This document shows positions 1 to 64,000 of a stretch of DNA of 64,000 bases, in pieces (the first letter of the stretch is position 1; each line of letters starts with the position of its first letter). This DNA comes from Candidatus Scalindua sp. SCAELEC01 (GTDB lineage Bacteria > Planctomycetota > Brocadiia > Brocadiales > Scalinduaceae): assembly GCA_004282745.1 (NCBI GenBank), contig SHMT01000028.1, positions 1-64,000 on the forward strand. Direction: 5' to 3'. The notes beneath the pieces are model-generated. The model had not been told where the DNA came from. It did no database searches and was given only the letters and a program-made list of their open reading frames with translations. Made by a program: the position numbers and the translations under genes.

Positions 1-1887
1 TATGTTACAACAACTTATAGAAATGTATTATATCGTACTATTCCCATTTTGCAAGGTTTTCTACTGCTTCCTCGCATACATAAACCGCTGCAATTACTAC
101 GCTTAGGAATTTCCGTACAAAAACTAAATAAGCTGCAACAATTCCTGCTTGGTCCCGGCAGACTGGAGGTAAAGCTCAAGAAAATTACGGATAGTGTGGT
201 CGAGTTGTTTGGTGCCGATTTCTGTCGTATTTGGGTAATTCGACCTGGAGACCGTTGTGAATCTGGGTGTATGCATGCTTTGGTGACTGACGGTCCCCAT
301 GTCTGCCGGTATCGGGATCGATGCCTGCACCTCTTGTCCAGTTCCGGGCGTTACACTCATATCGATGGAGATGTCCATCGTCGTGTACCTTTTGGTTGTT
401 ACAAGATCGGGTTGGTGGCCGCTGGGAAGGAATACAAGTTTCTGATAAACGGCGTAACGCATGACCAACGCATACATAACAATGAGTGGGCTTCTGAATT
501 GGGGTTAGAATCCTTTGCCAGCTATCAACTCCGTCCCACCGGAGATGAAATCATCGGTATTTTGGCCCTCTTCTCAAAGCAGACCATTTCAGCAGAAGAT
601 GATGAATTGCTGGAGATGTTGAGTTACTCAACTTCCCAAGCTATACAGTCTTCCAGAATAGAAGATTTGCTCAACGATTCAAAGAAGAAACTAGAGTTAT
701 TATTTTCTTCAATCCCATATGCAGTAATTGAATTGACAAGTGATAATAAGATTAATAGATGGAATGATTTTGCGGAGAGAATCTTTGGAATTTCCGCATC
801 CGATATCTTGGGACAGACATTCAGAGAGTCTAACATACTGTTGGATATGGACGCTATTACGAAAATACTCGCATTATGTAAAGAGAATGACAACGCAGTG
901 TGGACAGACGACAGCAGATACAAACGCACTGATGGGAGTGAAGGACTCCTTACTATTACGGTAAATCCGATCAAAAATGAGGAAGATAAACAAACAGGCC
1001 AAATCATCCTAATGAAGGATGTTACAGAACACAAACAAATGGAGCAACAATTAGCGCAAGCACAAAAGCTGGAATCGATCGGGCAATTGGCTGCCGGTGT
1101 TGCCCATGAGATAAATACACCAGCACAGTTCATATCAGACAATACGTTCTTTATTCAGGATGCATTTAGCAAGCTATCTCCTCTCTTGAAGAAGTATTCA
1201 CACTTACTTGAGATGAATAAGGCAGGATCAGTAACTCCGGAAATGATACGGGAGATGGATGGTGCTGCGAAGGGCGTTAAATTGGACTACCTTACTGAAG
1301 AAATCCCTCTAGCGATTAGTGAAGCGCAGGATGGGATAAAGCGTGTAACAGAAATAGTTAAATCAATGAAAACATTCTCGCATCCTGATGTCAAGGAGAA
1401 GGTGTATGTAGATATCAACACGATGATTGAGAGTACAATTACGGTATCGAGACACGAGTGGAAGTATGTAGCAGAGGTGGAGACAAACCTTGCTTCTGAC
1501 CTGCCACCTGCACCCTGTTACCCAGGTGAGTTTAATCAGGTAATTCTTAACTTGATTGTCAACGCTGCCCATGCCATCGGAGAAGTTTCCGGTAAGGGAA
1601 GCGAGGATAAGGGGAAAATTACGATAAGTACGCATTATAATGAAGGTAGAGTGGAGGTGCGCATAAGTGACACAGGCACAGGCATTCCTGAAAATAAAAG
1701 ATCCAGGCTATTTGAACCATTCTTTACAACAAAAGAAGTAGGCAAGGGAACCGGTCAGGGGTTGGCTATAGCACACACTGTTATCGTTAAAAAGCATAAG
1801 GGAACAATTAGCTTTGATTCAGAAATAGGGAAGGGAACAACATTTATTATTGGCTTACCTCTTACAGATCAAACGGCACTTAATTAA
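1..1887 (+). CDS. GAF-PAS sensor histidine kinase, 5'-partial (copy 1)
   Basis: The reading frame is open to the left edge, so the N-terminus lies outside the window; the first start codon inside is TTG at 49. Order: Cys-rich GAF domain, PAS domain, HisKA and HATPase. The phosphoacceptor His is in 'GVAHEINTP'; the N-box is 'FNQVILNLIVNAA', G1 is 'DTGTGIP' and G2 'GKGTGQGLA'. There is no C-terminal receiver, so it should phosphorylate a separate partner; four receiver proteins follow directly. From about 126 onward it is nearly identical to the C-terminal two thirds of the kinase at 7017-9749, except for a divergent patch inside the GAF domain (349-562). Ligand unknown. Kinase call is firm; full length is not known. 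Confidence 0.9.
   Translation, partial: YVTTTYRNVLYRTIPILQGFLLLPRIHKPLQLLRLGISVQKLNKLQQFLLGPGRLEVKLKKITDSVVELFGADFCRIWVIRPGDRCESGCMHALVTDGPHVCRYRDRCLHLLSSSGRYTHIDGDVHRRVPFGCYKIGLVAAGKEYKFLINGVTHDQRIHNNEWASELGLESFASYQLRPTGDEIIGILALFSKQTISAEDDELLEMLSYSTSQAIQSSRIEDLLNDSKKKLELLFSSIPYAVIELTSDNKINRWNDFAERIFGISASDILGQTFRESNILLDMDAITKILALCKENDNAVWTDDSRYKRTDGSEGLLTITVNPIKNEEDKQTGQIILMKDVTEHKQMEQQLAQAQKLESIGQLAAGVAHEINTPAQFISDNTFFIQDAFSKLSPLLKKYSHLLEMNKAGSVTPEMIREMDGAAKGVKLDYLTEEIPLAISEAQDGIKRVTEIVKSMKTFSHPDVKEKVYVDINTMIESTITVSRHEWKYVAEVETNLASDLPPAPCYPGEFNQVILNLIVNAAHAIGEVSGKGSEDKGKITISTHYNEGRVEVRISDTGTGIPENKRSRLFEPFFTTKEVGKGTGQGLAIAHTVIVKKHKGTISFDSEIGKGTTFIIGLPLTDQTALN
126..1860 (+). repeat. Mosaic segmental duplication, copy 1 (partner 7985-9722)
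   Basis: About 1.73 kb is duplicated 7.86 kb downstream in the same orientation. Three parts are visible. 126-348 is almost identical (two differences seen). 349-562 is strongly divergent and one codon shorter than the partner. 563 to about 1750 appears identical, and the translations match in several frames. Scattered differences return at the 3' end. The pattern fits gene conversion or recombination between paralogous kinases. Confidence 0.9.
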
Positions 1888-1909
1888 ATGGATGGCGAGC
1901 AAACCAGGA

Positions 1910-1966
1910 TATACTAAAACCGATTTGGTTTTCGGTATTACCGGAAACCATTATGAGATGAGTATA
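1910..1966. mobile_element. Family A MITE, short copy (A1)
   Basis: A 57-bp stretch beginning TATACTAAAACCGATTTGG and ending CATTATGAGATGAGTATA. Both ends match the ends of the longer copies at 14901, 16799 and 62915, so this is an internally deleted relative. The ends are imperfect inverted repeats (TATACT at the tips, GGTTTTCGG further in) and TA flanks each side, consistent with TA target duplication. It lies between the kinase stop and the next response regulator. Confidence 0.75.
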
Positions 1967-1992
1967 TTAGTGACCGAAAGGAACTACATTAT

Positions 1993-3138
1993 ATGAAGAA
2001 ACAGATACTCTTTGTTGATGACGAGCCGTGTGTCCTGAATGGGTTTCGGCGTTCACTACAAGACCTGCATAATATATGGGAAATGTATTTTGTTGGCAGT
2101 GTTGATGCTGCTTTAAATCAAATAGAAAATGTGAGCATTGACGTAATCGTTTCTGACATAAATATGCCGGGCAAAGATGGATTTGAGTTTTTGAAAATTC
2201 TCCGAGAGAGCGAAAAGACCAAAAATATACCTGTAATTATCTTGACGGGTTGTAAAGAAAGCGATTTCAAACGGCGTGCTCTGGAACTGGGGGCTATGGA
2301 TCTTCTTAATAAGCCTGTGGAGAGAGATGATCTTTTCGCACGGCTCAATAGTATGCTTCGCTTAAAATCATATCACGATAATCTAGAGCAAAAGGTTAAG
2401 GAACGAACGGCAGAACTGACATATTCGCGAATGGACATTATATGGCGTCTTGGTAACCTTGCAGAATTTCGGGATGAAGATACGGGTAATCACATTTTAA
2501 GAGTAGGATCATATTGTAAGGTTATAGCTGAACAACTTGGGATGGGACAGGACTTTATTGAGACGTTGTTTTTAACAAGCCCTCTTCATGATATCGGTAA
2601 GGTTGGAATACCGGACAATATTTTGTTGAAACCTGGGAAACTCACTTCTGAAGAGTTTGAGATTATGAAACATCATTGCGTAATAGGCGCAGAAATATTT
2701 TATCAGGATTCCAAGATTATGCAGTTATTTCAGTCATGGCAAAGGAATAATCTGCAAATGCAAATAGAGAAGATGATGGACAAAAACCCTCTACAAGAAA
2801 TGGCAGCGACTATAGCTTTGACACATCATGAAAAATGGAATGGCACTGGATATCCAAAAGGGTTATCAAAGAGAGATATTCCTTTAGAATCACGGATTGT
2901 TTCAATATCGGATGTTTTTGATGCCTTGAGTTCTACACGTCCATACAAACCTGCATTTTCAGAAAGCAAAATAATGGATATCATAAATGGAGAAGTTGGT
3001 AGACATTTTGATCCTGAGGTCTACGATGCCTTCATGGAATCTATGGAAGAGGTCAGGGAAATTAAGGCTCAATTTTCAGACGAAAAGATACATCAGATGA
3101 CTCTAAAACCAGATGTTCTTACCGTTACTAATAATTAA
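1993..3138 (+). CDS. Response regulator with HD-GYP phosphodiesterase output (RpfG type)
   Basis: 381 aa. The N-terminal receiver has acidic pair 'VDDEP', phospho-Asp in 'VSDINMPGKDG' and Lys in 'NKPVE'. A short helical linker leads to an HD-GYP domain with 'HDIGKVGIPD', a second His cluster 'KHHCVIG', 'HHEKWNGTGYP' (Asn where many members have Asp) and 'SISDVFDALSSTRPYK'. The metal ligands are present, so active c-di-GMP hydrolysis is the family expectation. It is first in a run of four same-strand receiver genes (gaps 21, -1 and 1 bp), so probably one transcript served by the flanking kinases. Confidence 0.93.
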   Translation: MKKQILFVDDEPCVLNGFRRSLQDLHNIWEMYFVGSVDAALNQIENVSIDVIVSDINMPGKDGFEFLKILRESEKTKNIPVIILTGCKESDFKRRALELGAMDLLNKPVERDDLFARLNSMLRLKSYHDNLEQKVKERTAELTYSRMDIIWRLGNLAEFRDEDTGNHILRVGSYCKVIAEQLGMGQDFIETLFLTSPLHDIGKVGIPDNILLKPGKLTSEEFEIMKHHCVIGAEIFYQDSKIMQLFQSWQRNNLQMQIEKMMDKNPLQEMAATIALTHHEKWNGTGYPKGLSKRDIPLESRIVSISDVFDALSSTRPYKPAFSESKIMDIINGEVGRHFDPEVYDAFMESMEEVREIKAQFSDEKIHQMTLKPDVLTVTNN

Positions 3139-3159
3139 ATTGCTATCGTTAGAGGGAAA

Positions 3160-4467
3160 ATGATAAAAATACTTTTTGTAGATGATCAACCGGAGATACT
3201 CAGAGGTCTGAGAAGGGCATTGGCAACAGTAGATAATGGATGGGACTTTAAGTTTGCCCCGAGTGGAGAAGAGGCCCTGAACATGATGTCTGAATCCTCA
3301 TTTGATGTCGTAATATCAGATATGCGTATGCCCAAGATGGATGGAGTTGAACTCCTTAATGTCGTTATGATACGCTATCCCGATACTGTGCGCATTATCC
3401 TTTCGGGAAGTTCAGAGCGAGAGAGAATAATGGAGTCTGTCAAGTGTGCTCATCAGTTTTTAATAAAACCGTGCAATATGGAAACAATGTTTTCTATAAT
3501 CGAACGAGCATGTAAACATCAAGATTTGTTTACAAACAAAACGTTGAAAAGGTTAGTTGCAGGGGCAGAAAAATTACCCAGTCCTCCACAATTGTATAAT
3601 TCGATTGTATCAGAAATGCAGTCTGAGGATGTTTCGATAAAAAAAGTTGGCCAAATTATTTCCCAGGACATCTCAATGTCAGCAAAGATATTACAGATAG
3701 TTAATTCAGCTTTTTTCGGCCTTCCACAAAAAATTATAGACCCACAACAAGCATCTGTTTACCTGGGGTTAGATACGCTGAAGGCGCTTGTGCTTTCTAT
3801 TCATGTGTTTTCTTCATGTAATAAAAATTCTGAATTGCTAGGGTGTTCTCCGGAGGATTTGCAGAAGCACAGTATCATGGTGGGTACTCTGGCCAAGGAT
3901 ATTGCTCGTGTACAAAGGGCTGATGCGAAAGTGGCAGAAGAGTCATTGATAGCAGGGATATTTCATGATATAGGAAAGTTAATCCTGTTGAACATGGCTG
4001 AAGAGTGCAAAAAGATCATTGACTATATTGAGATGACAAGATGTAATCTCTTAGAGGCAGAATACGCAGTTTTAAAGACTTCACATGCCGAATTAGGGGC
4101 TTATTTATTAGGTGTTTGGGGTATTCCTGACAATGTAGTTGAAGCAGTTGCCTTTCATCACAATCCGTCAAAGTTACATGATGAAGTGTTTATGATGCAG
4201 AAAGAGTCCTCTAATAAGGATATATGGAAATTGAATATAGATGATAAAGATACAACCAGAGAAACAAACCATGAATCCTTAAAAGGATTTACTGCACTGA
4301 CAGCGGTGCATGTGGCACATGCATTGATAATGCAGCAGGGAGGCCCTCCCCCCTCTACTCCTGATTTCTCAAACGTTGATATGGGTTATTTGGAGAGGCT
4401 TAATTTGGCAGACAAGTTACCAGAGTGGGCTGAATGCTGCAATAAAATAAAAGGTAAGGAGGAATAA
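3160..4467 (+). CDS. Response regulator with HDOD output domain
   Basis: 435 aa. The receiver ('VDDQP', phospho-site 'VISDMRMPKMDG', 'IKPCN') is followed by an HDOD domain from about residue 130, with the family's 'HDIGKLI' and a late 'AVAFHHNP' motif. HDOD domains resemble HD hydrolases but usually act in signal transduction without proven catalysis. It is a close paralog of the next gene, so this is a tandem duplication. The start of the next gene overlaps this stop by one base (TAATG), implying translational coupling. No DNA-binding domain is present, so output is probably protein-protein. Confidence 0.92.
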   Translation: MIKILFVDDQPEILRGLRRALATVDNGWDFKFAPSGEEALNMMSESSFDVVISDMRMPKMDGVELLNVVMIRYPDTVRIILSGSSERERIMESVKCAHQFLIKPCNMETMFSIIERACKHQDLFTNKTLKRLVAGAEKLPSPPQLYNSIVSEMQSEDVSIKKVGQIISQDISMSAKILQIVNSAFFGLPQKIIDPQQASVYLGLDTLKALVLSIHVFSSCNKNSELLGCSPEDLQKHSIMVGTLAKDIARVQRADAKVAEESLIAGIFHDIGKLILLNMAEECKKIIDYIEMTRCNLLEAEYAVLKTSHAELGAYLLGVWGIPDNVVEAVAFHHNPSKLHDEVFMMQKESSNKDIWKLNIDDKDTTRETNHESLKGFTALTAVHVAHALIMQQGGPPPSTPDFSNVDMGYLERLNLADKLPEWAECCNKIKGKEE

Positions 4468-5750
4468 TGTTTAAGGTGAAGAAAGTGCTCTTTGTTGATG
4501 ACGAACTGTGTGTGATACAGGGGTTTAAGAGAATGTTAAGCCGATTGAGTGATACCTGGGATATGGAGTTCGCTATGAGTGGAAAAGAAGCTCTCAATCA
4601 CATGTCAAAATCCTCATTTGATGTTGTGGTATCAGATATGCGAATGCCGGCAATGGATGGTATTAAACTCCTTGATACGGTGATGGATCGTTTTCCAGAG
4701 ACTGTTCGTATTATGCTTTCAGGGCACTCGGATCGGGAGATGGTATTGAGGTCCGTCAAGTGTGCACATCAGTTTTTGGCAAAACCGTGTGATCCAAAGG
4801 TTATACAGCACACAATCGAACGTACGTGCAAACTTCGAGATCTCTTAGGAAATGAGACTTTGAAGAAATATGTTACGGGAATAAAAGATTTACCCAGCTT
4901 CCCTGGACTATATGATTTAATTATAAGAGAAATGCACTCTCCTGAACCCTCAATTAAGAAAATTGGTTATATTATATCTCAGGATGTCTCAATGTCTGCC
5001 AAAGTGTTACAACTTGTTAATACAGCATTTTCCGGTCTTCCAGAAGAAATGAGAGACCCACAACAGGCGACAATTCGTCTTGGAATAGACGCCCTGCAAG
5101 CGCTTGTTCTCTCTAACCATGTATTTTCTTCTTTTCCAGAAGGAGCTGAATTGTATGGACTCTCTTTATTAGATATTTGGAAGCATAACTTGATGACGAG
5201 TAGGCTTGCCAGAGACATTGCTTATATCGAATCAGGAGAAAAAGAGATAGCTGAGGAGGCATTAACAGCCGGGATGTTTCATGACATAGGAAAGCTCATA
5301 CTAATGAAAGTTCCCACGCAGTATAAAGAGGTAATGAAATTTGGAGAAAAAAAAGGGTGCGATCTTGTAGAAGCTGAATACGCAGTACTGAAAACATCTC
5401 ATGCAGAATTGGGCTCCTATCTATTAGGCCTGTGGGGAATTCCTGATAATGTTGTGGAAGCTGTTGCCTTTCACCACAATCCTTCAAAGCTACTGGATGA
5501 GATGTTTATCATACCAGGTGAATTCCAAAATAGTTATTTAAAACAGGAACTAGACAGGAACCTTTTGACAAGCTTTACTACTATGACGTCCGTACATGTA
5601 GCTAATGCATTGATGATGCAGAAAAAATGTTCTTCCGACACCACTGATTTTTCACATATTGATATGGGTTATTTGAAAACTCTTAACTTGACAGACAGAT
5701 TACCAAGATGGTTAGAATGTTATAACAAAGTTTTACAGGAAGAGGTATAA
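4467..5750 (+). CDS. Response regulator with HDOD output domain (tandem paralog)
   Basis: 427 aa, same architecture as its upstream neighbour and similar throughout by eye: receiver with 'VDDEL', phospho-site 'VVSDMRMPAMDG' and 'AKPCD', then HDOD with 'HDIGKLI' and 'AVAFHHNP'. A good ribosome site (AAGGAGGAATA) ends in the overlapping TAATG. Retention of two intact copies suggests they have separated partners or targets. Confidence 0.92.
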   Translation: MFKVKKVLFVDDELCVIQGFKRMLSRLSDTWDMEFAMSGKEALNHMSKSSFDVVVSDMRMPAMDGIKLLDTVMDRFPETVRIMLSGHSDREMVLRSVKCAHQFLAKPCDPKVIQHTIERTCKLRDLLGNETLKKYVTGIKDLPSFPGLYDLIIREMHSPEPSIKKIGYIISQDVSMSAKVLQLVNTAFSGLPEEMRDPQQATIRLGIDALQALVLSNHVFSSFPEGAELYGLSLLDIWKHNLMTSRLARDIAYIESGEKEIAEEALTAGMFHDIGKLILMKVPTQYKEVMKFGEKKGCDLVEAEYAVLKTSHAELGSYLLGLWGIPDNVVEAVAFHHNPSKLLDEMFIIPGEFQNSYLKQELDRNLLTSFTTMTSVHVANALMMQKKCSSDTTDFSHIDMGYLKTLNLTDRLPRWLECYNKVLQEEV

Positions 5751-5751
5751 A

Positions 5752-6909
5752 GTGATCGAGAAAATACTTTTTGTTGATGATGATATTACAATACTCTCCG
5801 CATGTAAGAGAGTATTAAGCCCTCAGTATGATGTCATAACAGCTGATAGTGGTAAGCAGGGAATAATTGAGCTTAAGGAAAATGGGCCTATTGCTGTTGT
5901 TGTTAGTGACTTTCGTATGCCAGAGATGAACGGGATTCAGTTTCTTTCTTCTGCAAAACAAATTTCACCAGATACGGTTCGTATCTTGCTTACGGGACAA
6001 GCTGACTTGCAGGCAACTATTGATGCGATTAATGAGGGGAGTATCTTTCTTTTTCTTACAAAACCCTGTGAAAACCCAAAGCTCATTAAGGCCTTAAGCG
6101 CAGCAATAAGGCAATACCAACTCGTTGTAGCTGAACGTGAACTTCTAGAAAGAACACTAAAAGGCAGTATTAAGCTTCTGAGCGATATCCTATCAATGGT
6201 CAGCCCTACAGCATTTAGTTGTTCATCCAGGATGAGTAATCTAGCGAAAAGGTTAGCTTCAAACCTAAATATAGAAAATATTTGGGAAGTAGAACTTGCT
6301 GCAATGTTTTCACAAATCGGATGTGTTACGATTCCAGGAGAGACCCTGGAAAAGAGAAACAGAGACGTTAGTCTCTCCGCAAGTGAAAAGCTAATGTTTA
6401 GTGAAATTCCTCATATAGGAAGGAAATTGCTATCAAATATTCCTCGCCTGGAACGAATTGCTGATGCAGTTGCATATCAAGAGAAACAATATGACGGCGG
6501 TGGCATACCAAAAGATGATAAAAAGGGGACAGATATTCCCTTGATCTCAAGAATTCTTAAGGTGGTTCTTGATTTTGATGTAATGGTGACCAAAGGGATG
6601 ACGAAACAAAAAGCGCTGAACGAAATGCGAACACGACCACACTGGTATGATCAGGATGTTTTTGCTGCGCTTGAAAACGAAATTTTCAGTGTAAAAGAGG
6701 GGTGCGTACAAAGAGCAATAATATTGAAGGATGTTCAACCAGGAATGGTGTTAGCAGACGATATTAAAACCGGTAAAGGTGTGTTGTTGGTACAAAAGGG
6801 TCATGAAATTACTGACATTATGATAACACGTTTATCAAATATAAAGAACTATGACCCAATTGTTGAACCGATTAAGATAGTTAAGGAGTTAGAAAAAACT
6901 GATAACTAG
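5752..6909 (+). CDS. Response regulator with degenerate HD-GYP domain
   Basis: 385 aa from a GTG start one base after the previous stop, with GGAAGAGG upstream. The receiver is intact ('VDDDI', 'VVSDFRMPEMNG', 'TKPCE'). The next domain aligns with HD-GYP but has lost ligands: 'SQIGCV' stands where 'HDIGK' is expected and 'YQEKQYDGGGIP' where 'HHExxDGxGYP' is expected. A C-terminal segment ('VLADDIKTGKGVLLVQKG') follows, as in other HD-GYP regulators. It is probably a catalytically dead phosphodiesterase acting as sensor or regulator; that is inferred from the missing residues. Confidence 0.85.
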   Translation: MIEKILFVDDDITILSACKRVLSPQYDVITADSGKQGIIELKENGPIAVVVSDFRMPEMNGIQFLSSAKQISPDTVRILLTGQADLQATIDAINEGSIFLFLTKPCENPKLIKALSAAIRQYQLVVAERELLERTLKGSIKLLSDILSMVSPTAFSCSSRMSNLAKRLASNLNIENIWEVELAAMFSQIGCVTIPGETLEKRNRDVSLSASEKLMFSEIPHIGRKLLSNIPRLERIADAVAYQEKQYDGGGIPKDDKKGTDIPLISRILKVVLDFDVMVTKGMTKQKALNEMRTRPHWYDQDVFAALENEIFSVKEGCVQRAIILKDVQPGMVLADDIKTGKGVLLVQKGHEITDIMITRLSNIKNYDPIVEPIKIVKELEKTDN

Positions 6910-7016
6910 TTGATACTTCTGTTTTTATTACTATTGCAAAAGACTCAATCACACATAAACACACACTCTCGTTTTGATAAATGCAAAAATTGTAATTTCA
7001 AACAAACTAAGAAAAA

Positions 7017-9749
7017 ATGAGTAAAGAAGACTCTCAACAAAAAAAGGACCGTGAACTACGCCATAAAGCGGAAAAATTGTTAACAAACAAGACAATACCA
7101 ATACAGAAGTTATCAACTGAAGAAGTTCTTAAACTGACATATGAGCTTCAAGTTCAACAGATTGAACTGGAAATGCAGAATGAAGAACTTCACAAAATCC
7201 AAGTACAGATTGAAAAATCTCAACAAAAATACGCGAAACTCTATGACTTTGCACCTCTTGGATATTTTACCATTAATGAAAAAGGGTTAATTCTGGAAGT
7301 AAACCAGACAGGGGCTGCAATGCTAGGCTTAGAGCGAAATATTTTAATTCAAAAGCCTCTAAGTAACTTCATTAGCAGGAATAATCAAGATATTTATTAT
7401 CTGCACAGGATGCAAGCTTTTGAAACAAAAAAACGTGAAGTGTGTGAATTAACTATGAAGAAAAAAGATGACTTTCAATTTTTCGCTCGTCTTGAAAGTA
7501 TTGCGGTTCAAAATAGTGAAGGGCCTTTCAAACAACTTTATACAATTATAAGCAACGTCACAAAGTGGAAACAAGCTGAAGAAAAACTTCAAAAATTAAC
7601 TCAAGCCTTAGAGCAGAGTCCGGTATCTGTAGTTATTACTGATACGAAAGGTGATATTGAGTATGTTAACAAAAAATTTACACAGGTAACCGGATATACC
7701 AGTGAAGAAGCCATTGGGCAAAACCCTAGAGTACTGAAATCAGATGATAAGACTTCAGGAGAATACAAAGAGCTCTGGGAAACCATTAGATCCGGTAATG
7801 AATGGAGGGGAGAATTTTCCAATAAAAATAGAGAAGGAAAAATCTATTGGGAATCGGCATCTATTTCTCCGATCAAAAACAGTAATGGTGATATTACCCA
7901 TTTCATTGCCGTAAAAGAAGATATATCCGCCCAAAAACAAATGGAAAAAATTCAAAAACGTTCACACTTTCGCATAAGGGAAATAAATAAGCTGCAACAA
8001 TTCCTGCTTGGTCCCGGCAGACTGGAGGTAAAGCTCAAGAAAATTACGGATAGTGTGGTCGAGTTGTTTGATGCCGATTTCTGTCGTATTTGGGTAATTC
8101 GACCTGGAGACCGTTGTGAATCTGGGTGTATGCATGCTTTGGTGACTGACGGCCCCCATGTCTGCCGGTATCGGGATCGATGCCTGCACCTCTTGTCCAG
8201 TTCCGGGAGATACACGAATAATACTGATAGAAATTTCTACCATCGTATTCCTTTAAGTTGTAACAAGATCGGGATAAAAGTAAATGAGAAGGAACAAAAG
8301 ATTCTGGTAAACGATGTAAAAAGTAACTCACGCATATATGACAAACAATGGGCTTCTAGAATTGGGTTAAGATCATTTGCAGCTTATCAACTAAGTCCCC
8401 AACGAGGTGAAGCTATCGGTGTTATGGCCCTCTTCTCAAAGCAGACCATTTCAGCAGAAGATGATGAATTGCTGGAGATGTTGAGTTACTCAACTTCCCA
8501 AGCTATACAGTCTTCCAGAATAGAAGATTTGCTCAACGATTCAAAGAAGAAACTAGAGTTATTATTTTCTTCAATCCCATATGCAGTAATTGAATTGACA
8601 AGTGATAATAAGATTAATAGATGGAATGATTTTGCGGAGAGAATCTTTGGAATTTCCGCATCCGATATCTTGGGACAGACATTCAGAGAGTCTAACATAC
8701 TGTTGGATATGGACGCTATTACGAAAATACTCGCATTATGTAAAGAGAATGACAACGCAGTGTGGACAGACGACAGCAGATACAAACGCACTGATGGGAG
8801 TGAAGGACTCCTTACTATTACGGTAAATCCGATCAAAAATGAGGAAGATAAACAAACAGGCCAAATCATCCTAATGAAGGATGTTACAGAACACAAACAA
8901 ATGGAGCAACAATTAGCGCAAGCACAAAAGCTGGAATCGATCGGGCAATTGGCTGCCGGTGTTGCCCATGAGATAAATACACCAGCACAGTTCATATCAG
9001 ACAATACGTTCTTTATTCAGGATGCATTTAGCAAGCTATCTCCTCTCTTGAAGAAGTATTCACACTTACTTGAGATGAATAAGGCAGGATCAGTAACTCC
9101 GGAAATGATACGGGAGATGGATGGTGCTGCGAAGGGCGTTAAATTGGACTACCTTACTGAAGAAATCCCTCTAGCGATTAGTGAAGCGCAGGATGGGATA
9201 AAGCGTGTAACAGAAATAGTTAAATCAATGAAAACATTCTCGCATCCTGATGTCAAGGAGAAGGTGTATGTAGATATCAACACGATGATTGAGAGTACAA
9301 TTACGGTATCGAGACACGAGTGGAAGTATGTAGCAGAGGTGGAGACAAACCTTGCTTCTGACCTGCCACCTGCACCCTGTTACCCAGGTGAGTTTAATCA
9401 GGTAATTCTTAACTTGATTGTCAACGCTGCCCATGCCATCGGAGAAGTTTCCGGTAAGGGAAGCGAGGATAAGGGGAAAATTACGATAAGTACGCATTAT
9501 AATGAAGGTAGAGTGGAGGTGCGCATAAGTGACACAGGCACAGGCATTCCTGAAAATAAAAGATCCAGGCTATTTGAACCATTCTTTACAACAAAAGAAG
9601 TAGGCAAGGGAACTGGTCAGGGGTTGGCTATAGCACACGCTGTTATCGTTAAAAAGCATAAGGGAACAATTAGCTTTGAATCAGAAATAGGGAAGGGAAC
9701 AATATTTATTATTGGCTTACCCCTTTCACATCAAATGACACGTAATTAA
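7017..9749 (+). CDS. PAS-PAS-GAF-PAS sensor histidine kinase (copy 2)
   Basis: 910 aa, cytoplasmic, no membrane segment. The N-terminus has an amphipathic helix ('ELQVQQIELEMQNEELHK') typical of multi-PAS kinases. Two PAS domains follow (about 70-185 and 195-310, the second with 'VVITDTKGDIEYVN'), then the Cys-rich GAF domain, another PAS, HisKA ('GVAHEINTP') and HATPase. From the GAF onward it duplicates the kinase at the window start. No receiver is present, so partners are probably the four receivers just upstream. 107 bp separate it from the previous gene. Confidence 0.93.
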   Translation: MSKEDSQQKKDRELRHKAEKLLTNKTIPIQKLSTEEVLKLTYELQVQQIELEMQNEELHKIQVQIEKSQQKYAKLYDFAPLGYFTINEKGLILEVNQTGAAMLGLERNILIQKPLSNFISRNNQDIYYLHRMQAFETKKREVCELTMKKKDDFQFFARLESIAVQNSEGPFKQLYTIISNVTKWKQAEEKLQKLTQALEQSPVSVVITDTKGDIEYVNKKFTQVTGYTSEEAIGQNPRVLKSDDKTSGEYKELWETIRSGNEWRGEFSNKNREGKIYWESASISPIKNSNGDITHFIAVKEDISAQKQMEKIQKRSHFRIREINKLQQFLLGPGRLEVKLKKITDSVVELFDADFCRIWVIRPGDRCESGCMHALVTDGPHVCRYRDRCLHLLSSSGRYTNNTDRNFYHRIPLSCNKIGIKVNEKEQKILVNDVKSNSRIYDKQWASRIGLRSFAAYQLSPQRGEAIGVMALFSKQTISAEDDELLEMLSYSTSQAIQSSRIEDLLNDSKKKLELLFSSIPYAVIELTSDNKINRWNDFAERIFGISASDILGQTFRESNILLDMDAITKILALCKENDNAVWTDDSRYKRTDGSEGLLTITVNPIKNEEDKQTGQIILMKDVTEHKQMEQQLAQAQKLESIGQLAAGVAHEINTPAQFISDNTFFIQDAFSKLSPLLKKYSHLLEMNKAGSVTPEMIREMDGAAKGVKLDYLTEEIPLAISEAQDGIKRVTEIVKSMKTFSHPDVKEKVYVDINTMIESTITVSRHEWKYVAEVETNLASDLPPAPCYPGEFNQVILNLIVNAAHAIGEVSGKGSEDKGKITISTHYNEGRVEVRISDTGTGIPENKRSRLFEPFFTTKEVGKGTGQGLAIAHAVIVKKHKGTISFESEIGKGTIFIIGLPLSHQMTRN
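7985..9722 (+). repeat. Mosaic segmental duplication, copy 2 (partner 126-1860)
   Basis: Direct-repeat partner of 126-1860. The register is +7859 before the divergent patch and +7862 after it, so this copy has one extra codon in the patch (8208-8424). The flanks, including the entire HisKA region, are essentially identical. Confidence 0.9.
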
Positions 9750-9940
9750 ATGTTTGAGAGCAAACGACAATTACCATAAATACGAATAGACAAAAGCTTA
9801 CTATGTATTGCAGGGCTGTGCAGATGTTTAGAACCCTGCATCTCCTAGGTTAAAAATTTACACAACTTCCTTTACAATATCTACAAAAATATTTATAATC
9901 CATGCTTTAAACTATTAACCTCAACTATGGATCTTAAGCT

Positions 9941-10174
9941 ATGAAGCCTGATTTTACCTTAGATTGCTACGGCTTACTCTGTCCGATGCCAATATTTAAG
10001 GCGTCACAGAAGATTAAGGAGATGGAGATAGGGCAGATACTGGAAATCATATCAACTGATGATGGGATAAAGACGGACATACAGGCCTGGTGTGAAAAAA
10101 CGGGGCATGAGTTACTGAAGATAGACGAACGAGATGATGAATATCACACCTTCGTACGTAAAGTTAATGAGTAG
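9941..10174 (+). CDS. tusA: TusA/SirA-family sulfur carrier protein
   Basis: 77 aa. It has the family signature 'LDCYGLLCPMPIFKASQKI', where the Cys before Pro-Met-Pro carries persulfide, followed by the beta-alpha-beta pattern ending near 'GHELLKID'. TusA proteins accept sulfur from cysteine desulfurases and pass it to tRNA thiolation, molybdenum cofactor or sulfur-oxidation enzymes. No tus operon partner adjoins; the nearest sulfur-transfer gene is the DsrC-IscS fusion at 42186. Family is firm; the recipient is unknown. Confidence 0.88.
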   Translation: MKPDFTLDCYGLLCPMPIFKASQKIKEMEIGQILEIISTDDGIKTDIQAWCEKTGHELLKIDERDDEYHTFVRKVNE

Positions 10175-10296
10175 GTAAGGCTTACTCATCCCCACCAAAC
10201 AGGTAAAAAGTCATTTCCGGGCATTTTCGTTTTTGGTCTCTTCGTCTAAAACGATACTATATAATTTGTTTAAATTTGAAAGGAGAATTGAGGATC

Positions 10297-11205
10297 ATGA
10301 CGGCAAAACTCATAAAAGGTACCGAGATAAGAGAACAAATCCTAGAAGAGATCACGGCTGAAGTTGCGGAAATAAAGGAGAAGCATGGGGTAGTACCCGG
10401 TCTTGTTACCATCCTCATTGGAGAAAATCCCGCATCCATGTCCTATGTCACGTTGAAAATACAAACAGCCCATAGGGTAGGGTTTAAGGAGGTTCAGGAT
10501 ACTCAACCGGTTGACATCTCTGAAGGGGCCCTTCTTGCCCTTATCGATAAATACAATAAGGACGATTCTATTAATGGAATCCTTGTACAACTTCCCCTTC
10601 CAGGACACATAGATGAAAAAAAGGTACTCAACGCCATAGACCCTGACAAAGATGTCGATGGTTTCCATCCGGTTAATGTTGGCAGACTTATGATAGGAGG
10701 GGCCGAACTGAGATTTCCACCGTGCACGCCAGCGGGTATTCAGGAAATGATCGTGCGCGCAGGAGTTGAGACGAGTGGTGCGGAGGTTGTCGTAGTCGGC
10801 CGTTCAAACATTGTTGGTAAACCAATAGCCAACATGATGCTTCAAAAAGGAAAAGGCGCTAATTCAACGGTGACAATCGTCCATACCGGTACAAAAAACA
10901 TGGAGAGCCATTGTAAGCGTGCAGATATCTTAATCGTCGCTGCAGGAGTCCCGGGTCTGGTTAAACCGGAGTGGATAAAGCCGGGTGCTTGCGTAATCGA
11001 CGTGGGAGTTAATAGAGTGGGTGAAAAACCGAGCAAAAAGGACCCCAACAAGATGGTTGCAATTCTCAAAGGAGATGTTGATTTTGAAGCGGCCAAGGAG
11101 ATTGCCGGAAGTATTACGCCTGTTCCTGGCGGCGTTGGCCCTATGACGATCACGATGCTTATGAAGAATACTCTTAAGTCTCTCAAATTTAAATTGGGGA
11201 TGTAG
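10297..11205 (+). CDS. folD: Bifunctional methylenetetrahydrofolate dehydrogenase/cyclohydrolase FolD
   Basis: 302 aa from ATG 10297; a TTG at 10276 would add seven residues, but AGGAG at 10281-10285 and GAGG near 10289 favour the ATG. FolD interconverts methylene-, methenyl- and formyl-tetrahydrofolate with NADP. Signatures: 'SYVTLKIQTA' with the catalytic Tyr and Lys, 'DVDGFHPVN', 'PCTPAGI', the nucleotide-binding 'VVVGRSNIVGKP', and the C-terminal 'PVPGGVGPMT'. It stands alone between tusA and a MITE-like element. A TATAAT lies at 10260-10265 but no convincing -35 accompanies it. Confidence 0.97.
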   Translation: MTAKLIKGTEIREQILEEITAEVAEIKEKHGVVPGLVTILIGENPASMSYVTLKIQTAHRVGFKEVQDTQPVDISEGALLALIDKYNKDDSINGILVQLPLPGHIDEKKVLNAIDPDKDVDGFHPVNVGRLMIGGAELRFPPCTPAGIQEMIVRAGVETSGAEVVVVGRSNIVGKPIANMMLQKGKGANSTVTIVHTGTKNMESHCKRADILIVAAGVPGLVKPEWIKPGACVIDVGVNRVGEKPSKKDPNKMVAILKGDVDFEAAKEIAGSITPVPGGVGPMTITMLMKNTLKSLKFKLGM

Positions 11206-11349
11206 GGGGCGTGAGTAGAACCTAAATTGGCTGGTTTTCCCTTTCTGGGTTAAAGAGCGTTGAGCATCGGTGTCATAGAAAGAGTATTCATATTCAGGTC
11301 AGACATACCGAGATGAATGTGGAATGCATTTCTATTTTTTCCCAGTAGC

Positions 11350-11502
11350 GTCCGGTTAGATTTTTGCGTATTTAATTTATTGCCCTAAAAATTGTCATTC
11401 CCGCATGTTTTTAGCGGAAATCTATGATGAAACGAGTCTCTGGATACCCGATAAAGGCGTTCGGGTATGACAAAAGCCGCCTAAGCAAAAACCTAACCGG
11501 AC
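11350..11502. mobile_element. MITE-like element with about 18-bp terminal inverted repeats
   Basis: A 153-bp non-coding element downstream of folD. The left end GTCCGGTTAGATTTTTGC and right end GCAAAAACCTAACCGGAC are inverted repeats with one mismatch. The interior holds a second inverted motif around 'TCATTCCCGC' and 'CGGGTATGACA'. No ORF. The rest of the 11206-11574 gap shows nothing else. No second copy is seen in this window. Confidence 0.65.
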
Positions 11503-11574
11503 AATGATGATTTTGTCCTTGTAAAAAGTATGAAAAACAACGTAGCACTTATGAGGAGGTGTCTGGAGACCCTA

Positions 11575-12282
11575 TTATAATCCCACCCAACTGGTAAATT
11601 TTGATCGTGGCCACGGAGTGTCCATCCAAGATGTGTCGGGCAGTGGTAGCTTGCAGGCCTCTTCAACCGTCAACCATCCGGTAGGTAATTCGAAATACGA
11701 TTTTGTTCCCCGCTTCGTTATCCAGCCAATCCTCTTATCTTTCTCGCTTGCTTCCGCAATATCCAACGTCAATCTACAATCTTGTGCAACGTAGTCCAAG
11801 ACGGTTTGATAATCGCCATCTTTCCAGAGTTGCGGGGCGACAGAACCATCTACATTGGCAGGTTTGCTAATTCCAATTGCTTTCGCTGCGGCATTAAGCC
11901 CGATAGCAAATCCTTTCCCACAAAAAAAGTGGAACATCATGTCAACGTGGTTCCTGGCCAGACCACGGCAATCATCCGTTTGGCCCGACTCTTCCGCCAA
12001 AATGTCAAAATCGAATCCAAGCCCATTGTGCGTGATGATGGTATAACCTGAATTTGACTTCTCTTTCAGATGCTCAACAAATGCGGTTAGGTCTTGTGCT
12101 GTCATCTGCGGTGCTGGAGATCCGTCCGCATTCTTAGAATAAAAAGTCTCCGCAGTCGGTTTATTGCTACACCAGGTTGCGGCACAACTGATCCCGAGCG
12201 GTCGATGATCATGCAAATCACCGAAATTTTCAGGCAGGATTTTTGCCGTTTCAATATCAAAGGCTAAATAGATACGCGTCAT
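11575..12282 (-). CDS. DnaQ-like 3'-5' exonuclease (DEDDy type)
   Basis: 235 aa. An RNase H-fold exonuclease is indicated by motif I 'AFDIETA' (Asp, Glu), motif II 'HNGLGFDFDIL' and motif III 'YVAQDCRLTLDIA' (Tyr and Asp, hence DEDDy). No polymerase or helicase domain is attached, so it is a free-standing nuclease. It begins the accessory island that also holds a mazF remnant and a DUF2779 dual nuclease. The cellular substrate cannot be told from sequence. Confidence 0.8.
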   Translation of the reverse strand: MTRIYLAFDIETAKILPENFGDLHDHRPLGISCAATWCSNKPTAETFYSKNADGSPAPQMTAQDLTAFVEHLKEKSNSGYTIITHNGLGFDFDILAEESGQTDDCRGLARNHVDMMFHFFCGKGFAIGLNAAAKAIGISKPANVDGSVAPQLWKDGDYQTVLDYVAQDCRLTLDIAEASEKDKRIGWITKRGTKSYFELPTGWLTVEEACKLPLPDTSWMDTPWPRSKFTSWVGL

Positions 12283-12396
12283 TATGAAGACATTCTAACA
12301 TTTAAATTGATTGTGACTATGTTCTCAGAAATAGACAGATGCTGTTTGTTTCGAATATCATAACATAATAACAAATTTTGATAAATTTCCAAATAG

Positions 12397-12699
12397 CTAA
12401 TTCTTGAATGGAAACCTGCGGTTGGTAGTGAAATAAAAAAGATTCGACCTGTTGTTGTTATCAGTCAGGATACTATGAATAGAAACCTGGACACTGTTGT
12501 TGTTTGCCCTTTAACCAAAAAATTTCATGATAAATGCCGAAGTCGTATACAGATTAAATGTTCTGGCCAGTCTGCGGAAATTGCGGTTGAACAGATAAGA
12601 ACAATTAGCAAAAAACGATTGAAACAGAAAGTTGATAAATTATCTTCTGAGAAATCTCTGCAATTAAGGCAACTTATTACGGATATGTACGGAGAGTAA
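12397..12699 (+). pseudogene. MazF/PemK-family toxin, 5'-truncated remnant
   Basis: The frame opens after a TAG at 12394 and reads 'PAVGSEIKKIRPVVVISQD' before the first ATG (12475), then 'NRNLDTVVVCPLT' and a plausible intact C-terminus. This matches the MazF endoribonuclease core, but the N-terminal strand with the 'RGEIW' motif is missing and no start codon precedes the conserved part. A 74-residue product from ATG 12475 would lack most of the active site. No antitoxin gene adjoins. Best read as a decayed toxin. Confidence 0.7.
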
Positions 12700-12742
12700 A
12701 CTTTTAATTCCTATTATTAAGTATAGTGTCTCCCGGTTCAAG

Positions 12743-14737
12743 TTAGTTTGAATTATGCTTAAAATATTCATAAATCATCACCATTGCTAAAGTATCTAGC
12801 TCACAATATTTGAACAAAGCTATCTTAGTCCGCAGATGTTCTTTTTCACTCATTTTATCAGATTGCATGGCAGCCCAAGCCATCATGGCTGCACCGCCTT
12901 CTTTTATCGTTTTATCAGCACCATCAGAGGTGGGAACGACTTCATCTAAAGTATTATTATCGTAGCCTTCATAAACTGCCTCAAGTTGATTATATGGATT
13001 ATCAAATGATCCATCTCCCAATTCCTTAACCCAAGTTATGTCCTTCATATTTAAGCTTGGTAAGTCCTTGGTACCATAAATCGGCTGGCTATATTTTTTC
13101 TGTAAAAAAGCACTAGAATTAATTACTGCTGGTAGTACACTCTTTATGGAATTAGATCCTTTCATTGAAACATGATAAAAATATTGAATTACAATCTTGT
13201 ACAAATCAACCATATCTCTAAACCCAATTCTTTCGTCTTCACGAGTGATGCTGTCGATAAAGTCTATGAGCTCAGTTGCATCTGCTTCCTGGCTAATAAG
13301 CAGTTGCTCTTTAATCTGCTTTAATACTGTATTTTCATGGTTATGATAACGGAAGATTGTTCCTTCATTTAGGTTAAGCTCTTTTTTTAACGCCCGAACA
13401 AATTCGAAATTCGGAAATTCTCCTTTTTTCGAATTCAAGTACTGACTTTTATGTTCTACGTTTCCATTTTCATCAACAATATGGTGCGAAAATTGAAAAG
13501 CTAATTGTTCATAAGGTTTTCTTCCCTTGTGAAAAGGGATAGCAACCATACAGGTTTCAAAATCAATAAAGTTAAGAGGGTACTTCCAGTTAGCCATCTT
13601 TTCACTAACGCCTGCTTTGTTAAAGTAAGGTTCCTGTATTTGCTTGGTAGTATGTTCAATCTGAAGCAATCTTCTTTTTAATGGAGAAAGCTCGTTATCA
13701 GGATCTACTTTGGGATTAGCAGGCTTGATATCTGCTTCTTCAATGTCCGATAGAAAATATTTCTTCTTCTCTATTAAAGGAGTAACGGTGTCTCCACCCA
13801 TTAGTCCCCGCCATAGTTCGAATTGCAAAGGTTTATCAAAGTCTGACTCAGGCAGTTTTGTTTGTTTACTCCAACATTGATGAAAGCCGCTTAATAATCC
13901 TTCAGCTCTTTCTTTTGCATTAGCCCGGAACTCACAATCACCGCATTGTTTGCCTATTGCATTATGGATTATTTCATCTTTAGCATAAGCATCAGAAAAC
14001 ATTTGGATTCGCTTGATGAATGAAACTTTCTCCCCTTCATCCTTTTTATCCTCCGGTATATGTTCTCCCCGGTATATTTTTTCAATAAAATCATTCAGTT
14101 CAAAATCCTGAATTAGCTTATCACCAACATTCTCATAGGAAGTTCCAACCACTGGAATAACAACAGCCCTTTCTTTTATTTTGGTTATAGGAAAGCGTTG
14201 ATATAAGCTATCAACTGATGCTTCAGTTGATTTATCAATTAATGACAAATGGCTCTTTACGATCGAATTAGGAAAAGCATTGATAAGAACATAATGTTGA
14301 AAGGCAACATCATAAACATAAGGTTTCCAATCATTAGATAAGAACCCTTTTTTATTTACGAATTCTTCACCTGGTAATGAAGACTTGGCCTTTACTTCAT
14401 AAAGTGAAATCATGTCACCTTTCTTTACAAGCACATCAGCCCGGATAAATAAATTTTCATACTGGATGGCAGCTTCAAAAATGGTTACTTCGTCTTGTTT
14501 AAGCAGATTGCTCGTTTCTTCTAAAGCTGTATCATGATTGAGTGTTACAATATCATGTCCGTTAGGATAGTAAAACTTAACCAGCTCACCTACCTGGATA
14601 CCTCCTTCTGCCAGTGCCTGCAAAAAGTCATCATCCGTTTTGTTATCCAGGTATTGATCCTTTCTTGTATAAAAAAGTTTAGTAGGGCATTCACATGCCA
14701 GTTTAAATCGGGATTTAGTTAAATATCTACTCATCAA
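12743..14737 (-). CDS. DUF2779 protein: Cas4/RecB-like nuclease fused to a DEDD exonuclease
   Basis: 664 aa. The N-terminal half looks like a PD-(D/E)XK nuclease: Asp101 in 'IRADVL', Glu114-x-Lys116 in 'YEVKAKS'. Cys17 plus Cys265, Cys268 and Cys288 are arranged like the Fe-S staple of Cas4/AddB (C near the start, C-x2-C and C late). The C-terminal half is DUF2779, an RNase H-fold exonuclease with 'NFIDFETC' (Asp392, Glu394) and a last acidic motif 'YCELDTLAMV'. Two nuclease folds in one chain suggest DNA processing or defence; the role is inferred. ATG at 14732 is an alternative start. Confidence 0.8.
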   Translation of the reverse strand: MMSRYLTKSRFKLACECPTKLFYTRKDQYLDNKTDDDFLQALAEGGIQVGELVKFYYPNGHDIVTLNHDTALEETSNLLKQDEVTIFEAAIQYENLFIRADVLVKKGDMISLYEVKAKSSLPGEEFVNKKGFLSNDWKPYVYDVAFQHYVLINAFPNSIVKSHLSLIDKSTEASVDSLYQRFPITKIKERAVVIPVVGTSYENVGDKLIQDFELNDFIEKIYRGEHIPEDKKDEGEKVSFIKRIQMFSDAYAKDEIIHNAIGKQCGDCEFRANAKERAEGLLSGFHQCWSKQTKLPESDFDKPLQFELWRGLMGGDTVTPLIEKKKYFLSDIEEADIKPANPKVDPDNELSPLKRRLLQIEHTTKQIQEPYFNKAGVSEKMANWKYPLNFIDFETCMVAIPFHKGRKPYEQLAFQFSHHIVDENGNVEHKSQYLNSKKGEFPNFEFVRALKKELNLNEGTIFRYHNHENTVLKQIKEQLLISQEADATELIDFIDSITREDERIGFRDMVDLYKIVIQYFYHVSMKGSNSIKSVLPAVINSSAFLQKKYSQPIYGTKDLPSLNMKDITWVKELGDGSFDNPYNQLEAVYEGYDNNTLDEVVPTSDGADKTIKEGGAAMMAWAAMQSDKMSEKEHLRTKIALFKYCELDTLAMVMIYEYFKHNSN

Positions 14738-14900
14738 TGGTATAGAAAAAAAGTTTATGTTTTGCCCTGGTAACCTGGAAGTAGCGCATCTTATCAGATA
14801 GTTCTTTTAAATTCAGAGAGCAACGGGTCAGTCCACGAATTTAAGAAAGGCCGTAATTAACCGATTAACCATTATTCTCTGCCGAGATGTCCACAGAATA

Positions 14901-15117
14901 TACTAAAACCGATTTGGTTTTCGTTTTTACCCGTCCCCGCCAGAAAGAGCGTCGGGCTGACGAACGGCTGACAGGCCGGGCGGGCTGGAAACCAAATCTT
15001 GGTTGCCTGCCCGACATGTCGTTCAGGCGGGCAGTTATCCCCGGACAGAAAACGCCGAGGACTTTACTCGCTCAATTTTATCTCGGATTTTATCCGAAAA
15101 TCATTATGAGATGAGTA
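14901..15117. mobile_element. Family A MITE, 217-bp copy with extra GC-rich blocks (A2)
   Basis: Left end TACTAAAACCGATTTGG and right end GAGATGAGTA, each flanked by TA. Compared with the 108-bp copies it carries about 109 extra bases in two GC-rich blocks on either side of the shared core GGAAACCAAATCTTGG; the blocks contain GCCTGCCCG / CAGGCGGGC palindromes. The flanking sequence matches the element-free stretch at 16121-16195, which looks like its empty site. Confidence 0.75.
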
Positions 15118-15145
15118 TAATATTGCTGATTTCTGATCTAATGAT

Positions 15146-15463
15146 TTATTTGATCTTTATACCGGTTTCCAATATCTCTTTTACAAATGGATTATCAGCA
15201 TTGAAATCAATGGGTGCAAAAGGGAAAACCTCGATTTCGCTACTTATATACAACGTAATTTTTCTTATTTTATCCTTATCATCAATCAGGTTGCCTCTAA
15301 ATATGTCGGATACTAAAGCAATATCTATATCACTCCATTCCTGGTAATTCCCTTTTGCATAGCTGCCAAAAAGGATTGCTTCTTTAATTGGAATATCATT
15401 CCTGTTTAATTCTTTGAGATAATTGTCTATAATATCCTTCACTTTAGCAGGGAACTGAACCAT
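15146..15463 (-). CDS. Minimal nucleotidyltransferase (MNT) of a HEPN/MNT pair
   Basis: 105 aa. It carries the nucleotidyltransferase signature GS-x10-D-x-D ('GSYAKGNYQEWSDID'), followed by 'IALVS'. MntA-type antitoxins use this fold to AMPylate and inactivate a HEPN partner. The HEPN gene lies immediately upstream and overlaps by 25 bp, so the two are co-translated. The C-terminus ends inside a sequence shared with the 3' end of the DJ-1 gene at 16185. Confidence 0.85.
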   Translation of the reverse strand: MVQFPAKVKDIIDNYLKELNRNDIPIKEAILFGSYAKGNYQEWSDIDIALVSDIFRGNLIDDKDKIRKITLYISSEIEVFPFAPIDFNADNPFVKEILETGIKIK

Positions 15464-15831
15464 GCGTAAAACTCCTTTATTTTGGTAAGATACTCTTTCG
15501 TGTATTCTGTACTGCAGCGTTTATAAAATTCCAGCTTATAATCGGGATAGCGTATCTGAATATTAAAATCAGTAATTTGGTCTAAAAAAAATTTCTGATT
15601 CTCACCTAATTCTATCCTGGATAATTCTGCCAATCTTACAAGGTTGTGAACCTTTGGAGGCACATTGTTATCATTTTTTTCAACAAATATCGCTTTCAAT
15701 ATCTTTTCTAATGCCAAATGTCCAATAAATAACCACCAATCATATCTTCCAGAATCAAATATGCTTTCGGCAGACTCAAGGTCGTGTTGAGCGCTTTCAA
15801 GCCAGTATTTAATGTGTTCCTCTTTTGTCAT
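15439..15831 (-). CDS. HEPN-domain protein, partner of MNT
   Basis: 130 aa, all-helical. Features of the HEPN family: 'WLESAQHDLESAESIF', 'GHLALEKILKAIFV', 'VHNLVRLAE' and 'FNIQIRYPDYK'. The toxic RNase subgroup carries R-x4-6-H; I do not see that motif, so this member may be nucleotide-binding rather than a ribonuclease, or the pair may be inactive as a toxin. First gene of the pair, overlapping the MNT gene. Confidence 0.82.
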   Translation of the reverse strand: MTKEEHIKYWLESAQHDLESAESIFDSGRYDWWLFIGHLALEKILKAIFVEKNDNNVPPKVHNLVRLAELSRIELGENQKFFLDQITDFNIQIRYPDYKLEFYKRCSTEYTKEYLTKIKEFYAWFSSLLK

Positions 15832-15860
15832 CTTTTTTATTGTGAATTCGAATCAGACCT

Positions 15861-16004
15861 TTAAAACAAATATATCTTTCCTGTTCGACTAATTGCCGAC
15901 ACGTTTGGATATTGTTTTACATCATATTTGTATAATGCAAAAGGTCCTCGCATTTTAGCAAGGTCGTGACTAACACCCATGGCCTTCCAGCCACAACGAA
16001 GCAT
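15861..16004 (-). pseudogene. Short coding remnant, 47 codons, unrecognised
   Basis: Between the HEPN gene and the DJ-1 gene the minus strand is open from about 16049 to a TAA at 15861; the first ATG is at 16004. The product contains 'GWKAMGVSHDLAKMRGPFAL' and 'YKYDVKQYPNVSAI', which has the composition of a folded protein rather than random translation. No ribosome site precedes the ATG, so I read it as the C-terminal fragment of a lost gene. Family not recognised. The rest of 15832-16120 shows nothing else. Confidence 0.35.
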
Positions 16005-16120
16005 GAAACATGCGATTAGGTTCAGATTATGATAAAATCGCTATCTCACACTATGTAATAGTCAAGAAGGAATTAATAGAATTGCTATGGACTCGTAGTG
16101 ATATTTGTTTCATATAAACC

Positions 16121-16195
16121 GATTAACCTTTATTCTTTGCCGAGATGACCACAGAATATTATTGCTGATTTCTGATCTAATGACTTATTTAATCT
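16121..16195. repeat. Paralogous empty site of MITE A2
   Basis: The sequence from 'CCGATTAACC' through 'GCTGATTTCTGATCTAATGA' and 'TTATTT' matches 14859-14900 joined directly to 15118-15154, with only scattered substitutions. The 217-bp family A element in the other copy is absent here. The junction differs by one base from perfect excision with a TA duplication. Both copies overlap the 3' end of a minus-strand gene. Confidence 0.7.
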
Positions 16196-16763
16196 TCGTT
16201 CCCAACAATACAAGGAATTGTGCAAGCCATTCCGGGTGAGCGGGCCAGGCCGGAGCGGTAACCAGGTTGCCGTCTACGTGTGCCTTGTCTATGGGTACCT
16301 TCACCCAATTCCCACCAGCGCGTGTCACCTCCGGTGCAACTGCCGGATATGCTGTGCAGCTCTTGCCTTCAAGGGCACCAGCGGCAGCCAACAGTTGCGC
16401 GCCATGGCAGATTGCGGCAATAGGTTTATTTGATTGAGAAAAGTGTTTTACTATCTCCAATACCCGTTCGTTGAGGCGAAGGTACTCCGGTGAACGGCCG
16501 CCCGGGATTACTAAGGCATCATAATCGGTTGCTTTAACTTCATTGAAGGTGGCATTCAGGGTGAAATTGTGTCCCGGTTTCTCGCTGTACGTCTGGTCAC
16601 CTTCAAAGTCGTGTATGGCGGTTCGTACGGAATCTCCCTCTTTTTTGTCAGGGCAAACAGCATGCACCAGAAGCCCTACCATTTGCAGTGCCTGAAAGGG
16701 CACCATTACCTCATAGTCTTCCACATAATCACCAACAATCATCAATATTTTTTTTGTGCCCAT
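16185..16763 (-). CDS. DJ-1/PfpI family protein
   Basis: 192 aa, class I glutamine-amidotransferase-like fold. The nucleophile elbow is '[10 protein letters not shown]' with the reactive Cys; '[12 protein letters not shown]' supplies the preceding acidic/Arg loop. Members include glyoxalase III/deglycase-like stress proteins and PfpI peptidases; the exact activity cannot be assigned. A family A MITE sits just upstream, between this start and a possible promoter at 16920-16946. Confidence 0.9.
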
Positions 16764-16798
16764 TGAAATCCTTATAAAAGCAGTTTGTTCTCGAAATA

Positions 16799-16906
16799 TA
16801 CTAAAACCGATTTGGTTTTAGATTTTTCTAACAATCAAAGCTTGGTGAAGGTATACTCGCTCCGTTTTCTCTCGGATTTTATCCGAAAACCATTATGAGA
16901 TGAGTA
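16799..16906. mobile_element. Family A MITE, 108-bp copy (A3)
   Basis: Same length and layout as the copy at 62915: TACTAAAACCGATTTGG start, a middle with CTTGGTGAAGGTATACTCGC, and GATTTTATCCGAAAACC before the end GAGATGAGTA; TA on both sides. It lies 35 bp upstream of the DJ-1 start codon, so it is probably in that gene's leader. Confidence 0.78.
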
Positions 16907-16919
16907 TAATGGACTATAC

Positions 16920-16946
16920 AGTATAAAAATCGGGCGATTGTGTCAA
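16920..16946 (-). promoter_or_regulatory. Possible promoter for the DJ-1 gene
   Basis: On the minus strand TTGACA (16941-16946) is followed after 15 bp by TATACT (16920-16925). The -35 is consensus and the -10 is five of six, but the spacer is short. Transcripts would pass through MITE A3 before reaching the gene. Confidence 0.3.
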
Positions 16947-16961
16947 TAGCTATTGCGTAAC

Positions 16962-17075
16962 CGTTCAAGGTTCAATGGTTCAGGGTTCAACGTTCATCAT
17001 AGAATTTCGGAACTCGAAATATAAAGGAGATTAACCCAGAACGGTGAACTCTGAACCAGTAAACGTCTACTATAA
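16962..17075. repeat. GGTTCAA-type short repeat cluster
   Basis: Several imperfect copies of a GGTTCAA/GGTTCAG heptad occur in 16962-16996, and complementary GTGAACTCTGAACC copies near 17044. Together they could form a loose hairpin. No coding sense. Confidence 0.4.
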
Positions 17076-17221
17076 ATTTCTGTTTTCAAACACCTCTATT
17101 TTCTATACAATGTTACGCATTGGTGTTGTGCAGGATTTTTATTGTGTACAAAATCTCTTTTAACGCAGAGGTCGCAGAGGGTTCTAAAGACTGATGTGAA
17201 ATAGGGAGGACGTTGTTCGTT

Positions 17222-17287
17222 ATGCATGAAAACGAGATATCAGAGAAGATAAGAAATCGAGAAAAGTATAATATTTTAAAAGAGTAA
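17222..17287 (+). pseudogene. GxxExxY-family N-terminal fragment
   Basis: A 21-codon frame starting 'MHENEISEKI' resembles the N-terminus of GxxExxY proteins (short helical proteins of unknown function), then loses the family pattern and stops. It lies 7 bp before a second remnant of the same family. Confidence 0.4.
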
Positions 17288-17294
17288 TCGCACA

Positions 17295-17499
17295 ATGACA
17301 CAGAGCCACAGAGAAATGATTTCTGTCTACCGTCCTGACAGGACAGGCAGGATTGAAAATGAGATTGGGAAAGTTATAGTTGCTACTGCAATTGAAGTTC
17401 ATAAAACCTCTTGATTTTGGACTTTTCGAAATTGTGGATGAAGTAATTTTAACTCATCAGTTAAAGAAACACAGTTTAGAATCTTGGATGTATGGCTAA
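17295..17499 (+). pseudogene. GxxExxY-family protein, frameshifted
   Basis: The frame from ATG 17295 starts 'MTQSHREM' and continues 'ENEIGKVIVATAIEVHKT', the family N-terminus, then ends at TGA 17412. From 17407 the neighbouring frame continues the family pattern: 'PLDFGLFEIVDEVILTHQLK'. A single-base indel near 17405 would restore one product, so this is a broken gene. The Tyr of the GxxExxY motif is replaced by Asp. Confidence 0.6.
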
Positions 17500-17572
17500 T
17501 GGTTAAATTCAATTTTTGTGCCTCAGTGTCTTTGTGTGAGGATGAGTAATTTAAGTAATTCAATGAAAAAGT

Positions 17573-18271
17573 ATGAATAAAAGCGTATTAACGAATCTGA
17601 TTGCCGCCATCATATGCGTGGTGGCTTTTGCAATCCCTGAGTTTCCGGGGAGACATGCGCTCAGTTGCGCAAGTTTGTTCGCGCTGTCTGGCGCCTTAAC
17701 CAACTGGTTGGCTGTACATATGTTGTTTGAGAAGATCCCCTTGCTGTATGGTTCAGGAATTATCGTTCTCAGGTTTGAGCAATTTAAGGCGGGTATTCGT
17801 TCGTTGATTATGGAGAATTTTTTCACCGAAGAGAATTTTGCAAAGGTCTCTGAAGAGGCCTTTCCCCACCAGATAGATCCGGAGCTCGTAATGGAAAAGA
17901 TAGATTTTGATAAGATGTTTGATGGCTATGTATCAGTAATTACGACATCCTCCTTTGGGGCAATGTTGAATATGGTTGGTGGTGCTCAAGTCATTGAACC
18001 TCTGAGGGAAACATTCAAAGAGGAGTCTCAGAGGCAGGTATCCGAGGTTATTCAGAACATTGACATATCGTCAGTCCTGCAGAGAGAGACAGATTTTGAA
18101 TCCTTTAAGTCAAAGATCGGTAATATGGTAGATGCCCGTTTGAATGAACTTACCCCACACCATGTAAAAGAGATCATAGAAGAGATGATCCGCCAACACC
18201 TTGGTTGGTTGGTTGTTTGGGGGGGAGTCTTTGGGGCTCTGATCGGTTTTTTCAGCACCCTATTGCTCTGA
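17573..18271 (+). CDS. DUF445 family membrane protein
   Basis: 232 aa. There is an N-terminal hydrophobic segment ('LIAAIICVVAFAI'), the DUF445 core 'GALTNWLAVHMLFEKIP', a helical middle and a C-terminal membrane segment ('VVWGGVFGALIGFFSTLLL'). The function of the family is unknown. It stands alone, with a decayed repeat region upstream and family B hairpin B1 downstream. Confidence 0.82.
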   Translation: MNKSVLTNLIAAIICVVAFAIPEFPGRHALSCASLFALSGALTNWLAVHMLFEKIPLLYGSGIIVLRFEQFKAGIRSLIMENFFTEENFAKVSEEAFPHQIDPELVMEKIDFDKMFDGYVSVITTSSFGAMLNMVGGAQVIEPLRETFKEESQRQVSEVIQNIDISSVLQRETDFESFKSKIGNMVDARLNELTPHHVKEIIEEMIRQHLGWLVVWGGVFGALIGFFSTLLL

Positions 18272-18441
18272 TTTTCAGATTATGGATCCAAGTTCATCTA
18301 CTGGTCAACTGTGTACATTTGGAAAGAAAATTTCGTTTGAGAGTTCATTTCAGGATCCCGATATGTTCGATGACTCAATTGTTTGGGATTTTGGATTTGT
18401 TCGTTATTTGAAACTTGCTTTTTTGTGCTTACACGGAAACC

Positions 18442-18572
18442 TACTGGTTGAATGAAAACTGCCCAGGTACAAGGCGCGTAATGATTTTGTAACCGGAGCG
18501 TACTTCAAGTACGTGAGGATTACGGAATCATTACAGCAACGAAGTAGATGGGTAGTTTTCATTCAACCAGTA
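18442..18572. repeat. Family B hairpin repeat B1
   Basis: Left arm 18442-18465 and right arm 18549-18572 pair over 24 bp with one G-T wobble. The inner part forms a second stem (GTAATGATT / AATCATTAC) and a terminal CGTACT-TCA-AGTACG hairpin. The right arm contains the stop codon of the minus-strand gene at 18559. Same family as 19577, 34791, 39278 and 41613. Confidence 0.85.
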
Positions 18573-19512
18573 AGCTGTTGTGCTCAATCTCTTCAAGCAA
18601 CTCAAGTATCCGTTTACCGATATCGGTGTGAGGGGCGACATCGGCGGCTTTTTCAAGGTTCTTAAGCCAGGCAGCATCGTCTTTTTTCCCCTCCTGGTAG
18701 AGCTCGGCCATTTTAAGGTAGATGGTTTGGACAATCTCAGGCACGGGTTTGGAAGTCTCGATGAGCATTTCCAGTTTCTTGATGGCTTTATCATATTCCT
18801 CTAAGAGGTTGTGATCAAGATTGCTCATGATGTCTGATAGACGATCGGAGCTTTCGTACTGGACCTTCTGTACCGCATAGTTGGCTTTAAGGCCTGCTGC
18901 GTTGTCTGTGTCGTATGCGATGATCTTGTCGATAATGTCGGTATACTCATTGAGACTGTTGATGCCATTACTCTTTAACCAATTAAGTGCTTGGTCGAAA
19001 AGTTTTGCCTGCTCAACTCCCTTTGCATTTTCTGCCTTTTCAAATAGTGCATCTCGCTTTGTCTTTAGGGTGCTGAGTTCTTGAAGGTGTTTGAGGAAAT
19101 TATCGGGGCCTCCCTCCTGGTAACCGGTCCTTGCATATGGACGTCCGCTGGCATCAGTAAGTATAATAGTCGGGAAACCCTCTACCCGGTACCTCTTTTC
19201 CAATCCTCGATTCTGTTTTTTTACTTTTTCAGACTGCTCCTTTCTCCTGGGAAAGTCTATGTCAACGAGTACAAAATGTTTGGGGGCCTCTCTTTTAAAT
19301 GTCTCCTGGCTGAAGACCTCTTTGTGCAACTTGACACACCAGGGACACCAATCTGATCCCGTGAAATGGAGGAGCAAGTCTTTCCCCTCCTTGGTTGCCT
19401 TAATTTTTGCGGCTTCAAAATTATCGGTCCATACGGCATCCGCGGCTAAGGTGACGGTAGTAAAGAAAAGGGTGGCGGCTAAAACAGACATCGTAATAAA
19501 AGTAGTTTTCAT
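18559..19512 (-). CDS. Exported thioredoxin-fold protein with C-terminal helical region
   Basis: 317 aa. The N-terminal signal peptide ends near 'VTLAADAVW'. A thioredoxin-like domain follows with 'CPWC' preceded by 'HFTGSDW', and the cis-Pro loop 'GFPTIILTD'. The C-terminal 170 residues are helical with TPR-like spacing. It is probably a periplasmic thiol-disulfide protein; the partner is unknown. Its last codons and stop lie inside hairpin B1. Confidence 0.85.
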   Translation of the reverse strand: MKTTFITMSVLAATLFFTTVTLAADAVWTDNFEAAKIKATKEGKDLLLHFTGSDWCPWCVKLHKEVFSQETFKREAPKHFVLVDIDFPRRKEQSEKVKKQNRGLEKRYRVEGFPTIILTDASGRPYARTGYQEGGPDNFLKHLQELSTLKTKRDALFEKAENAKGVEQAKLFDQALNWLKSNGINSLNEYTDIIDKIIAYDTDNAAGLKANYAVQKVQYESSDRLSDIMSNLDHNLLEEYDKAIKKLEMLIETSKPVPEIVQTIYLKMAELYQEGKKDDAAWLKNLEKAADVAPHTDIGKRILELLEEIEHNSLLVE

Positions 19513-19576
19513 AATTTATATTTATATAAGTTAAAATATCTAAAATAAGCAATTAATAGCTCTGGAACAGTAATCC

Positions 19577-19692
19577 GGTGATTGAACCAACTGCCCAGAT
19601 ACAAGGCGCGTAAAAATTCCGGAACCGGAGCGTACTTAAGGATTACGGAGTTTTTACAGCAACGCAGTAGATGAGTAGTTGGTTCGATCACC
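19577..19692. repeat. Family B hairpin repeat B2
   Basis: Arms 19577-19597 and 19672-19692 pair over 21 bp with two wobbles and one mismatch. The inner stem is GTAAAAATTCCG / CGGAGTTTTTAC. It begins 6 bp after the stop of the minus-strand reductase gene at 19698. The loop-side sequence CAAGGCGCGTAA and CAGCAACGCAGTAGATG is shared with the other copies, while the stem sequence is not. Confidence 0.85.
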
Positions 19693-19697
19693 ATTCA

Positions 19698-20582
19698 TCA
19701 TACGACATAATTCCCATGATTCAAGTTTTTTATCTCTTCTCTTAAGGCTAACGGGGAGTAACCGAGTGCTAAGGCCTTCGAGCTGTCGAGCGAGACATCC
19801 GGAGGTCTTGGTGCGTCCATTACCACATCTTTCTGTTCGCATGGTGATATCCTGGCTCTGCTAAAACCGAATATTTCGACGAGCAGAGTGGCAAAATTAT
19901 ACCGTGAAATGCGTTCCGCTCCGCCGAGGTGTATTAATCCGGTAGCTTTTTCCAGTGATAAAAGAATTCCCTGAACGGCTGTCCGAACACTTATGGGTGT
20001 CCTAAACTCATCGATAAACAGTCGCAACTCTTGACCCGTTCTCATCGCCTGCATCATTGGTTGAATAAAACTCATTGATGCCGTACCCGGGATACCAAAC
20101 AGTGGGGGTATCCGACAGATAGTAACCTTTGGGTACCGTGCCATCATCCCTTTCTCAGCCAACACCTTGTGCTCACCATAGACGTTAACCGGGCAAACTA
20201 AATCTGTTTCCCGGTAAGGGGCACGAAGCCCATCAAATACCAGGTCAGTAGAGGTGAAAGCGCAGGGGAGTGAAAAATCCGCACACAACCCGGCAATAAG
20301 TACTGATGTGTCAACGTTGATTTCTTTTGATTCAGATCGGAGAGTCTGGCAGGTGTTAGGGTCCGTTTGGGCGGCGGTATGTATTACCGCATCCGGTTTT
20401 ATCGTTTGGAAGAGTCTCTTTAGCTCATGGAAATTGGTCAAGTCCGCTGTTAGTATTGTTACTCCATCGATTGTGCAGTGATGGGAAAATACCGTCCCAT
20501 ATACGGTCCACTCCTCTTTTGCCTTATGACAGAGGTGCCACCCCAAAAACCCACTTGCGCCTGTAACGAGCAGTTTTTTCAT
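19698..20582 (-). CDS. RmlD-like sugar-nucleotide reductase (SDR family)
   Basis: 294 aa extended SDR. The NAD(P) loop is 'VTGASGFLGWHL' and the active site 'YGEHKVLAEK' (Y-x3-K). The substrate region resembles dTDP-4-dehydrorhamnose reductase. It is alone here; the exopolysaccharide transferase at 22420 is the closest sugar-polymer gene. RmlD itself is possible, but other dTDP-sugar reductases fit equally. Confidence 0.8.
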   Translation of the reverse strand: MKKLLVTGASGFLGWHLCHKAKEEWTVYGTVFSHHCTIDGVTILTADLTNFHELKRLFQTIKPDAVIHTAAQTDPNTCQTLRSESKEINVDTSVLIAGLCADFSLPCAFTSTDLVFDGLRAPYRETDLVCPVNVYGEHKVLAEKGMMARYPKVTICRIPPLFGIPGTASMSFIQPMMQAMRTGQELRLFIDEFRTPISVRTAVQGILLSLEKATGLIHLGGAERISRYNFATLLVEIFGFSRARISPCEQKDVVMDAPRPPDVSLDSSKALALGYSPLALREEIKNLNHGNYVV

Positions 20583-20603
20583 CTTTTCTTTTATACCAAA
20601 TCC

Positions 20604-20632
20604 TTGACACTCAAAATCCTTTTCCCTATAAT
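20604..20632 (+). promoter_or_regulatory. Exact-consensus sigma-70 promoter
   Basis: TTGACA (20604-20609), a 17-bp spacer, then TATAAT (20627-20632): a perfect match with optimal spacing. Transcription would start near 20640 on the plus strand and run through the family C element into the GGDEF gene at 20970. Nothing else on this strand lies downstream before that gene. Confidence 0.75.
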
Positions 20633-20655
20633 CACCTTTCAGTTGGAAGCATAAG

Positions 20656-20836
20656 GTGCAGGAAAGAATAACTTGTTGTTTTATCGCGCTCAGTTTTAGG
20701 TCAGATTTGATCGATCTGACCGACCAGGACCGCAGGTGTAGCCTAAGCTACAGCGAGGATGCTGCGAGTGAAGAGCGGCCGAAGGTGATCTGAAAATGAG
20801 ATGCGATAAAACAACAAGTTATTCTTTCCTGGGCCC
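20656..20836. mobile_element. Family C element, full copy with perfect 29-bp inverted ends (C1)
   Basis: 20659-20687 and 20803-20831 are perfect inverted repeats of 29 bp. The interior (about 115 bp) contains 'TTGATCGATCTGACC' and 'TAGCCTAAGCTACAGCGAGG', and reappears reversed in the copy at 49385. No ORF. It lies within the probable 5' leader of the GGDEF gene, where the RNA would fold into a long hairpin. Confidence 0.8.
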
Positions 20837-20969
20837 ATAGGAGAGGCCAACACCCGCCTTCTCCTATTAAAGCCTGAAACAGGGCAAATTTCAAAGAAAT
20901 ATCTAAAGTTTTTTTTGGAGAAGCAGAATAGGAAAACAATCTACCACTGACAGGATTTCATCACAGATT

Positions 20970-22412
20970 TTGGACTTAATGCTGGATGTGATATTGGAGG
21001 TAATGCGGGCAGAAGGTGGTTCTGTTATGTTGCTTGATGATAGTAACCAGGAACTGACGGTTAAGAGCGCTCGTGGATTGAAACGTGAAATAATTAAGAA
21101 GGCACGAGTCTGTTTGGGAAGTGGTGTTGCCGGTAAGGTAGCGGCCATGGGTCGGTCTGTTTTTCTGAAAGGAAACGAAGGAGAGCGTTATCTTAAAATA
21201 GGAGCTGAGGATTTGGTCAATCCAGAGATCAATACGGCATTTGTTGCTCCAATCAAATTTAGTGATAGAACGATTGGTGTAATCAACATCAATTCTACCC
21301 ATTCAGACCATGAAATCACGCCGGGAAAGGAACGCTTGGTACAAGAGATTCTCAATCATTTTTTTGAGTATCTCATTCAGGTGGAACTCCCTGTAAGTCA
21401 TCATGAACCACCCTCTCAGCTGTATATGATGAATATTTTTCAGGAATACAGCACACTTCGAGAACTGAGAGGTATTTTTGACTATATTTTTCAGCTCATT
21501 TCAGAAGTTCTGGGAGTAAAAAAGAAGGGGTTTTTTCTTCTCCGAAATCAAGATTCTGGATTTTTTGATCTTGTTCTCGGGTATGGGTTTCAAATAAGGA
21601 ACTATCGAGAAATTTATGAAGACCTGATTCCCCAATTCAAAGAGGCAAGAATTGATTCGCTCCGCAATATTACCGTACTGAATCGAGAAGACTTTATCTC
21701 CACATCAAAGGATCTCTTTTCTGAAAACTCTTTAATCCTCATCCCGCTAAAATTAGAGGATACCGTGAAAGGCCATATCCTTTTTCTGGATGATGTAACA
21801 CCTGAACCCGACAGTAAGACCAACCACTTGGTCCAAACAATCTGTGCAATTGCAGCCAGGACAATTGAAGAGTCAATTTCAGGGAGAAAATTCCGAGAAC
21901 TGGGTTTTACCGACAACCTGACAGGCACTTACAATTATGGGCTCTGGTGGAGGCGCCTTAATGAAGAGATTAGTCGTGCACAGAGGCAGGGGGAAATGAA
22001 TATTTCCCTTATTGTGATAGACATAGACAAGTTCAATCGTCTTAATATTGCTCATGGGTACTATGTGGGGGATCAGTTATTACGTATCATTGCAGATCGG
22101 ATCAATGGTAGTGTCCGACCGACTGATATTGTGGGTCGTATTGGAGGGGAAGAGTTTGGTATCGTATTATCTGGCACGGGGAAACAACAGGCCAAAAATG
22201 TGGCAGATCGCATAGTTGATGCCGTATCAGGTATTCCAACAGAAATGAGGATAACGTTGTCATACCCTATCACTTTTAGTTGTGGGATAGCAGAATTTCC
22301 CGACGATGCAACTACGTCTGGTGAATTGGTGGAAAGGTCGAAGACGGCGCTTGTCTCTGCAAAAATTATGGGAGGTAATCGTATTAAATTGTTTGAGCAG
22401 TTGGAGGAGTGA
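20970..22412 (+). CDS. GAF-GAF-GGDEF diguanylate cyclase
   Basis: 480 aa from TTG 20970; the same frame stays open back to 20907 with GAF-like sequence but no standard start, so the N-terminus is uncertain. GAF 1 spans about 1-140 ('EGGSVMLLDD', 'GSGVAGKVA'), GAF 2 about 160-300, and GGDEF 310-475 with 'GRIGGEEFGIVL' (active GGEEF form) and an RxxD inhibitory site 'RPTD' five residues before it. It should make c-di-GMP. The stop is 7 bp before the exopolysaccharide transferase, so the two are co-transcribed from the promoter at 20604. Confidence 0.9.
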   Translation: MDLMLDVILEVMRAEGGSVMLLDDSNQELTVKSARGLKREIIKKARVCLGSGVAGKVAAMGRSVFLKGNEGERYLKIGAEDLVNPEINTAFVAPIKFSDRTIGVININSTHSDHEITPGKERLVQEILNHFFEYLIQVELPVSHHEPPSQLYMMNIFQEYSTLRELRGIFDYIFQLISEVLGVKKKGFFLLRNQDSGFFDLVLGYGFQIRNYREIYEDLIPQFKEARIDSLRNITVLNREDFISTSKDLFSENSLILIPLKLEDTVKGHILFLDDVTPEPDSKTNHLVQTICAIAARTIEESISGRKFRELGFTDNLTGTYNYGLWWRRLNEEISRAQRQGEMNISLIVIDIDKFNRLNIAHGYYVGDQLLRIIADRINGSVRPTDIVGRIGGEEFGIVLSGTGKQQAKNVADRIVDAVSGIPTEMRITLSYPITFSCGIAEFPDDATTSGELVERSKTALVSAKIMGGNRIKLFEQLEE

Positions 22413-22419
22413 CCTCATT

Positions 22420-23799
22420 ATGTTCTCAGTCCGTACCACCTTTGGCGCAATTACCATTATTGTTGCTGATATCATCATTGGCTACCTCATCTACTGGATT
22501 GCTTTTTCACATGTATCCGATATCCCTGAGTGGCTGAGTTCTGGTGGGTTATATAAACAGCTTGCACTGCTAGTGATTGCAGTGATTATTGTCTTTTCCT
22601 CAGCACTTTCCCGCCTCTACTCTTTTATAGAGTATATCTATCCGGTAGACTTGCTTAGACGAATAATTCCCTCCTTCTTTATAGCATTTACCTCTATTGC
22701 AACATTGGGATATTTCACGAAGGGGTTCTCATCGATAAATTGGAGATTTTTGCCCCCTCTCATGATAATCTATGTCTGCCTGTTTGTATTTCGCTGGTAT
22801 CTCTTTTTTGTCATGCCGAAGAACCGGACAAGAATCCTCATACTTGGTGCAAATGAACAAACCAGAAAAATTGTTAAGGAATCTCTGAGAAAGAGGTTTC
22901 GGGGGTACGAGATTGTGGGTATAGCAACGTCACTTGAGAGTCAGGTGAATGCCGACATTCACGGTATCCAGGTTTTGCATCTAGGGGAACAACTGGAGGA
23001 GACGGTTCGTGAATATTCTGTTGATAGTATTGTTGTAACACAACGGGATCGGCGAGGAAAGTTACCGGTCCATGAACTACTCCAGTGTAAGGTTCAAAAT
23101 ATACATATTCAGGAAGGTTTTACTTTTTATGAGAAGGTAGAGCGTAAGATCATTGTGAGTGAATTTCTCAAACCAAGCTGGTTTGTGTTTGAAGAGGGGT
23201 TTTTCCAGATATCCATACATAAATCGATCAAGCGAATGCAGGGGATAATTGTCTCTTTTTTCCTCCTGACGATCCTTTCGCCAATCCTGATTTTGGTAGC
23301 CATCGCCATAAAGCTTGAGTCTCCCGGATCTGTATTTTTTCAACAGGAGAGAGTGGGACGGAGGAATAAGGTCTTTAAATTACTTAAATTCAGATCTATG
23401 CGTCAAGATGCGGAGACAATAAACGGGCCGACATTTGCGCAGAAAAACGATCCCCGTATTACGAGGGTCGGTCTCTTAATTCGTAAGATCAGGATAGATG
23501 AGGTTCCACAGTTTATTAACATATTCAAGGGTGACATGGATATGGTAGGCCCGAGGCCGGAACGCCCTGTATTTGTGGATCAGCTAAAAGAGTTGGTCCC
23601 CTATTATGGTCTGAGGCATACCGTGAGACCTGGTCTCACGGGGTGGGCACAGGTCAATTACCCCTACGGAGACAACTTTGAGGACAGTAGGGAAAAACTC
23701 CATTACGATCTCTATTATGTGAAACACTTCTCCTGGTATCTAGATTTGCTGATCATCTTTATGACCGTTCGGGAAGTTTTGTTCGGTAGGGGGCGGTAA
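22420..23799 (+). CDS. Exopolysaccharide polyprenyl glycosylphosphotransferase
   Basis: 459 aa from ATG 22420, with GGAGGAG 11 bp upstream; the frame extends further upstream but that part is GGDEF-gene shadow. Several N-terminal membrane helices, a nucleotide-binding-like middle ('ILILGANEQTRKIV') and a C-terminal bacterial sugar transferase domain ('ERVGRRNKVFKLLKFRSM', 'DEVPQFINIFKGDMD', 'MVGPRPERP', 'RPGLTGWAQVNYPYG'). It starts repeat-unit synthesis by moving sugar-1-phosphate onto undecaprenyl phosphate. The upstream cyclase suggests c-di-GMP control of polymer output. Confidence 0.92.
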   Translation: MFSVRTTFGAITIIVADIIIGYLIYWIAFSHVSDIPEWLSSGGLYKQLALLVIAVIIVFSSALSRLYSFIEYIYPVDLLRRIIPSFFIAFTSIATLGYFTKGFSSINWRFLPPLMIIYVCLFVFRWYLFFVMPKNRTRILILGANEQTRKIVKESLRKRFRGYEIVGIATSLESQVNADIHGIQVLHLGEQLEETVREYSVDSIVVTQRDRRGKLPVHELLQCKVQNIHIQEGFTFYEKVERKIIVSEFLKPSWFVFEEGFFQISIHKSIKRMQGIIVSFFLLTILSPILILVAIAIKLESPGSVFFQQERVGRRNKVFKLLKFRSMRQDAETINGPTFAQKNDPRITRVGLLIRKIRIDEVPQFINIFKGDMDMVGPRPERPVFVDQLKELVPYYGLRHTVRPGLTGWAQVNYPYGDNFEDSREKLHYDLYYVKHFSWYLDLLIIFMTVREVLFGRGR

Positions 23800-23803
23800 A
23801 CCC

Positions 23804-25105
23804 TTACCCTTCCTTTTCAATGGCAATCAGATCTTCGTAGGTTTCTCTCCGTCTTATGGTCGATACAGTACGGCCGTCTACAAGCAGTTCACAAGCACGT
23901 GGCCTTGAGTTGTAGTTAGAACTCATCGTAAAGCCATAGGCGCCGCTACTGAAAACCGCAATCAACTCGCCCTCTTTGACCAGTGGAAACCATCGGTCCT
24001 TTGCCAAAACATCACTACTTTCACAAACAGGCCCGACGATATCCACGAGTTCTAGTTCGCCATCTGTATCGGGTTTTTTATCTGGCAGCTCTATTTCTGG
24101 CATTGAAACAGAGGTGTGTACGGGCCAGATCCGGTGGAAAGCATCGTATAATGATGGGCGGATCAGATCATTCATTGCTGCATCACAGATAACGTGCTTC
24201 TTTCCACCGGTGGAAGACTTTAAGTAAGTGACCTTGCTTACCAAGATTCCTGAATTTCCGACGATAAAACGTCCCGGTTCCATGATCAATTTAGCATTGA
24301 ATTTTTTTGTGATTGGGATAATGTCTCTGGCAAAATCCGCGGGTCTTTTAACCGCTTCGCCCGTGTATGATATACAATAACCGCCTCCAATATTCAGATA
24401 CTCGAACCCTTGCATTTTTCTGGACTGTATGAGTCTTTGAAGAAGGTCGTTGACTTTTTTCAGAGCGAGAACGTAAGGCTCCGGATCGTAAATTGGAGAA
24501 CCGAGATGGACGTGTATGCCCTTCAAGTCTATATTTTTATATGTTTCAATTTCTTTGATGATTTTCTCGGTTGTTTCGAAATCGATACCAAACTTATTCT
24601 CTTTTTTACCGGTAGTCGTCTTGGCATGAGTCTTTGCATCTATGTCAGGATTGATACGCAAGGCGACACCAGCCCTCTTGTTCAGGCTGTTTGCAATCGT
24701 ATCAATATTTAACAGCTCTGCTTCTGATTCAACATCAAACATAAATATATTATTCTCAAGCGCATATCGTATCTCCTCGGAGGTTTTACCTACACCTGCA
24801 AAAACTATTTTGTCCGGAGGTACACCAATTTTTAAAACCCGGAAAAGTTCACCGCCTGAAACAACGTCAAATCCAGCGCCAGCATCGGCCAGGATTTTCA
24901 GTATTGTTAAATTAGAATTGGCCTTAACGGAAAAACATATCAGGGGACGTGCTTCTGCAAATGCATCCCTTATTTCAGTATAGTGCTGGAGAATCGAATT
25001 TTTACTGTAAATATACGCGGGAGTGTTTTCAGCTCCAATTATTTCACTTACGTTTGCGTCTTCGCAAAATAGTTCATTGTTTTTATATTGAAAAAAATCA
25101 AACAA
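23804..25105 (-). CDS. lysA: Diaminopimelate decarboxylase LysA
   Basis: 433 aa. It converts meso-diaminopimelate to lysine. The PLP Lys is in 'CFSVKANSN'; other marks are 'GAGFDVVSGGEL', 'HVHLGSPI', 'NIGGGYCISY', 'EPGRFIVGNSG' and the C-terminal 'CESSDVLAKDR'. It overlaps the 3' end of argH by 8 bp, so lon-argH-lysA form one minus-strand transcript. It ends 5 bp from the convergent sugar transferase stop. Confidence 0.96.
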   Translation of the reverse strand: MFDFFQYKNNELFCEDANVSEIIGAENTPAYIYSKNSILQHYTEIRDAFAEARPLICFSVKANSNLTILKILADAGAGFDVVSGGELFRVLKIGVPPDKIVFAGVGKTSEEIRYALENNIFMFDVESEAELLNIDTIANSLNKRAGVALRINPDIDAKTHAKTTTGKKENKFGIDFETTEKIIKEIETYKNIDLKGIHVHLGSPIYDPEPYVLALKKVNDLLQRLIQSRKMQGFEYLNIGGGYCISYTGEAVKRPADFARDIIPITKKFNAKLIMEPGRFIVGNSGILVSKVTYLKSSTGGKKHVICDAAMNDLIRPSLYDAFHRIWPVHTSVSMPEIELPDKKPDTDGELELVDIVGPVCESSDVLAKDRWFPLVKEGELIAVFSSGAYGFTMSSNYNSRPRACELLVDGRTVSTIRRRETYEDLIAIEKEG

Positions 25106-26504
25106 ATTTTTTCTCCTGTTTGAGTGTCTGTTTTTGAAGTCTTCTCTCCCATGCGGCTATCTTTTTCCTCACGGATGCAGGGGCGGTAGAACCGGGACTC
25201 TTATACTGCTTAATATAATTGGCAACACCAATCGTTTTATAGAGGTCTTTATCTATCAGTGGTGAAAATTCCTTGAAATCTTTTAAGCTGACATTCTGTA
25301 GTCCTATACCATTGGCATTGCATTTTTTTACTATCTTACCTACAATTTCGTGAGACTGTCTGAATGGAACTCCTTTTGTTACCAGATAATCTGCTATTCC
25401 CGTCGCATCTAAAAAGCCCTTTTCACAACTCTTTTCCATGTTGTCAAATTTTAATGTGGTTTTCTTTATGAGCTCTTTGAGGATAACCAAGCACTCCTTG
25501 ATGGTGTCTGAAGAATCAAATATTGCCTCCTTATCTTCCTGCATGTCCCTATTGTAAGAGAGCGGTAGACCCTTCATGATGGTGAGTAATGAAAAGAGAT
25601 TTCCATATACCCTGCCGCATTTACCTCTCATTATCTCAAGGACATCCGGATTTTTCTTTTGAGGCATGATGCTTGAGCCGGTACAGTAGGAATCATCGAT
25701 GTCCAAAAAGTCAAATCCCTGACTTGACCAAATAATCCACTCCTCACAAAACCGAGAGAGATGGACTGAAATAATTGACAGTACGGAAGCAAACTCAAGA
25801 GAGAAATCTCTGTCACTGACGGCATCAATACTATTTTCAAACGTTGAGGCGAAACCAAGGAGCTTCGCAGTAATTTCAGGCTTTATATGAAGAGTGGTCC
25901 CTGCTAATGCGCAGGCGCCAAGCGGCGATACATTGACGCGTTTTCGGCAATCAATGAGTCGTGTGCGGTCCCTCTCAAACATTTCTACGTAAGCGAGAAA
26001 ATAGTGGCCAACCATGATAGGTTGTGCATGCTGAAGATGGGTGAAGCCGGGGAGTATGTGTTTGCCTGAGGCTTTCGCCTGTGTGACAAGTTCCGATTGT
26101 AAAGAGACAATGGCAACTATTATTTCTTGAATCTGGTCTCGCATCCAGAGTCGCAAATCAAGGGCTATCTGATCATTTCTGCTTCTGGCAGTATGAAGCT
26201 TTTTCGCTACGTCACCAATCCGATCTACCAGGGCCGATTCAATATTCATGTGGATATCTTCATGTTCGGACTTAAACGGAAAAGTTCCCGTTTCAATCTC
26301 TTTCTGGATACCCTTTAACCCCTTGATAATGGCCTTGCACTCTTTGCTTGAAATCAAGTTGCATTGCGCCAACATGCTTGCATGTGCAATGCTCCCTTTG
26401 ATATCATATGCATACAATCGGCGATCAAATGATATTGATTCCGTAAATGTTTCAACCAATGAAGCCGTTTTCTTTGTAAATCTGCCTCCCCATGCTTTTT
26501 TCAT
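25098..26504 (-). CDS. argH: Argininosuccinate lyase ArgH
   Basis: 468 aa, last step of arginine synthesis. The fumarase-superfamily signature 'GSSIMPQKKNPD' holds the catalytic Ser; 'HTARSRNDQIALDLRL' and 'PGFTHLQHAQP' are the other conserved blocks. It overlaps lon by 4 bp upstream and lysA by 8 bp downstream, so translation is coupled across the three genes. Confidence 0.97.
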   Translation of the reverse strand: MKKAWGGRFTKKTASLVETFTESISFDRRLYAYDIKGSIAHASMLAQCNLISSKECKAIIKGLKGIQKEIETGTFPFKSEHEDIHMNIESALVDRIGDVAKKLHTARSRNDQIALDLRLWMRDQIQEIIVAIVSLQSELVTQAKASGKHILPGFTHLQHAQPIMVGHYFLAYVEMFERDRTRLIDCRKRVNVSPLGACALAGTTLHIKPEITAKLLGFASTFENSIDAVSDRDFSLEFASVLSIISVHLSRFCEEWIIWSSQGFDFLDIDDSYCTGSSIMPQKKNPDVLEIMRGKCGRVYGNLFSLLTIMKGLPLSYNRDMQEDKEAIFDSSDTIKECLVILKELIKKTTLKFDNMEKSCEKGFLDATGIADYLVTKGVPFRQSHEIVGKIVKKCNANGIGLQNVSLKDFKEFSPLIDKDLYKTIGVANYIKQYKSPGSTAPASVRKKIAAWERRLQKQTLKQEKKFV

Positions 26505-28927
26505 TTATTTGAACTCGGTTCCTTTTTAATATTTTTTGTTCCAAAAACAGTAGTCAACAGGTCATCCACCTTTTCCACAAACAGGAAAGATAATTTTTCC
26601 TTTGCCTTATCTGGAACTTCGGTTAAATCGTTTTCGTTTCTCTTTGGCAGAATGATCGTTTTGATTCCCGCTCTTTTAGCAGCCAACACTTTCTCTTTAA
26701 TTCCTCCTACAGGTAATATTCTGCCTTTTAATGTTATCTCTCCCGTCATCGCAATGTAGGGTTTTATTGGCGTACTCTTAAAGAGTGAGATCAGAGAAAT
26801 TGCCATGGTTACTCCGGCAGAGGGACCATCTTTTGGAATGGCTCCTGAAGGAACATGTATATGGTAGTCATACTCTGAAAAATTTCCCACTGAAATACCT
26901 AACGGTTGTGCGTTTGAGCGGACATAGCTCATGGCGGCTTCTGCTGATTCCTTCATGACGTCACCGAGTTGCCCCGTTAACGTTAATTTTCCACTTCCCG
27001 TCATCCTCGTTGACTCGATAAAGAGTATTTCTCCTCCGGATTGTGTCCATGCAAGACCAGTCGCGACACCGGGCTCAAGAGTCCTTTCTGCGACTTCCAA
27101 GAAGAACTTGACAGGGCCGAGGAATTCGGACATCTTGTCCGCATTTACTTCAATAAACTCTGTATTACCCGAAGCTACTTCCTTGGCGACCTTCCTGCAG
27201 ACAGTGCCAATCTGACGTTCAAGATTTCTTACACCGGCCTCTCTGGTATAGTCGCTAATAATGACCTTAATCGCATCATCCGTAAGTTTTAAATTTTTCG
27301 TTTTTAAGCCGTGAGCATCAAATTGTTTTGGGACAAGGTACTGTTTCGCTATGCCCAACTTTTCTTCTGTCGTGTAACCCGGTAAGTCTAAAACTTCCAT
27401 CCTATCCTTTAAGGCAGATGGTATCGTATCTAGGATATTGGCTGTTGTGATAAACATTACCTTTGAAAGATCAAACGGGACATCAAGATAATGGTCAGAG
27501 AATGAGTTGTTTTGCTCAGGATCAAGGACTTCCAACAACGCGGATGAGGGGTCTCCGTGAAAATCCGACACCAGTTTATCTACCTCGTCCAACATATAGA
27601 CAGGGTTGTTTGAAGACGCCTTCCGCAGACCTTGGATAATCCTTCCCGGCAGCGCACCAACATACGTACGTCGATGACCACGGATCTCAGCCTCATCTCT
27701 TATTCCCCCCAATGACATCCTCACAAATTTTCTTCCCATTGCCCTTGCAATTGATTTACCAACAGATGTCTTTCCCGTTCCGGGTGGTCCCACAAAGCAG
27801 AGGATGGGACCTTTCATGTCGTTCTTCAGTTTGCGGACTGCCAGGTATTCAAGTATCCTCTCCTTTACCTTTTTTAAATTGTAATGGTCTTCATCGAGAA
27901 TCTTTTTGGCGCTCGGAATATTAAGGTTATCTTCAGTTGAAACTGTCCAGGGAAGTGTTGTGAGCCAATCTAAATAGGTTCGAGCAACGGTATATTCAGC
28001 TGATGATGGGTGCATCTTTGATAGGCGTGAAAGTTCGCGATCTGCCTCATCTTGGGCCTCTTTTGGTAATTTTGCCTGCTTAATCTTTTCTCTCAGTTCG
28101 TTAAGCTCTACATCATGCTCGTCTCCTTCTCCCAGTTCGTCTTGAACGGCCTTGAGTTGTTGTCTCAAATAGTATTCACGTTGACCCTTTTCCATTTCAT
28201 TCTTTACCTGAGACTGGATCTTGCTTGCAAGTTCAAGTACCTGCAATTCATTGTTAATAAAAGCATTTACCTTCTTTAATCGTTCCTTCACATTGATGAG
28301 CTCAAGGATTTCCTGTTTTTCCGGAACACTAATGTTTAAGTGTGAGGAGATTAAGTCTGCCAATCTGCCTGGCGGTTCTATATTGACGACAACAATCTTC
28401 AACTCTTCGGCTAGATGAGGAGAAATGGTCACCATATTGGTAAATTGATTTTTCGCATTTGTTGCTAATGCCTCGATTTCAACATCCACTTCATCGATCT
28501 CGTCCCTTGCTACTTTAACCTTTGCTTTAAAAAATGGGTCTGTCTCGGTAAACGCCTCAATGTGCACTCTTGCGATACCCTGTACCAGCATCTTAGCACT
28601 ATTATCCGGCATCCTCAACATCTGCAAAACGACAGAGGCTGTGCCTAATTCATAGAGATCCGAAGTTTCCAAATTTTCTTTATCGGAATCTTTCTGGGCA
28701 ACAAGTACCACAAATCTGTTTGCTGCTAAAACCGTGTCTAAGAGCTTGAGTTCTTGATCTGTTGAGACGCCTAAGGCGGTAACCATTTGAGGAAAAACCA
28801 CCACATCCTTTAGGCTCAACACAGGTATTTCCTCAGGTACCTCCAGAGACTCGGGGTTGAAAGAATCAGGGGCTTTTGTTTTCTCAGGCAGCAAAACTTC
28901 CTTTGGTTTAGCAGGATTTTTTTTCAT
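26501..28927 (-). CDS. lon: ATP-dependent protease Lon
   Basis: 808 aa, usual LonA length. The N-terminal substrate domain is followed by a coiled coil, AAA+ with Walker A 'GPPGTGKTS' and Walker B 'VYMLDEVDK', then the protease domain with catalytic Ser in 'PKDGPSAGVT' and Lys in 'KEKVLAAKRAG'. First gene of the lon-argH-lysA run, and close to hsp20 and groL, all on the same strand. Confidence 0.98.
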   Translation of the reverse strand: MKKNPAKPKEVLLPEKTKAPDSFNPESLEVPEEIPVLSLKDVVVFPQMVTALGVSTDQELKLLDTVLAANRFVVLVAQKDSDKENLETSDLYELGTASVVLQMLRMPDNSAKMLVQGIARVHIEAFTETDPFFKAKVKVARDEIDEVDVEIEALATNAKNQFTNMVTISPHLAEELKIVVVNIEPPGRLADLISSHLNISVPEKQEILELINVKERLKKVNAFINNELQVLELASKIQSQVKNEMEKGQREYYLRQQLKAVQDELGEGDEHDVELNELREKIKQAKLPKEAQDEADRELSRLSKMHPSSAEYTVARTYLDWLTTLPWTVSTEDNLNIPSAKKILDEDHYNLKKVKERILEYLAVRKLKNDMKGPILCFVGPPGTGKTSVGKSIARAMGRKFVRMSLGGIRDEAEIRGHRRTYVGALPGRIIQGLRKASSNNPVYMLDEVDKLVSDFHGDPSSALLEVLDPEQNNSFSDHYLDVPFDLSKVMFITTANILDTIPSALKDRMEVLDLPGYTTEEKLGIAKQYLVPKQFDAHGLKTKNLKLTDDAIKVIISDYTREAGVRNLERQIGTVCRKVAKEVASGNTEFIEVNADKMSEFLGPVKFFLEVAERTLEPGVATGLAWTQSGGEILFIESTRMTGSGKLTLTGQLGDVMKESAEAAMSYVRSNAQPLGISVGNFSEYDYHIHVPSGAIPKDGPSAGVTMAISLISLFKSTPIKPYIAMTGEITLKGRILPVGGIKEKVLAAKRAGIKTIILPKRNENDLTEVPDKAKEKLSFLFVEKVDDLLTTVFGTKNIKKEPSSNK

Positions 28928-29028
28928 AGGTTATTTATATCTTCTTAAAAGTGCTGATAGCCGACGTAAACAGATATTCAACCTGAATAGGCAGACGATG
29001 GTAGGTATTGACACCTGTACCAAACTTT

Positions 29029-29478
29029 TTAATATGATATCTTAATGGATATTGTTGAAGTAAAATCTTTTTCCGCCTTAGGGGTAACAATCACAAGGAA
29101 ACCATCTTCGTAGGTTGCCTGGATATTCTGAGCATCTACATACTTTGGGATCTTTATTTTTCTTTCAAAATAGCCGTATCTGATCTCCACTTGGTAGAAA
29201 CAGATCTTTTGGTGGTCAGAACGTTCGTTTCTTTTTCCGCTTACGGTCAGAATGTAATCAGAAAAAACAACGGAAATATCTTCTGGCCGAACTCCTGAGA
29301 CAGCAATTTTTATAATAATCTCTTTCTCTGTCTCGTATACGTCAGTAGGAGGTTGCCACGGGGATGAAGATGCAATATCATAACTCTTGTTCATAAAAAA
29401 GAACTCTTCAAAAAGCTTTTCGATGCTACCGTGTTTTGCCATAAATTCACGAGTCAGTTTGTCGGTAATAAAGGTCAT
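29029..29478 (-). CDS. Small heat shock protein, Hsp20/alpha-crystallin family
   Basis: 149 aa. The alpha-crystallin domain covers about 40-140 ('PPTDVYETEKEIIIKIAVSG', then 'RPEDISVVF' and 'YGYFERKIKIP'), ending in a degenerate 'DGFLVIVTPKAE' in place of the usual G-x-L motif. An ATP-independent holdase. It lies 101 bp upstream of lon, same strand. Confidence 0.92.
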   Translation of the reverse strand: MTFITDKLTREFMAKHGSIEKLFEEFFFMNKSYDIASSSPWQPPTDVYETEKEIIIKIAVSGVRPEDISVVFSDYILTVSGKRNERSDHQKICFYQVEIRYGYFERKIKIPKYVDAQNIQATYEDGFLVIVTPKAEKDFTSTISIKISY

Positions 29479-29537
29479 AATTTCCTCTTTTCTTTTATCA
29501 AGAAACTAGCTAAAGCGAACGAATGCGAGTACAGTTT

Positions 29538-29579
29538 AGGGCCCAGGAAAGAACAACAAGTTATTCTTACCTGAGCCCT
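29538..29579. repeat. Short family C hairpin (C2)
   Basis: AGGGCCCAGGAAAGAA pairs with TTCTTACCTGAGCCCT around a short CAACAAGTTA loop region. The two halves are the ends of the full family C element joined together, so this looks like an internal deletion. It sits between hsp20 and groL. Confidence 0.7.
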
Positions 29580-29644
29580 TAGTGGCAAATATATCAGGTT
29601 TGTATACCCATTGCAAAATGATTTTCGGTATAAATTTCAATCAA

Positions 29645-29690
29645 TAAAAAAAGCCGATTCTTAAATAAATAAGATCGGCTTTTCTCTTAT
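29645..29690 (-). terminator. Intrinsic terminator after groL
   Basis: AAAAGCCGAT (29649-29658) and ATCGGCTTTT (29674-29683) form a 10-bp stem. Read on the minus strand the second arm runs into a T tract, a classic intrinsic terminator 44 bp after the groL stop; T residues on the other side make it partly bidirectional. Confidence 0.8.
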
Positions 29691-29726
29691 ACTTTGCTGT
29701 CTCTATTGTTGCGAGGAAAAGAGCTC

Positions 29727-31370
29727 TTAGTACATGTCACCATAACCGCCATAACCGCCGCCACCTGGAGGCATAGCTGACATTTTTTTCTTTTCAGGGA
29801 TTTTTCCAATAATTGCATCAGTGGTCAATAAAAGTGATGCAATACTTGCTGCATTTTGAAGCGCAGACCTGACAACCTTCGTGGGATCAACGATCCCCTC
29901 TTTAACCATGTCGCAATATCTATCGAGGGCGGCATCGTAGCCATCATTCCCCTTTGCCTCAATGACCTTTTCCACGATAATTTCTGCGTTGGCTCCCGCA
30001 TTGTAGGCGATTTGTCTTAAAGGTGCCGATAGCGCCCTCCGGACAATGTCAACACCAATAGCTTCGTCCCCTGACAGTTTGAGTGTTTTCAATTCTGCAA
30101 CTGCACGCAGAAACGCGACACCACCACCCGGCAGGATACCTTCCTCGACAGCGGCTCTGGTAGCATGCAAAGCATCCTCAACCCTTGCCTTCTTTTCCTT
30201 CATTTCACTTTCAGTTGCAGCTCCAACATTAATAAGTGCAACCCCTCCGGTTAATTTTGCAAGCCTCTCTTCCAATTTCTCTCGATCGTAATCAGACGAA
30301 GCTGCCTGTATCTCATTGCGGATCTGCTCTATCCTATCTTGAATTGCTTTATTAGTACCGGCACCGTCAATGATGGTCGTATTGTCTTTGTCAATCTCAA
30401 TTTTTTTTGCGCTTCCCAAATCCTTCAGTTCTAATCCTTCCATAGTAATCCCGAGATCTTCAAATACTGCCTGTCCTCCGGTAAGGATTGCAATATCGTC
30501 CAACATTGACTTTCTTCTGTCACCAAATCCTGGAGCTTTTACGGCGGCACATTTTATCGTTCCGCGAAGTTTATTTACAACCAGGAGCGTTAATGCCTCA
30601 CCCTCAATATCTTCGGCAATTATCAATAACGGCTTTCCTTTTTGTGCTACCTTCTCGAGAATGGATATAATGCTTTTTGCCGAAGAGATCTTTTTTTCAT
30701 GGATCAGGATATAAGGATCATCTAAAACGACTTGCATTTTTGATGGGTTTGTTACAAAATAGGGAGAGAGGTAGCCTTTATCAAACTGCAGCCCTTCAAT
30801 CCATTTCGAATCGGTTTCCAGGCTTTTGCCCTCCTCAACCGTTATTACGCCATCTTTACCCACTTTTTCCATTGCATCGGCAATAATCTTTCCAATTTCG
30901 GCGTCATGGTTTGCCGAAACGGTCCCTACCTGCTCTATCTCTTTTCTGCCTTTTACGGGAATACTCGTAGACTGTAAGACCTCAATTACTTTGTTTACCG
31001 CTTTTTCAATCCCACGTTTAATGGCCATGGCATTAGAGCCAGCAACAACATTCTTCAAACCCTCAAGAAAAATGGATTCAGCCAATACGGTAGCTGTGGT
31101 AGTGCCGTCGCCAGCGACATCACTCGTCTTCGATGCAACGGATTTTACCATTTGGGCCCCTATGTTTTGTATATGGTCCTCTAGTTCAATCTCCTTTGCA
31201 ACGGTTACACCATCTTTTGTTATCGTTGGTGACCCAAAGCTCTTCTGCAATATCACGTTTCTTCCTCTTGGCCCCAAAGTTATCTTGACCGCCGAAGCAA
31301 GTTGACCAATGCCTTTTTTCAGAGCTTCGAAAGCATCCAGATCATACACAATTTTTTTCTTATCACCCAT
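29727..31370 (-). CDS. groL: Chaperonin GroEL
   Basis: 547 aa. Motifs: '[12 protein letters not shown]', '[11 protein letters not shown]' and '[16 protein letters not shown]'. The C-terminal tail is '[12 protein letters not shown]', Gly-Tyr rich instead of the common GGM repeats. AAGGAGG lies upstream of the ATG. No groES is seen on either side and there is no CIRCE operator (TTAGCACTC-N9-GAGTGCTAA), so regulation differs from the HrcA model. Confidence 0.98.
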
Positions 31371-31405
31371 CCTTAAAATCCTCCTTCTTTGGACTGTAAA
31401 TCGAA

Positions 31406-31434
31406 ATTATCATAAGCATAGTGAAAACACGCAA
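31406..31434 (-). promoter_or_regulatory. Candidate promoter of groL
   Basis: On the minus strand TTGCGT (31429-31434), a 17-bp spacer, then GATAAT (31406-31411), 35 bp before the groL start. The -10 is five of six; the -35 is weak. The rest of 31435-31827 holds no gene or RNA I can support. Confidence 0.4.
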
Positions 31435-31827
31435 AATACATGCCTGATTGTATTGTTTGTTCTCACTAGGCAGGGTTCCATTTGTTGTAAATACTTGAAA
31501 AGGAAAGGGATAATAGGGGGCGTGCCAAATAAACAAATTTTTTTATTTGCTCTTAATCGGAGAGCGATAAAAGAGACAGGAGTATTTTATCTGTCATACT
31601 GGCAGGTTGTGATAGGTGTGATTTTGTAGGTCAATATACACCGTATAGGCTTCAATAAATACATCATTTGGTGGCTGCACCAAAATTCCACCCAATATCC
31701 TGAGTTGTTGAAAATTATTTTACCAATAGTAGGAACTCGATTATTTATTAACGTTACGGTCCAGAAATCAGCACGCCTTGTAACTTTGAGAAATTTTGTT
31801 CGCTACTTGACTTGTAAGGGTTTATAA

Positions 31828-31911
31828 TGCCGAAGCGGGGATTCGAACCCCGACATCCTTGCGGACATTAGGTCCTGAACCTAACGCGTCTGCCAATTCC
31901 GCCACTTCGGC
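31828..31911 (-). tRNA. tRNA-Leu (anticodon CAG)
   Basis: On the minus strand an 84-nt cloverleaf: acceptor GCCGAAG / CTTCGGC with discriminator A, a D-loop with GGCAGAC, anticodon stem TTAGG / CCTAA with loop TTCAGGA, a long variable arm TGTCCGCAAGGATG and T-arm GGGGTTCGAATCCCC. The anticodon CAG reads CUG. CCA is not encoded. Confidence 0.96.
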
Positions 31912-31996
31912 TTTGTTGTTTGATTGCGAAGAATAAATATATGTAGTTGTGTGAATTATGCATAATAATACTTGAATCTTCATGGGGAATCTGTTA

Positions 31997-32026
31997 ATAT
32001 TACACAAGCACGGTTTAGTTTGTCAA
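31997..32026 (-). promoter_or_regulatory. Candidate promoter of tRNA-Leu
   Basis: On the minus strand consensus TTGACA (32021-32026), an 18-bp spacer, then TAATAT (31997-32002). It would start transcription about 80 nt before the tRNA. It lies just before the divergent smpB start. Confidence 0.42.
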
Positions 32027-32027
32027 C

Positions 32028-32468
32028 ATGGAAATCATCTCCAAAAATAAAAAAGCACATTTTAACTACGAGATTCTTGAGAGATTTGAGGCCGGGATTT
32101 CGTTAAAGGGCACTGAAGTAAAATCAATTCGCAACGGAAATATTAGCCTTGATGAAAGCTATGCGCAGATAAAGGATGACGAGGTTTTTCTCCTCAATTT
32201 GTACGTAAGTCCATATGAGCAGGGGAATAGGGAAAACCACGTTCCGACCCGCGTAAGAAAATTGCTTTTACATAGGCAAGAGATCAGGAAGCTCATTGGA
32301 AAGATACAGCAAAAGGGTCTCTCCTTGTTGCCTCTGGCACTATACATAAAGAATGGGATTATCAAGGTGGAGTTGGCTTTGGGCAGAGGTAAACGGTTAG
32401 TTGATAAAAGGGAGGACATGAAAAAGAAGAGTGTTGAACGTGAAATGGACCGTTTTGTTAAAAAGTAG
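32028..32468 (+). CDS. smpB: SsrA-binding protein SmpB
   Basis: 146 aa. It binds tmRNA and delivers it to stalled ribosomes. Marks: 'NKKAHFNYEILERFEAGISL', 'GTEVKSIRNG', 'LLNLYVSPYEQGN', and the basic tail 'GKRLVDKREDMKKK'. It is directly followed (22 bp) by the tmRNA gene, so the trans-translation pair is adjacent. Confidence 0.97.
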   Translation: MEIISKNKKAHFNYEILERFEAGISLKGTEVKSIRNGNISLDESYAQIKDDEVFLLNLYVSPYEQGNRENHVPTRVRKLLLHRQEIRKLIGKIQQKGLSLLPLALYIKNGIIKVELALGRGKRLVDKREDMKKKSVEREMDRFVKK

Positions 32469-32489
32469 TGGATATTGAGCGATTTTAGG

Positions 32490-32844
32490 GGGGCGAAAGG
32501 TTTCGACCGAGTAGTGAGAAGCGAGGGTTGCACTCTGAGGTTGTCCAGGAGGCCTCATAAAACACCTGGCAAAAACTAAATGCTGATAATGATTTAGCAT
32601 TGGCTGCGTAAAACCAGCCACATCCTCCCAATCTTACCTGCGGGGTTGGAAAGGGTGACAAATAGCAGGTTAGCTTTACCTTTTTGCTCAACGAAGGTTA
32701 AGCGAACTTTTTGTTTGAGATAGTTGAATTAAGAGCCTGTCTGTCGGCGCTTAATTTGGCGAAAACTAAATAGAGAGACTATGTGTGTAGACGCCTTCGC
32801 CGAAATGCTTTGGGACGCGGGTTCGATTCCCGCCGCCTCCACCA
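32490..32844 (+). ncRNA. ssrA: Transfer-messenger RNA
   Basis: 355 nt. The 5' end GGGGGCGAAAGGTTTCGACC pairs with the 3' end CGCCTCC-ACCA (CCA encoded), and the T-arm is GCGGGTTCGATTCCCGC. The reading frame ending in ALAA then TAA (32609-32611) gives a probable tag A-DNDLALAA starting at GCT 32582. The resume codon is inferred. Pseudoknot-like pairings fill 32620-32780. Confidence 0.96.
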
Positions 32845-32890
32845 TCTCCTAGCGAACAGAATATTATATTTTTGTTGATCCTAAAAGCTT

Positions 32891-33274
32891 ATGAAAAATA
32901 CAAGAATCCTTATAGTTGCAGATGTTAGAGAGACAGTGGATGAACTGAGAGATTTTTTTGAATTAAATGATTTTGATACAGAAGTTGCATTGAAGTCAAA
33001 GGTTGCTTTGGCCATCCTGGAAGAGCGGAGGATGGATTTAGCAATTATTGGCTTTAAGGTGCAGGAAATACCAGGTATTGAAATTTTGAAGGAGTTGAGG
33101 ACAAAGGATCCCTGTATACCCGTTATTTTAATACAGGGTAGTGGTTCAAAACGGACAAAATCGTTGATAAAAAAAGCGGGTGCTCAAGAATATGTTCCAA
33201 ACCCCATAGACAGGATAGCATTTTTACATACAGTCAAAAAAGTACTTTCCACCCAGACCAGTAAAGTAATTTAA
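32891..33274 (+). CDS. Pseudo-receiver domain protein
   Basis: 127 aa with the CheY fold pattern but missing phosphorylation residues: the acidic pair is reduced to 'VADV', the phospho-Asp position reads 'AIIGFKVQE' with no Asp, and the usual Lys-Pro reads 'PNPID'. It probably acts as a phosphorylation-independent adaptor. It ends 14 bp before dacB, so co-transcription is likely; the link to peptidoglycan is contextual only. Confidence 0.72.
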   Translation: MKNTRILIVADVRETVDELRDFFELNDFDTEVALKSKVALAILEERRMDLAIIGFKVQEIPGIEILKELRTKDPCIPVILIQGSGSKRTKSLIKKAGAQEYVPNPIDRIAFLHTVKKVLSTQTSKVI

Positions 33275-33288
33275 AGTTACCGTTTCAG

Positions 33289-34788
33289 ATGAAATCCCTT
33301 CCCGTAATTAATCCGGCAAAAAAATGCACTCTTTTTTGTTTTATTTTTCTCATAGTATTTCAATCCTTTTTGTCTGGCCCTCTCTGGTCAGCGCAAAAAG
33401 GACGAACACTTAAGGAAAAGATAGATGCTGCAATATTCAACCACAAGCCGAAAAATTCCCAGGTTGGCATTAGTATATTCTCAATAAGTAAAGGCAAATC
33501 GTTATACACGCTTAATTCCCGCAAACTGTTTGTGGTTGCCTCTAATATGAAGTTGCTCACAACAGCTACCGCCTTGGTTTATCTGGGACCAGATTTTGTG
33601 TACGAAACTAAGGTTTTTTATCGTGGAGTCCTCTCTTCTCGTGGTAAGTTGCAGGGTGATATTGTTATACAAGGGAGCGGAGACCCGAACATATCAGGAA
33701 GGTTTTACAGCGATGAAATAACGGCTGTTCCAAGTTCGTGGGCAAAAAGCGTTGAGGAGTATGGTATAAAGACCATAACTGGTGACGTAATTGGCGATGA
33801 TACCATCTTTGATAGGAAGTTTATTTGTGATAGCTGGCCAAAAGATCAACTTTCTGAATGGTACTGCGCCCCTGTTTGTGGTCTCTCATTTAATGACAAT
33901 TGCATAGATATTATTTTGAATCCTAACCAAGAATTGGGCGGACTGGCGTATGTTAATACTGAACCGAAAACTTCATATATAAAAATTTTTAACACGTGTA
34001 AGACCACCGATTTGCAATCGAAGCATCTCTATTCGGTGCATCGAAGACCACATACAAACTCCATATATGTTAAAGGCCATATATGGTCAAAATCTGGACC
34101 CCAAAGAGCGTGGGTTACCATCCAGGATCCTGCATTATATACTGCCACAGTTTTCAAGGAGATCCTAGAAGATAGGGGGATTAACGTTATGGGTGTAGCT
34201 CGTGTTGGCAAGGCTTCAGAGAAAACGGGGAAGAACAAGCTTTATACCTTAGCGGTAACGACTTCCTCTTTGCGACAATCTATTGATGTGGCTAATAAGC
34301 GGAGCCAGGGTTTCTATGCAGAGCAACTAGTAAAAACGGTCGGGGCGCATATTAAAAAAGAGGGGAGTTTTTCGGCTGGATTAGCGGTGATGGGCGATTT
34401 TCTTGCTAAATTAGGTTTTTCGAAAAACCAATATCAAATTGATGATGGTTCTGGTTTATCAAAAAAGAATAGGCTCTCTCCTCTCATGATAACTCATTTA
34501 TTGCGTTTCATGTATAACCATGAAGAAAGAGACATTTTTTGGGAATCCCTATCAATCTCAGGTGTTGATGGCACACTCAAGAATCGTCTGACTCAAGCCC
34601 CTTATCAATCAAGAGTCAGGGCAAAAACGGGATATGTTCTTGGTACCAGCACACTTTCTGGCTATGTGGAATCTGTCAAAGGGGAAATCATAATCTTTTC
34701 AATACTCCTCAATGAGATAAGGGGGAGCATACGACAAGCAAAACGCCTACAGGATATCATATGCAGGTTACTTGTAGAACACGAGTAA
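33289..34788 (+). CDS. dacB: D-alanyl-D-alanine carboxypeptidase/endopeptidase (PBP4 family)
   Basis: 499 aa. N-terminal signal segment ('FCFIFLIVFQSFLSG'), then the PBP4 triad: S-x-x-K in 'VASNMKLLTT', Ser-Gly motif in 'DDGSGLSKKNRLSP' (SxN position) and K-T-G in 'RAKTGYVLG'. It trims or cleaves peptidoglycan crosslinks in the periplasm. Its stop is 2 bp before hairpin B3. Confidence 0.93.
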   Translation: MKSLPVINPAKKCTLFCFIFLIVFQSFLSGPLWSAQKGRTLKEKIDAAIFNHKPKNSQVGISIFSISKGKSLYTLNSRKLFVVASNMKLLTTATALVYLGPDFVYETKVFYRGVLSSRGKLQGDIVIQGSGDPNISGRFYSDEITAVPSSWAKSVEEYGIKTITGDVIGDDTIFDRKFICDSWPKDQLSEWYCAPVCGLSFNDNCIDIILNPNQELGGLAYVNTEPKTSYIKIFNTCKTTDLQSKHLYSVHRRPHTNSIYVKGHIWSKSGPQRAWVTIQDPALYTATVFKEILEDRGINVMGVARVGKASEKTGKNKLYTLAVTTSSLRQSIDVANKRSQGFYAEQLVKTVGAHIKKEGSFSAGLAVMGDFLAKLGFSKNQYQIDDGSGLSKKNRLSPLMITHLLRFMYNHEERDIFWESLSISGVDGTLKNRLTQAPYQSRVRAKTGYVLGTSTLSGYVESVKGEIIIFSILLNEIRGSIRQAKRLQDIICRLLVEHE

Positions 34789-34790
34789 AT

Positions 34791-34922
34791 AGTGTTTGAA
34801 CGAAAACTACCCATCTACGGCGTTGCTGCAACAATGACGTAATCCTCACGCACTTGAGTACGCTCGCTCCGGTTACGTAATTATTTCGCTCCTTGTACCT
34901 GGGCAGTTTTGGTTCAAACACT
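34791..34922. repeat. Family B hairpin repeat B3
   Basis: Arms 34791-34813 and 34900-34922 pair at 21 of 23 positions. It starts 3 bp after the dacB stop. The shared core reads ACCCATCTACGGCGTTGCTG on the left and CTTGTACCTGGGCAG on the right. The remaining 250 bp before clpX shows no other feature. Confidence 0.83.
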
Positions 34923-35171
34923 GGGTTTTCGTTCACGCACTAAATAGGCAAGGATTGGGTAATATTTTCATGGAAAAGCACACAACAAATGCATGTTAGA
35001 TTTTTTCAGCCAAAAACGCTAGATTTGAAGATATTTTTATGATAAAATCACTATCTTGTTTTGGATATTTGGATATTTCTGGAGCTGCTACTTATTTAAT
35101 TGAAGAAAATTGTGTTGCCATTTTTACCTGGTGAACATGGCGAGGTTATTAATTATTGATCGAAGAGGGAA

Positions 35172-36422
35172 ATGATGGATAAAAAAGGTCGGGACAAAAA
35201 GGATAAGAATATGTCGTGCTCTTTTTGTGGTAGGAATTACAATGTTGTGAAACGTTTAATCCAGGGCGACCGCAATGTATACATATGTAATGAGTGTGTT
35301 GATGCGTGCTACACGCTCATACAGAAAGATAAGAAAAAGACACCGAAACAGTTTCATAAAAGGACGATAGCGCCTTCTACGATCAAAAAACATCTGGATG
35401 AGTATATTGTTGGTCAAGAAAAAGCGAAAAAGTGTTTAGCGGTCGCGGTACATAACCATTACAAAAGATTAGAGTCGAATGAGACCGATAATGTAGAGCT
35501 TGAAAAAAGTAACATACTCCTCATAGGGCCTACGGGAACAGGTAAGACGTTACTAGCCAGAGTCCTTGCTAAACTGATCGATGTACCTTTTGCCATTACC
35601 GATGCTACGAGTTTTACCGAAGCTGGTTATGTTGGAGAAGATGTGGAAAACGTGCTCTTAAAGTTGCTGAGAAATGCAGATTTTAATGTTTCCCATGCAC
35701 AACAAGGGATTGTTTATATAGATGAAATTGATAAGATTGCACGAAAGGGGTCAAGTGCATCGATAACACGAGATGTTTCTGGAGAGGGTGTACAGCAGGC
35801 TCTCCTTAAGATGTTTGAGAGTTCTACAATCAATGTGCCACCACAAGGGGGTAGAAAACATCCGGAGCAACAGTACATCCAGATGGATACAAAGGATATT
35901 CTCTTTATTTGTGGTGGAACGTTCAGTGGCATTGAAGAGATAATTAAAAAACGAATTAACAAGAAAGCGATTGGCTTTAATCCAAACACCGGCCTTGTAG
36001 AGGATACCTCGTCAGGAGAGGTTTTGTCACAGGTGAATATGGGAGATCTAACAGAGTTTGGTTTGATCCATGAATTTGTTGGTAGGCTTCATGTAACAGC
36101 GACGTTAAATCCTCTGAGCGAAGATGATTTAGTTTCAATCATGCTTGAGCCTAAAAATGCAATTGTTAAACAATACCAAAAGATGTTTGAGATGGAAGAT
36201 GCGACTCTCGAGTTTCCAATGGAGACCTTGAGAGAAATCAGTAAGAGTGCCATTAAACGTAAAACGGGGGCAAGGGCGTTGCGCTCGCTATTTGAGGCAT
36301 TCATGTTGGACATCATGTATGATTTACCTTCAAATGAAAAGGGGGCGGTTTATACAATAACCCCGGAAGTCGTGCAGGGCAAAGTACCGGTTACGCCACA
36401 AAAGTTGCGCAAGAGTGCTTAA
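35172..36422 (+). CDS. clpX: ATP-dependent Clp protease ATP-binding subunit ClpX
   Basis: 416 aa. The N-terminal zinc domain has 'CSFCGRN' and 'CNECVDAC'; AAA+ has Walker A 'GPTGTGKT', Walker B 'IVYIDEIDK' and the pore-2/RKH-like segments. GAGGG precedes two adjacent ATGs (35172, 35175). ClpX unfolds tagged proteins, including tmRNA-tagged ones, which fits its nearness to smpB-ssrA. No clpP is adjacent. Confidence 0.97.
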
Positions 36423-36463
36423 GGACCCAGGAAAGAACAACAAGTTATTCTTTCCTGAGCCCT
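36422..36463. repeat. Short family C hairpin at the clpX stop (C3)
   Basis: AGGACCCAGGAAAGAA and TTCTTTCCTGAGCCCT form a near-perfect hairpin beginning at the clpX stop codon. It is the same short derivative as at 29538. It may act as a transcript end. The rest of the gap to 36742 holds only an unconvincing 64-codon frame. Confidence 0.7.
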
Positions 36464-36742
36464 ATGAGGGACTCGCAAGGCAAATATGAACAAATCTGCA
36501 ATCTAATCAGCAGAAACTCTCGCTGTATAGAGGGTATTATATTGTTTTTAACTGTAAAGCATGGGTATTCTGAGTCGATTGGTTTCTTGGAAAACCACTT
36601 GACTTTGTATTTTTTATTCGTTATATTCAGCAGTCATTTGTGTTCGAGACACGTCTAAATTTTGGGAATTACGTTTTGAAGAGTAGGGATAGAGGCATCA
36701 TTATTACTTGGGAAGAGACAAAATTATCAAAGGAGACTCACC

Positions 36743-37123
36743 TTGAAGGCATCAGAATTAGCGCAGTTTAAAAAAAATCTCCTAGCAATCCGAGAAAAGC
36801 TCGTTGGCAATGTAACATTTATGGAGAATGAGGCGTTGAGGAAATCTGGTCATGATTCCGGAGATCTTTCCCATGTGCCCATTCACATGGCAGATGTTGG
36901 AACAGACAACTATGATCGAGATTTGACTATCGGTTTGATACAAAATGGTGAAGAAGAGCTGCGGGCTATTGATGAAGCTTTAGAAAAGATAGCGAATAAA
37001 ACGTATGGTAATTGTGATGAGTGTGATAAAAAGATTTTAAAAGCGCGCCTTCAAGCCCGCCCTTATGTTAAGTGCTGCATAGATTGCCAGCGGAAGGAGG
37101 AAGAGGGAACTGACGAGTCTTAA
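36743..37123 (+). CDS. DksA/TraR-family zinc-finger protein
   Basis: 126 aa from TTG 36743, with GGAG 7 bp upstream. An N-terminal coiled coil ('LAQFKKNLLAIREKL') is followed by a C4 zinc finger 'CDECDKK' and 'CCIDCQ'. The Asp pair at the DksA coil tip is not clear. Members bind RNA polymerase's secondary channel. It overlaps or abuts lspA. Confidence 0.85.
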   Translation: MKASELAQFKKNLLAIREKLVGNVTFMENEALRKSGHDSGDLSHVPIHMADVGTDNYDRDLTIGLIQNGEEELRAIDEALEKIANKTYGNCDECDKKILKARLQARPYVKCCIDCQRKEEEGTDES

Positions 37124-37604
37124 GGTTTCGAAGGATACTACAATATTTCTGATTGTTGCTATTTGTGGTGTGCTGCTTGATCTTTTTACAAAATGGTTTG
37201 TCTTCGAAAAATTTGAGGAGACGGGCCCAGTAGTGCTAATACCAAACGTTTTAGGGATAATTTGTAGTGAAAATGAGGGTATTGTATTCGGTTTAGCACA
37301 AGGTTATAACGGTATTTTCGTCGTCCTCTCTTTTGTTGCACTCGCGGCCATTTCCTGGTTTTACCACTCTTTTAACAAGTCTGGATTTTCTACAAATATT
37401 GCGTTTGGAATGATACTCTCTGGTGCTATAGGCAATTTATGGGACAGAATTTTCTACCATCATGTGAGAGACTTTATCGATGTTCATATTGGCCGGTTGT
37501 ATCACTGGCCAACCTTTAATCTTGCAGATTCTTTTATTTGTATCGGTGTTGGGTTGCTGTTGTACGAAACACTGTTTCGTACAGATCAGGAGAAGGCGTC
37601 CTAA
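37110..37604 (+). CDS. lspA: Lipoprotein signal peptidase LspA
   Basis: Four membrane helices. The catalytic Asp pair lies in 'GAIGNLWDR' with 'VRDFIDVH', and in 'FNLADSFICIG'. The first GTG (37170) falls inside the first helix ('IFLIVAICGVLLDLFTKWFV'), so the true start is probably upstream; CTG 37110, just before the dksA-like stop, has a GGAGG-rich lead and is used here. LspA removes lipoprotein signal peptides, matching lolD nearby. It overlaps the convergent ilvE end by 4 bp. Confidence 0.88.
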   Translation: MTSLKVSKDTTIFLIVAICGVLLDLFTKWFVFEKFEETGPVVLIPNVLGIICSENEGIVFGLAQGYNGIFVVLSFVALAAISWFYHSFNKSGFSTNIAFGMILSGAIGNLWDRIFYHHVRDFIDVHIGRLYHWPTFNLADSFICIGVGLLLYETLFRTDQEKAS

Positions 37605-38470
37605 TCTGAGCGCTGTTTCGTGAGTTCCTGATATTTATTGAGTAAGTTAAGGGTAATATTACCAGGTTGACCCGAAGATATAGCCCTTCCATCTATCTTT
37701 ACTACAGGGATGATGCTAACAGCAGTACCAGTCAAAAAGCACTCATCAGCAACATAGAGGTCGTATCGGGTAATTTGCTCTTCTTTTACCACCATACCTT
37801 CCTTAGCTGCCAGCTCAATAACGGTATTCCTGGTAATACCTACGAGGATCCCCGCACAGGTAGGAGGGGTGATAAGTTTGTTGCCTTTTATTAAGAAGAT
37901 GTTGTCTCCGGTTCCTTCAGCCACATACCCGTCTTTATTTAACATAATGCCCTCAGCTGCCCCGGCATTAATACACTCGATTTTTGCCAAAATGTTATTG
38001 AGATAATTCAATGATTTTATCTTTGGATTGAGCGCTTCAGAATGGTTACGGATTGTAGGGACGATTACGGCATCCAATCCTTTTTCATATAATTCTTTCG
38101 AGTAAAGTTCAATAAAATCTGTTATGATGATTATTTGTGATTCGGAACAATTAAAAGGATCGAGCCCAAGCTTACCAATTCCTCTGGTGACTATCAATCT
38201 AATGTAAGAATCCGCATTTAAGTTGTTGGTCTCAAGAGTCGCTTTCACAGCGTCTTTCAGTTCGTCCTTAGTAAGTGGGATCCTTAACGCAATTGCTTTT
38301 GCAGAATTGTAAAGTCTATCGATGTGCTTGTTAAGTTTAAAGATGTGGCCATTATAACATCTAATACCTTCAAAAATACCGTCTCCATACAATAAACCAT
38401 GGTCAAAAACGGATATTTTAGCATCTTCCTTTGGGTAGAACTTCCCATTGATATATACTTTCAGTCCCAT
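37601..38470 (-). CDS. ilvE: Branched-chain amino acid aminotransferase
   Basis: 289 aa, fold-type IV PLP enzyme. 'FDHGLLYGDGIFEGIR' opens the domain; the PLP Lys is in 'NPKIKSLNYLNN'; 'EGTGDNIFLI' and 'ITRNTVIELA' follow. It transfers amino groups to branched-chain keto acids; a D-amino-acid aminotransferase is a less likely reading. 15 bp downstream of lolD. Confidence 0.9.
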   Translation of the reverse strand: MGLKVYINGKFYPKEDAKISVFDHGLLYGDGIFEGIRCYNGHIFKLNKHIDRLYNSAKAIALRIPLTKDELKDAVKATLETNNLNADSYIRLIVTRGIGKLGLDPFNCSESQIIIITDFIELYSKELYEKGLDAVIVPTIRNHSEALNPKIKSLNYLNNILAKIECINAGAAEGIMLNKDGYVAEGTGDNIFLIKGNKLITPPTCAGILVGITRNTVIELAAKEGMVVKEEQITRYDLYVADECFLTGTAVSIIPVVKIDGRAISSGQPGNITLNLLNKYQELTKQRSD

Positions 38471-38485
38471 CTACAACTGCTCCTT

Positions 38486-39202
38486 TCAATTTCTAGCACA
38501 ATTGACAATTTTTCCATCAGCAATTCTCACTACACACTCTGTTGATTTCGCAAATCTTTCATCATGTGTTACTATTACCACCGTTTTCTTCGTACGATCA
38601 TTTAATTCCCATATTAATTCTTGAATCTCTCTTCCCGTGTGTGTGTCGAGATTACCAGTTGGTTCATCGCACAGAAGTATTTCAGGATCGTTTATTAGGG
38701 CTCTGACGATTGCAACCCGCTGTTTTTCTCCGCCAGAAAGTTCATCCGGCCTGTGATGGATTCTATTGCCTAAACCAACACGTTGTAATAGCTCAATAGC
38801 CTTTTCGGTATTCTCCCGCTTCGATTTTGCCTTGTATACACTATTACCGATTAGGCAGGGCATCAGAACATTTTCTAGGGCGTTGAAGTCTGGTAAAAGA
38901 TAGTAAAACTGAAAAACGAAGCCAAAGACACTATTACGTTTGGCGGCGAGCTCGCTCTGTTTGGCAATACTCAGATTTTCTCCTTTTAAATATACAGAAC
39001 CAGAAGTCGGTGTATCTAACATCCCCAATGTGTGAAGGAGTGTGCTTTTTCCGGCACCCGAAGCCCCCAAAACGATTACTACCTCACCCTCATGTATGTC
39101 GAGATTTATTCCATTCAGTACCCGGAGAAGGGTCTTTCCTATCTTATATTCTTTGCATACATCTTTTGCACTGAGTATAGGGTTTCCACTGGTTTCTGTC
39201 AT
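38486..39202 (-). CDS. lolD: ABC transporter ATPase, LolD-like
   Basis: 238 aa. Walker A 'GASGAGKST', signature '[15 protein letters not shown]', Walker B '[12 protein letters not shown]'. Best fit is LolD, which powers lipoprotein release from the inner membrane, but the MacB-type family is broad. No lolC/E permease is in the window. Confidence 0.8.
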
Positions 39203-39277
39203 TTTTTAGTAAACGCACATGACTAATTGTTTATACACTTTGATCGAAATAGTTATTCGTAAATCTTCGCTTAATTG

Positions 39278-39403
39278 GTGTTTGAACGAAAACTACCCAT
39301 CTACTACGTTGCTGCAACAATTTCGAAATCCTCAAGTACAATTGTACGTTCCGGTTACGAAATTGTTACGCGCCTTGTACCTGGGCACTTTTCATCCAAA
39401 CAC
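39278..39403. repeat. Family B hairpin repeat B4
   Basis: Arms 39278-39299 and 39382-39403 pair at 18 of 22 positions, the weakest outer stem of the family; the inner stem AACAATTTCG / CGAAATTGTT is perfect. It lies 46 bp beyond the lysS stop and is in the opposite orientation relative to the gene compared with the other four. Confidence 0.8.
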
Positions 39404-39448
39404 AGGGTTTTCGTTCAGACACTAATTATCTTCTTCTCGTATTCCATT

Positions 39449-40879
39449 TTAACATTGTTTGCGCAATAGAGGGAACAGGATGACGTCTCGAATGGAAGGG
39501 CTGTTCGTTAATATCATAACCAGCCTATCAATGCCTATCCCTAACCCACCGGCAGGTGGCATACCATACTTAAGTGATTCAAGGAAATCTTCGTCGATCT
39601 TCCCATCAGAATCGACTCCTTCTGCCTGTTCGTGGAATCTCCTACTCTGTTCGATAGGTTCATTGAGCTCGGAATAAGAATTGGCAATTTCCATCGTCGC
39701 TATATAGAGTTCGAACCTTTGTGCCAAATTTGGGTTATCGTGACAAGCTTTTGTCAGCGGGCAAATAGTAATGGGATAATCAAGGACAAACGTAGGGTTC
39801 CATAACTCTTTTTCTACGGTTTGTTCAAATATTTTTTGTGCGATTATGTCTTTATGTACACCTTCAATCTCAATCCCTAGCTCCTGACCTCTCTTCCTTA
39901 GTCCTTTTTCATCAGCAAGTTCAACGGATGCATATTCTCCTAAAAGCTCAGAAAACGTACTTTTACGCCAAGGGGGTGTCATGTCCAGGATATCATTACC
40001 GTAGTTGATCTCATATTTGCCATACAGTCCTTTAACTAGAGAAGCAACTAGGCTCTCAGTCAATTCCATCATTCCGACATAATCACTGTATGCCTGGTAG
40101 AGTTCAATCATCGTAAATTCTGGATTGTGACGCGTCGAGATGCCCTCGTTGCGAAAGTTCCGATTGATTTCATAAATTCGTTCCATGCCGCCAACGAGCA
40201 ATCTCTTTAAATAGAGTTCCGGTGCAATCCTCAAATAGAGATCCATATCCAGGACGTTGTGGTGCGTGATAAAGGGTCTCGCTTCTGCACCACCTGGTAT
40301 AGGCTGCATCATAGGTGTGTCAACTTCAATAAATTGTTTTTCATCGAGAAAAGTTCTGATCGACCTTAAGATGTTTGATCTCTTTAAAAAAACATCCATG
40401 ACCTTATCGTTAGAAAAAAGATCCAGATACCGTTTTCGGTATCTAATCTCAACATCCTTTAAACCATGCCATTTTTCGGGTGGTGGTAGAAGTGCCTTTG
40501 AAAGTACGATAATATTGTCTGCAAAAACAGTAATTTCACCAGTTCTCGTCTTAAAGACTTCTCCTTCAATACCAATGATATCGCCAAGGTCTAAAAGCTT
40601 AAAAATCTCGAACTTTTCTTTTCCTATTCTATCCAGTTTTACATAAACTTGAAGCTTCCCAGACCAATCTTTTATGTGAAAAAATGCGGCCTTGCCATGG
40701 GGCCTCATTGTAGTGATACGCCCCGCACATCGAACCTTCACATTTTCCCTATCCTCTGAGAAATTGTCGACAACCCTCTTCAATGCGATGGTGTTACTGA
40801 GGCTTTCACCGTAAGGATTAAGCCCCATCTCCCTGAGTTTCTCTGCCTTTTCAATTCTATTTTCTATATATGCTTCCAC
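39449..40879 (-). CDS. lysS: Lysyl-tRNA synthetase, class II
   Basis: 476 aa. An N-terminal OB fold ('VRCAGRITTMRPHGKAAF') and a class II catalytic core: motif 2 'FRNEGISTRHNPEFTMIELY' and motif 3 'GLGIGIDRLVMIL'. It ends 'RDVILFPLL'. A good promoter precedes it. Confidence 0.97.
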   Translation of the reverse strand: MEAYIENRIEKAEKLREMGLNPYGESLSNTIALKRVVDNFSEDRENVKVRCAGRITTMRPHGKAAFFHIKDWSGKLQVYVKLDRIGKEKFEIFKLLDLGDIIGIEGEVFKTRTGEITVFADNIIVLSKALLPPPEKWHGLKDVEIRYRKRYLDLFSNDKVMDVFLKRSNILRSIRTFLDEKQFIEVDTPMMQPIPGGAEARPFITHHNVLDMDLYLRIAPELYLKRLLVGGMERIYEINRNFRNEGISTRHNPEFTMIELYQAYSDYVGMMELTESLVASLVKGLYGKYEINYGNDILDMTPPWRKSTFSELLGEYASVELADEKGLRKRGQELGIEIEGVHKDIIAQKIFEQTVEKELWNPTFVLDYPITICPLTKACHDNPNLAQRFELYIATMEIANSYSELNEPIEQSRRFHEQAEGVDSDGKIDEDFLESLKYGMPPAGGLGIGIDRLVMILTNSPSIRDVILFPLLRKQC

Positions 40880-40945
40880 TATATCCTCATAACATCAAAT
40901 AGTGAGGTATCTTAAGCCTCTACCATAAATCTTGTAAACTTGGTT

Positions 40946-40973
40946 ATTCTAACAGTATAGAATACGCTGTCAA
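40946..40973 (-). promoter_or_regulatory. Sigma-70 promoter of lysS
   Basis: On the minus strand TTGACA (40968-40973), 16-bp spacer, TAGAAT (40946-40951; five of six), 66 bp before the lysS start codon. Confidence 0.58.
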
Positions 40974-41055
40974 GGAAAATGCGTAATCATCCATCTCGCT
41001 ATCACAAATGTATTTCTTCTTGAATAAATGCGGTAAAAACATTACGATCTAGGTA

Positions 41056-41424
41056 ATGGATCATCGGTTTAGCAAGGAAGAGCGACTTCGAAAAAGGAAT
41101 GATTTTCAAAAGGTCTTCCGTGAAGGGAAAGTCTTTAGAAATGATCAAATTGCCGTATATGCATTGTTGAATAACAGTGAAATTTCTCGCTTAGGTATCA
41201 CGGTAGGGAGGAAATTTGGTAATGCCGTGAAACGTAACCGCCTAAAACGGATTTTTCGAGAGGCTTACAGGTTAAATAAACAGCTATTGCACAGAGGCGT
41301 AGACCTAATAATTCTCCCTAGATCTGGATTTTCCGACCTTACCTTAACTGCTATTGAGGAAAAGTTGAAGATACTCTTGGTACACATTGATAGAAAACTC
41401 AAAGATGAAATATCTTCTCATTAA
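41056..41424 (+). CDS. rnpA: Ribonuclease P protein component
   Basis: 122 aa basic protein. 'RLRKRNDFQKVFREGKV' at the N-terminus and the family motif 'KFGNAVKRNRLKRIFREAYR'. It helps RNase P RNA trim tRNA 5' ends. The yidD start overlaps its end. rpmH, usually just upstream, is not found in 40880-41055. Confidence 0.95.
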   Translation: MDHRFSKEERLRKRNDFQKVFREGKVFRNDQIAVYALLNNSEISRLGITVGRKFGNAVKRNRLKRIFREAYRLNKQLLHRGVDLIILPRSGFSDLTLTAIEEKLKILLVHIDRKLKDEISSH

Positions 41425-41614
41425 AATAATACAGATATACCAAGTACTTTTAGCCCATCTCTTTAACCCCTCATGTCGTTTTAGTCCTTCGTGTTCACAG
41501 TATGCAATTGACGCTATTGAAAAAAGAGGAATTTTTGTTGGTGTGTTAAAAGGTATCTGGAGGATCCTCCGGTGTAATCCGTTTGGTGGGTCAGGGTATG
41601 ATCCTGTCAAGTAG
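41405..41614 (+). CDS. yidD: Membrane protein insertion efficiency factor YidD
   Basis: 69 aa from ATG 41405 inside the end of rnpA. Family core 'FNPSCRFSPSCSQYAIDAIE', ending 'RCNPFGGSGYDPV'. Normally followed by yidC; here hairpin B5 begins at its stop and yidC is absent. Confidence 0.94.
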   Translation: MKYLLIKIIQIYQVLLAHLFNPSCRFSPSCSQYAIDAIEKRGIFVGVLKGIWRILRCNPFGGSGYDPVK

Positions 41615-41736
41615 TGGTTGAACCAACTACCCATCTACGGCGTTGCTGTAAAAATTTCGTAATCCTCACGTACTTGAGTACGCTCCGGTTCCGAAATTTT
41701 TACGCGCCTTGTACCTGGGCAGTTGGTTCAACCACT
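41613..41736. repeat. Family B hairpin repeat B5
   Basis: Arms 41613-41633 and 41716-41736 pair at 20 of 21 positions; the inner stem GTAAAAATTTCG / CGAAATTTTTAC is perfect. The left arm includes part of the yidD stop codon. It is the best-preserved copy. Confidence 0.86.
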
Positions 41737-41766
41737 GGGTTTTCGTTCAGGCACTAATTATTCAAT

Positions 41767-41958
41767 ATGACGAGCAAAAAAAGATATAAAAAACAAATAA
41801 GTAGCCTTAAAGAAGTGATTAAAGACCATAGAGAAAAAATTGAGCAAGAGAACTTGAAAGATTCTCCTAATATTGACAGGATTAGGCATTGGGAAAAGGA
41901 GATAGATATCTATGAAGATTCAGTCAATAAAGCAAAAAAAAGGTTTGAAAGGGGGTAG
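41767..41958 (+). CDS. Small charged coiled-coil protein, unknown
   Basis: 63 aa, very rich in Lys and Glu, with heptad-like spacing ('ISSLKEVIKDHREKIEQENL'). No family recognised. It ends 5 bp before the next small gene, whose ribosome site (GAAAGGGGG) lies in this gene's last codons, so the two are probably translated together. Coding status rests on this coupling and on composition. Confidence 0.5.
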   Translation: MTSKKRYKKQISSLKEVIKDHREKIEQENLKDSPNIDRIRHWEKEIDIYEDSVNKAKKRFERG

Positions 41959-41963
41959 TGCTA

Positions 41964-42167
41964 ATGTCTACGGTTAAAAATAAGAGAGATAAAGTTTTGT
42001 TTGATGATTTAAAAGATGAATGTGTTAAATTTATCAAGCTTATGAATCAGCTTGATGTAAAAAATCTTACCGAAGATCAGGAAGAAGAAATACTCGGAGA
42101 AATGTTTGCTTCTTTAACACATTTAAATGTACATTCCGGTTTGCTAAAGAAACAAATTGAATCATGA
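41964..42167 (+). CDS. Small helical protein, unknown
   Basis: 67 aa from ATG 41964 (a GTG at 41958 overlaps the previous stop). Acidic and helical ('VLFDDLKDECVKFIKLMNQL'), complementary in charge to its upstream neighbour. It looks like a two-gene unit, perhaps interacting proteins. No family recognised. Confidence 0.5.
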   Translation: MSTVKNKRDKVLFDDLKDECVKFIKLMNQLDVKNLTEDQEEEILGEMFASLTHLNVHSGLLKKQIES

Positions 42168-42185
42168 TTATCACAACTTTAAATT

Positions 42186-43622
42186 TCAATCGGCTTTCTC
42201 AGCCTTCAGCTGCTCCAGTATAGAGGGCAGATACTTGAGGAGGTAATTTATATCTTCCTTGGTATTGGGGAGTCCAAAACTAAACCGTATAATTCCATAA
42301 TGATCGGTATCCACACCGAGTGCCTTAATTACGTATGACGCCTCTTTGCTTCCCGCACTGCAAGCAGATCCGGCAGACACATATATGCCGATCTGGTTCA
42401 GGCTGAGCAGGAGTGACCCGCTGTCAATATTTGGGAACCCTATGTTGAGGTTGTTAGCGGTTCGTTGCTCCAGAGAACCGTTGATGATAACGCCCGGTTC
42501 AATTTTTTGTAGACCTTCTAAAAAGTAATCCCTTAATTCAAGCAGACGTTTGTTTTCTTTTTCCATTTCAGAATAAGCCAGTTTAGCAGCTAGTCCAAAA
42601 GCCATAATTGATCCCACGTTTTCTGTACCGGACCGTAATCCGGACTCTTGTCCTCCTCCATGAATTAATGATTCCAAGGAGATATCTTTATTGACATATA
42701 AGGCCGCAACACCCTTTGGAGCATAAATTTTGTGTCCGGACATGGAGAGCAAAGAGATTCCCATCTCTGTTGGCTTCAGCTTAATTTTACAGAATCCCTG
42801 TATTCCGTCGACCATAAAGGGTACATTTGCTTTCTTACAGACTTCCCCAATTTCACTAATAGGATTTATTGCTCCAATCTCATTATTTACGGCCATAAGA
42901 GAAACGAGGAGGGTATCTTCAGACAAACTCTCCTTTACAGAATTAACGTCGATGAGCCCATTCTTTTCGATATCTAAATAGGTCACTCGGAAACCCAATT
43001 TCTCTAAGTACTGTAAGGTCTTAAGTACGGAAGGGTGTTCTACCTTACTGCTGATAATGTGTCCTCTGTTTTCTAGATGCTGAAAGGCTATTCCCTTAAT
43101 GGCCATATTGTTGGCCTCCGAACCGCTCCCGGTAAAAAATATTTCGTTCGATTTTACTTTCAAGCAATCGGAAATTTGGGAGCGAGCGTTTTGAAGTGTA
43201 TCATACGCTATTTTACCAGGATTTGTGCTGCTGCTTGGATTTCCAAAACCAAAAGAACCTTGATAATAGCTTATCAGCGTCTCTTTTACTTCATCTCGAA
43301 TATAGCTTGTCGCATTATGATCGAAATAGACTTCCCGATAGTCATCAACATCTACCATGGCCATAGGTTTACAAATTTCTCTTCCCGTTTGAATGGGAAT
43401 GCCTACCCAGGTATAGACAGACGTGAGGCCATGGGGAAACAAGTCCTCAATTTCATCTCTGGATGCCCCGGTGTTTTTCTTTAAGTTAAGATAGAGAGGC
43501 CCCACTCGATTTTTTTCATAATAGGTATGGGCAAACTCAAGGATGTCCATATGCTTCTGGGTCAAAGGGGTTTGGGTGACCCTGGACATCCGGTTTATGA
43601 GGGTTTTTACAAGGTTATTCAT
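42186..43622 (-). CDS. DsrC/TusE-like domain fused to a NifS/IscS cysteine desulfurase
   Basis: 478 aa. Residues about 18-86 resemble DsrC/TusE ('LTQKHMDILEFAHTYY', 'LFPHGLTSV', then 'GIPIQTGREIC' matching the family's G-x-P-x-x-TG-C arm, with Cys84 at the sulfur-carrying position). Residues 98-470 are a cysteine desulfurase: 'YFDHNATSYIRDEV', PLP Lys298 in 'SMSGHKIYAPKG', and catalytic Cys421 in 'SAGSACSAGS'. Family knowledge: desulfurases make persulfide and TusE/DsrC carry it. The fusion suggests sulfur is passed within one protein. Last of four same-strand genes that begin with a molybdopterin oxidoreductase. Confidence 0.82.
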   Translation of the reverse strand: MNNLVKTLINRMSRVTQTPLTQKHMDILEFAHTYYEKNRVGPLYLNLKKNTGASRDEIEDLFPHGLTSVYTWVGIPIQTGREICKPMAMVDVDDYREVYFDHNATSYIRDEVKETLISYYQGSFGFGNPSSSTNPGKIAYDTLQNARSQISDCLKVKSNEIFFTGSGSEANNMAIKGIAFQHLENRGHIISSKVEHPSVLKTLQYLEKLGFRVTYLDIEKNGLIDVNSVKESLSEDTLLVSLMAVNNEIGAINPISEIGEVCKKANVPFMVDGIQGFCKIKLKPTEMGISLLSMSGHKIYAPKGVAALYVNKDISLESLIHGGGQESGLRSGTENVGSIMAFGLAAKLAYSEMEKENKRLLELRDYFLEGLQKIEPGVIINGSLEQRTANNLNIGFPNIDSGSLLLSLNQIGIYVSAGSACSAGSKEASYVIKALGVDTDHYGIIRFSFGLPNTKEDINYLLKYLPSILEQLKAEKAD

Positions 43623-43905
43623 AAAAAAGGTCCAAAAATGATAAAAGGACCACGTACAAAATTTTGGGTCCTCTATTGTAGTATTTTAGAAATATTTCCA
43701 CCAATTAAAACAATTGGCGAACTAAAAGTGTTTGTTGGATACTATACATGTGAAAAATTGCAAATCTCAAATCATAAAATACAAACAAATAACAATTTCC
43801 AATGTTCGTCTAACTTTCAATAAACAGGAATGATTCAAAACCAGTTCGTTTCGAATTTATGTGTTATTTGGGTTTTGTTATGTGTTGCTTATCCGCCAGA
43901 CCAAG

Positions 43906-44772
43906 TCATCCGGTAACTCCTGGATAGAGGTGGAAGGGAAAGCCTGTCTTTGAATCTTCCATTCCCTTTACGGTCTCCTCAAAGAGACGAAAGGGTATGC
44001 CCATACCCAATCGATCAGCTTCAAATTCGGCTATGAGTCTTGCGCCCAGGCAATATGGCGCAATATTGATCTCTTGAGTCAGATAGGGGCGGACGATAAG
44101 GTCGGAGTTAACGACCCTCAACCCACCCATACTTGCTGTTACGCGTTTTCCCGTATTGAATTGATATGCCTGGATGATCCTCGTTAATTCTGCTGAGCGA
44201 ATGTTTAAGACTACTACGTCTGGTATCAAATCAAGGTCATCAAAATCTATCGAATAAAAAAAGACACCCTGCATTGTTGGTGGTTGGATGGCGACCATGT
44301 CTGCAATAGCTTTTTTGGCAGTTTCCACATCTTTAAAACGGCCGACGTCATCCTTGCCAAAAAGAGCAAAATCCATACGGTCTGCAGCTTTACAGGCATA
44401 AACGGTGCCAGAGGTAAAATCCTTTGGAGTAGGAGGCTTGAAATCACTGCCTAATCCGGATTGATCGCGCATAATATCTGTGTACACTCTTGATTCACCT
44501 AGCGGCTCTGTCTGATTCTGATCCACTAAGCCAAAGGTTATGGCGGCGGCTACGCAGCCAATGTTATCGTAAGTTAAAAGTGCGGCATCACCTAAAGCAG
44601 CCTGTTTTGTAGCTTGACAACTGGTTAACGATATAGCTGGTTGATTCATTTTTATCGGTTCGGGTATCTCATCCTCTTTTTTAAAAAATTTGACAGCCGT
44701 CATTGGAATTTCAAAATTCTCAACTCCCATTGCATCTATCATGCTGGAATATAGCTGTTTTATCTTTGTCAT
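43906..44772 (-). CDS. DUF169 family protein
   Basis: 288 aa. The DUF169 pattern is visible in 'MTAVKFFKKEDEIPEP', 'TSCQATKQAALGDAALLTYD' and 'NIGCVAAAITFG'. The conserved Cys residues could bind a metal or cluster, but no function is established. It lies 125 bp downstream of the hybrid kinase and 283 bp upstream of the desulfurase fusion, same strand. Confidence 0.75.
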   Translation of the reverse strand: MTKIKQLYSSMIDAMGVENFEIPMTAVKFFKKEDEIPEPIKMNQPAISLTSCQATKQAALGDAALLTYDNIGCVAAAITFGLVDQNQTEPLGESRVYTDIMRDQSGLGSDFKPPTPKDFTSGTVYACKAADRMDFALFGKDDVGRFKDVETAKKAIADMVAIQPPTMQGVFFYSIDFDDLDLIPDVVVLNIRSAELTRIIQAYQFNTGKRVTASMGGLRVVNSDLIVRPYLTQEINIAPYCLGARLIAEFEADRLGMGIPFRLFEETVKGMEDSKTGFPFHLYPGVTG

Positions 44773-44897
44773 TTTCTACTCCATGAAAAAAACTTAAAAA
44801 TTATTATCTTTCCAACCTGATTGTCCCGGGATCAACAAAGGGGGAGAGATCTCTAATCTCGTATTGCTAGGTTGAAAACCTTTCCTTATTAAAAAAA

Positions 44898-47078
44898 CTA
44901 AGCTTTCACCGTTTTTGATAAACTGAAGGCTTGATTAATCTTATTGAGTAGTTCATCAAAATCAATAGGTTTCTTTATAATAAAATCCACTTTTACGTTC
45001 TCTTTGTCCGCATCTTCTACGTTGTAATTCCAACCGGTAATGAGTCCAACCTTCTGTGGTTTTTTATCTAAAGTATCGAGAGTTTTTATGACATCTTTTC
45101 CGGTGATATCTGGCATTACCAGATCGCAGAGCAATAGATCAAAGCTCTCATGCTGGAGTATCTTGATGGCCTCTTTACCACTACACACTTTTTGAACCGT
45201 ATGGCCTCCATCGATAAAAAATTCACTTAGAAATTCACACACATACTCCTCATCGTCTACGATGAGGATGTTTAGGCTGTTTTCTTTGAAAGAACGGGTA
45301 GGATCAGATGGTAACGATGGGCCGGAAAGTTCCTCGGACATAGGTAGGCTTAAAATGAATGTACTCCCATTTCCAACCTCGCTTTCTACCATTGTCTTAC
45401 CACCATGCCTGACCATTATACCGTAAGCGGCGCTTAATCCTAATCCACTTCCCGTCGGTAATTTAGTAGAAAAAAATGGGTCAAATATTTGTTTCTGCAC
45501 ATCTTCGTACATCCCTTCACCCGTGTCAGAGATGCTCACAAAAACCGTATTGTTCGTCTTCCATGTGCTAAAGGTAAGCGTGCCACCTTCAGGCATAGCA
45601 TCCAACGCATTATTTATTATGTTTACCATCACTTCTTTCAATTCAGCGTTGTTACCGGATACGGCAGGTGTCTCTCTTACACCGGTAGTGTCTATGTGAT
45701 AATCTATTCCATTAGCCTGGGCCATATGTTTCCATTTCGGCATGGTATATTCGATTGCTTGCTGAATCATATCTTTCATGTCCACTAAAACATACTGTGT
45801 GGCGTCCTTTTTTTGGTTAGTAAACTCTTGCATTCTCCGAACGATCTCTGCCCCATCTTTGGCTGCTTCAATAATAACCCGAATGCTTTTTCCTAATTTT
45901 TTGTGGTCTCCATATCCTTGTTGCATCAGTTGCGCATATCCCATGATTATGGCAAGGATGTTATTAAATTCATGGGCTACACCTGAGCTCATGACTCCCA
46001 ATGCCTTTAGTTTCTCGGATTGTAAGAGGGTCTCCTCCATTTGCTTGCGTTCAGAAATTTCAGATAGGAGTTCTTTATTTTTCTGGGAAAGTTCATTGGT
46101 GCGGTTGGTCACACGTATTTCCAGTGATTTATTGAGATCCTTCAAATCGTCTTCTAATCGTTTACGTTTCAGGGCATCAGCAAGGATATTAGCAATGGAT
46201 TGGAGAAAATTAATATCGTCTTTTGTAAAGATGCGCTGTTTCGTTGTATGAATGCCCAAGATGCCATAAGGCTTCTCTATATCATCGATGATAACGCTTG
46301 CACCGCTAACAACACCATGGTCTTTAAGGAGCTTTGGAGGATTAAATCGTGTTTCCTTGCGATAGTCTCTGACAATGATAGGTGTTTTTGAAGAGAGGGA
46401 GTGACCTGCCTGTGATTTGGTATCAACACTGATTGTTGCGTTCCCTACTAAACCTTTATTCCAACCTACACCATTACGTAACAATAAATCCATACCATTG
46501 GGGAGAAGTTCTAAAATTTTACAAAATTCGACTTCCAGTGTTTTTGCAACTTGATTGACCGCTTCATCCATTAGTTTACATATGTCGGTTGTTGACAGCG
46601 TGAATAGGCCTATATTGGCGATTACGGCCTGTTGTTTTTCACGCAGCTGTAGCTTCTTTTCTGCCTTTTTTTGTTGCGTAACATCTCGCCAGATGCTAAC
46701 GATCACGCCTGTTTCTTCTATCCCTACACGTTCTAAAACGGATGCATTAACACTGAGATATCTTGTTCCGTATTGTTCCGTGGTAAAGTTGAACTCAACA
46801 TCGCGACAAATACCTTTGGTGTGAACGGTTGTCTCAAGGGTTGTCCAAATCTTAATAGCATCAGGACCAAGTTGCTCTAACCAATAAAATAGGTCCGTTT
46901 CGATGATCTCACTCCTCTTGTGTTGAAAAAATTCGCAGAATGCCTCATTTGCAACAATGATGTTATGAGATGCATCCGCAATCATAATTCCATCAGCAGA
47001 AGCCCTTAATAGCTTTTCAAAAAAACCAATTGTTTGGAGCGAAATATCCGGTTGGTGTGTTATGTCTTTATCAATCAT
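44898..47078 (-). CDS. PAS-GAF hybrid histidine kinase with C-terminal receiver
   Basis: 726 aa. PAS about 20-140 ('GIMIADASHNIIVANEAF'), GAF 165-310, a coiled coil, HisKA with 'SSGVAHEFNNILAII', HATPase ('SDTGEGMYEDV', 'GSGLGLSAAYG') and a receiver with 'VDDEEYVCEF' and phospho-Asp in 'LLCDLVMPDITG'. Cytoplasmic. 14 bp after the oxidoreductase gene, so the two are co-transcribed; it may sense a redox state linked to that enzyme. Confidence 0.9.
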   Translation of the reverse strand: MIDKDITHQPDISLQTIGFFEKLLRASADGIMIADASHNIIVANEAFCEFFQHKRSEIIETDLFYWLEQLGPDAIKIWTTLETTVHTKGICRDVEFNFTTEQYGTRYLSVNASVLERVGIEETGVIVSIWRDVTQQKKAEKKLQLREKQQAVIANIGLFTLSTTDICKLMDEAVNQVAKTLEVEFCKILELLPNGMDLLLRNGVGWNKGLVGNATISVDTKSQAGHSLSSKTPIIVRDYRKETRFNPPKLLKDHGVVSGASVIIDDIEKPYGILGIHTTKQRIFTKDDINFLQSIANILADALKRKRLEDDLKDLNKSLEIRVTNRTNELSQKNKELLSEISERKQMEETLLQSEKLKALGVMSSGVAHEFNNILAIIMGYAQLMQQGYGDHKKLGKSIRVIIEAAKDGAEIVRRMQEFTNQKKDATQYVLVDMKDMIQQAIEYTMPKWKHMAQANGIDYHIDTTGVRETPAVSGNNAELKEVMVNIINNALDAMPEGGTLTFSTWKTNNTVFVSISDTGEGMYEDVQKQIFDPFFSTKLPTGSGLGLSAAYGIMVRHGGKTMVESEVGNGSTFILSLPMSEELSGPSLPSDPTRSFKENSLNILIVDDEEYVCEFLSEFFIDGGHTVQKVCSGKEAIKILQHESFDLLLCDLVMPDITGKDVIKTLDTLDKKPQKVGLITGWNYNVEDADKENVKVDFIIKKPIDFDELLNKINQAFSLSKTVKA

Positions 47079-47092
47079 TAATTTTTGAAAGG

Positions 47093-49189
47093 TTAAATTT
47101 TCACAATCTTAACGGCACAAAACTTATATTCCGGTTGCTTTGAATAGTTATCGTAAACAGGATTACAAACAAGATTAGCTAACGTGTTTTTTTCACCTGA
47201 CATAACTTCTCCAAAATGTAAATTCATGTAAACGGTTCCTGGCAAGACCCTCTCTTGTATTGAAACGATACCTCGAACACGACCTCGGCGGGAAATCATA
47301 TCAACCACATCTCCATCGGCTGTTTCAAAGTCCTTGGCATCATTCGGGTGAATTTCCACAAAATTTGTAGACACTGTGGTATCGAGATGTGTAATACGGC
47401 CGGTACGTGTACCGGTGTTGAATTGAGGGGCCATACGACCGGTTATGAGAGCAAAGGGATATTCACCATCAGTCTGCTCTGATGGGGGCTGAAAATGTCG
47501 AGCAAGTAATGCTGCACGTCCATCTGGCCGGGGAAATTGCATGTTTTCAAATAAGCGCTTTGTACCAGGGTGATCATCTGTCGGACAGGGTAATTGTGGG
47601 CCTGTACTATTCCGTAATCGATCATAACTCACTCCGTTTGCATCACAGATACGCCCGCTAGTGGTTTTCTTTAATTCTTCAAATACCTCTTCAGGTGAGG
47701 TAAAGAGGAATTTATCAGCGAATCCCATTTCCTTGGCTATCATACAGATAATATCACAATCGGATTTAGCATTTCCCGGGGGGGCGATAACTTTCTCAGC
47801 CAATTGGATACGTCGTTCTGAGGAGATGAAGGTTCCGGTTTTTTCACACCACTGTGCCCCTGCAAGAACAACATTTGCAAACATTGATGTCTCTGTAGGG
47901 TGGAAAATATCCTGCACTATGAGGAGTTCCGCTTTTGAAAGGGCCTCCTTTACCCATTCGGTATGGGGGAGTGAAGCGGCCGGGTTTGATGCGAGGACCC
48001 ACAATGCCCGGATATCACCGGAATGAAGGCCTTTGATGATATCTATGATAGAACGACCAGGTATGGGATTGATTTTTTCAGCCGTGGTACCCCAAAGTTC
48101 TGCAACCTCTTCTCGATGTCTGCTGTTAGAAACTAACCTCATACCGGGCAAGAGGTGTGATAACGCTCCGATCCATCGACAGGCCATCGTGTTTGCTTCA
48201 CCCGTAATCGACAAGGGGCCAGCGCCAACACGGCAATAATTACCCGTTAAAAGTAATAAGTTGTGCAAAGTATTATTTTTGAAGACGGCTTGTGTTGATT
48301 GATTATATCCTTGTAACCAAAAGGTGAGCATTGCCTTTGACTGACCAATTGTTATTGCCGTTTCAAAAATCTGTTTTTCGCTGCAACCGGTAATTCGGGC
48401 AGCGCGTGATGGCGGATATTCTTGTACTAATTCTTTTAAATCTTCGAATCCCGTAGTGTATTTCTTGACAAATTCCTCATCAACGAAGCCATTATTGATG
48501 AGGACATAGGCGAGTGAATTATTTAAGGCAACGTCAGTAGCGGGCCTTATCTGTAAATGAATGTCGGCAATTGAGGCAGTCTCCGTTATTCGGGGGTCTA
48601 TGACGATTACTTTCGCATGAGAATTTTTCTCACGTACGGCACAGATACGTTGAAATATTACCGGTAGAGATACCGCCATATTGTTGCCGGCAATAAAGAA
48701 AAGGTCCGCTTCCTCCATATCCGCATAACAGGTAGGAGGGGCATCTGCCCCAAGGGTTGAAATAAAACCCATCGCAGTACTAGACATACACAATCGTGAA
48801 GTACTTTCTACATTATTCGATCCGATAACGGCTTTCATCAACTTGTTGGCAAGATAATATTCTTCAGAAAAGCAGGCGGCACCGCTAAAGAATGCAACTG
48901 CATCCGGGCCGTAATCTTTTATAATGCGATTGAGTTCAAGCGCAACGTGTGAAATGGCTTTATCCCAACTGGTGGGCATCAATTGGTCGTTTTGCCTCAT
49001 CATCGGATTTCTCAGTCGGTCTTTGTGGGTGAAAAGCTTTGGTAAGTTAACAGGTAACTGGCAAATTAGTCCCTGATTTGTGGGGTGGTCCACCATTGGG
49101 CTGACTTTGACAATATTACCAGGTTCATAGTCAACTAATAAGCCACAACCTATTCCACAATACGGGCACACTGATTTCTTCTGCAGCAT
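47093..49189 (-). CDS. Molybdopterin oxidoreductase, NasA/NarB-like
   Basis: 698 aa. The N-terminal [4Fe-4S] motif is 'CPYCGIGCG' plus Cys in 'GLICQLP'. The Mo-ligand region reads 'TSRLCMSSTAMGF', as in assimilatory nitrate reductases; formate dehydrogenases have Sec/Cys followed by His there and this has Met. The C-terminal domain includes 'NTGTRTGRITHL' and 'VEIHPNDA'. There is no signal peptide, so it is cytoplasmic. No electron-transfer subunit is adjacent. Nitrate reductase is the best reading; formate dehydrogenase cannot be excluded without structure comparison. Confidence 0.75.
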   Translation of the reverse strand: MLQKKSVCPYCGIGCGLLVDYEPGNIVKVSPMVDHPTNQGLICQLPVNLPKLFTHKDRLRNPMMRQNDQLMPTSWDKAISHVALELNRIIKDYGPDAVAFFSGAACFSEEYYLANKLMKAVIGSNNVESTSRLCMSSTAMGFISTLGADAPPTCYADMEEADLFFIAGNNMAVSLPVIFQRICAVREKNSHAKVIVIDPRITETASIADIHLQIRPATDVALNNSLAYVLINNGFVDEEFVKKYTTGFEDLKELVQEYPPSRAARITGCSEKQIFETAITIGQSKAMLTFWLQGYNQSTQAVFKNNTLHNLLLLTGNYCRVGAGPLSITGEANTMACRWIGALSHLLPGMRLVSNSRHREEVAELWGTTAEKINPIPGRSIIDIIKGLHSGDIRALWVLASNPAASLPHTEWVKEALSKAELLIVQDIFHPTETSMFANVVLAGAQWCEKTGTFISSERRIQLAEKVIAPPGNAKSDCDIICMIAKEMGFADKFLFTSPEEVFEELKKTTSGRICDANGVSYDRLRNSTGPQLPCPTDDHPGTKRLFENMQFPRPDGRAALLARHFQPPSEQTDGEYPFALITGRMAPQFNTGTRTGRITHLDTTVSTNFVEIHPNDAKDFETADGDVVDMISRRGRVRGIVSIQERVLPGTVYMNLHFGEVMSGEKNTLANLVCNPVYDNYSKQPEYKFCAVKIVKI

Positions 49190-49257
49190 ATTTTTTTTGT
49201 TAAATCAGTAAGGGTTTTAATTTCCAATTAAATGTTGGCATTTCAATTGTGCTTCTC

Positions 49258-49270
49258 TAGACAATGTCTA
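49258..49270. promoter_or_regulatory. Palindromic operator candidate upstream of the oxidoreductase
   Basis: TAGACAATGTCTA is a perfect inverted repeat around one central base, 68 bp upstream of the oxidoreductase start codon. Its length and placement suit a dimeric regulator; which one is unknown. Confidence 0.3.
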
Positions 49271-49384
49271 AACGGGAGTAACACTCCTTTAACCGTTGTC
49301 TTCCACACAAACACGGCAAATTATCGACCTACACTTTATCATCAAATGATAATCAAAGCTGCATGATAAAAGCTCCTAATTCCG

Positions 49385-49577
49385 AAAGAAAAAACAACTT
49401 GGAATAGCCGCAGGGACAGGAGGACATCTCATTTCCCGTCCCCCTTCGGCCGCGCTTCACTCGCAGTATCCTCGCTGTAGCTCAGGCTACGCCTGCGGTC
49501 CAGCTCGATCAGATCGACCAAATTTGATCTAAAACTGAGCGCTATAAAGCAACAAGTTATTTTTTTCTGAACCCTTA
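49385..49577. mobile_element. Family C element, degraded full copy (C4)
   Basis: The interior matches the interior of C1 (20656-20836) in reverse: GATCAGATCGACC, CTGTAGCTCAGGCTACGCC and CTTCACTCGCAGTATCCTCG are the counterparts. The ends are eroded (CAACTTGGAATAG, CAACAAGTTATTTTTT). It fills most of the 49190-49674 gap. Confidence 0.7.
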
Positions 49578-49674
49578 GAAGCAAGCATAGTAAAATTCTT
49601 TGCGGATAAAATCAAGCACAAAACGAAAGCTAAACGGTACCAATTTAATAAAAAATTCAGAATATGTTGATCTG

Positions 49675-50469
49675 CTATTCTTTACTTATATGTGCCTCTT
49701 CCACGATAACGTCATATTTATAGCCACTCCCAAAATCTTTGTTAACATACAGTGTGCCGTCCACCTTTACCACATCATCAACTGAGGGTTGGTCTTGGGT
49801 GGTTACCACGAGATCATGCGTATTATTTTTTTCATCGCCTGTTCCATCCTGAATGTGAAGCCAGTTTTTGCCCATAATCCCGACTGAGACTTTCATCACT
49901 TTACCCTGGATAGAAACCTTTTTTTTGTCAAGTCTTTTGCTTTTCTGGTACAGTTCTGCAACCGTGTATACATTGGCACCGGTAGCTTTTTTTACCTCTA
50001 CTTTTTCGTCGGCGTGAACCGTCGTGTTTTTGCTCCCTATTCCCATCTTTTTCGTTGAAGGAGAAGATCCGTGCCCTGAAAGAGGTCCAGGAGAAAAAAT
50101 GATTGCATCAAATGTTCGGTCTAAGGTCTTGCTCGTGAAATTTACCATGTAGTGTCCCGGTGCAAGAGTAATTTCTTGACCAACTGAAACATCCATTTCC
50201 GTGATGGCGGCCCAAGTCTGTTTCCCCTCTTTCTCCAACAGTAGATACGTGTACCCGCCGCTGTTCATTGTTTCTACTATCTTTCCAGAGACTGGTGGAG
50301 GGGTCTTTTCAGCTTCTGGTTTGCTGACGCTGTGCAGTCTACCTGTTTCCATAGTCTGATGCTCTTCACTCATAGAACCGCCTTTTGCAAATGCCGTAAG
50401 CGAAACGAAACAGAAGATTGATAAGGTAACAGTAAGGCTTAATAGGTAGAGAGAGAACTTCCGGGACAT
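49675..50469 (-). CDS. Exported protein with two OB-like domains
   Basis: 264 aa. Signal peptide ('LLSLTVTLSIFCFVSLTAFA'), then a NrfJ-like segment ('SGKIVETMNSGGYTYLLLEK') and a second OB-like segment ('SIQGKVMKVSVGIMGKNWLH') resembling exported OB folds. Probably periplasmic. No catalytic motif; function unknown. Confidence 0.7.
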   Translation of the reverse strand: MSRKFSLYLLSLTVTLSIFCFVSLTAFAKGGSMSEEHQTMETGRLHSVSKPEAEKTPPPVSGKIVETMNSGGYTYLLLEKEGKQTWAAITEMDVSVGQEITLAPGHYMVNFTSKTLDRTFDAIIFSPGPLSGHGSSPSTKKMGIGSKNTTVHADEKVEVKKATGANVYTVAELYQKSKRLDKKKVSIQGKVMKVSVGIMGKNWLHIQDGTGDEKNNTHDLVVTTQDQPSVDDVVKVDGTLYVNKDFGSGYKYDVIVEEAHISKE

Positions 50470-50772
50470 TTTTTTATCTCCTTTTTTAACATTTCATTAA
50501 TTGATAAACTAAATTGATCATGATTGTATTTTATAGTACAAAAATAAAAAATACAGCTAATTTCTCGGAATTTCCCGGCATTCTTAGCGTAAATATTTCG
50601 TGATGCTTTGTGGTGAATGCGAAAATGTTGAAATTTTATAATCAAAATTATGAAATGAGAGATTTTTTGCGGATTTACCATTCTAGAAAAATTACAATAA
50701 TCTTTTTATAAGACATAACAATAGGCATCCTTATGTAAAATAGAGAAATAGGGAAGAGGATAAATATTTTTT

Positions 50773-50787
50773 TGGTATAAAAATTGC
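50773..50787 (+). promoter_or_regulatory. Candidate sigma-54 promoter
   Basis: TGGTATAAAAATTGC fits the -24/-12 pattern (TGG, 8 intervening bases, TTGC in the correct 15-nt frame), 52 bp before the START-domain gene. A sigma-54 activator is encoded at 61742 in this window. Confidence 0.45.
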
Positions 50788-50838
50788 GGGTTTTCACCGG
50801 TAGTAGTTTATTTTTGAATGTTTATATAGGAATCTATT

Positions 50839-51546
50839 ATGATGGGACCTGAAATAATGATACCGAGGAAAAAAACGGGCGTACCGTTTCGTCTTTTTGT
50901 GAGTATTTTGTTGGTGGTTCTGCTCTTTCCCTGTGTTTCGTTGAAGGCGGATGAGGGGGGGTGGCAACCGGTAACAGAATTAAACGGGATTGAGGTCTTT
51001 AAGCGTATCAAGGGTGGATCAACTCTTTTTGAGTTTAAAGCTGTTGGAGATCTGAGTGGTCCGATTTCTCAATACATGTCAGTGCTTCTGGAAACGAAGA
51101 GAATGCCCCATTGGACTCCTCTCTGTATCGAGGCCCGAGATATTGAACGGATCAATGATCGTGAAACCATTATCTATGTTGCTTGTAAAGGTGTCTGGCC
51201 TGTTGCAGATAGGGAATATACGGCAAAACGTGCTTTGATTTCTGGGCCCACAATTGGATCCATGCGTATAGATGTTGAGCTTGTGGATCATCAATATTCA
51301 CAGAATAATGCCACGAGGGTTAAGATTCCTCACCTAAAATGTCGCTGGATTTTAAAGGAGATAGATTCCGCACATACCCATGTCGAGCTCTATGCAGATG
51401 TCGATCCGGGTGGTTGGTTACCCGACTGGCTGGTAAACTTTGGGTATCGCAAGGTTCCGCACCGGTTTTTGAAGAAGCTTGAGTCGTATGTCGTTAACGA
51501 TTTTAGTCACATTCCAGTAGTGGCAACAGCTTCTCTACCTCAATAG
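50839..51546 (+). CDS. Exported START-domain (SRPBCC) lipid-binding-like protein
   Basis: 235 aa. Signal segment 'LFVSILLVVLLFPCVSLKA', then a START domain ('ITPLNGIEV'-like opening 'TELNGIEVFKRI', 'PHWTPLCIEARDIERIND', 'VWPVADREYTAKRA', 'GWLPDWLVNFGYRKVP'). START domains bind hydrophobic ligands; bacterial exported members are often uncharacterised. It may be under sigma-54 control. Confidence 0.85.
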   Translation: MMGPEIMIPRKKTGVPFRLFVSILLVVLLFPCVSLKADEGGWQPVTELNGIEVFKRIKGGSTLFEFKAVGDLSGPISQYMSVLLETKRMPHWTPLCIEARDIERINDRETIIYVACKGVWPVADREYTAKRALISGPTIGSMRIDVELVDHQYSQNNATRVKIPHLKCRWILKEIDSAHTHVELYADVDPGGWLPDWLVNFGYRKVPHRFLKKLESYVVNDFSHIPVVATASLPQ

Positions 51547-51715
51547 CTGTGAAGAGTTGTGCGCATAAACTCGTGTGGTGAGTAGAGGAATTTGAAGAGT
51601 GATACTCCTTATCCTGTGAATGCTTTTTTCAAGTTGAATTTACTTGTTGGATAGCGTTGAGGCGACTATAATTCAATGCGGTGAAATGCTAAAATCATAT
51701 TTTGCGTTTATAATA

Positions 51716-51744
51716 GCCCCTCCAGATGAGAGATTCTGGTGGGC
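51716..51744 (+). promoter_or_regulatory. Hairpin in the gltB leader
   Basis: GCCCCTCCAG and CTGGTGGGC pair imperfectly (about 8 bp) about 100 bp before the gltB start, just after a TATAAT-like hexamer at 51709. Possible leader control; weak evidence. Confidence 0.25.
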
Positions 51745-51841
51745 CGGATCTGTTAAAGGCGATCACTTGCTTTAAATTGCGTAATTTTTCTCTTGATACT
51801 GAGCAATTACGGGCGAAAAAACAGTGAGGAAGAAAACAATT

Positions 51842-54800
51842 ATGGAAAGGAAAAAAACAGGTATGCCTGAGATTAATAATTTTTTTAAAGTTAATTTAGC
51901 GGGACAGCCTAGGCAGCATGGGTTGTATGATCCAATATTTGAGCACGATGCCTGTGGTGTTGGTTTTGTTGCACAGATTGATGGCACTCCGAAGCACGAG
52001 GTGGTAAGGAATGCGATCCAGGTTTCAATAAATTTGGAACACCGTGGCGCTATCGGAAGTGATAAAATGACGGGAGACGGCGGTGGTCTTCTCGTGCAAA
52101 TTCCTGATGAATTTTTCCGCAGAGTATGTGCGGATGAGGGGATTGCATTGCCACACGCTGGGAAGTACGGGGTGGGAATGTTTTTTCTCCCGAAGGAAGA
52201 ATCTTTGAGAGAGAAATGCAAAAGCATAGTCCAAGAAATGGTCGAATCTGAAAATTGTAAACTGCTTGGTTGGAGAACTGTTCCCATCAATGGTGAATGC
52301 CTCGGAGAGTTGAGCCGCGTAACTGAACCCACAATCTATCAAGCTTTCGTATCGAGCGACACACATGAAGGTGCAGATTTTGAAAGGAGGCTTTATATCA
52401 TTAGGCGTTCCTTAGAAAAGGAAATTGCCTCTTGGACGACCGGAGATTTTAGCCAGTTTTATGTTTGTAGTTTGAGTTGCAAAACTATTGTTTACAAGGG
52501 ATTGCTAACGGGTACCCAATTGCCGCTTTTTTATCCGGATCTGAGCGATCCTCGTTTTATGTCGGCGTTTGCCATTATTCATCAACGTTATAGCACGAAC
52601 ACGTTGCCAGCCTGGAATTTGGCACAACCTTTCCGCTGTCTCGCACATAATGGGGAAATCAATACCCTGCGCGGGAATATTAATCAGATGAAGTCCCGAG
52701 AGCAAGACTTACGATCAGATTTATTTGGCGATGACATAGACAAGATTAAGCCTATTATCCACGATGAATTTGGCAGTGATTCAGCAATCTTTGATAATGT
52801 GTTTGAGTTGCTCATCAATTCTGGTAGGTCTCTTTCTCATGCAGCGATGATGATGGTTCCTGAAGCGTGTGGGAAAAAGTATTATATGAGTGAAGATAAA
52901 CGCGGATTTTATGAGTATCATGCCTCTTTTATGGAGCCATGGGATGGCCCCGCTGCGATTGTTATTACTGACGGGAGGTATATTGGGGCTATGCTCGACA
53001 GAAACGGGTTAAGGCCTGCGCGTTATACGGTAACCAATGATGGAATGATAGTCATGGCTTCTGAAACCGGGGTACTTGATATCAAGGGGGAAGATGTCCG
53101 TCAGCGTGGAAGATTACAACCTGGCAAAATGTTTCTGGTAGATTTGCAGCAAAACCGCATTGTGCCTGACAATGAGATCAAGGCAAAAATATCAAGGCAA
53201 GCACCGTATCGTCGTTGGCTGAAAGAAAACCTGATTGAACTCCGCGGACTCTTTAACCCGTCCAGGGTTCCAGCAATTGATTTAGAAGAGCTGAGGATTC
53301 AGCAACATGCATTTGGTTATACTGAAGAAGATGTCCATTCCTTTATTGTGCCTATGGCGAGCCAGGGGCAGGAACCAATTGGGGCTATGGGTAATGATGG
53401 TGCCCTTGCGGTACTGTCTAATAAGCCACAACTTTTGTTTCACTATTTTAAACAATTGTTTGCACAGGTAACCAACCCACCTATTGATCCTTTACGTGAA
53501 GAGCTTGTAATGTCACTGATGAGTTTTCTCGGGAAAAAAGGTGGGCTCCTTGAAGAGACACCGGAACATACTAAACAGCTAAAGCTGTCACATCCGATAC
53601 TGAGTCCAACTGATATGTGGCGTATTCGTAACGCAAATCATCCAGATATGTTGGTTAGGAAGGTCGACACCCTTTTTCCTGCTGTAGGGGGTGGGAGAGC
53701 TTTGCAATCAGCTATGGAATCACTCTTTGAAAAAGCGGAGAGGCATATTGAAGATGGTGCCAATATTCTCGTTCTTACAGACAGGAGTATGGATAAGGAT
53801 CGATGCCCTATTCCGGCACTTCTTGCTGTGTCTGGTTTGCATCACCATTTGATCAAGAAGGGGCTCAGGAATGCGTGTGGATTGATTATTGAAACGGGGG
53901 AGGCACGAGAGGTCATGCACTTTTCTCTTCTCATTGGTTACGGGATTTCAGCCATTTGCCCCTATGTTGCCTTCAGCTCAGTGCGGGAGTTGGCTGAAAA
54001 TTCGCTCCTTGGAGATGGGATCTCTCCTGAAGATGCGATGGACAGCTATATGTCTTCAATTAAAAAAGGCCTCTTGAAGACGTTTAGTCGAATGGGTATA
54101 TCAACTATTCGAAGTTTCTTCGGTTCTCAGATTTTTGAGGCTATAGGGATAAATCGATCGGTAATTGATCAATATTTTTGTAACACTGCTTCGCGAGTAG
54201 GCGGTATAGGTCTAGAGGAAATTGCTCAGGAGGTTTATGCGCGACACCGAAAGGCATATCCACCTACTGGCACTCCTGATGAGCTCCTGGATATTGGAGG
54301 ACGTTTGTCTGTGAGATATGGTGGTGAAAAACATCTCTGGATTCCTGAGACGATATACAAACTTCAGCAGGCTACTCGTAATAATGACTACAAGGCCTTC
54401 AAAGAGTATACGCATCTGATAGATAATCAGTCAAAAGAGTTGGCTACATTGCGCGGTCTTTTTGCATTTAAAGAGTGTGAGAAAATTCCTATTGAAGAGG
54501 TTGAACCGATAGAAAATATCATGAAACGGTTTGTTACCGCCGCGATGTCTTTTGGTTCTGTTAGTCAGGAAACTCATGAATCTATAGCGATAGCAATGAA
54601 CCGCATTGGTGGGAGAAGTAATTCTGGGGAAGGTGGGGAAGACCCTGAAAGATTTAAGAAACTTCCAAATGGTGATTGGAAAATATCCAAAATCAAGCAA
54701 GTTGCATCAGGTCGTTTTGGGGTGACCAGCGAGTATCTCTTAAGTGCAGAGGAGATTCAGATTAAGATAGCCCAGGGGGCAAAACCGGGGGAGGGTGGTC

Positions 54801-56449
54801 ACCTTCCCGGACACAAGGTAAGTCCTGAAATTGCGAAAGTACGGCATACAACACCCGGTGTTTCGTTGATTTCACCACCACCTCATCATGACATTTATTC
54901 AATAGAGGATTTGAAACAGATAATTTATGATCTCCACTGTTCCAATCCGAAAGCCAATGTATCGGTAAAGCTTGTTTCCGCGGCAGGGGTCGGTACCGTT
55001 GCTGCAGGAGTAGCGAAAGCCAAGGCGGACCTTGTCCTGGTAAGCGGGTATGATGGAGGTACCGGGGCGTCACCGTGGTCAAGTATATTACATGCCGGTG
55101 TACCATGGGAGCTTGGATTGGCGGAGACTCAGCAAACACTTGTGGCTAACGGGCTGCGAGATAGGATTGTCGTACAGACGGATGGACAACTCAAGACAGG
55201 TCGAGACTGTGTGATCGCGGCCTTGCTTGGTGCTGAGGAATACGGATTTGGGACAACCGTTTTGGTTACCTTAGGCTGTGTTTTAATGAGAAAATGTCAT
55301 CTGAATACCTGTCCTGTGGGTGTTGCAACGCAAAATCCTATTTTACGGAAGAAGTTTGAAGGACAAGTTGAACATGTCGAGCGTTTTTTCCGATTCATAG
55401 CCCAGGAAATGCGCGAATATATGGCAGAGTTGGGCATGAGGACGGTGGATGAAATGGTAGGGCGCGTTGACAAACTTGAAGTCAAAGACGCCGCAAACCA
55501 TTGGAAAGCGAAACATCTCGATTTCAATGCACTTTTAACGAACCCAGATCCTGGGGGCAAGAACGACTTGCGATGTGTTAAAACCCAAGACCATGAGTTG
55601 TCAGAAGCGTTAGATAATGAACTGATCAAACTATCTGAAGGGGCTTTATCGAATAAGGAACCGACTATCATTAATCTTCCGATCAGGAATGTTAATCGAG
55701 CGGTGGGGACTATCCTGTGTAGTGAAATAACCAGAAAATATGGTTCACTCGGATTACCTGAAGATACGATTCAGCTCAATTTTAACGGATCGGCTGGACA
55801 GAGCCTTGGGGCCTTTCTGGTTCCCGGGGTAACCATACGGGTGGAAGGTGATGCAAACGACTATGTTGGTAAGGGGATGTCTGGAGGAAAAATTATCATA
55901 AACCCTCCTCAGGGTACTACCTTTAAACCTCATGAAAATATTATTGCGGGTAATGTTCACCTCTATGGTGCTACAAAGGGGGAGCTCTATCTCCATGGTA
56001 TGGTCGGTGAACGTTTTGCCGTGAGGAATAGTGGTGCAACTGCAGTTGTTGAAGGAGTTGGTGATCACGGGTGTGAGTATATGACCGGGGGTACTGTGGT
56101 GGTTATTGGACAGACAGGAAACAACTTTGGAGCTGGGATGAGTGGTGGAATAGCCTATGTTTATGATGAACACGAATGGTTTGGAATGAAGTGTAATCTT
56201 GATATGGTTGATTTGGAAAGTGTCTGGACGGACGAGGATAAAAAAACCCTGTACTCTTTGTTGGAAAAGCATGTAAAATATACGCAAAGTGTTAGAGCAC
56301 AAGATATTCTTGATCATTGGGGAAGCCGGCTTCCTTTATTTGTCAAAGTTATACCAATGGAGTATAGAAAATCATTAGAAAAAATTCGTCAAGACGAGCA
56401 TCTTGATGATGAGACAGTTTTAGCTACAGAGGAGGTATTTAATGGGTAA
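51842..56449 (+). CDS. gltB: Glutamate synthase, large subunit
   Basis: 1535 aa from ATG 51842, which follows GAGGAAG; GTG 51824 would add six residues. The amidotransferase Cys is '[11 protein letters not shown]' at residue 38, implying removal of a short propeptide. The synthase domain has '[13 protein letters not shown]' and the [3Fe-4S] cysteines in '[19 protein letters not shown]'; the C-terminal beta-helix GXGXG domain follows. It makes glutamate from glutamine and 2-oxoglutarate. It overlaps gltD by 8 bp. Confidence 0.97.
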
Positions 56450-57911
56450 ACCTACCGGTTTTCTCGAAACGGTAAGAAAGACTGGCGCCAAACGTTTGGT
56501 AGCAGATCGGATTAAGGATTTTAATGCGATTGAGGGAGATCTCTCTGTCGCTGAATTGGAAGGACAAGCAAGTCGTTGTATGGACTGTGGTATTCCCACA
56601 TGCCATTTTTATGGATGCCCGGTAAAAAATAGGATTCCAGATTGGAACGATATGGTGTATCGAGGCCACTGGAAGGCCGCTTTGAAGCTCCTACACTCAA
56701 CCAACAACTTTCCAGAATTTACGGGAAGAGTGTGTCCAGCGCCATGTGAATCGGCGTGCACGTTATCGATTAACCAGAATGCGGTTTCCATTAAGCAGAT
56801 AGAGAAACAGATTGTTGAGCGAGGATGGGAGGAGGGTTACATCAAGCCACAACCTGCTGCTACCAAAACCGGTAGACGCATCGCCATTGTTGGATCCGGT
56901 CCTGCAGGGCTTGCCGCTGCACAGCAGTTGGTGAGAAAAGGGCACGAAGTTATCGTGTTTGAGAAAGATGATCGTATTGGTGGCATGTTGCGATATGGGA
57001 TTCCCGATTATAAGATAGAGCGCTGGGTTCTTGATAGGAGACTAAAACAGCTGAAGGAGGAAGGTGTGATTTTCGAAACCTCTGTTAATGTTGGTATTGA
57101 TATTTCGGGGAAATATTTACTACGAACATTTGATGCAGTTGTTGTCTCTATTGGTGCGCAAGTGCCAAGGGATTTGGTGATCCCGGGCAGGGAGCTCAAT
57201 GGAGTTAATTTTGCTATCCCTTTTTTGGTCCAACAAAACCGGAGGGTTGCTGGTGATGTTATTCCGGAAGATGAGGTGATAACGGCAACTGGAAAACATG
57301 TTGTTGTTATTGGGGGTGGAGATACGGGATCAGATTGTATCGGGACAAGCATTCGTCAGGGAGCCGCTAGCGTGACACATATCTATTACCAGGATGTCCC
57401 TCCTAAAAGACGCCCTCTTTGTAATCCTTGGCCAGAGAGACCGGCAATTTTCAAGACAAGTACTTCTCAGGAAGAGGGGTGTGAAAGATTCTGGAAATTG
57501 CAGACAAGAGAGTTTGTCGGTGAAGGGGGGTGGTTAACCGGTGTGAAGGTGGTAGAGCTTGATTGGACTAGGCCTGAGGATGGCTCGCGTGGGACCTTTA
57601 CCGAAATACCAAATTCCGAAAAAATTCTTCGAGCCGATCTCGTATTTCTCTCCATTGGTTTTCAACATTGTGAGCATAGCCCCCTTCTCGTGGACCTGAA
57701 ACTAGAGTATAACAAAAAAGGGAGTATTCAGATCGATGAAAATATGATGACGAAAGTCCCAGGTATTTTTGCTGCTGGTGATGCGGAACTAGGAGCGACA
57801 TTGGTTGTCGATGCTATTTTCAGGGGGCGTCAGGTAGCAGAAAAGGTGGACCAATATCTGATTTCAGAAAAAACAGCGAGAGTCGAATATTCCATTTTCA
57901 CACCAAGATGA
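56442..57911 (+). CDS. gltD: Glutamate synthase, small subunit
   Basis: 489 aa. Two N-terminal cysteine clusters ('CMDCGIPTC', 'CPAPCESAC') bind [4Fe-4S]; the FAD loop is '[13 protein letters not shown]' and the NADPH loop '[13 protein letters not shown]'. It supplies electrons from NADPH to GltB. Its start lies inside the gltB stop region, so the subunits are translationally coupled. Confidence 0.97.
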
Positions 57912-57977
57912 ATCTCAATAGATCTATTAACTAGATCTATTAACTGACGAGGGTTCAGAAAATACAAATTTGGAATT

Positions 57978-58030
57978 CTTGCCAACCCTCATGTGATTGA
58001 TGCCGATCCGCCTGGTTGGGGGTTGGCAAG
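57978..58030 (+). terminator. Hairpin after gltD
   Basis: CTTGCCAACCC (57978-57988) and GGGTTGGCAAG (58020-58030) are perfect 11-bp inverted repeats with a 31-nt loop, followed by a short T run (GTTTTCG). A plausible gltBD transcript end. Otherwise 57912-58272 shows only a duplicated AGATCTATTAACT. Confidence 0.45.
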
Positions 58031-58272
58031 TGGCAGTTTTCGTGACCATATACTCTGTTGCTAGGCAATTGGGGAAATTGTCTTAATCATAACCAAATTC
58101 TGAAAGCATAGGTAAAAGTTATTGTTTTCAGGTCGTTGAGGGCGTGCTCTCAACCTCTGGTGTGGTTCAATCGAAAAGTCTTACCCTAATTTCCAAAAAT
58201 ATTTTGCTCTGGACACACCATTACCATACCTGATAAAAAGGAGACCTCCTGCACGATAAAATGTTGAGTTCG

Positions 58273-58581
58273 CTAATGCTTGGAAAGGCTGTTTTGAGAG
58301 GGATAGTACTGCTTAAAAAAAACTGTGTGGTCAGTTTTTTTTTTTGAGATTATCAACATTGATATGTAGCCAACCAATGCGGTTATTGAGAGAAATAGAG
58401 TCACCGAAAGAAGTAGAGAGATCAGAGAAGCCGTCGAATACTCTTTTTTGAATTTACTCTCCAGAAAAAAAATAATGAATAGTATAGTGGACGCAATGAG
58501 TGTGCAGGCGGATATCCACCCGAAAAGCAGTTGATATTTCTTCACCCTTCTTTTAAATGGTGTTGTTCGTGACTTGCGCAT
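58273..58581 (-). CDS. Small two-helix membrane protein, unknown
   Basis: 102 aa with two hydrophobic segments ('TLIASTILFIIFFL', 'LISLLLSVTLFLSITALVG') and basic ends. A purine-rich GAGGGAG site precedes the ATG. No family recognised; the membrane pattern and ribosome site support it as a gene. Confidence 0.55.
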   Translation of the reverse strand: MRKSRTTPFKRRVKKYQLLFGWISACTLIASTILFIIFFLESKFKKEYSTASLISLLLSVTLFLSITALVGYISMLIISKKKTDHTVFFKQYYPSQNSLSKH

Positions 58582-58788
58582 TATCTATCTCCCTCTGCCC
58601 ATTACTCTTTCTTATACCGAACCGACATCATAATACATTTGAGATTTTACATGTCAAGTCAAAAATAACGAGAAAAAGCTTTTTCTATACATTCTCATAT
58701 CGAGCTTATAGCAGGCCCATTTTGATGGCCGTGTGAGTTGTTTAAAAGTTTCAGAATTTATAATGAGATGAGGTTCCTATAAGTACTA

Positions 58789-58816
58789 TTGATAATTACA
58801 GAATAAACTATATAAT
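58789..58816 (+). promoter_or_regulatory. Sigma-70 promoter of the CPBP-lpxD-lpxI run
   Basis: TTGATA (58789-58794), 16-bp spacer, TATAAT (58811-58816), about 135 bp before the CPBP gene. No other strong signal in 58582-58950. Confidence 0.6.
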
Positions 58817-58950
58817 ACTGCCTCAACCCTTTTCGTTGCAGTTCGATCAGAAAAAGAGTTCGAAAGTTACCAAATGCACCCTTACTCGGACACAATGGGT
58901 AAAAAGATAATGGTGTGAAAATGTGTACTTTCCTTATAAACTAAAAATGA

Positions 58951-59910
58951 ATGAAAAAATATAAGAGCCTGATCATCATTTTTTTTCTCATATTAATTTT
59001 AAGTTGCATTCTTGCCCCACTAAAGAAAATACCTTTAGATTTTATGGTGGAAAAAGTTGATTTTCTTGCGGAAACTGTTGATTACGAGGATGGTGTCTAC
59101 GACTTTGGTAAGGTAATGCGAAGGATCTTAATGCTCTCCGCCTTACTCGTATTTTTAGTTTTTGCGAAATCTCTCAAAATGGGGGATTTGATGCTTGCCG
59201 GCATTAAATTAGAAACCGGTTGGTATCGTCAGTTTTTCTTTGGAGTCGCTCTTGCCGTTGGATCTCTTCTCATTTTCTATGCTCTCGCACTTCTTTTTGG
59301 CGCGAGCATGGTCCATTTGGATAGTTATTCAACCATGACTATTTTTCCCAAAGTTATCACATATCTACTAATAGGATGTCTTATAGGATTGATCGAAGAG
59401 GTGTTTTTTAGGGGAGTCATCTTAAAGGTTTTTATGGAGGACATGTCTTTTCCTCTTGCTATATGTGTGAGTAGTTTAATTTATTCCTTGCTTCACTTTT
59501 TTCAGGCGGATTATCCTGTGTCTCCTGGACTCCAAGTATTTGTGGGGGTGAAAACCATAACAGCTTTTTTTAAACCTCTCTTTTTTCAGTTTATGGAGAA
59601 CCTCCCTGCAATGATTGGAATGTTTCTTATTGGGGTTGTGCTTTCATATGCATTTATCAAAACTAAATCACTCTATCTTTCGATTGGTTTACATTCTGGA
59701 TGGGTATTTATGATGAAGACAGATGGTATCTTTCTTGTTCGTAATAGAGAGAGGTTGGTATGGTTTTTTGGTGACAGCCAGTTAGTTACCGGTATTCTTG
59801 CATGGTTTCTTATGTTGTGTATCTTTTTTTTCATAAAGAAAATTTATAAAAATTCAAGTTACTGTTCCGGAGTAGATGGAGATGGAAAAAACATTAAAAG
59901 AGCTTGCTGA
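58951..59910 (+). CDS. CPBP-family intramembrane metalloprotease
   Basis: 319 aa with about eight hydrophobic segments. Active-site motifs: 'EEVFFRGVIL' (Glu-Glu and Arg), 'SLIYSLLHF' (His) and 'IGLHSGW' (His). These are related to the eukaryotic CAAX protease Rce1; substrates in bacteria are mostly unknown. It overlaps lpxD by 35 bp. Confidence 0.85.
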   Translation: MKKYKSLIIIFFLILILSCILAPLKKIPLDFMVEKVDFLAETVDYEDGVYDFGKVMRRILMLSALLVFLVFAKSLKMGDLMLAGIKLETGWYRQFFFGVALAVGSLLIFYALALLFGASMVHLDSYSTMTIFPKVITYLLIGCLIGLIEEVFFRGVILKVFMEDMSFPLAICVSSLIYSLLHFFQADYPVSPGLQVFVGVKTITAFFKPLFFQFMENLPAMIGMFLIGVVLSYAFIKTKSLYLSIGLHSGWVFMMKTDGIFLVRNRERLVWFFGDSQLVTGILAWFLMLCIFFFIKKIYKNSSYCSGVDGDGKNIKRAC

Positions 59911-60925
59911 TTATGTTGGGGGCGAGGTAGTCGGAGATGGAAACATAAGGGTTAAGGGGGTAATGACTATTGATGTTGCCACGGAGGGATATATAACCTT
60001 TGTCTCTAACGAAAAATATATTAAGAAGCTTGATGAAACAAAGGCTTCAGCCGTTATTGTCTCCCCAAGTATCAGAACAAAAGATAAAAACTTGTTGATT
60101 ACAAAAAATCCGTACTTGGCATTTGCCAAGATTGTGGATTTAATGATGAACCCCGAAACAGAACACCCTGGTACGTGTGATCGGCTGGCTACAATAGCAG
60201 CGTCTGCAGAGATTGGTTCTAATGTTACTGCCTATCCATACGTCTTTGTCGGAGAAAATACGAAGATTGCCAACAATGTTGTTTTACATCCCGGTGTTTT
60301 TATCGGAGATGATTGCCAAATAGGAAATGATACCATATTACACCCCAACACCGTAATTTATAACGGGACCCAGATTGGTGAACGTGTGACTATTCATAGT
60401 AATGTTGTCATCGGTTGTAGTGGATACGGTTATGCTCCGGATGGGGATAAGTACTATAAAATTCCTCAAGTAGGGATTACCGTTATCGAAGATGATGTAG
60501 ATGTTGGTGCAAATACAACAATAAATCGAGCAGTCTTAGGAGAAACGAGAATTAAGAGGGGAACCAAGATTGACAGCCAGGTTATTATAGCACATAATGT
60601 TGAAATTGGTGAGGACACGCTCGTAACATCACAGGTTGGTATTGCAGGTACGGTTAAGATTGGTAATCATGTAATTCTGGCAGGCGGTGCGGGAGTTGCT
60701 GGCCATGTTACTGTTGGTGATAATGTTACCGTTGGTGGCTGGTCTGGGGTTATCAAGGATTTACCTCCAGATAAGACGTATCTGGGGACACCGGCAATAG
60801 AGATTGAAAGGATGAGAAGGTGTTATATAATTCTCCAGAAGTTACCGGAAATGAAGGAGGCAATAAAGAGTTTGCAGAAGAAGGTGACTCAATTAGAAAA
60901 ACAGTTGGAACCAAGAAGAGAATAG
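59876..60925 (+). CDS. lpxD: UDP-3-O-acylglucosamine N-acyltransferase LpxD
   Basis: 349 aa (ATG 59882 is an equally good start with better GGAG spacing). N-terminal uridine-binding domain, then left-handed beta-helix hexapeptides ('VVLHPGVFIGDDCQIGNDTI') with the catalytic His in 'IIAHNVEIGED'. It adds the N-linked acyl chain in lipid A synthesis, so an LPS-like outer membrane is implied. No lpxA or lpxC is in view. Confidence 0.95.
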   Translation: MEMEKTLKELADYVGGEVVGDGNIRVKGVMTIDVATEGYITFVSNEKYIKKLDETKASAVIVSPSIRTKDKNLLITKNPYLAFAKIVDLMMNPETEHPGTCDRLATIAASAEIGSNVTAYPYVFVGENTKIANNVVLHPGVFIGDDCQIGNDTILHPNTVIYNGTQIGERVTIHSNVVIGCSGYGYAPDGDKYYKIPQVGITVIEDDVDVGANTTINRAVLGETRIKRGTKIDSQVIIAHNVEIGEDTLVTSQVGIAGTVKIGNHVILAGGAGVAGHVTVGDNVTVGGWSGVIKDLPPDKTYLGTPAIEIERMRRCYIILQKLPEMKEAIKSLQKKVTQLEKQLEPRRE

Positions 60926-61731
60926 GTCTGATTGCCGGTAACGGACGTTTTCCTATACTTCTTGCCCAAAGTATTAAGGCAAAAGGTATTGGCATAGTCG
61001 CTGTGGGGATTAAGGATGAAGCCTCTCCGGAAATTGAAAAGTATGTTGATACGTTATACTGGGTTGGTGTTGCCAAAATCGGTAAGCTGATCAAGACTTT
61101 TAAGGGCGAACAGATTGAAAGAGCTGTCATGGCAGGCGGTTTAACAAAATCGCATATTCATTCAAGGCTCAAACACTTAAAATTCAGACCAGATCTGAGA
61201 ACCATTAAGATGTGGTACAAAAAGGTAAGGAGCAGACATGACCACACAATTTTGGAAGCCGTTGCTGATGAATTGGCTATGGATGGCATTCAACTTATGA
61301 GTTCCCTGGAGTATGCGAAACATCTCGTGGCAGAGAAAGGTTGTCTGACGAAAAGAGACCCTTCGGAGAGAGAAATGGCAGACATTGAGTTTGGTTGGGG
61401 CATTGCGAAAGAGATAGCAAGGTTGGAGATAGGCCAATGCATTGTTCTTAAGAACAAGACAGTACTTGCGGTTGAGGCAATCGATGGGACAAACGAGACA
61501 ATTAGGCGTGGCGCTTTACTTGGACGTGGTGGTGTCGTCGTGATCAAATTAAGCAAAAAAAATCAGGATTTACGCTTTGATTTACCGACTATCGGTCTGG
61601 AAACAATTAAGCATTTAAAGGAGACAGGTGTCAGTGCTTTAGCAATAGAGGCTGGGATGACACTCATACTCGATAAGGAGAAGGTTGTCGAGTTGGCAAA
61701 TAAATACAAAATTTCCGTAATTGCCAGATAG
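60820..61731 (+). CDS. lpxI: UDP-2,3-diacylglucosamine pyrophosphatase LpxI
   Basis: 303 aa if started at GTG 60820. The conserved protein begins at '[17 protein letters not shown]', so about 30 leading residues read within the end of lpxD and the true start is unclear; no ATG precedes the conserved part. Other marks: '[13 protein letters not shown]' and '[12 protein letters not shown]'. LpxI is the LpxH alternative, typical of planctomycetes and some proteobacteria, and follows lpxD in the pathway. Confidence 0.92.
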
Positions 61732-61741
61732 GGGAAGTATT

Positions 61742-62815
61742 GTGGAAAAACATGTGACAACAGAAACAACCGAAAGACCCTCGGAGTTTCAACAAGAATT
61801 CAGACTTAGAGAGGAACCCGACCTTTGGAGGATAATTGGTAGCAGCAAAGAGATTAAAGATGTTCTGGAAAATATACAGATAGTTTTAGAGAGTGATATT
61901 CCAGTAATTATTCAAGGAGAGACGGGTACTGGAAAGGAGCTGGTTGCACGGGCAGTGCATTACAGGGGGATAAGAAGTAAAAACCCTTTCTATGCCATTA
62001 ACTGTGCAGCGATTCCTGAAAATTTGATAGAAAGTGAACTATTTGGTTATGAAAAAGGCTCATTTACGGGAGCGACACAACAGTACATAGGAAAATTTGA
62101 AAAGGCCAATGGAGGCACACTGTTTCTTGACGAAGTGAATGGGATGAGTCTAACTACTCAGTCGAAGATCTTACGAGTGATTGAAGAGCAGTGTTTTGAG
62201 AGAGTTGGTGGAAACAAATCCATTAAAACGGATGTACGTATTGTTTCTGCGAGCAATCAGGACCTGTTAGAAGAGATACAAGAGAACAGGTTTAGAGAAG
62301 ATCTCTATTATAGGATTGCCGTATTTAAGATAGAAATCCCTCCGTTACGTAAGAGACAAGATGATATTCCCGAATTAGTTCACTGCTTTGTTAAGAGATA
62401 TAATACGTTATCTGGTAAAAGGATAAATAACGTTGATCCGAGTACTATGGAAAAACTGGTACAGTATCATTGGCCTGGAAATATACGACAGCTCCAGAAC
62501 GCTATTCGAAGGGCTATTCTGGTCGCCGTAACAAACCATGATGTCTTACTTCCCGAACACTTTGACTTTCCGGATGTTAAAGAGAGCAACCTCAAAATGG
62601 TAGAGTCTCTTGAGTTTGGCTTATCAAAACTTGAGGTATCCCTGAAGAGGGGAGAGGTAATTCCTTTAAGTGAAGTTGAAGAAGTCTTTATTCGCCAAGC
62701 ACTAAGTATTACACAAGGAAATATCTCTGAAGCTGCGGAAAAATTGGGTGTCAGCCGATCGACTATTTATAGAAAGATGGAAGATTATGGCATTAAGGCG
62801 GATGATTCAAAATAA
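61742..62815 (+). CDS. Sigma-54-dependent activator without receiver domain
   Basis: 357 aa from GTG 61742 with AGGGGAAG upstream. AAA+ domain: Walker A 'GETGTGKE', '[20 protein letters not shown]', the sigma-54 contact loop 'GSFTGA' (the usual form is GAFTGA) and Walker B 'GGTLFLDEV'. C-terminal Fis-type helix-turn-helix ('[20 protein letters not shown]'). With no sensor domain, its activity may be set by a partner or constitutive. 10 bp after lpxI. Confidence 0.93.
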
Positions 62816-62852
62816 AAGTGTCTTCATAGTTATTTTATGAATTATGAGGAAA

Positions 62853-62887
62853 AAGGAGTTCTTGTCGTTATTGTTTTCCTGGGCCCT
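62853..62887. repeat. Family C half copy (C5)
   Basis: GTTCTTGTCGTTATTG then TTTTCCTGGGCCCTA matches one end of the family C element. The other end is not recognisable. Confidence 0.45.
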
Positions 62888-62914
62888 ATGTACTTTTCTT
62901 TAGAGTTGAGGTTA

Positions 62915-63022
62915 TACTAAAACCGATTTGGTTTTCGGCTTTACCGGAAACCAAATCTTGGTGAAGGTATACTCGCTCAATTTTATTTCGGATTTTATCC
63001 GAAAACCATTATGAGATGAATA
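62915..63022. mobile_element. Family A MITE, 108-bp copy (A4)
   Basis: Same length as A3 (16799). Starts TACTAAAACCGATTTGG, ends with GAGATGAATA where other copies have GAGATGAGTA. TA on both sides. It lies between the sigma-54 activator and the radical SAM gene. Confidence 0.76.
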
Positions 63023-63042
63023 TATTTTGACCAGGTATTTTA

Positions 63043-64000
63043 TTAATCTTGTATCCAAAATACGATTACATTAAAAATTCTTTTTATGTTTTTTCTATTA
63101 AAACCTTTTTTTAATTCCGTAACTATATACCCTAATAATGAAGGTGCATGAAGTATCCTCTTAAAGAAGACTATGATTTCTAAGTAGTAGAGCATCCTTT
63201 CGGTAATGTTTATTATCCTTATTGGATAACCGCTGTCAAAATCCTCTGTATTCAATCTTCCTGCTTTTGTATAGGCCAAAGAGATATCACCTTTTAAGAC
63301 ATCATCATGCAAATAACCTCTCTTTGTTGATATTTTATAAAGCTCTGTCCCGTATAAAGGTATTGCGGGACCTGCGCCACTAAAGGTGTTATATTTCAGG
63401 AGTAGTTTAATCATAAAATAGGCGGTTTTTAATATATCTATTTTTTTCTCTCCTGGTAGCCCCATGATAAAAAAGGCGCGCGAATTTACTCCTGATCTTT
63501 TTGCAAAATTGCAGGCTTTTTCTACATCTTTTAAAAGTAATTTTTTATTGATAACCGTATCTAGGACCCTTTGAGAACCAGATTCAACACCAAAGATGAG
63601 AAATTTACAACCGGAAATTTTGCACTTATCCATGAGATTTTGTGTAAAGGAATCGGCTCTGACACCGTTAGGGGTATCCCACCATATATCCATCCTCTTT
63701 TCTATAATTCCATCTAATATTTTTTCAAACCTTCCAGGATTTGATGTTAGATCATCATCCTCAAAATGAAAATATTTAATGTTGTACTTTCTTGTGAGCA
63801 ATTCAATATGGTGTAACACATATTCAGGAGAATGGCCTCTCCATCTCCGACCCATATGAAGGTGGACAGAGCAGAATACACACTGGAAGGGACATCCTCT
63901 GCTCGTAATAATAGTAATCCCGTTTCTCTTCCCATAATATGTTCTCGTAGGAAATCTTCCCATTGCTTCAAGATATTTGTCCATATCAATGATTTCATAA
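63043..64000 (-). CDS. Radical SAM protein, partial at right edge
   Basis: The frame continues past 64000 ('YEII' before the first Met at 63984). The radical SAM cluster is 'CPFQCVFC', preceded by 'ITSRGC', with 'FEDDDLTSNPGRF' and 'FGVESGSQRVLD'. The start of the visible part resembles the linker after a B12-binding domain. Substrate unknown; hydrophobic C-terminal segments suggest membrane association. Confidence 0.85.
   Translation of the reverse strand, partial: YEIIDMDKYLEAMGRFPTRTYYGKRNGITIITSRGCPFQCVFCSVHLHMGRRWRGHSPEYVLHHIELLTRKYNIKYFHFEDDDLTSNPGRFEKILDGIIEKRMDIWWDTPNGVRADSFTQNLMDKCKISGCKFLIFGVESGSQRVLDTVINKKLLLKDVEKACNFAKRSGVNSRAFFIMGLPGEKKIDILKTAYFMIKLLLKYNTFSGAGPAIPLYGTELYKISTKRGYLHDDVLKGDISLAYTKAGRLNTEDFDSGYPIRIINITERMLYYLEIIVFFKRILHAPSLLGYIVTELKKGFNRKNIKRIFNVIVFWIQD

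Follow-up and report, generated by a model that had tools for sequence, protein, structure and literature searches.

Sulfur relays are as a rule made up of separate proteins that must meet one another, and it is still debated how IscS picks the correct acceptor. In Escherichia coli the Tus relay runs from IscS through TusA, TusBCD and TusE to MnmA. The 64,000-nucleotide stretch of Candidatus Scalindua sp. SCAELEC01 analysed here (contig SHMT01000028.1, hereafter the window) contains an open reading frame that seems to join two ends of such a relay, which raises the question whether the fusion is genuine and, if so, which protein it would supply with sulfur. The reading frame occupies positions 42186..43622 on the minus strand, running from an ATG at 43622 to a stop codon at 42186, and encodes 478 amino acids with no internal stop. 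A first-pass annotation had placed a DsrC/TusE-like sulfur carrier and a cysteine desulfurase in this one polypeptide, with Cys84 and Cys421 as the sulfur-bearing residues. The coordinates were right, both cysteines are present at these residue numbers, and Pfam and NCBI models together with homologous sequences confirmed both domain assignments: a DsrC-fold domain is followed by a complete desulfurase of the IscS/NifS type.

The desulfurase part covers residues 97-474 (42201..43334, minus strand) and is a full-length class-V enzyme of the NifS-IscS group, scoring 238.5 bits with Pfam Aminotran_5 and 413 bits with the NifS model. Alignment to E. coli IscS starts at IscS residue 5 and pairs His196 with His104, Lys298 (codon 42729..42731, minus strand) with Lys206 and Cys421 (codon 42360..42362, minus strand) with Cys328, which in IscS are the active-site histidine, the PLP lysine and the catalytic cysteine. 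The three residues are invariant in all 13 fusions described below, and the PLP lysine, active-site histidine and catalytic Cys loop expected of a group I desulfurase are all there. Unlike the IscS and NifS proteins of this group, the fusion forms a long-stemmed clade of its own, carries a carrier-like domain at its N-terminus and scores below every equivalog cut-off in the family (IscS, 365 against 643 bits; NifS, 413 against 531; DndA, 334 against 480). Judged by these models and alignments, the C-terminal domain is a cysteine desulfurase outside the named subtypes IscS, NifS and DndA. High PADLOC scores for SspA (428 bits) and DndA (422 bits) might suggest a desulfurase for DNA phosphorothioation, of the DndA/SspA type, but those models match cysteine desulfurases generally, the NCBI DndA score of 333.7 bits stays well below 480, and neither the neighbourhood of the fusion in the window nor the surroundings of loci L009-L013 contain another recognisable dnd or ssp gene; we regard such a function as hardly credible.

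The N-terminal domain, residues 1-95 (43338..43622, minus strand), is more divergent. Its score with Pfam PF04358 is 23.6 bits within the whole protein and 27.1 bits for the domain alone, at a cut-off of 24.9, and the N-domains of all six homologues scanned match the same model. A profile built from the six homologues matched DsrC structures in the PDB (2xsj_C, E=3.6e-10). At the sequence level the resemblance to DsrC is weak but real, and it becomes firm once the six-homologue profile is used. An AlphaFold2 model of residues 1-97 reached a pLDDT of 83, and the seven best PDB matches of the N-domain model in Foldseek all belong to the DsrC family, the best being 2v4j_C (TM 0.69, probability 1.00); its E-value is only 9e-4, which is unsurprising for so small a domain. 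Only DsrC proteins matched convincingly, which bears out the likeness to DsrC/TusE claimed in the annotation. The profile also matches other proteins weakly, including one LexA (L102, 24.5 bits). A helix-turn-helix reading of the domain was considered and rejected, as LexA structures overlap the model over 31 columns only, with a TM of 0.31 against 0.69 for DsrC. Three long open frames that looked like further fusions (L093, L095 and L101) were also dismissed; in each, an open stretch that is apparently non-coding ends in an ordinary DsrC.

With the DsrC/TusE/DsvC proteins (PF04358, TIGR03342) the domain shares the fold, the helical core and the order of an FPxG motif, a GxP motif and a Cys-bearing arm. 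Unlike these proteins it is fused to an enzyme, and it starts where the N-terminal segment of DsrC, a beta hairpin of about 34 residues, ends. Cys84 (codon 43371..43373, minus strand) is internal, whereas the corresponding cysteine of DsrC (CysA) is penultimate, and it follows the G of the GIP motif by ten residues, whereas CysA lies seven residues past the G of GxP. At the place of the second DsrC cysteine (CysB) all 13 fusions have a tyrosine, Tyr70. The second cysteine is a feature of organisms with DsrAB, and TusE-type proteins lack it,PMC3397948 as the N-domain does. With the NCBI TusE/DsrC model TIGR03342 the score is 22.8 bits, at a cut-off of 53.5. The domain is best described as a DsrC fold that is TusE-like by its single arm cysteine, not as a formal member of the TusE/DsrC family.

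The annotation had placed Cys84 at the sulfur-carrying site of TusE and DsrC. That part of the claim which puts a conserved cysteine in the arm stands; the exact position does not, given that the residue lies inside the chain, with three residues more between it and GxP. Cys84 itself, on whose conservation the annotation had let its case depend, is invariant in 13 of 13 fusions, as are Lys85 and the GIP motif, and the arm residues around them vary. Segment 81-91 was modelled with low confidence, and the arm that holds Cys84 is probably flexible. Since Cys84 is off the exact CysA position and not penultimate, a carrier role can be proposed for it only by analogy. The displacement by three residues, the missing hairpin and second cysteine, and a score below the family cut-off would also suit a domain that serves as a docking or regulatory module only, with Cys421 delivering sulfur directly to the acceptor and Cys84 forming a redox-sensing disulfide or having a structural role. 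We consider this unlikely, though worth keeping in mind: Cys84 and Lys85 are invariant while adjacent arm residues vary, and the arm is predicted to be flexible, as that of a carrier should be.

A search for the same fusion and its neighbours yielded 13 copies from five phyla (Planctomycetota, Desulfobacterota, Nitrospirota, SAR324 and Gammaproteobacteria) and one constant neighbour, a gene for a DUF169 protein, which the annotation had overlooked. The carriers are 7 of 62 Brocadiales, 3 of 395 Desulfobacterota and 1 of 396 Nitrospirota genomes, plus one SAR324 and one gammaproteobacterial genome. The named carriers besides that of the window are all metagenome-assembled, and individual taxon labels could be wrong; they are not one contaminant, because the ten fusion loci compared differ pairwise at 15-52% of residues. 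Phylogenetic analysis placed the 13 desulfurase domains in one clade (support 100/99) on a long stem of 0.52, within which the Brocadiales fusions group together (100/98). As the same fusion recurs in distant phyla at 52-68% identity and its 13 desulfurase domains form a single clade, it is genuine and neither a chance nor an assembly product. The pattern is consistent, as far as sequences tell, with a single origin followed by patchy spread or loss. Viral contigs held no relatives of the fusion or of the DUF169 protein; plasmids gave no match to the N-domain and one distant DUF169 only.

The DUF169/COG2043 protein of the window (288 amino acids, 43906..44772, minus strand) is encoded upstream of the fusion on the same strand and scores 121.3 bits with Pfam DUF169, where the gathering score is 27. 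An AT-rich spacer of 283 bp (43623..43905, minus strand) separates the two genes, and an Rfam scan of it gave no match. In all 11 fusion loci with enough upstream sequence (the window, L009, L010, the partial L011, L012, L013, L090, L091, G354, L133 and L134) the DUF169 gene lies directly upstream and on the strand of the fusion; G398 and G400, the other two carriers, have a contig that ends right at the fusion. The distance varies from an overlap of a few bases (L013, L134) through the 283 bp of the window to about 1.6 kb in G354, where no gene is recognisable in between, and in the copies from outside the Brocadiales the two genes are separated by a short gap or overlap. Besides DUF169, no neighbouring gene was seen in common among the loci compared. 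Among 39 Brocadiales genomes DUF169 occurs in five, every one of them a fusion carrier (Fisher p=3.6e-5 with all seven carriers, 2.3e-6 without the two that end at the fusion), and over ten loci the identities of the two proteins are correlated (r=0.93, Mantel p=1e-4); both tests treat related genomes as independent and are inflated by kinship. The linkage of DUF169 and fusion across phyla stands independently of these statistics.

The DUF169 proteins encoded next to fusions form one clade (99/96), a distinct subclade within the family. Four cysteines, Cys52, Cys73, Cys127 and Cys241, are invariant in them; Cys52, Cys73 and Cys241 are common to many other DUF169 proteins, whereas Cys127 is special to this subclade. 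The family is common without the fusion, with members in 100 of 148 Desulfobacterota genomes, and the majority of its proteins must therefore manage without such a donor. A search of solved structures returned no credible relative of the partner, and a structure model from five sequences was discarded (mean pLDDT 37). In two desulfobacterial loci (L138:739-2169 and L141:742-2160) DUF169 and dephospho-CoA kinase (CoaE) form one fused protein, which hints at a connection of some DUF169 proteins with coenzyme A.

A route for sulfur can be sketched from these elements. The PLP domain of the fusion would strip sulfur from L-cysteine and hold it as a persulfide on Cys421, whose mobile catalytic loop would hand it to Cys84, of the same chain or of the other chain of the dimer, on the probably flexible arm of the DsrC-like domain, beside the linker into the desulfurase. 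The DsrC-like domain would then dock on the upstream-encoded DUF169 protein and pass the sulfur on, either to this protein or to what it binds. The small domain of IscS consists of residues 1-15 and 264-404 and bears the catalytic cysteine, whose mobile loop extends to the acceptors, and IscS-TusA transfer works across the dimer.PMC2854127 In the fusion the junction falls at IscS residue 5, so the putative carrier would be tethered to the small domain of the donor itself. DsrC was loaded from IscS and cysteine in vitro, solely on the penultimate cysteine.PMC3397948 The analysis establishes the domain make-up, the fold, the conserved cysteines and the linkage and parallel divergence of fusion and DUF169; we infer the order of transfer, the place of DUF169 as acceptor and the end product; for the order, the grounds are the geometry of the IscS small domain and the loading of DsrC by IscS. 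That the two genes form a sulfur-delivery cassette in which sulfur moves from L-cysteine via Cys421 and Cys84 to a cysteine of DUF169 seems to us an even call. The fuller proposal, a self-contained and dedicated sulfur-transfer system with desulfurase and DsrC-fold carrier in one chain and DUF169 as the acceptor, is put forward tentatively, as a possibility short of probable.

Like the E. coli Tus relay, this arrangement combines a desulfurase with a DsrC-fold carrier, but here a single chain holds both ends, TusA and TusBCD do not stand between them, and the partner is DUF169. The first-pass annotation had proposed that the fusion short-circuits the relay from IscS through TusA and TusBCD to TusE; the genome comparisons do not support this. 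No DsrC/TusE match to the N-domain profile was found at E 0.001 in 32 non-carrier Brocadiales genomes, so there is no sign in them of a Tus relay to shorten. DsrH/TusB is absent from all five Brocadiales carriers tested (the window genome G000, G322, G345, G354 and G411); among nine carriers overall it is also absent from G408 and is present in G409, G410 and G412. In carriers such as G409 and G412, DsrC and DsrH are encoded separately from the fusion. With no TusE-like match in the non-carrier Brocadiales searched, no TusB in the Brocadiales carriers tested, and DsrC and DsrH encoded apart from the fusion elsewhere, the fusion looks like an accessory system rather than a replacement of the Tus relay. 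A fusion that feeds MnmA for 2-thiouridine formation in tRNA, in place of TusA, TusBCD and TusE, would agree with the functional kinship of TusE to the N-domain and with the window genome, in which no second DsrC/TusE and no DsrH/TusB was found. We nevertheless judge it improbable, since thiolation in the non-carrier Brocadiales is seemingly independent of TusE, other carriers keep their own DsrC and DsrH, and the conserved partner is DUF169 and not MnmA.

A role in dissimilatory sulfur metabolism together with DsrAB, as for DsrC, was also weighed. DsrA scores above the model cut-off in three carriers (G408, G409 and G412), and in L010 dsrC and an operon of the dsrMK type are found at a distance of about 1.8 kb from the fusion and its DUF169 gene. 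In the window genome, G322, G345, G354, the SAR324 genome (G410) and Anammoxibacter (G411), however, no DsrA exceeds the cut-off, and the second DsrC cysteine is missing even in the carriers with DsrAB, which makes this role very improbable. A planctomycete locus, L098 (1480-3032), resembles the fusion in that a gene similar to class-V desulfurases directly adjoins dsrC and dsrMK-like genes, but there the desulfurase and a true DsrC are two separate, unfused genes.

The fusion was not described in the open-access literature searched, and a review of bacterial cysteine desulfurases mentions neither a fusion nor TusE; the combination of fusion and DUF169 gene is apparently undescribed so far, as judged from open-access literature. 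A donor-carrier fusion kept across phyla with both cysteines offers a clean system for studying transfer within a protein, and its constant link to DUF169 gives a starting point for experiments on a widespread family that is functionally uncharacterised. If DUF169 is indeed the acceptor, one branch of this large uncharacterised family would gain its first biochemical role, possibly with a new sulfur-containing cofactor or modification.

A different desulfurase fusion was encountered in the window genome and in a Bacteroidetes bin, where a molybdopterin oxidoreductase of 1130 amino acids ends in a C-terminal cysteine desulfurase; in Ca. Magnetominusculus the two parts read as separate frames that overlap where the sequence has a run of N. 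The loci are contig C47 of the window genome at about 17238-20630 on the minus strand (L165:5239-8631), L018:645-4037 and L019:1249-4745. Here the desulfurase part may supply the Mo cofactor with sulfur from within the same protein.

Elsewhere in the window, positions 121-1904 and 7981-9765 are duplicates of about 1.8 kb with 95% identity that lie inside two sensor-kinase genes and reflect a recent duplication or gene conversion. Adjacent small reading frames at 15146-15831 (minus strand) resemble a nucleotidyltransferase and a HEPN protein and look by eye like an MNT/HEPN toxin-antitoxin pair. A tRNA-Leu(CAG) is encoded at 31828-31911 on the minus strand, and a tmRNA with the tag ADNDLALAA at 32489-32844 on the plus strand.
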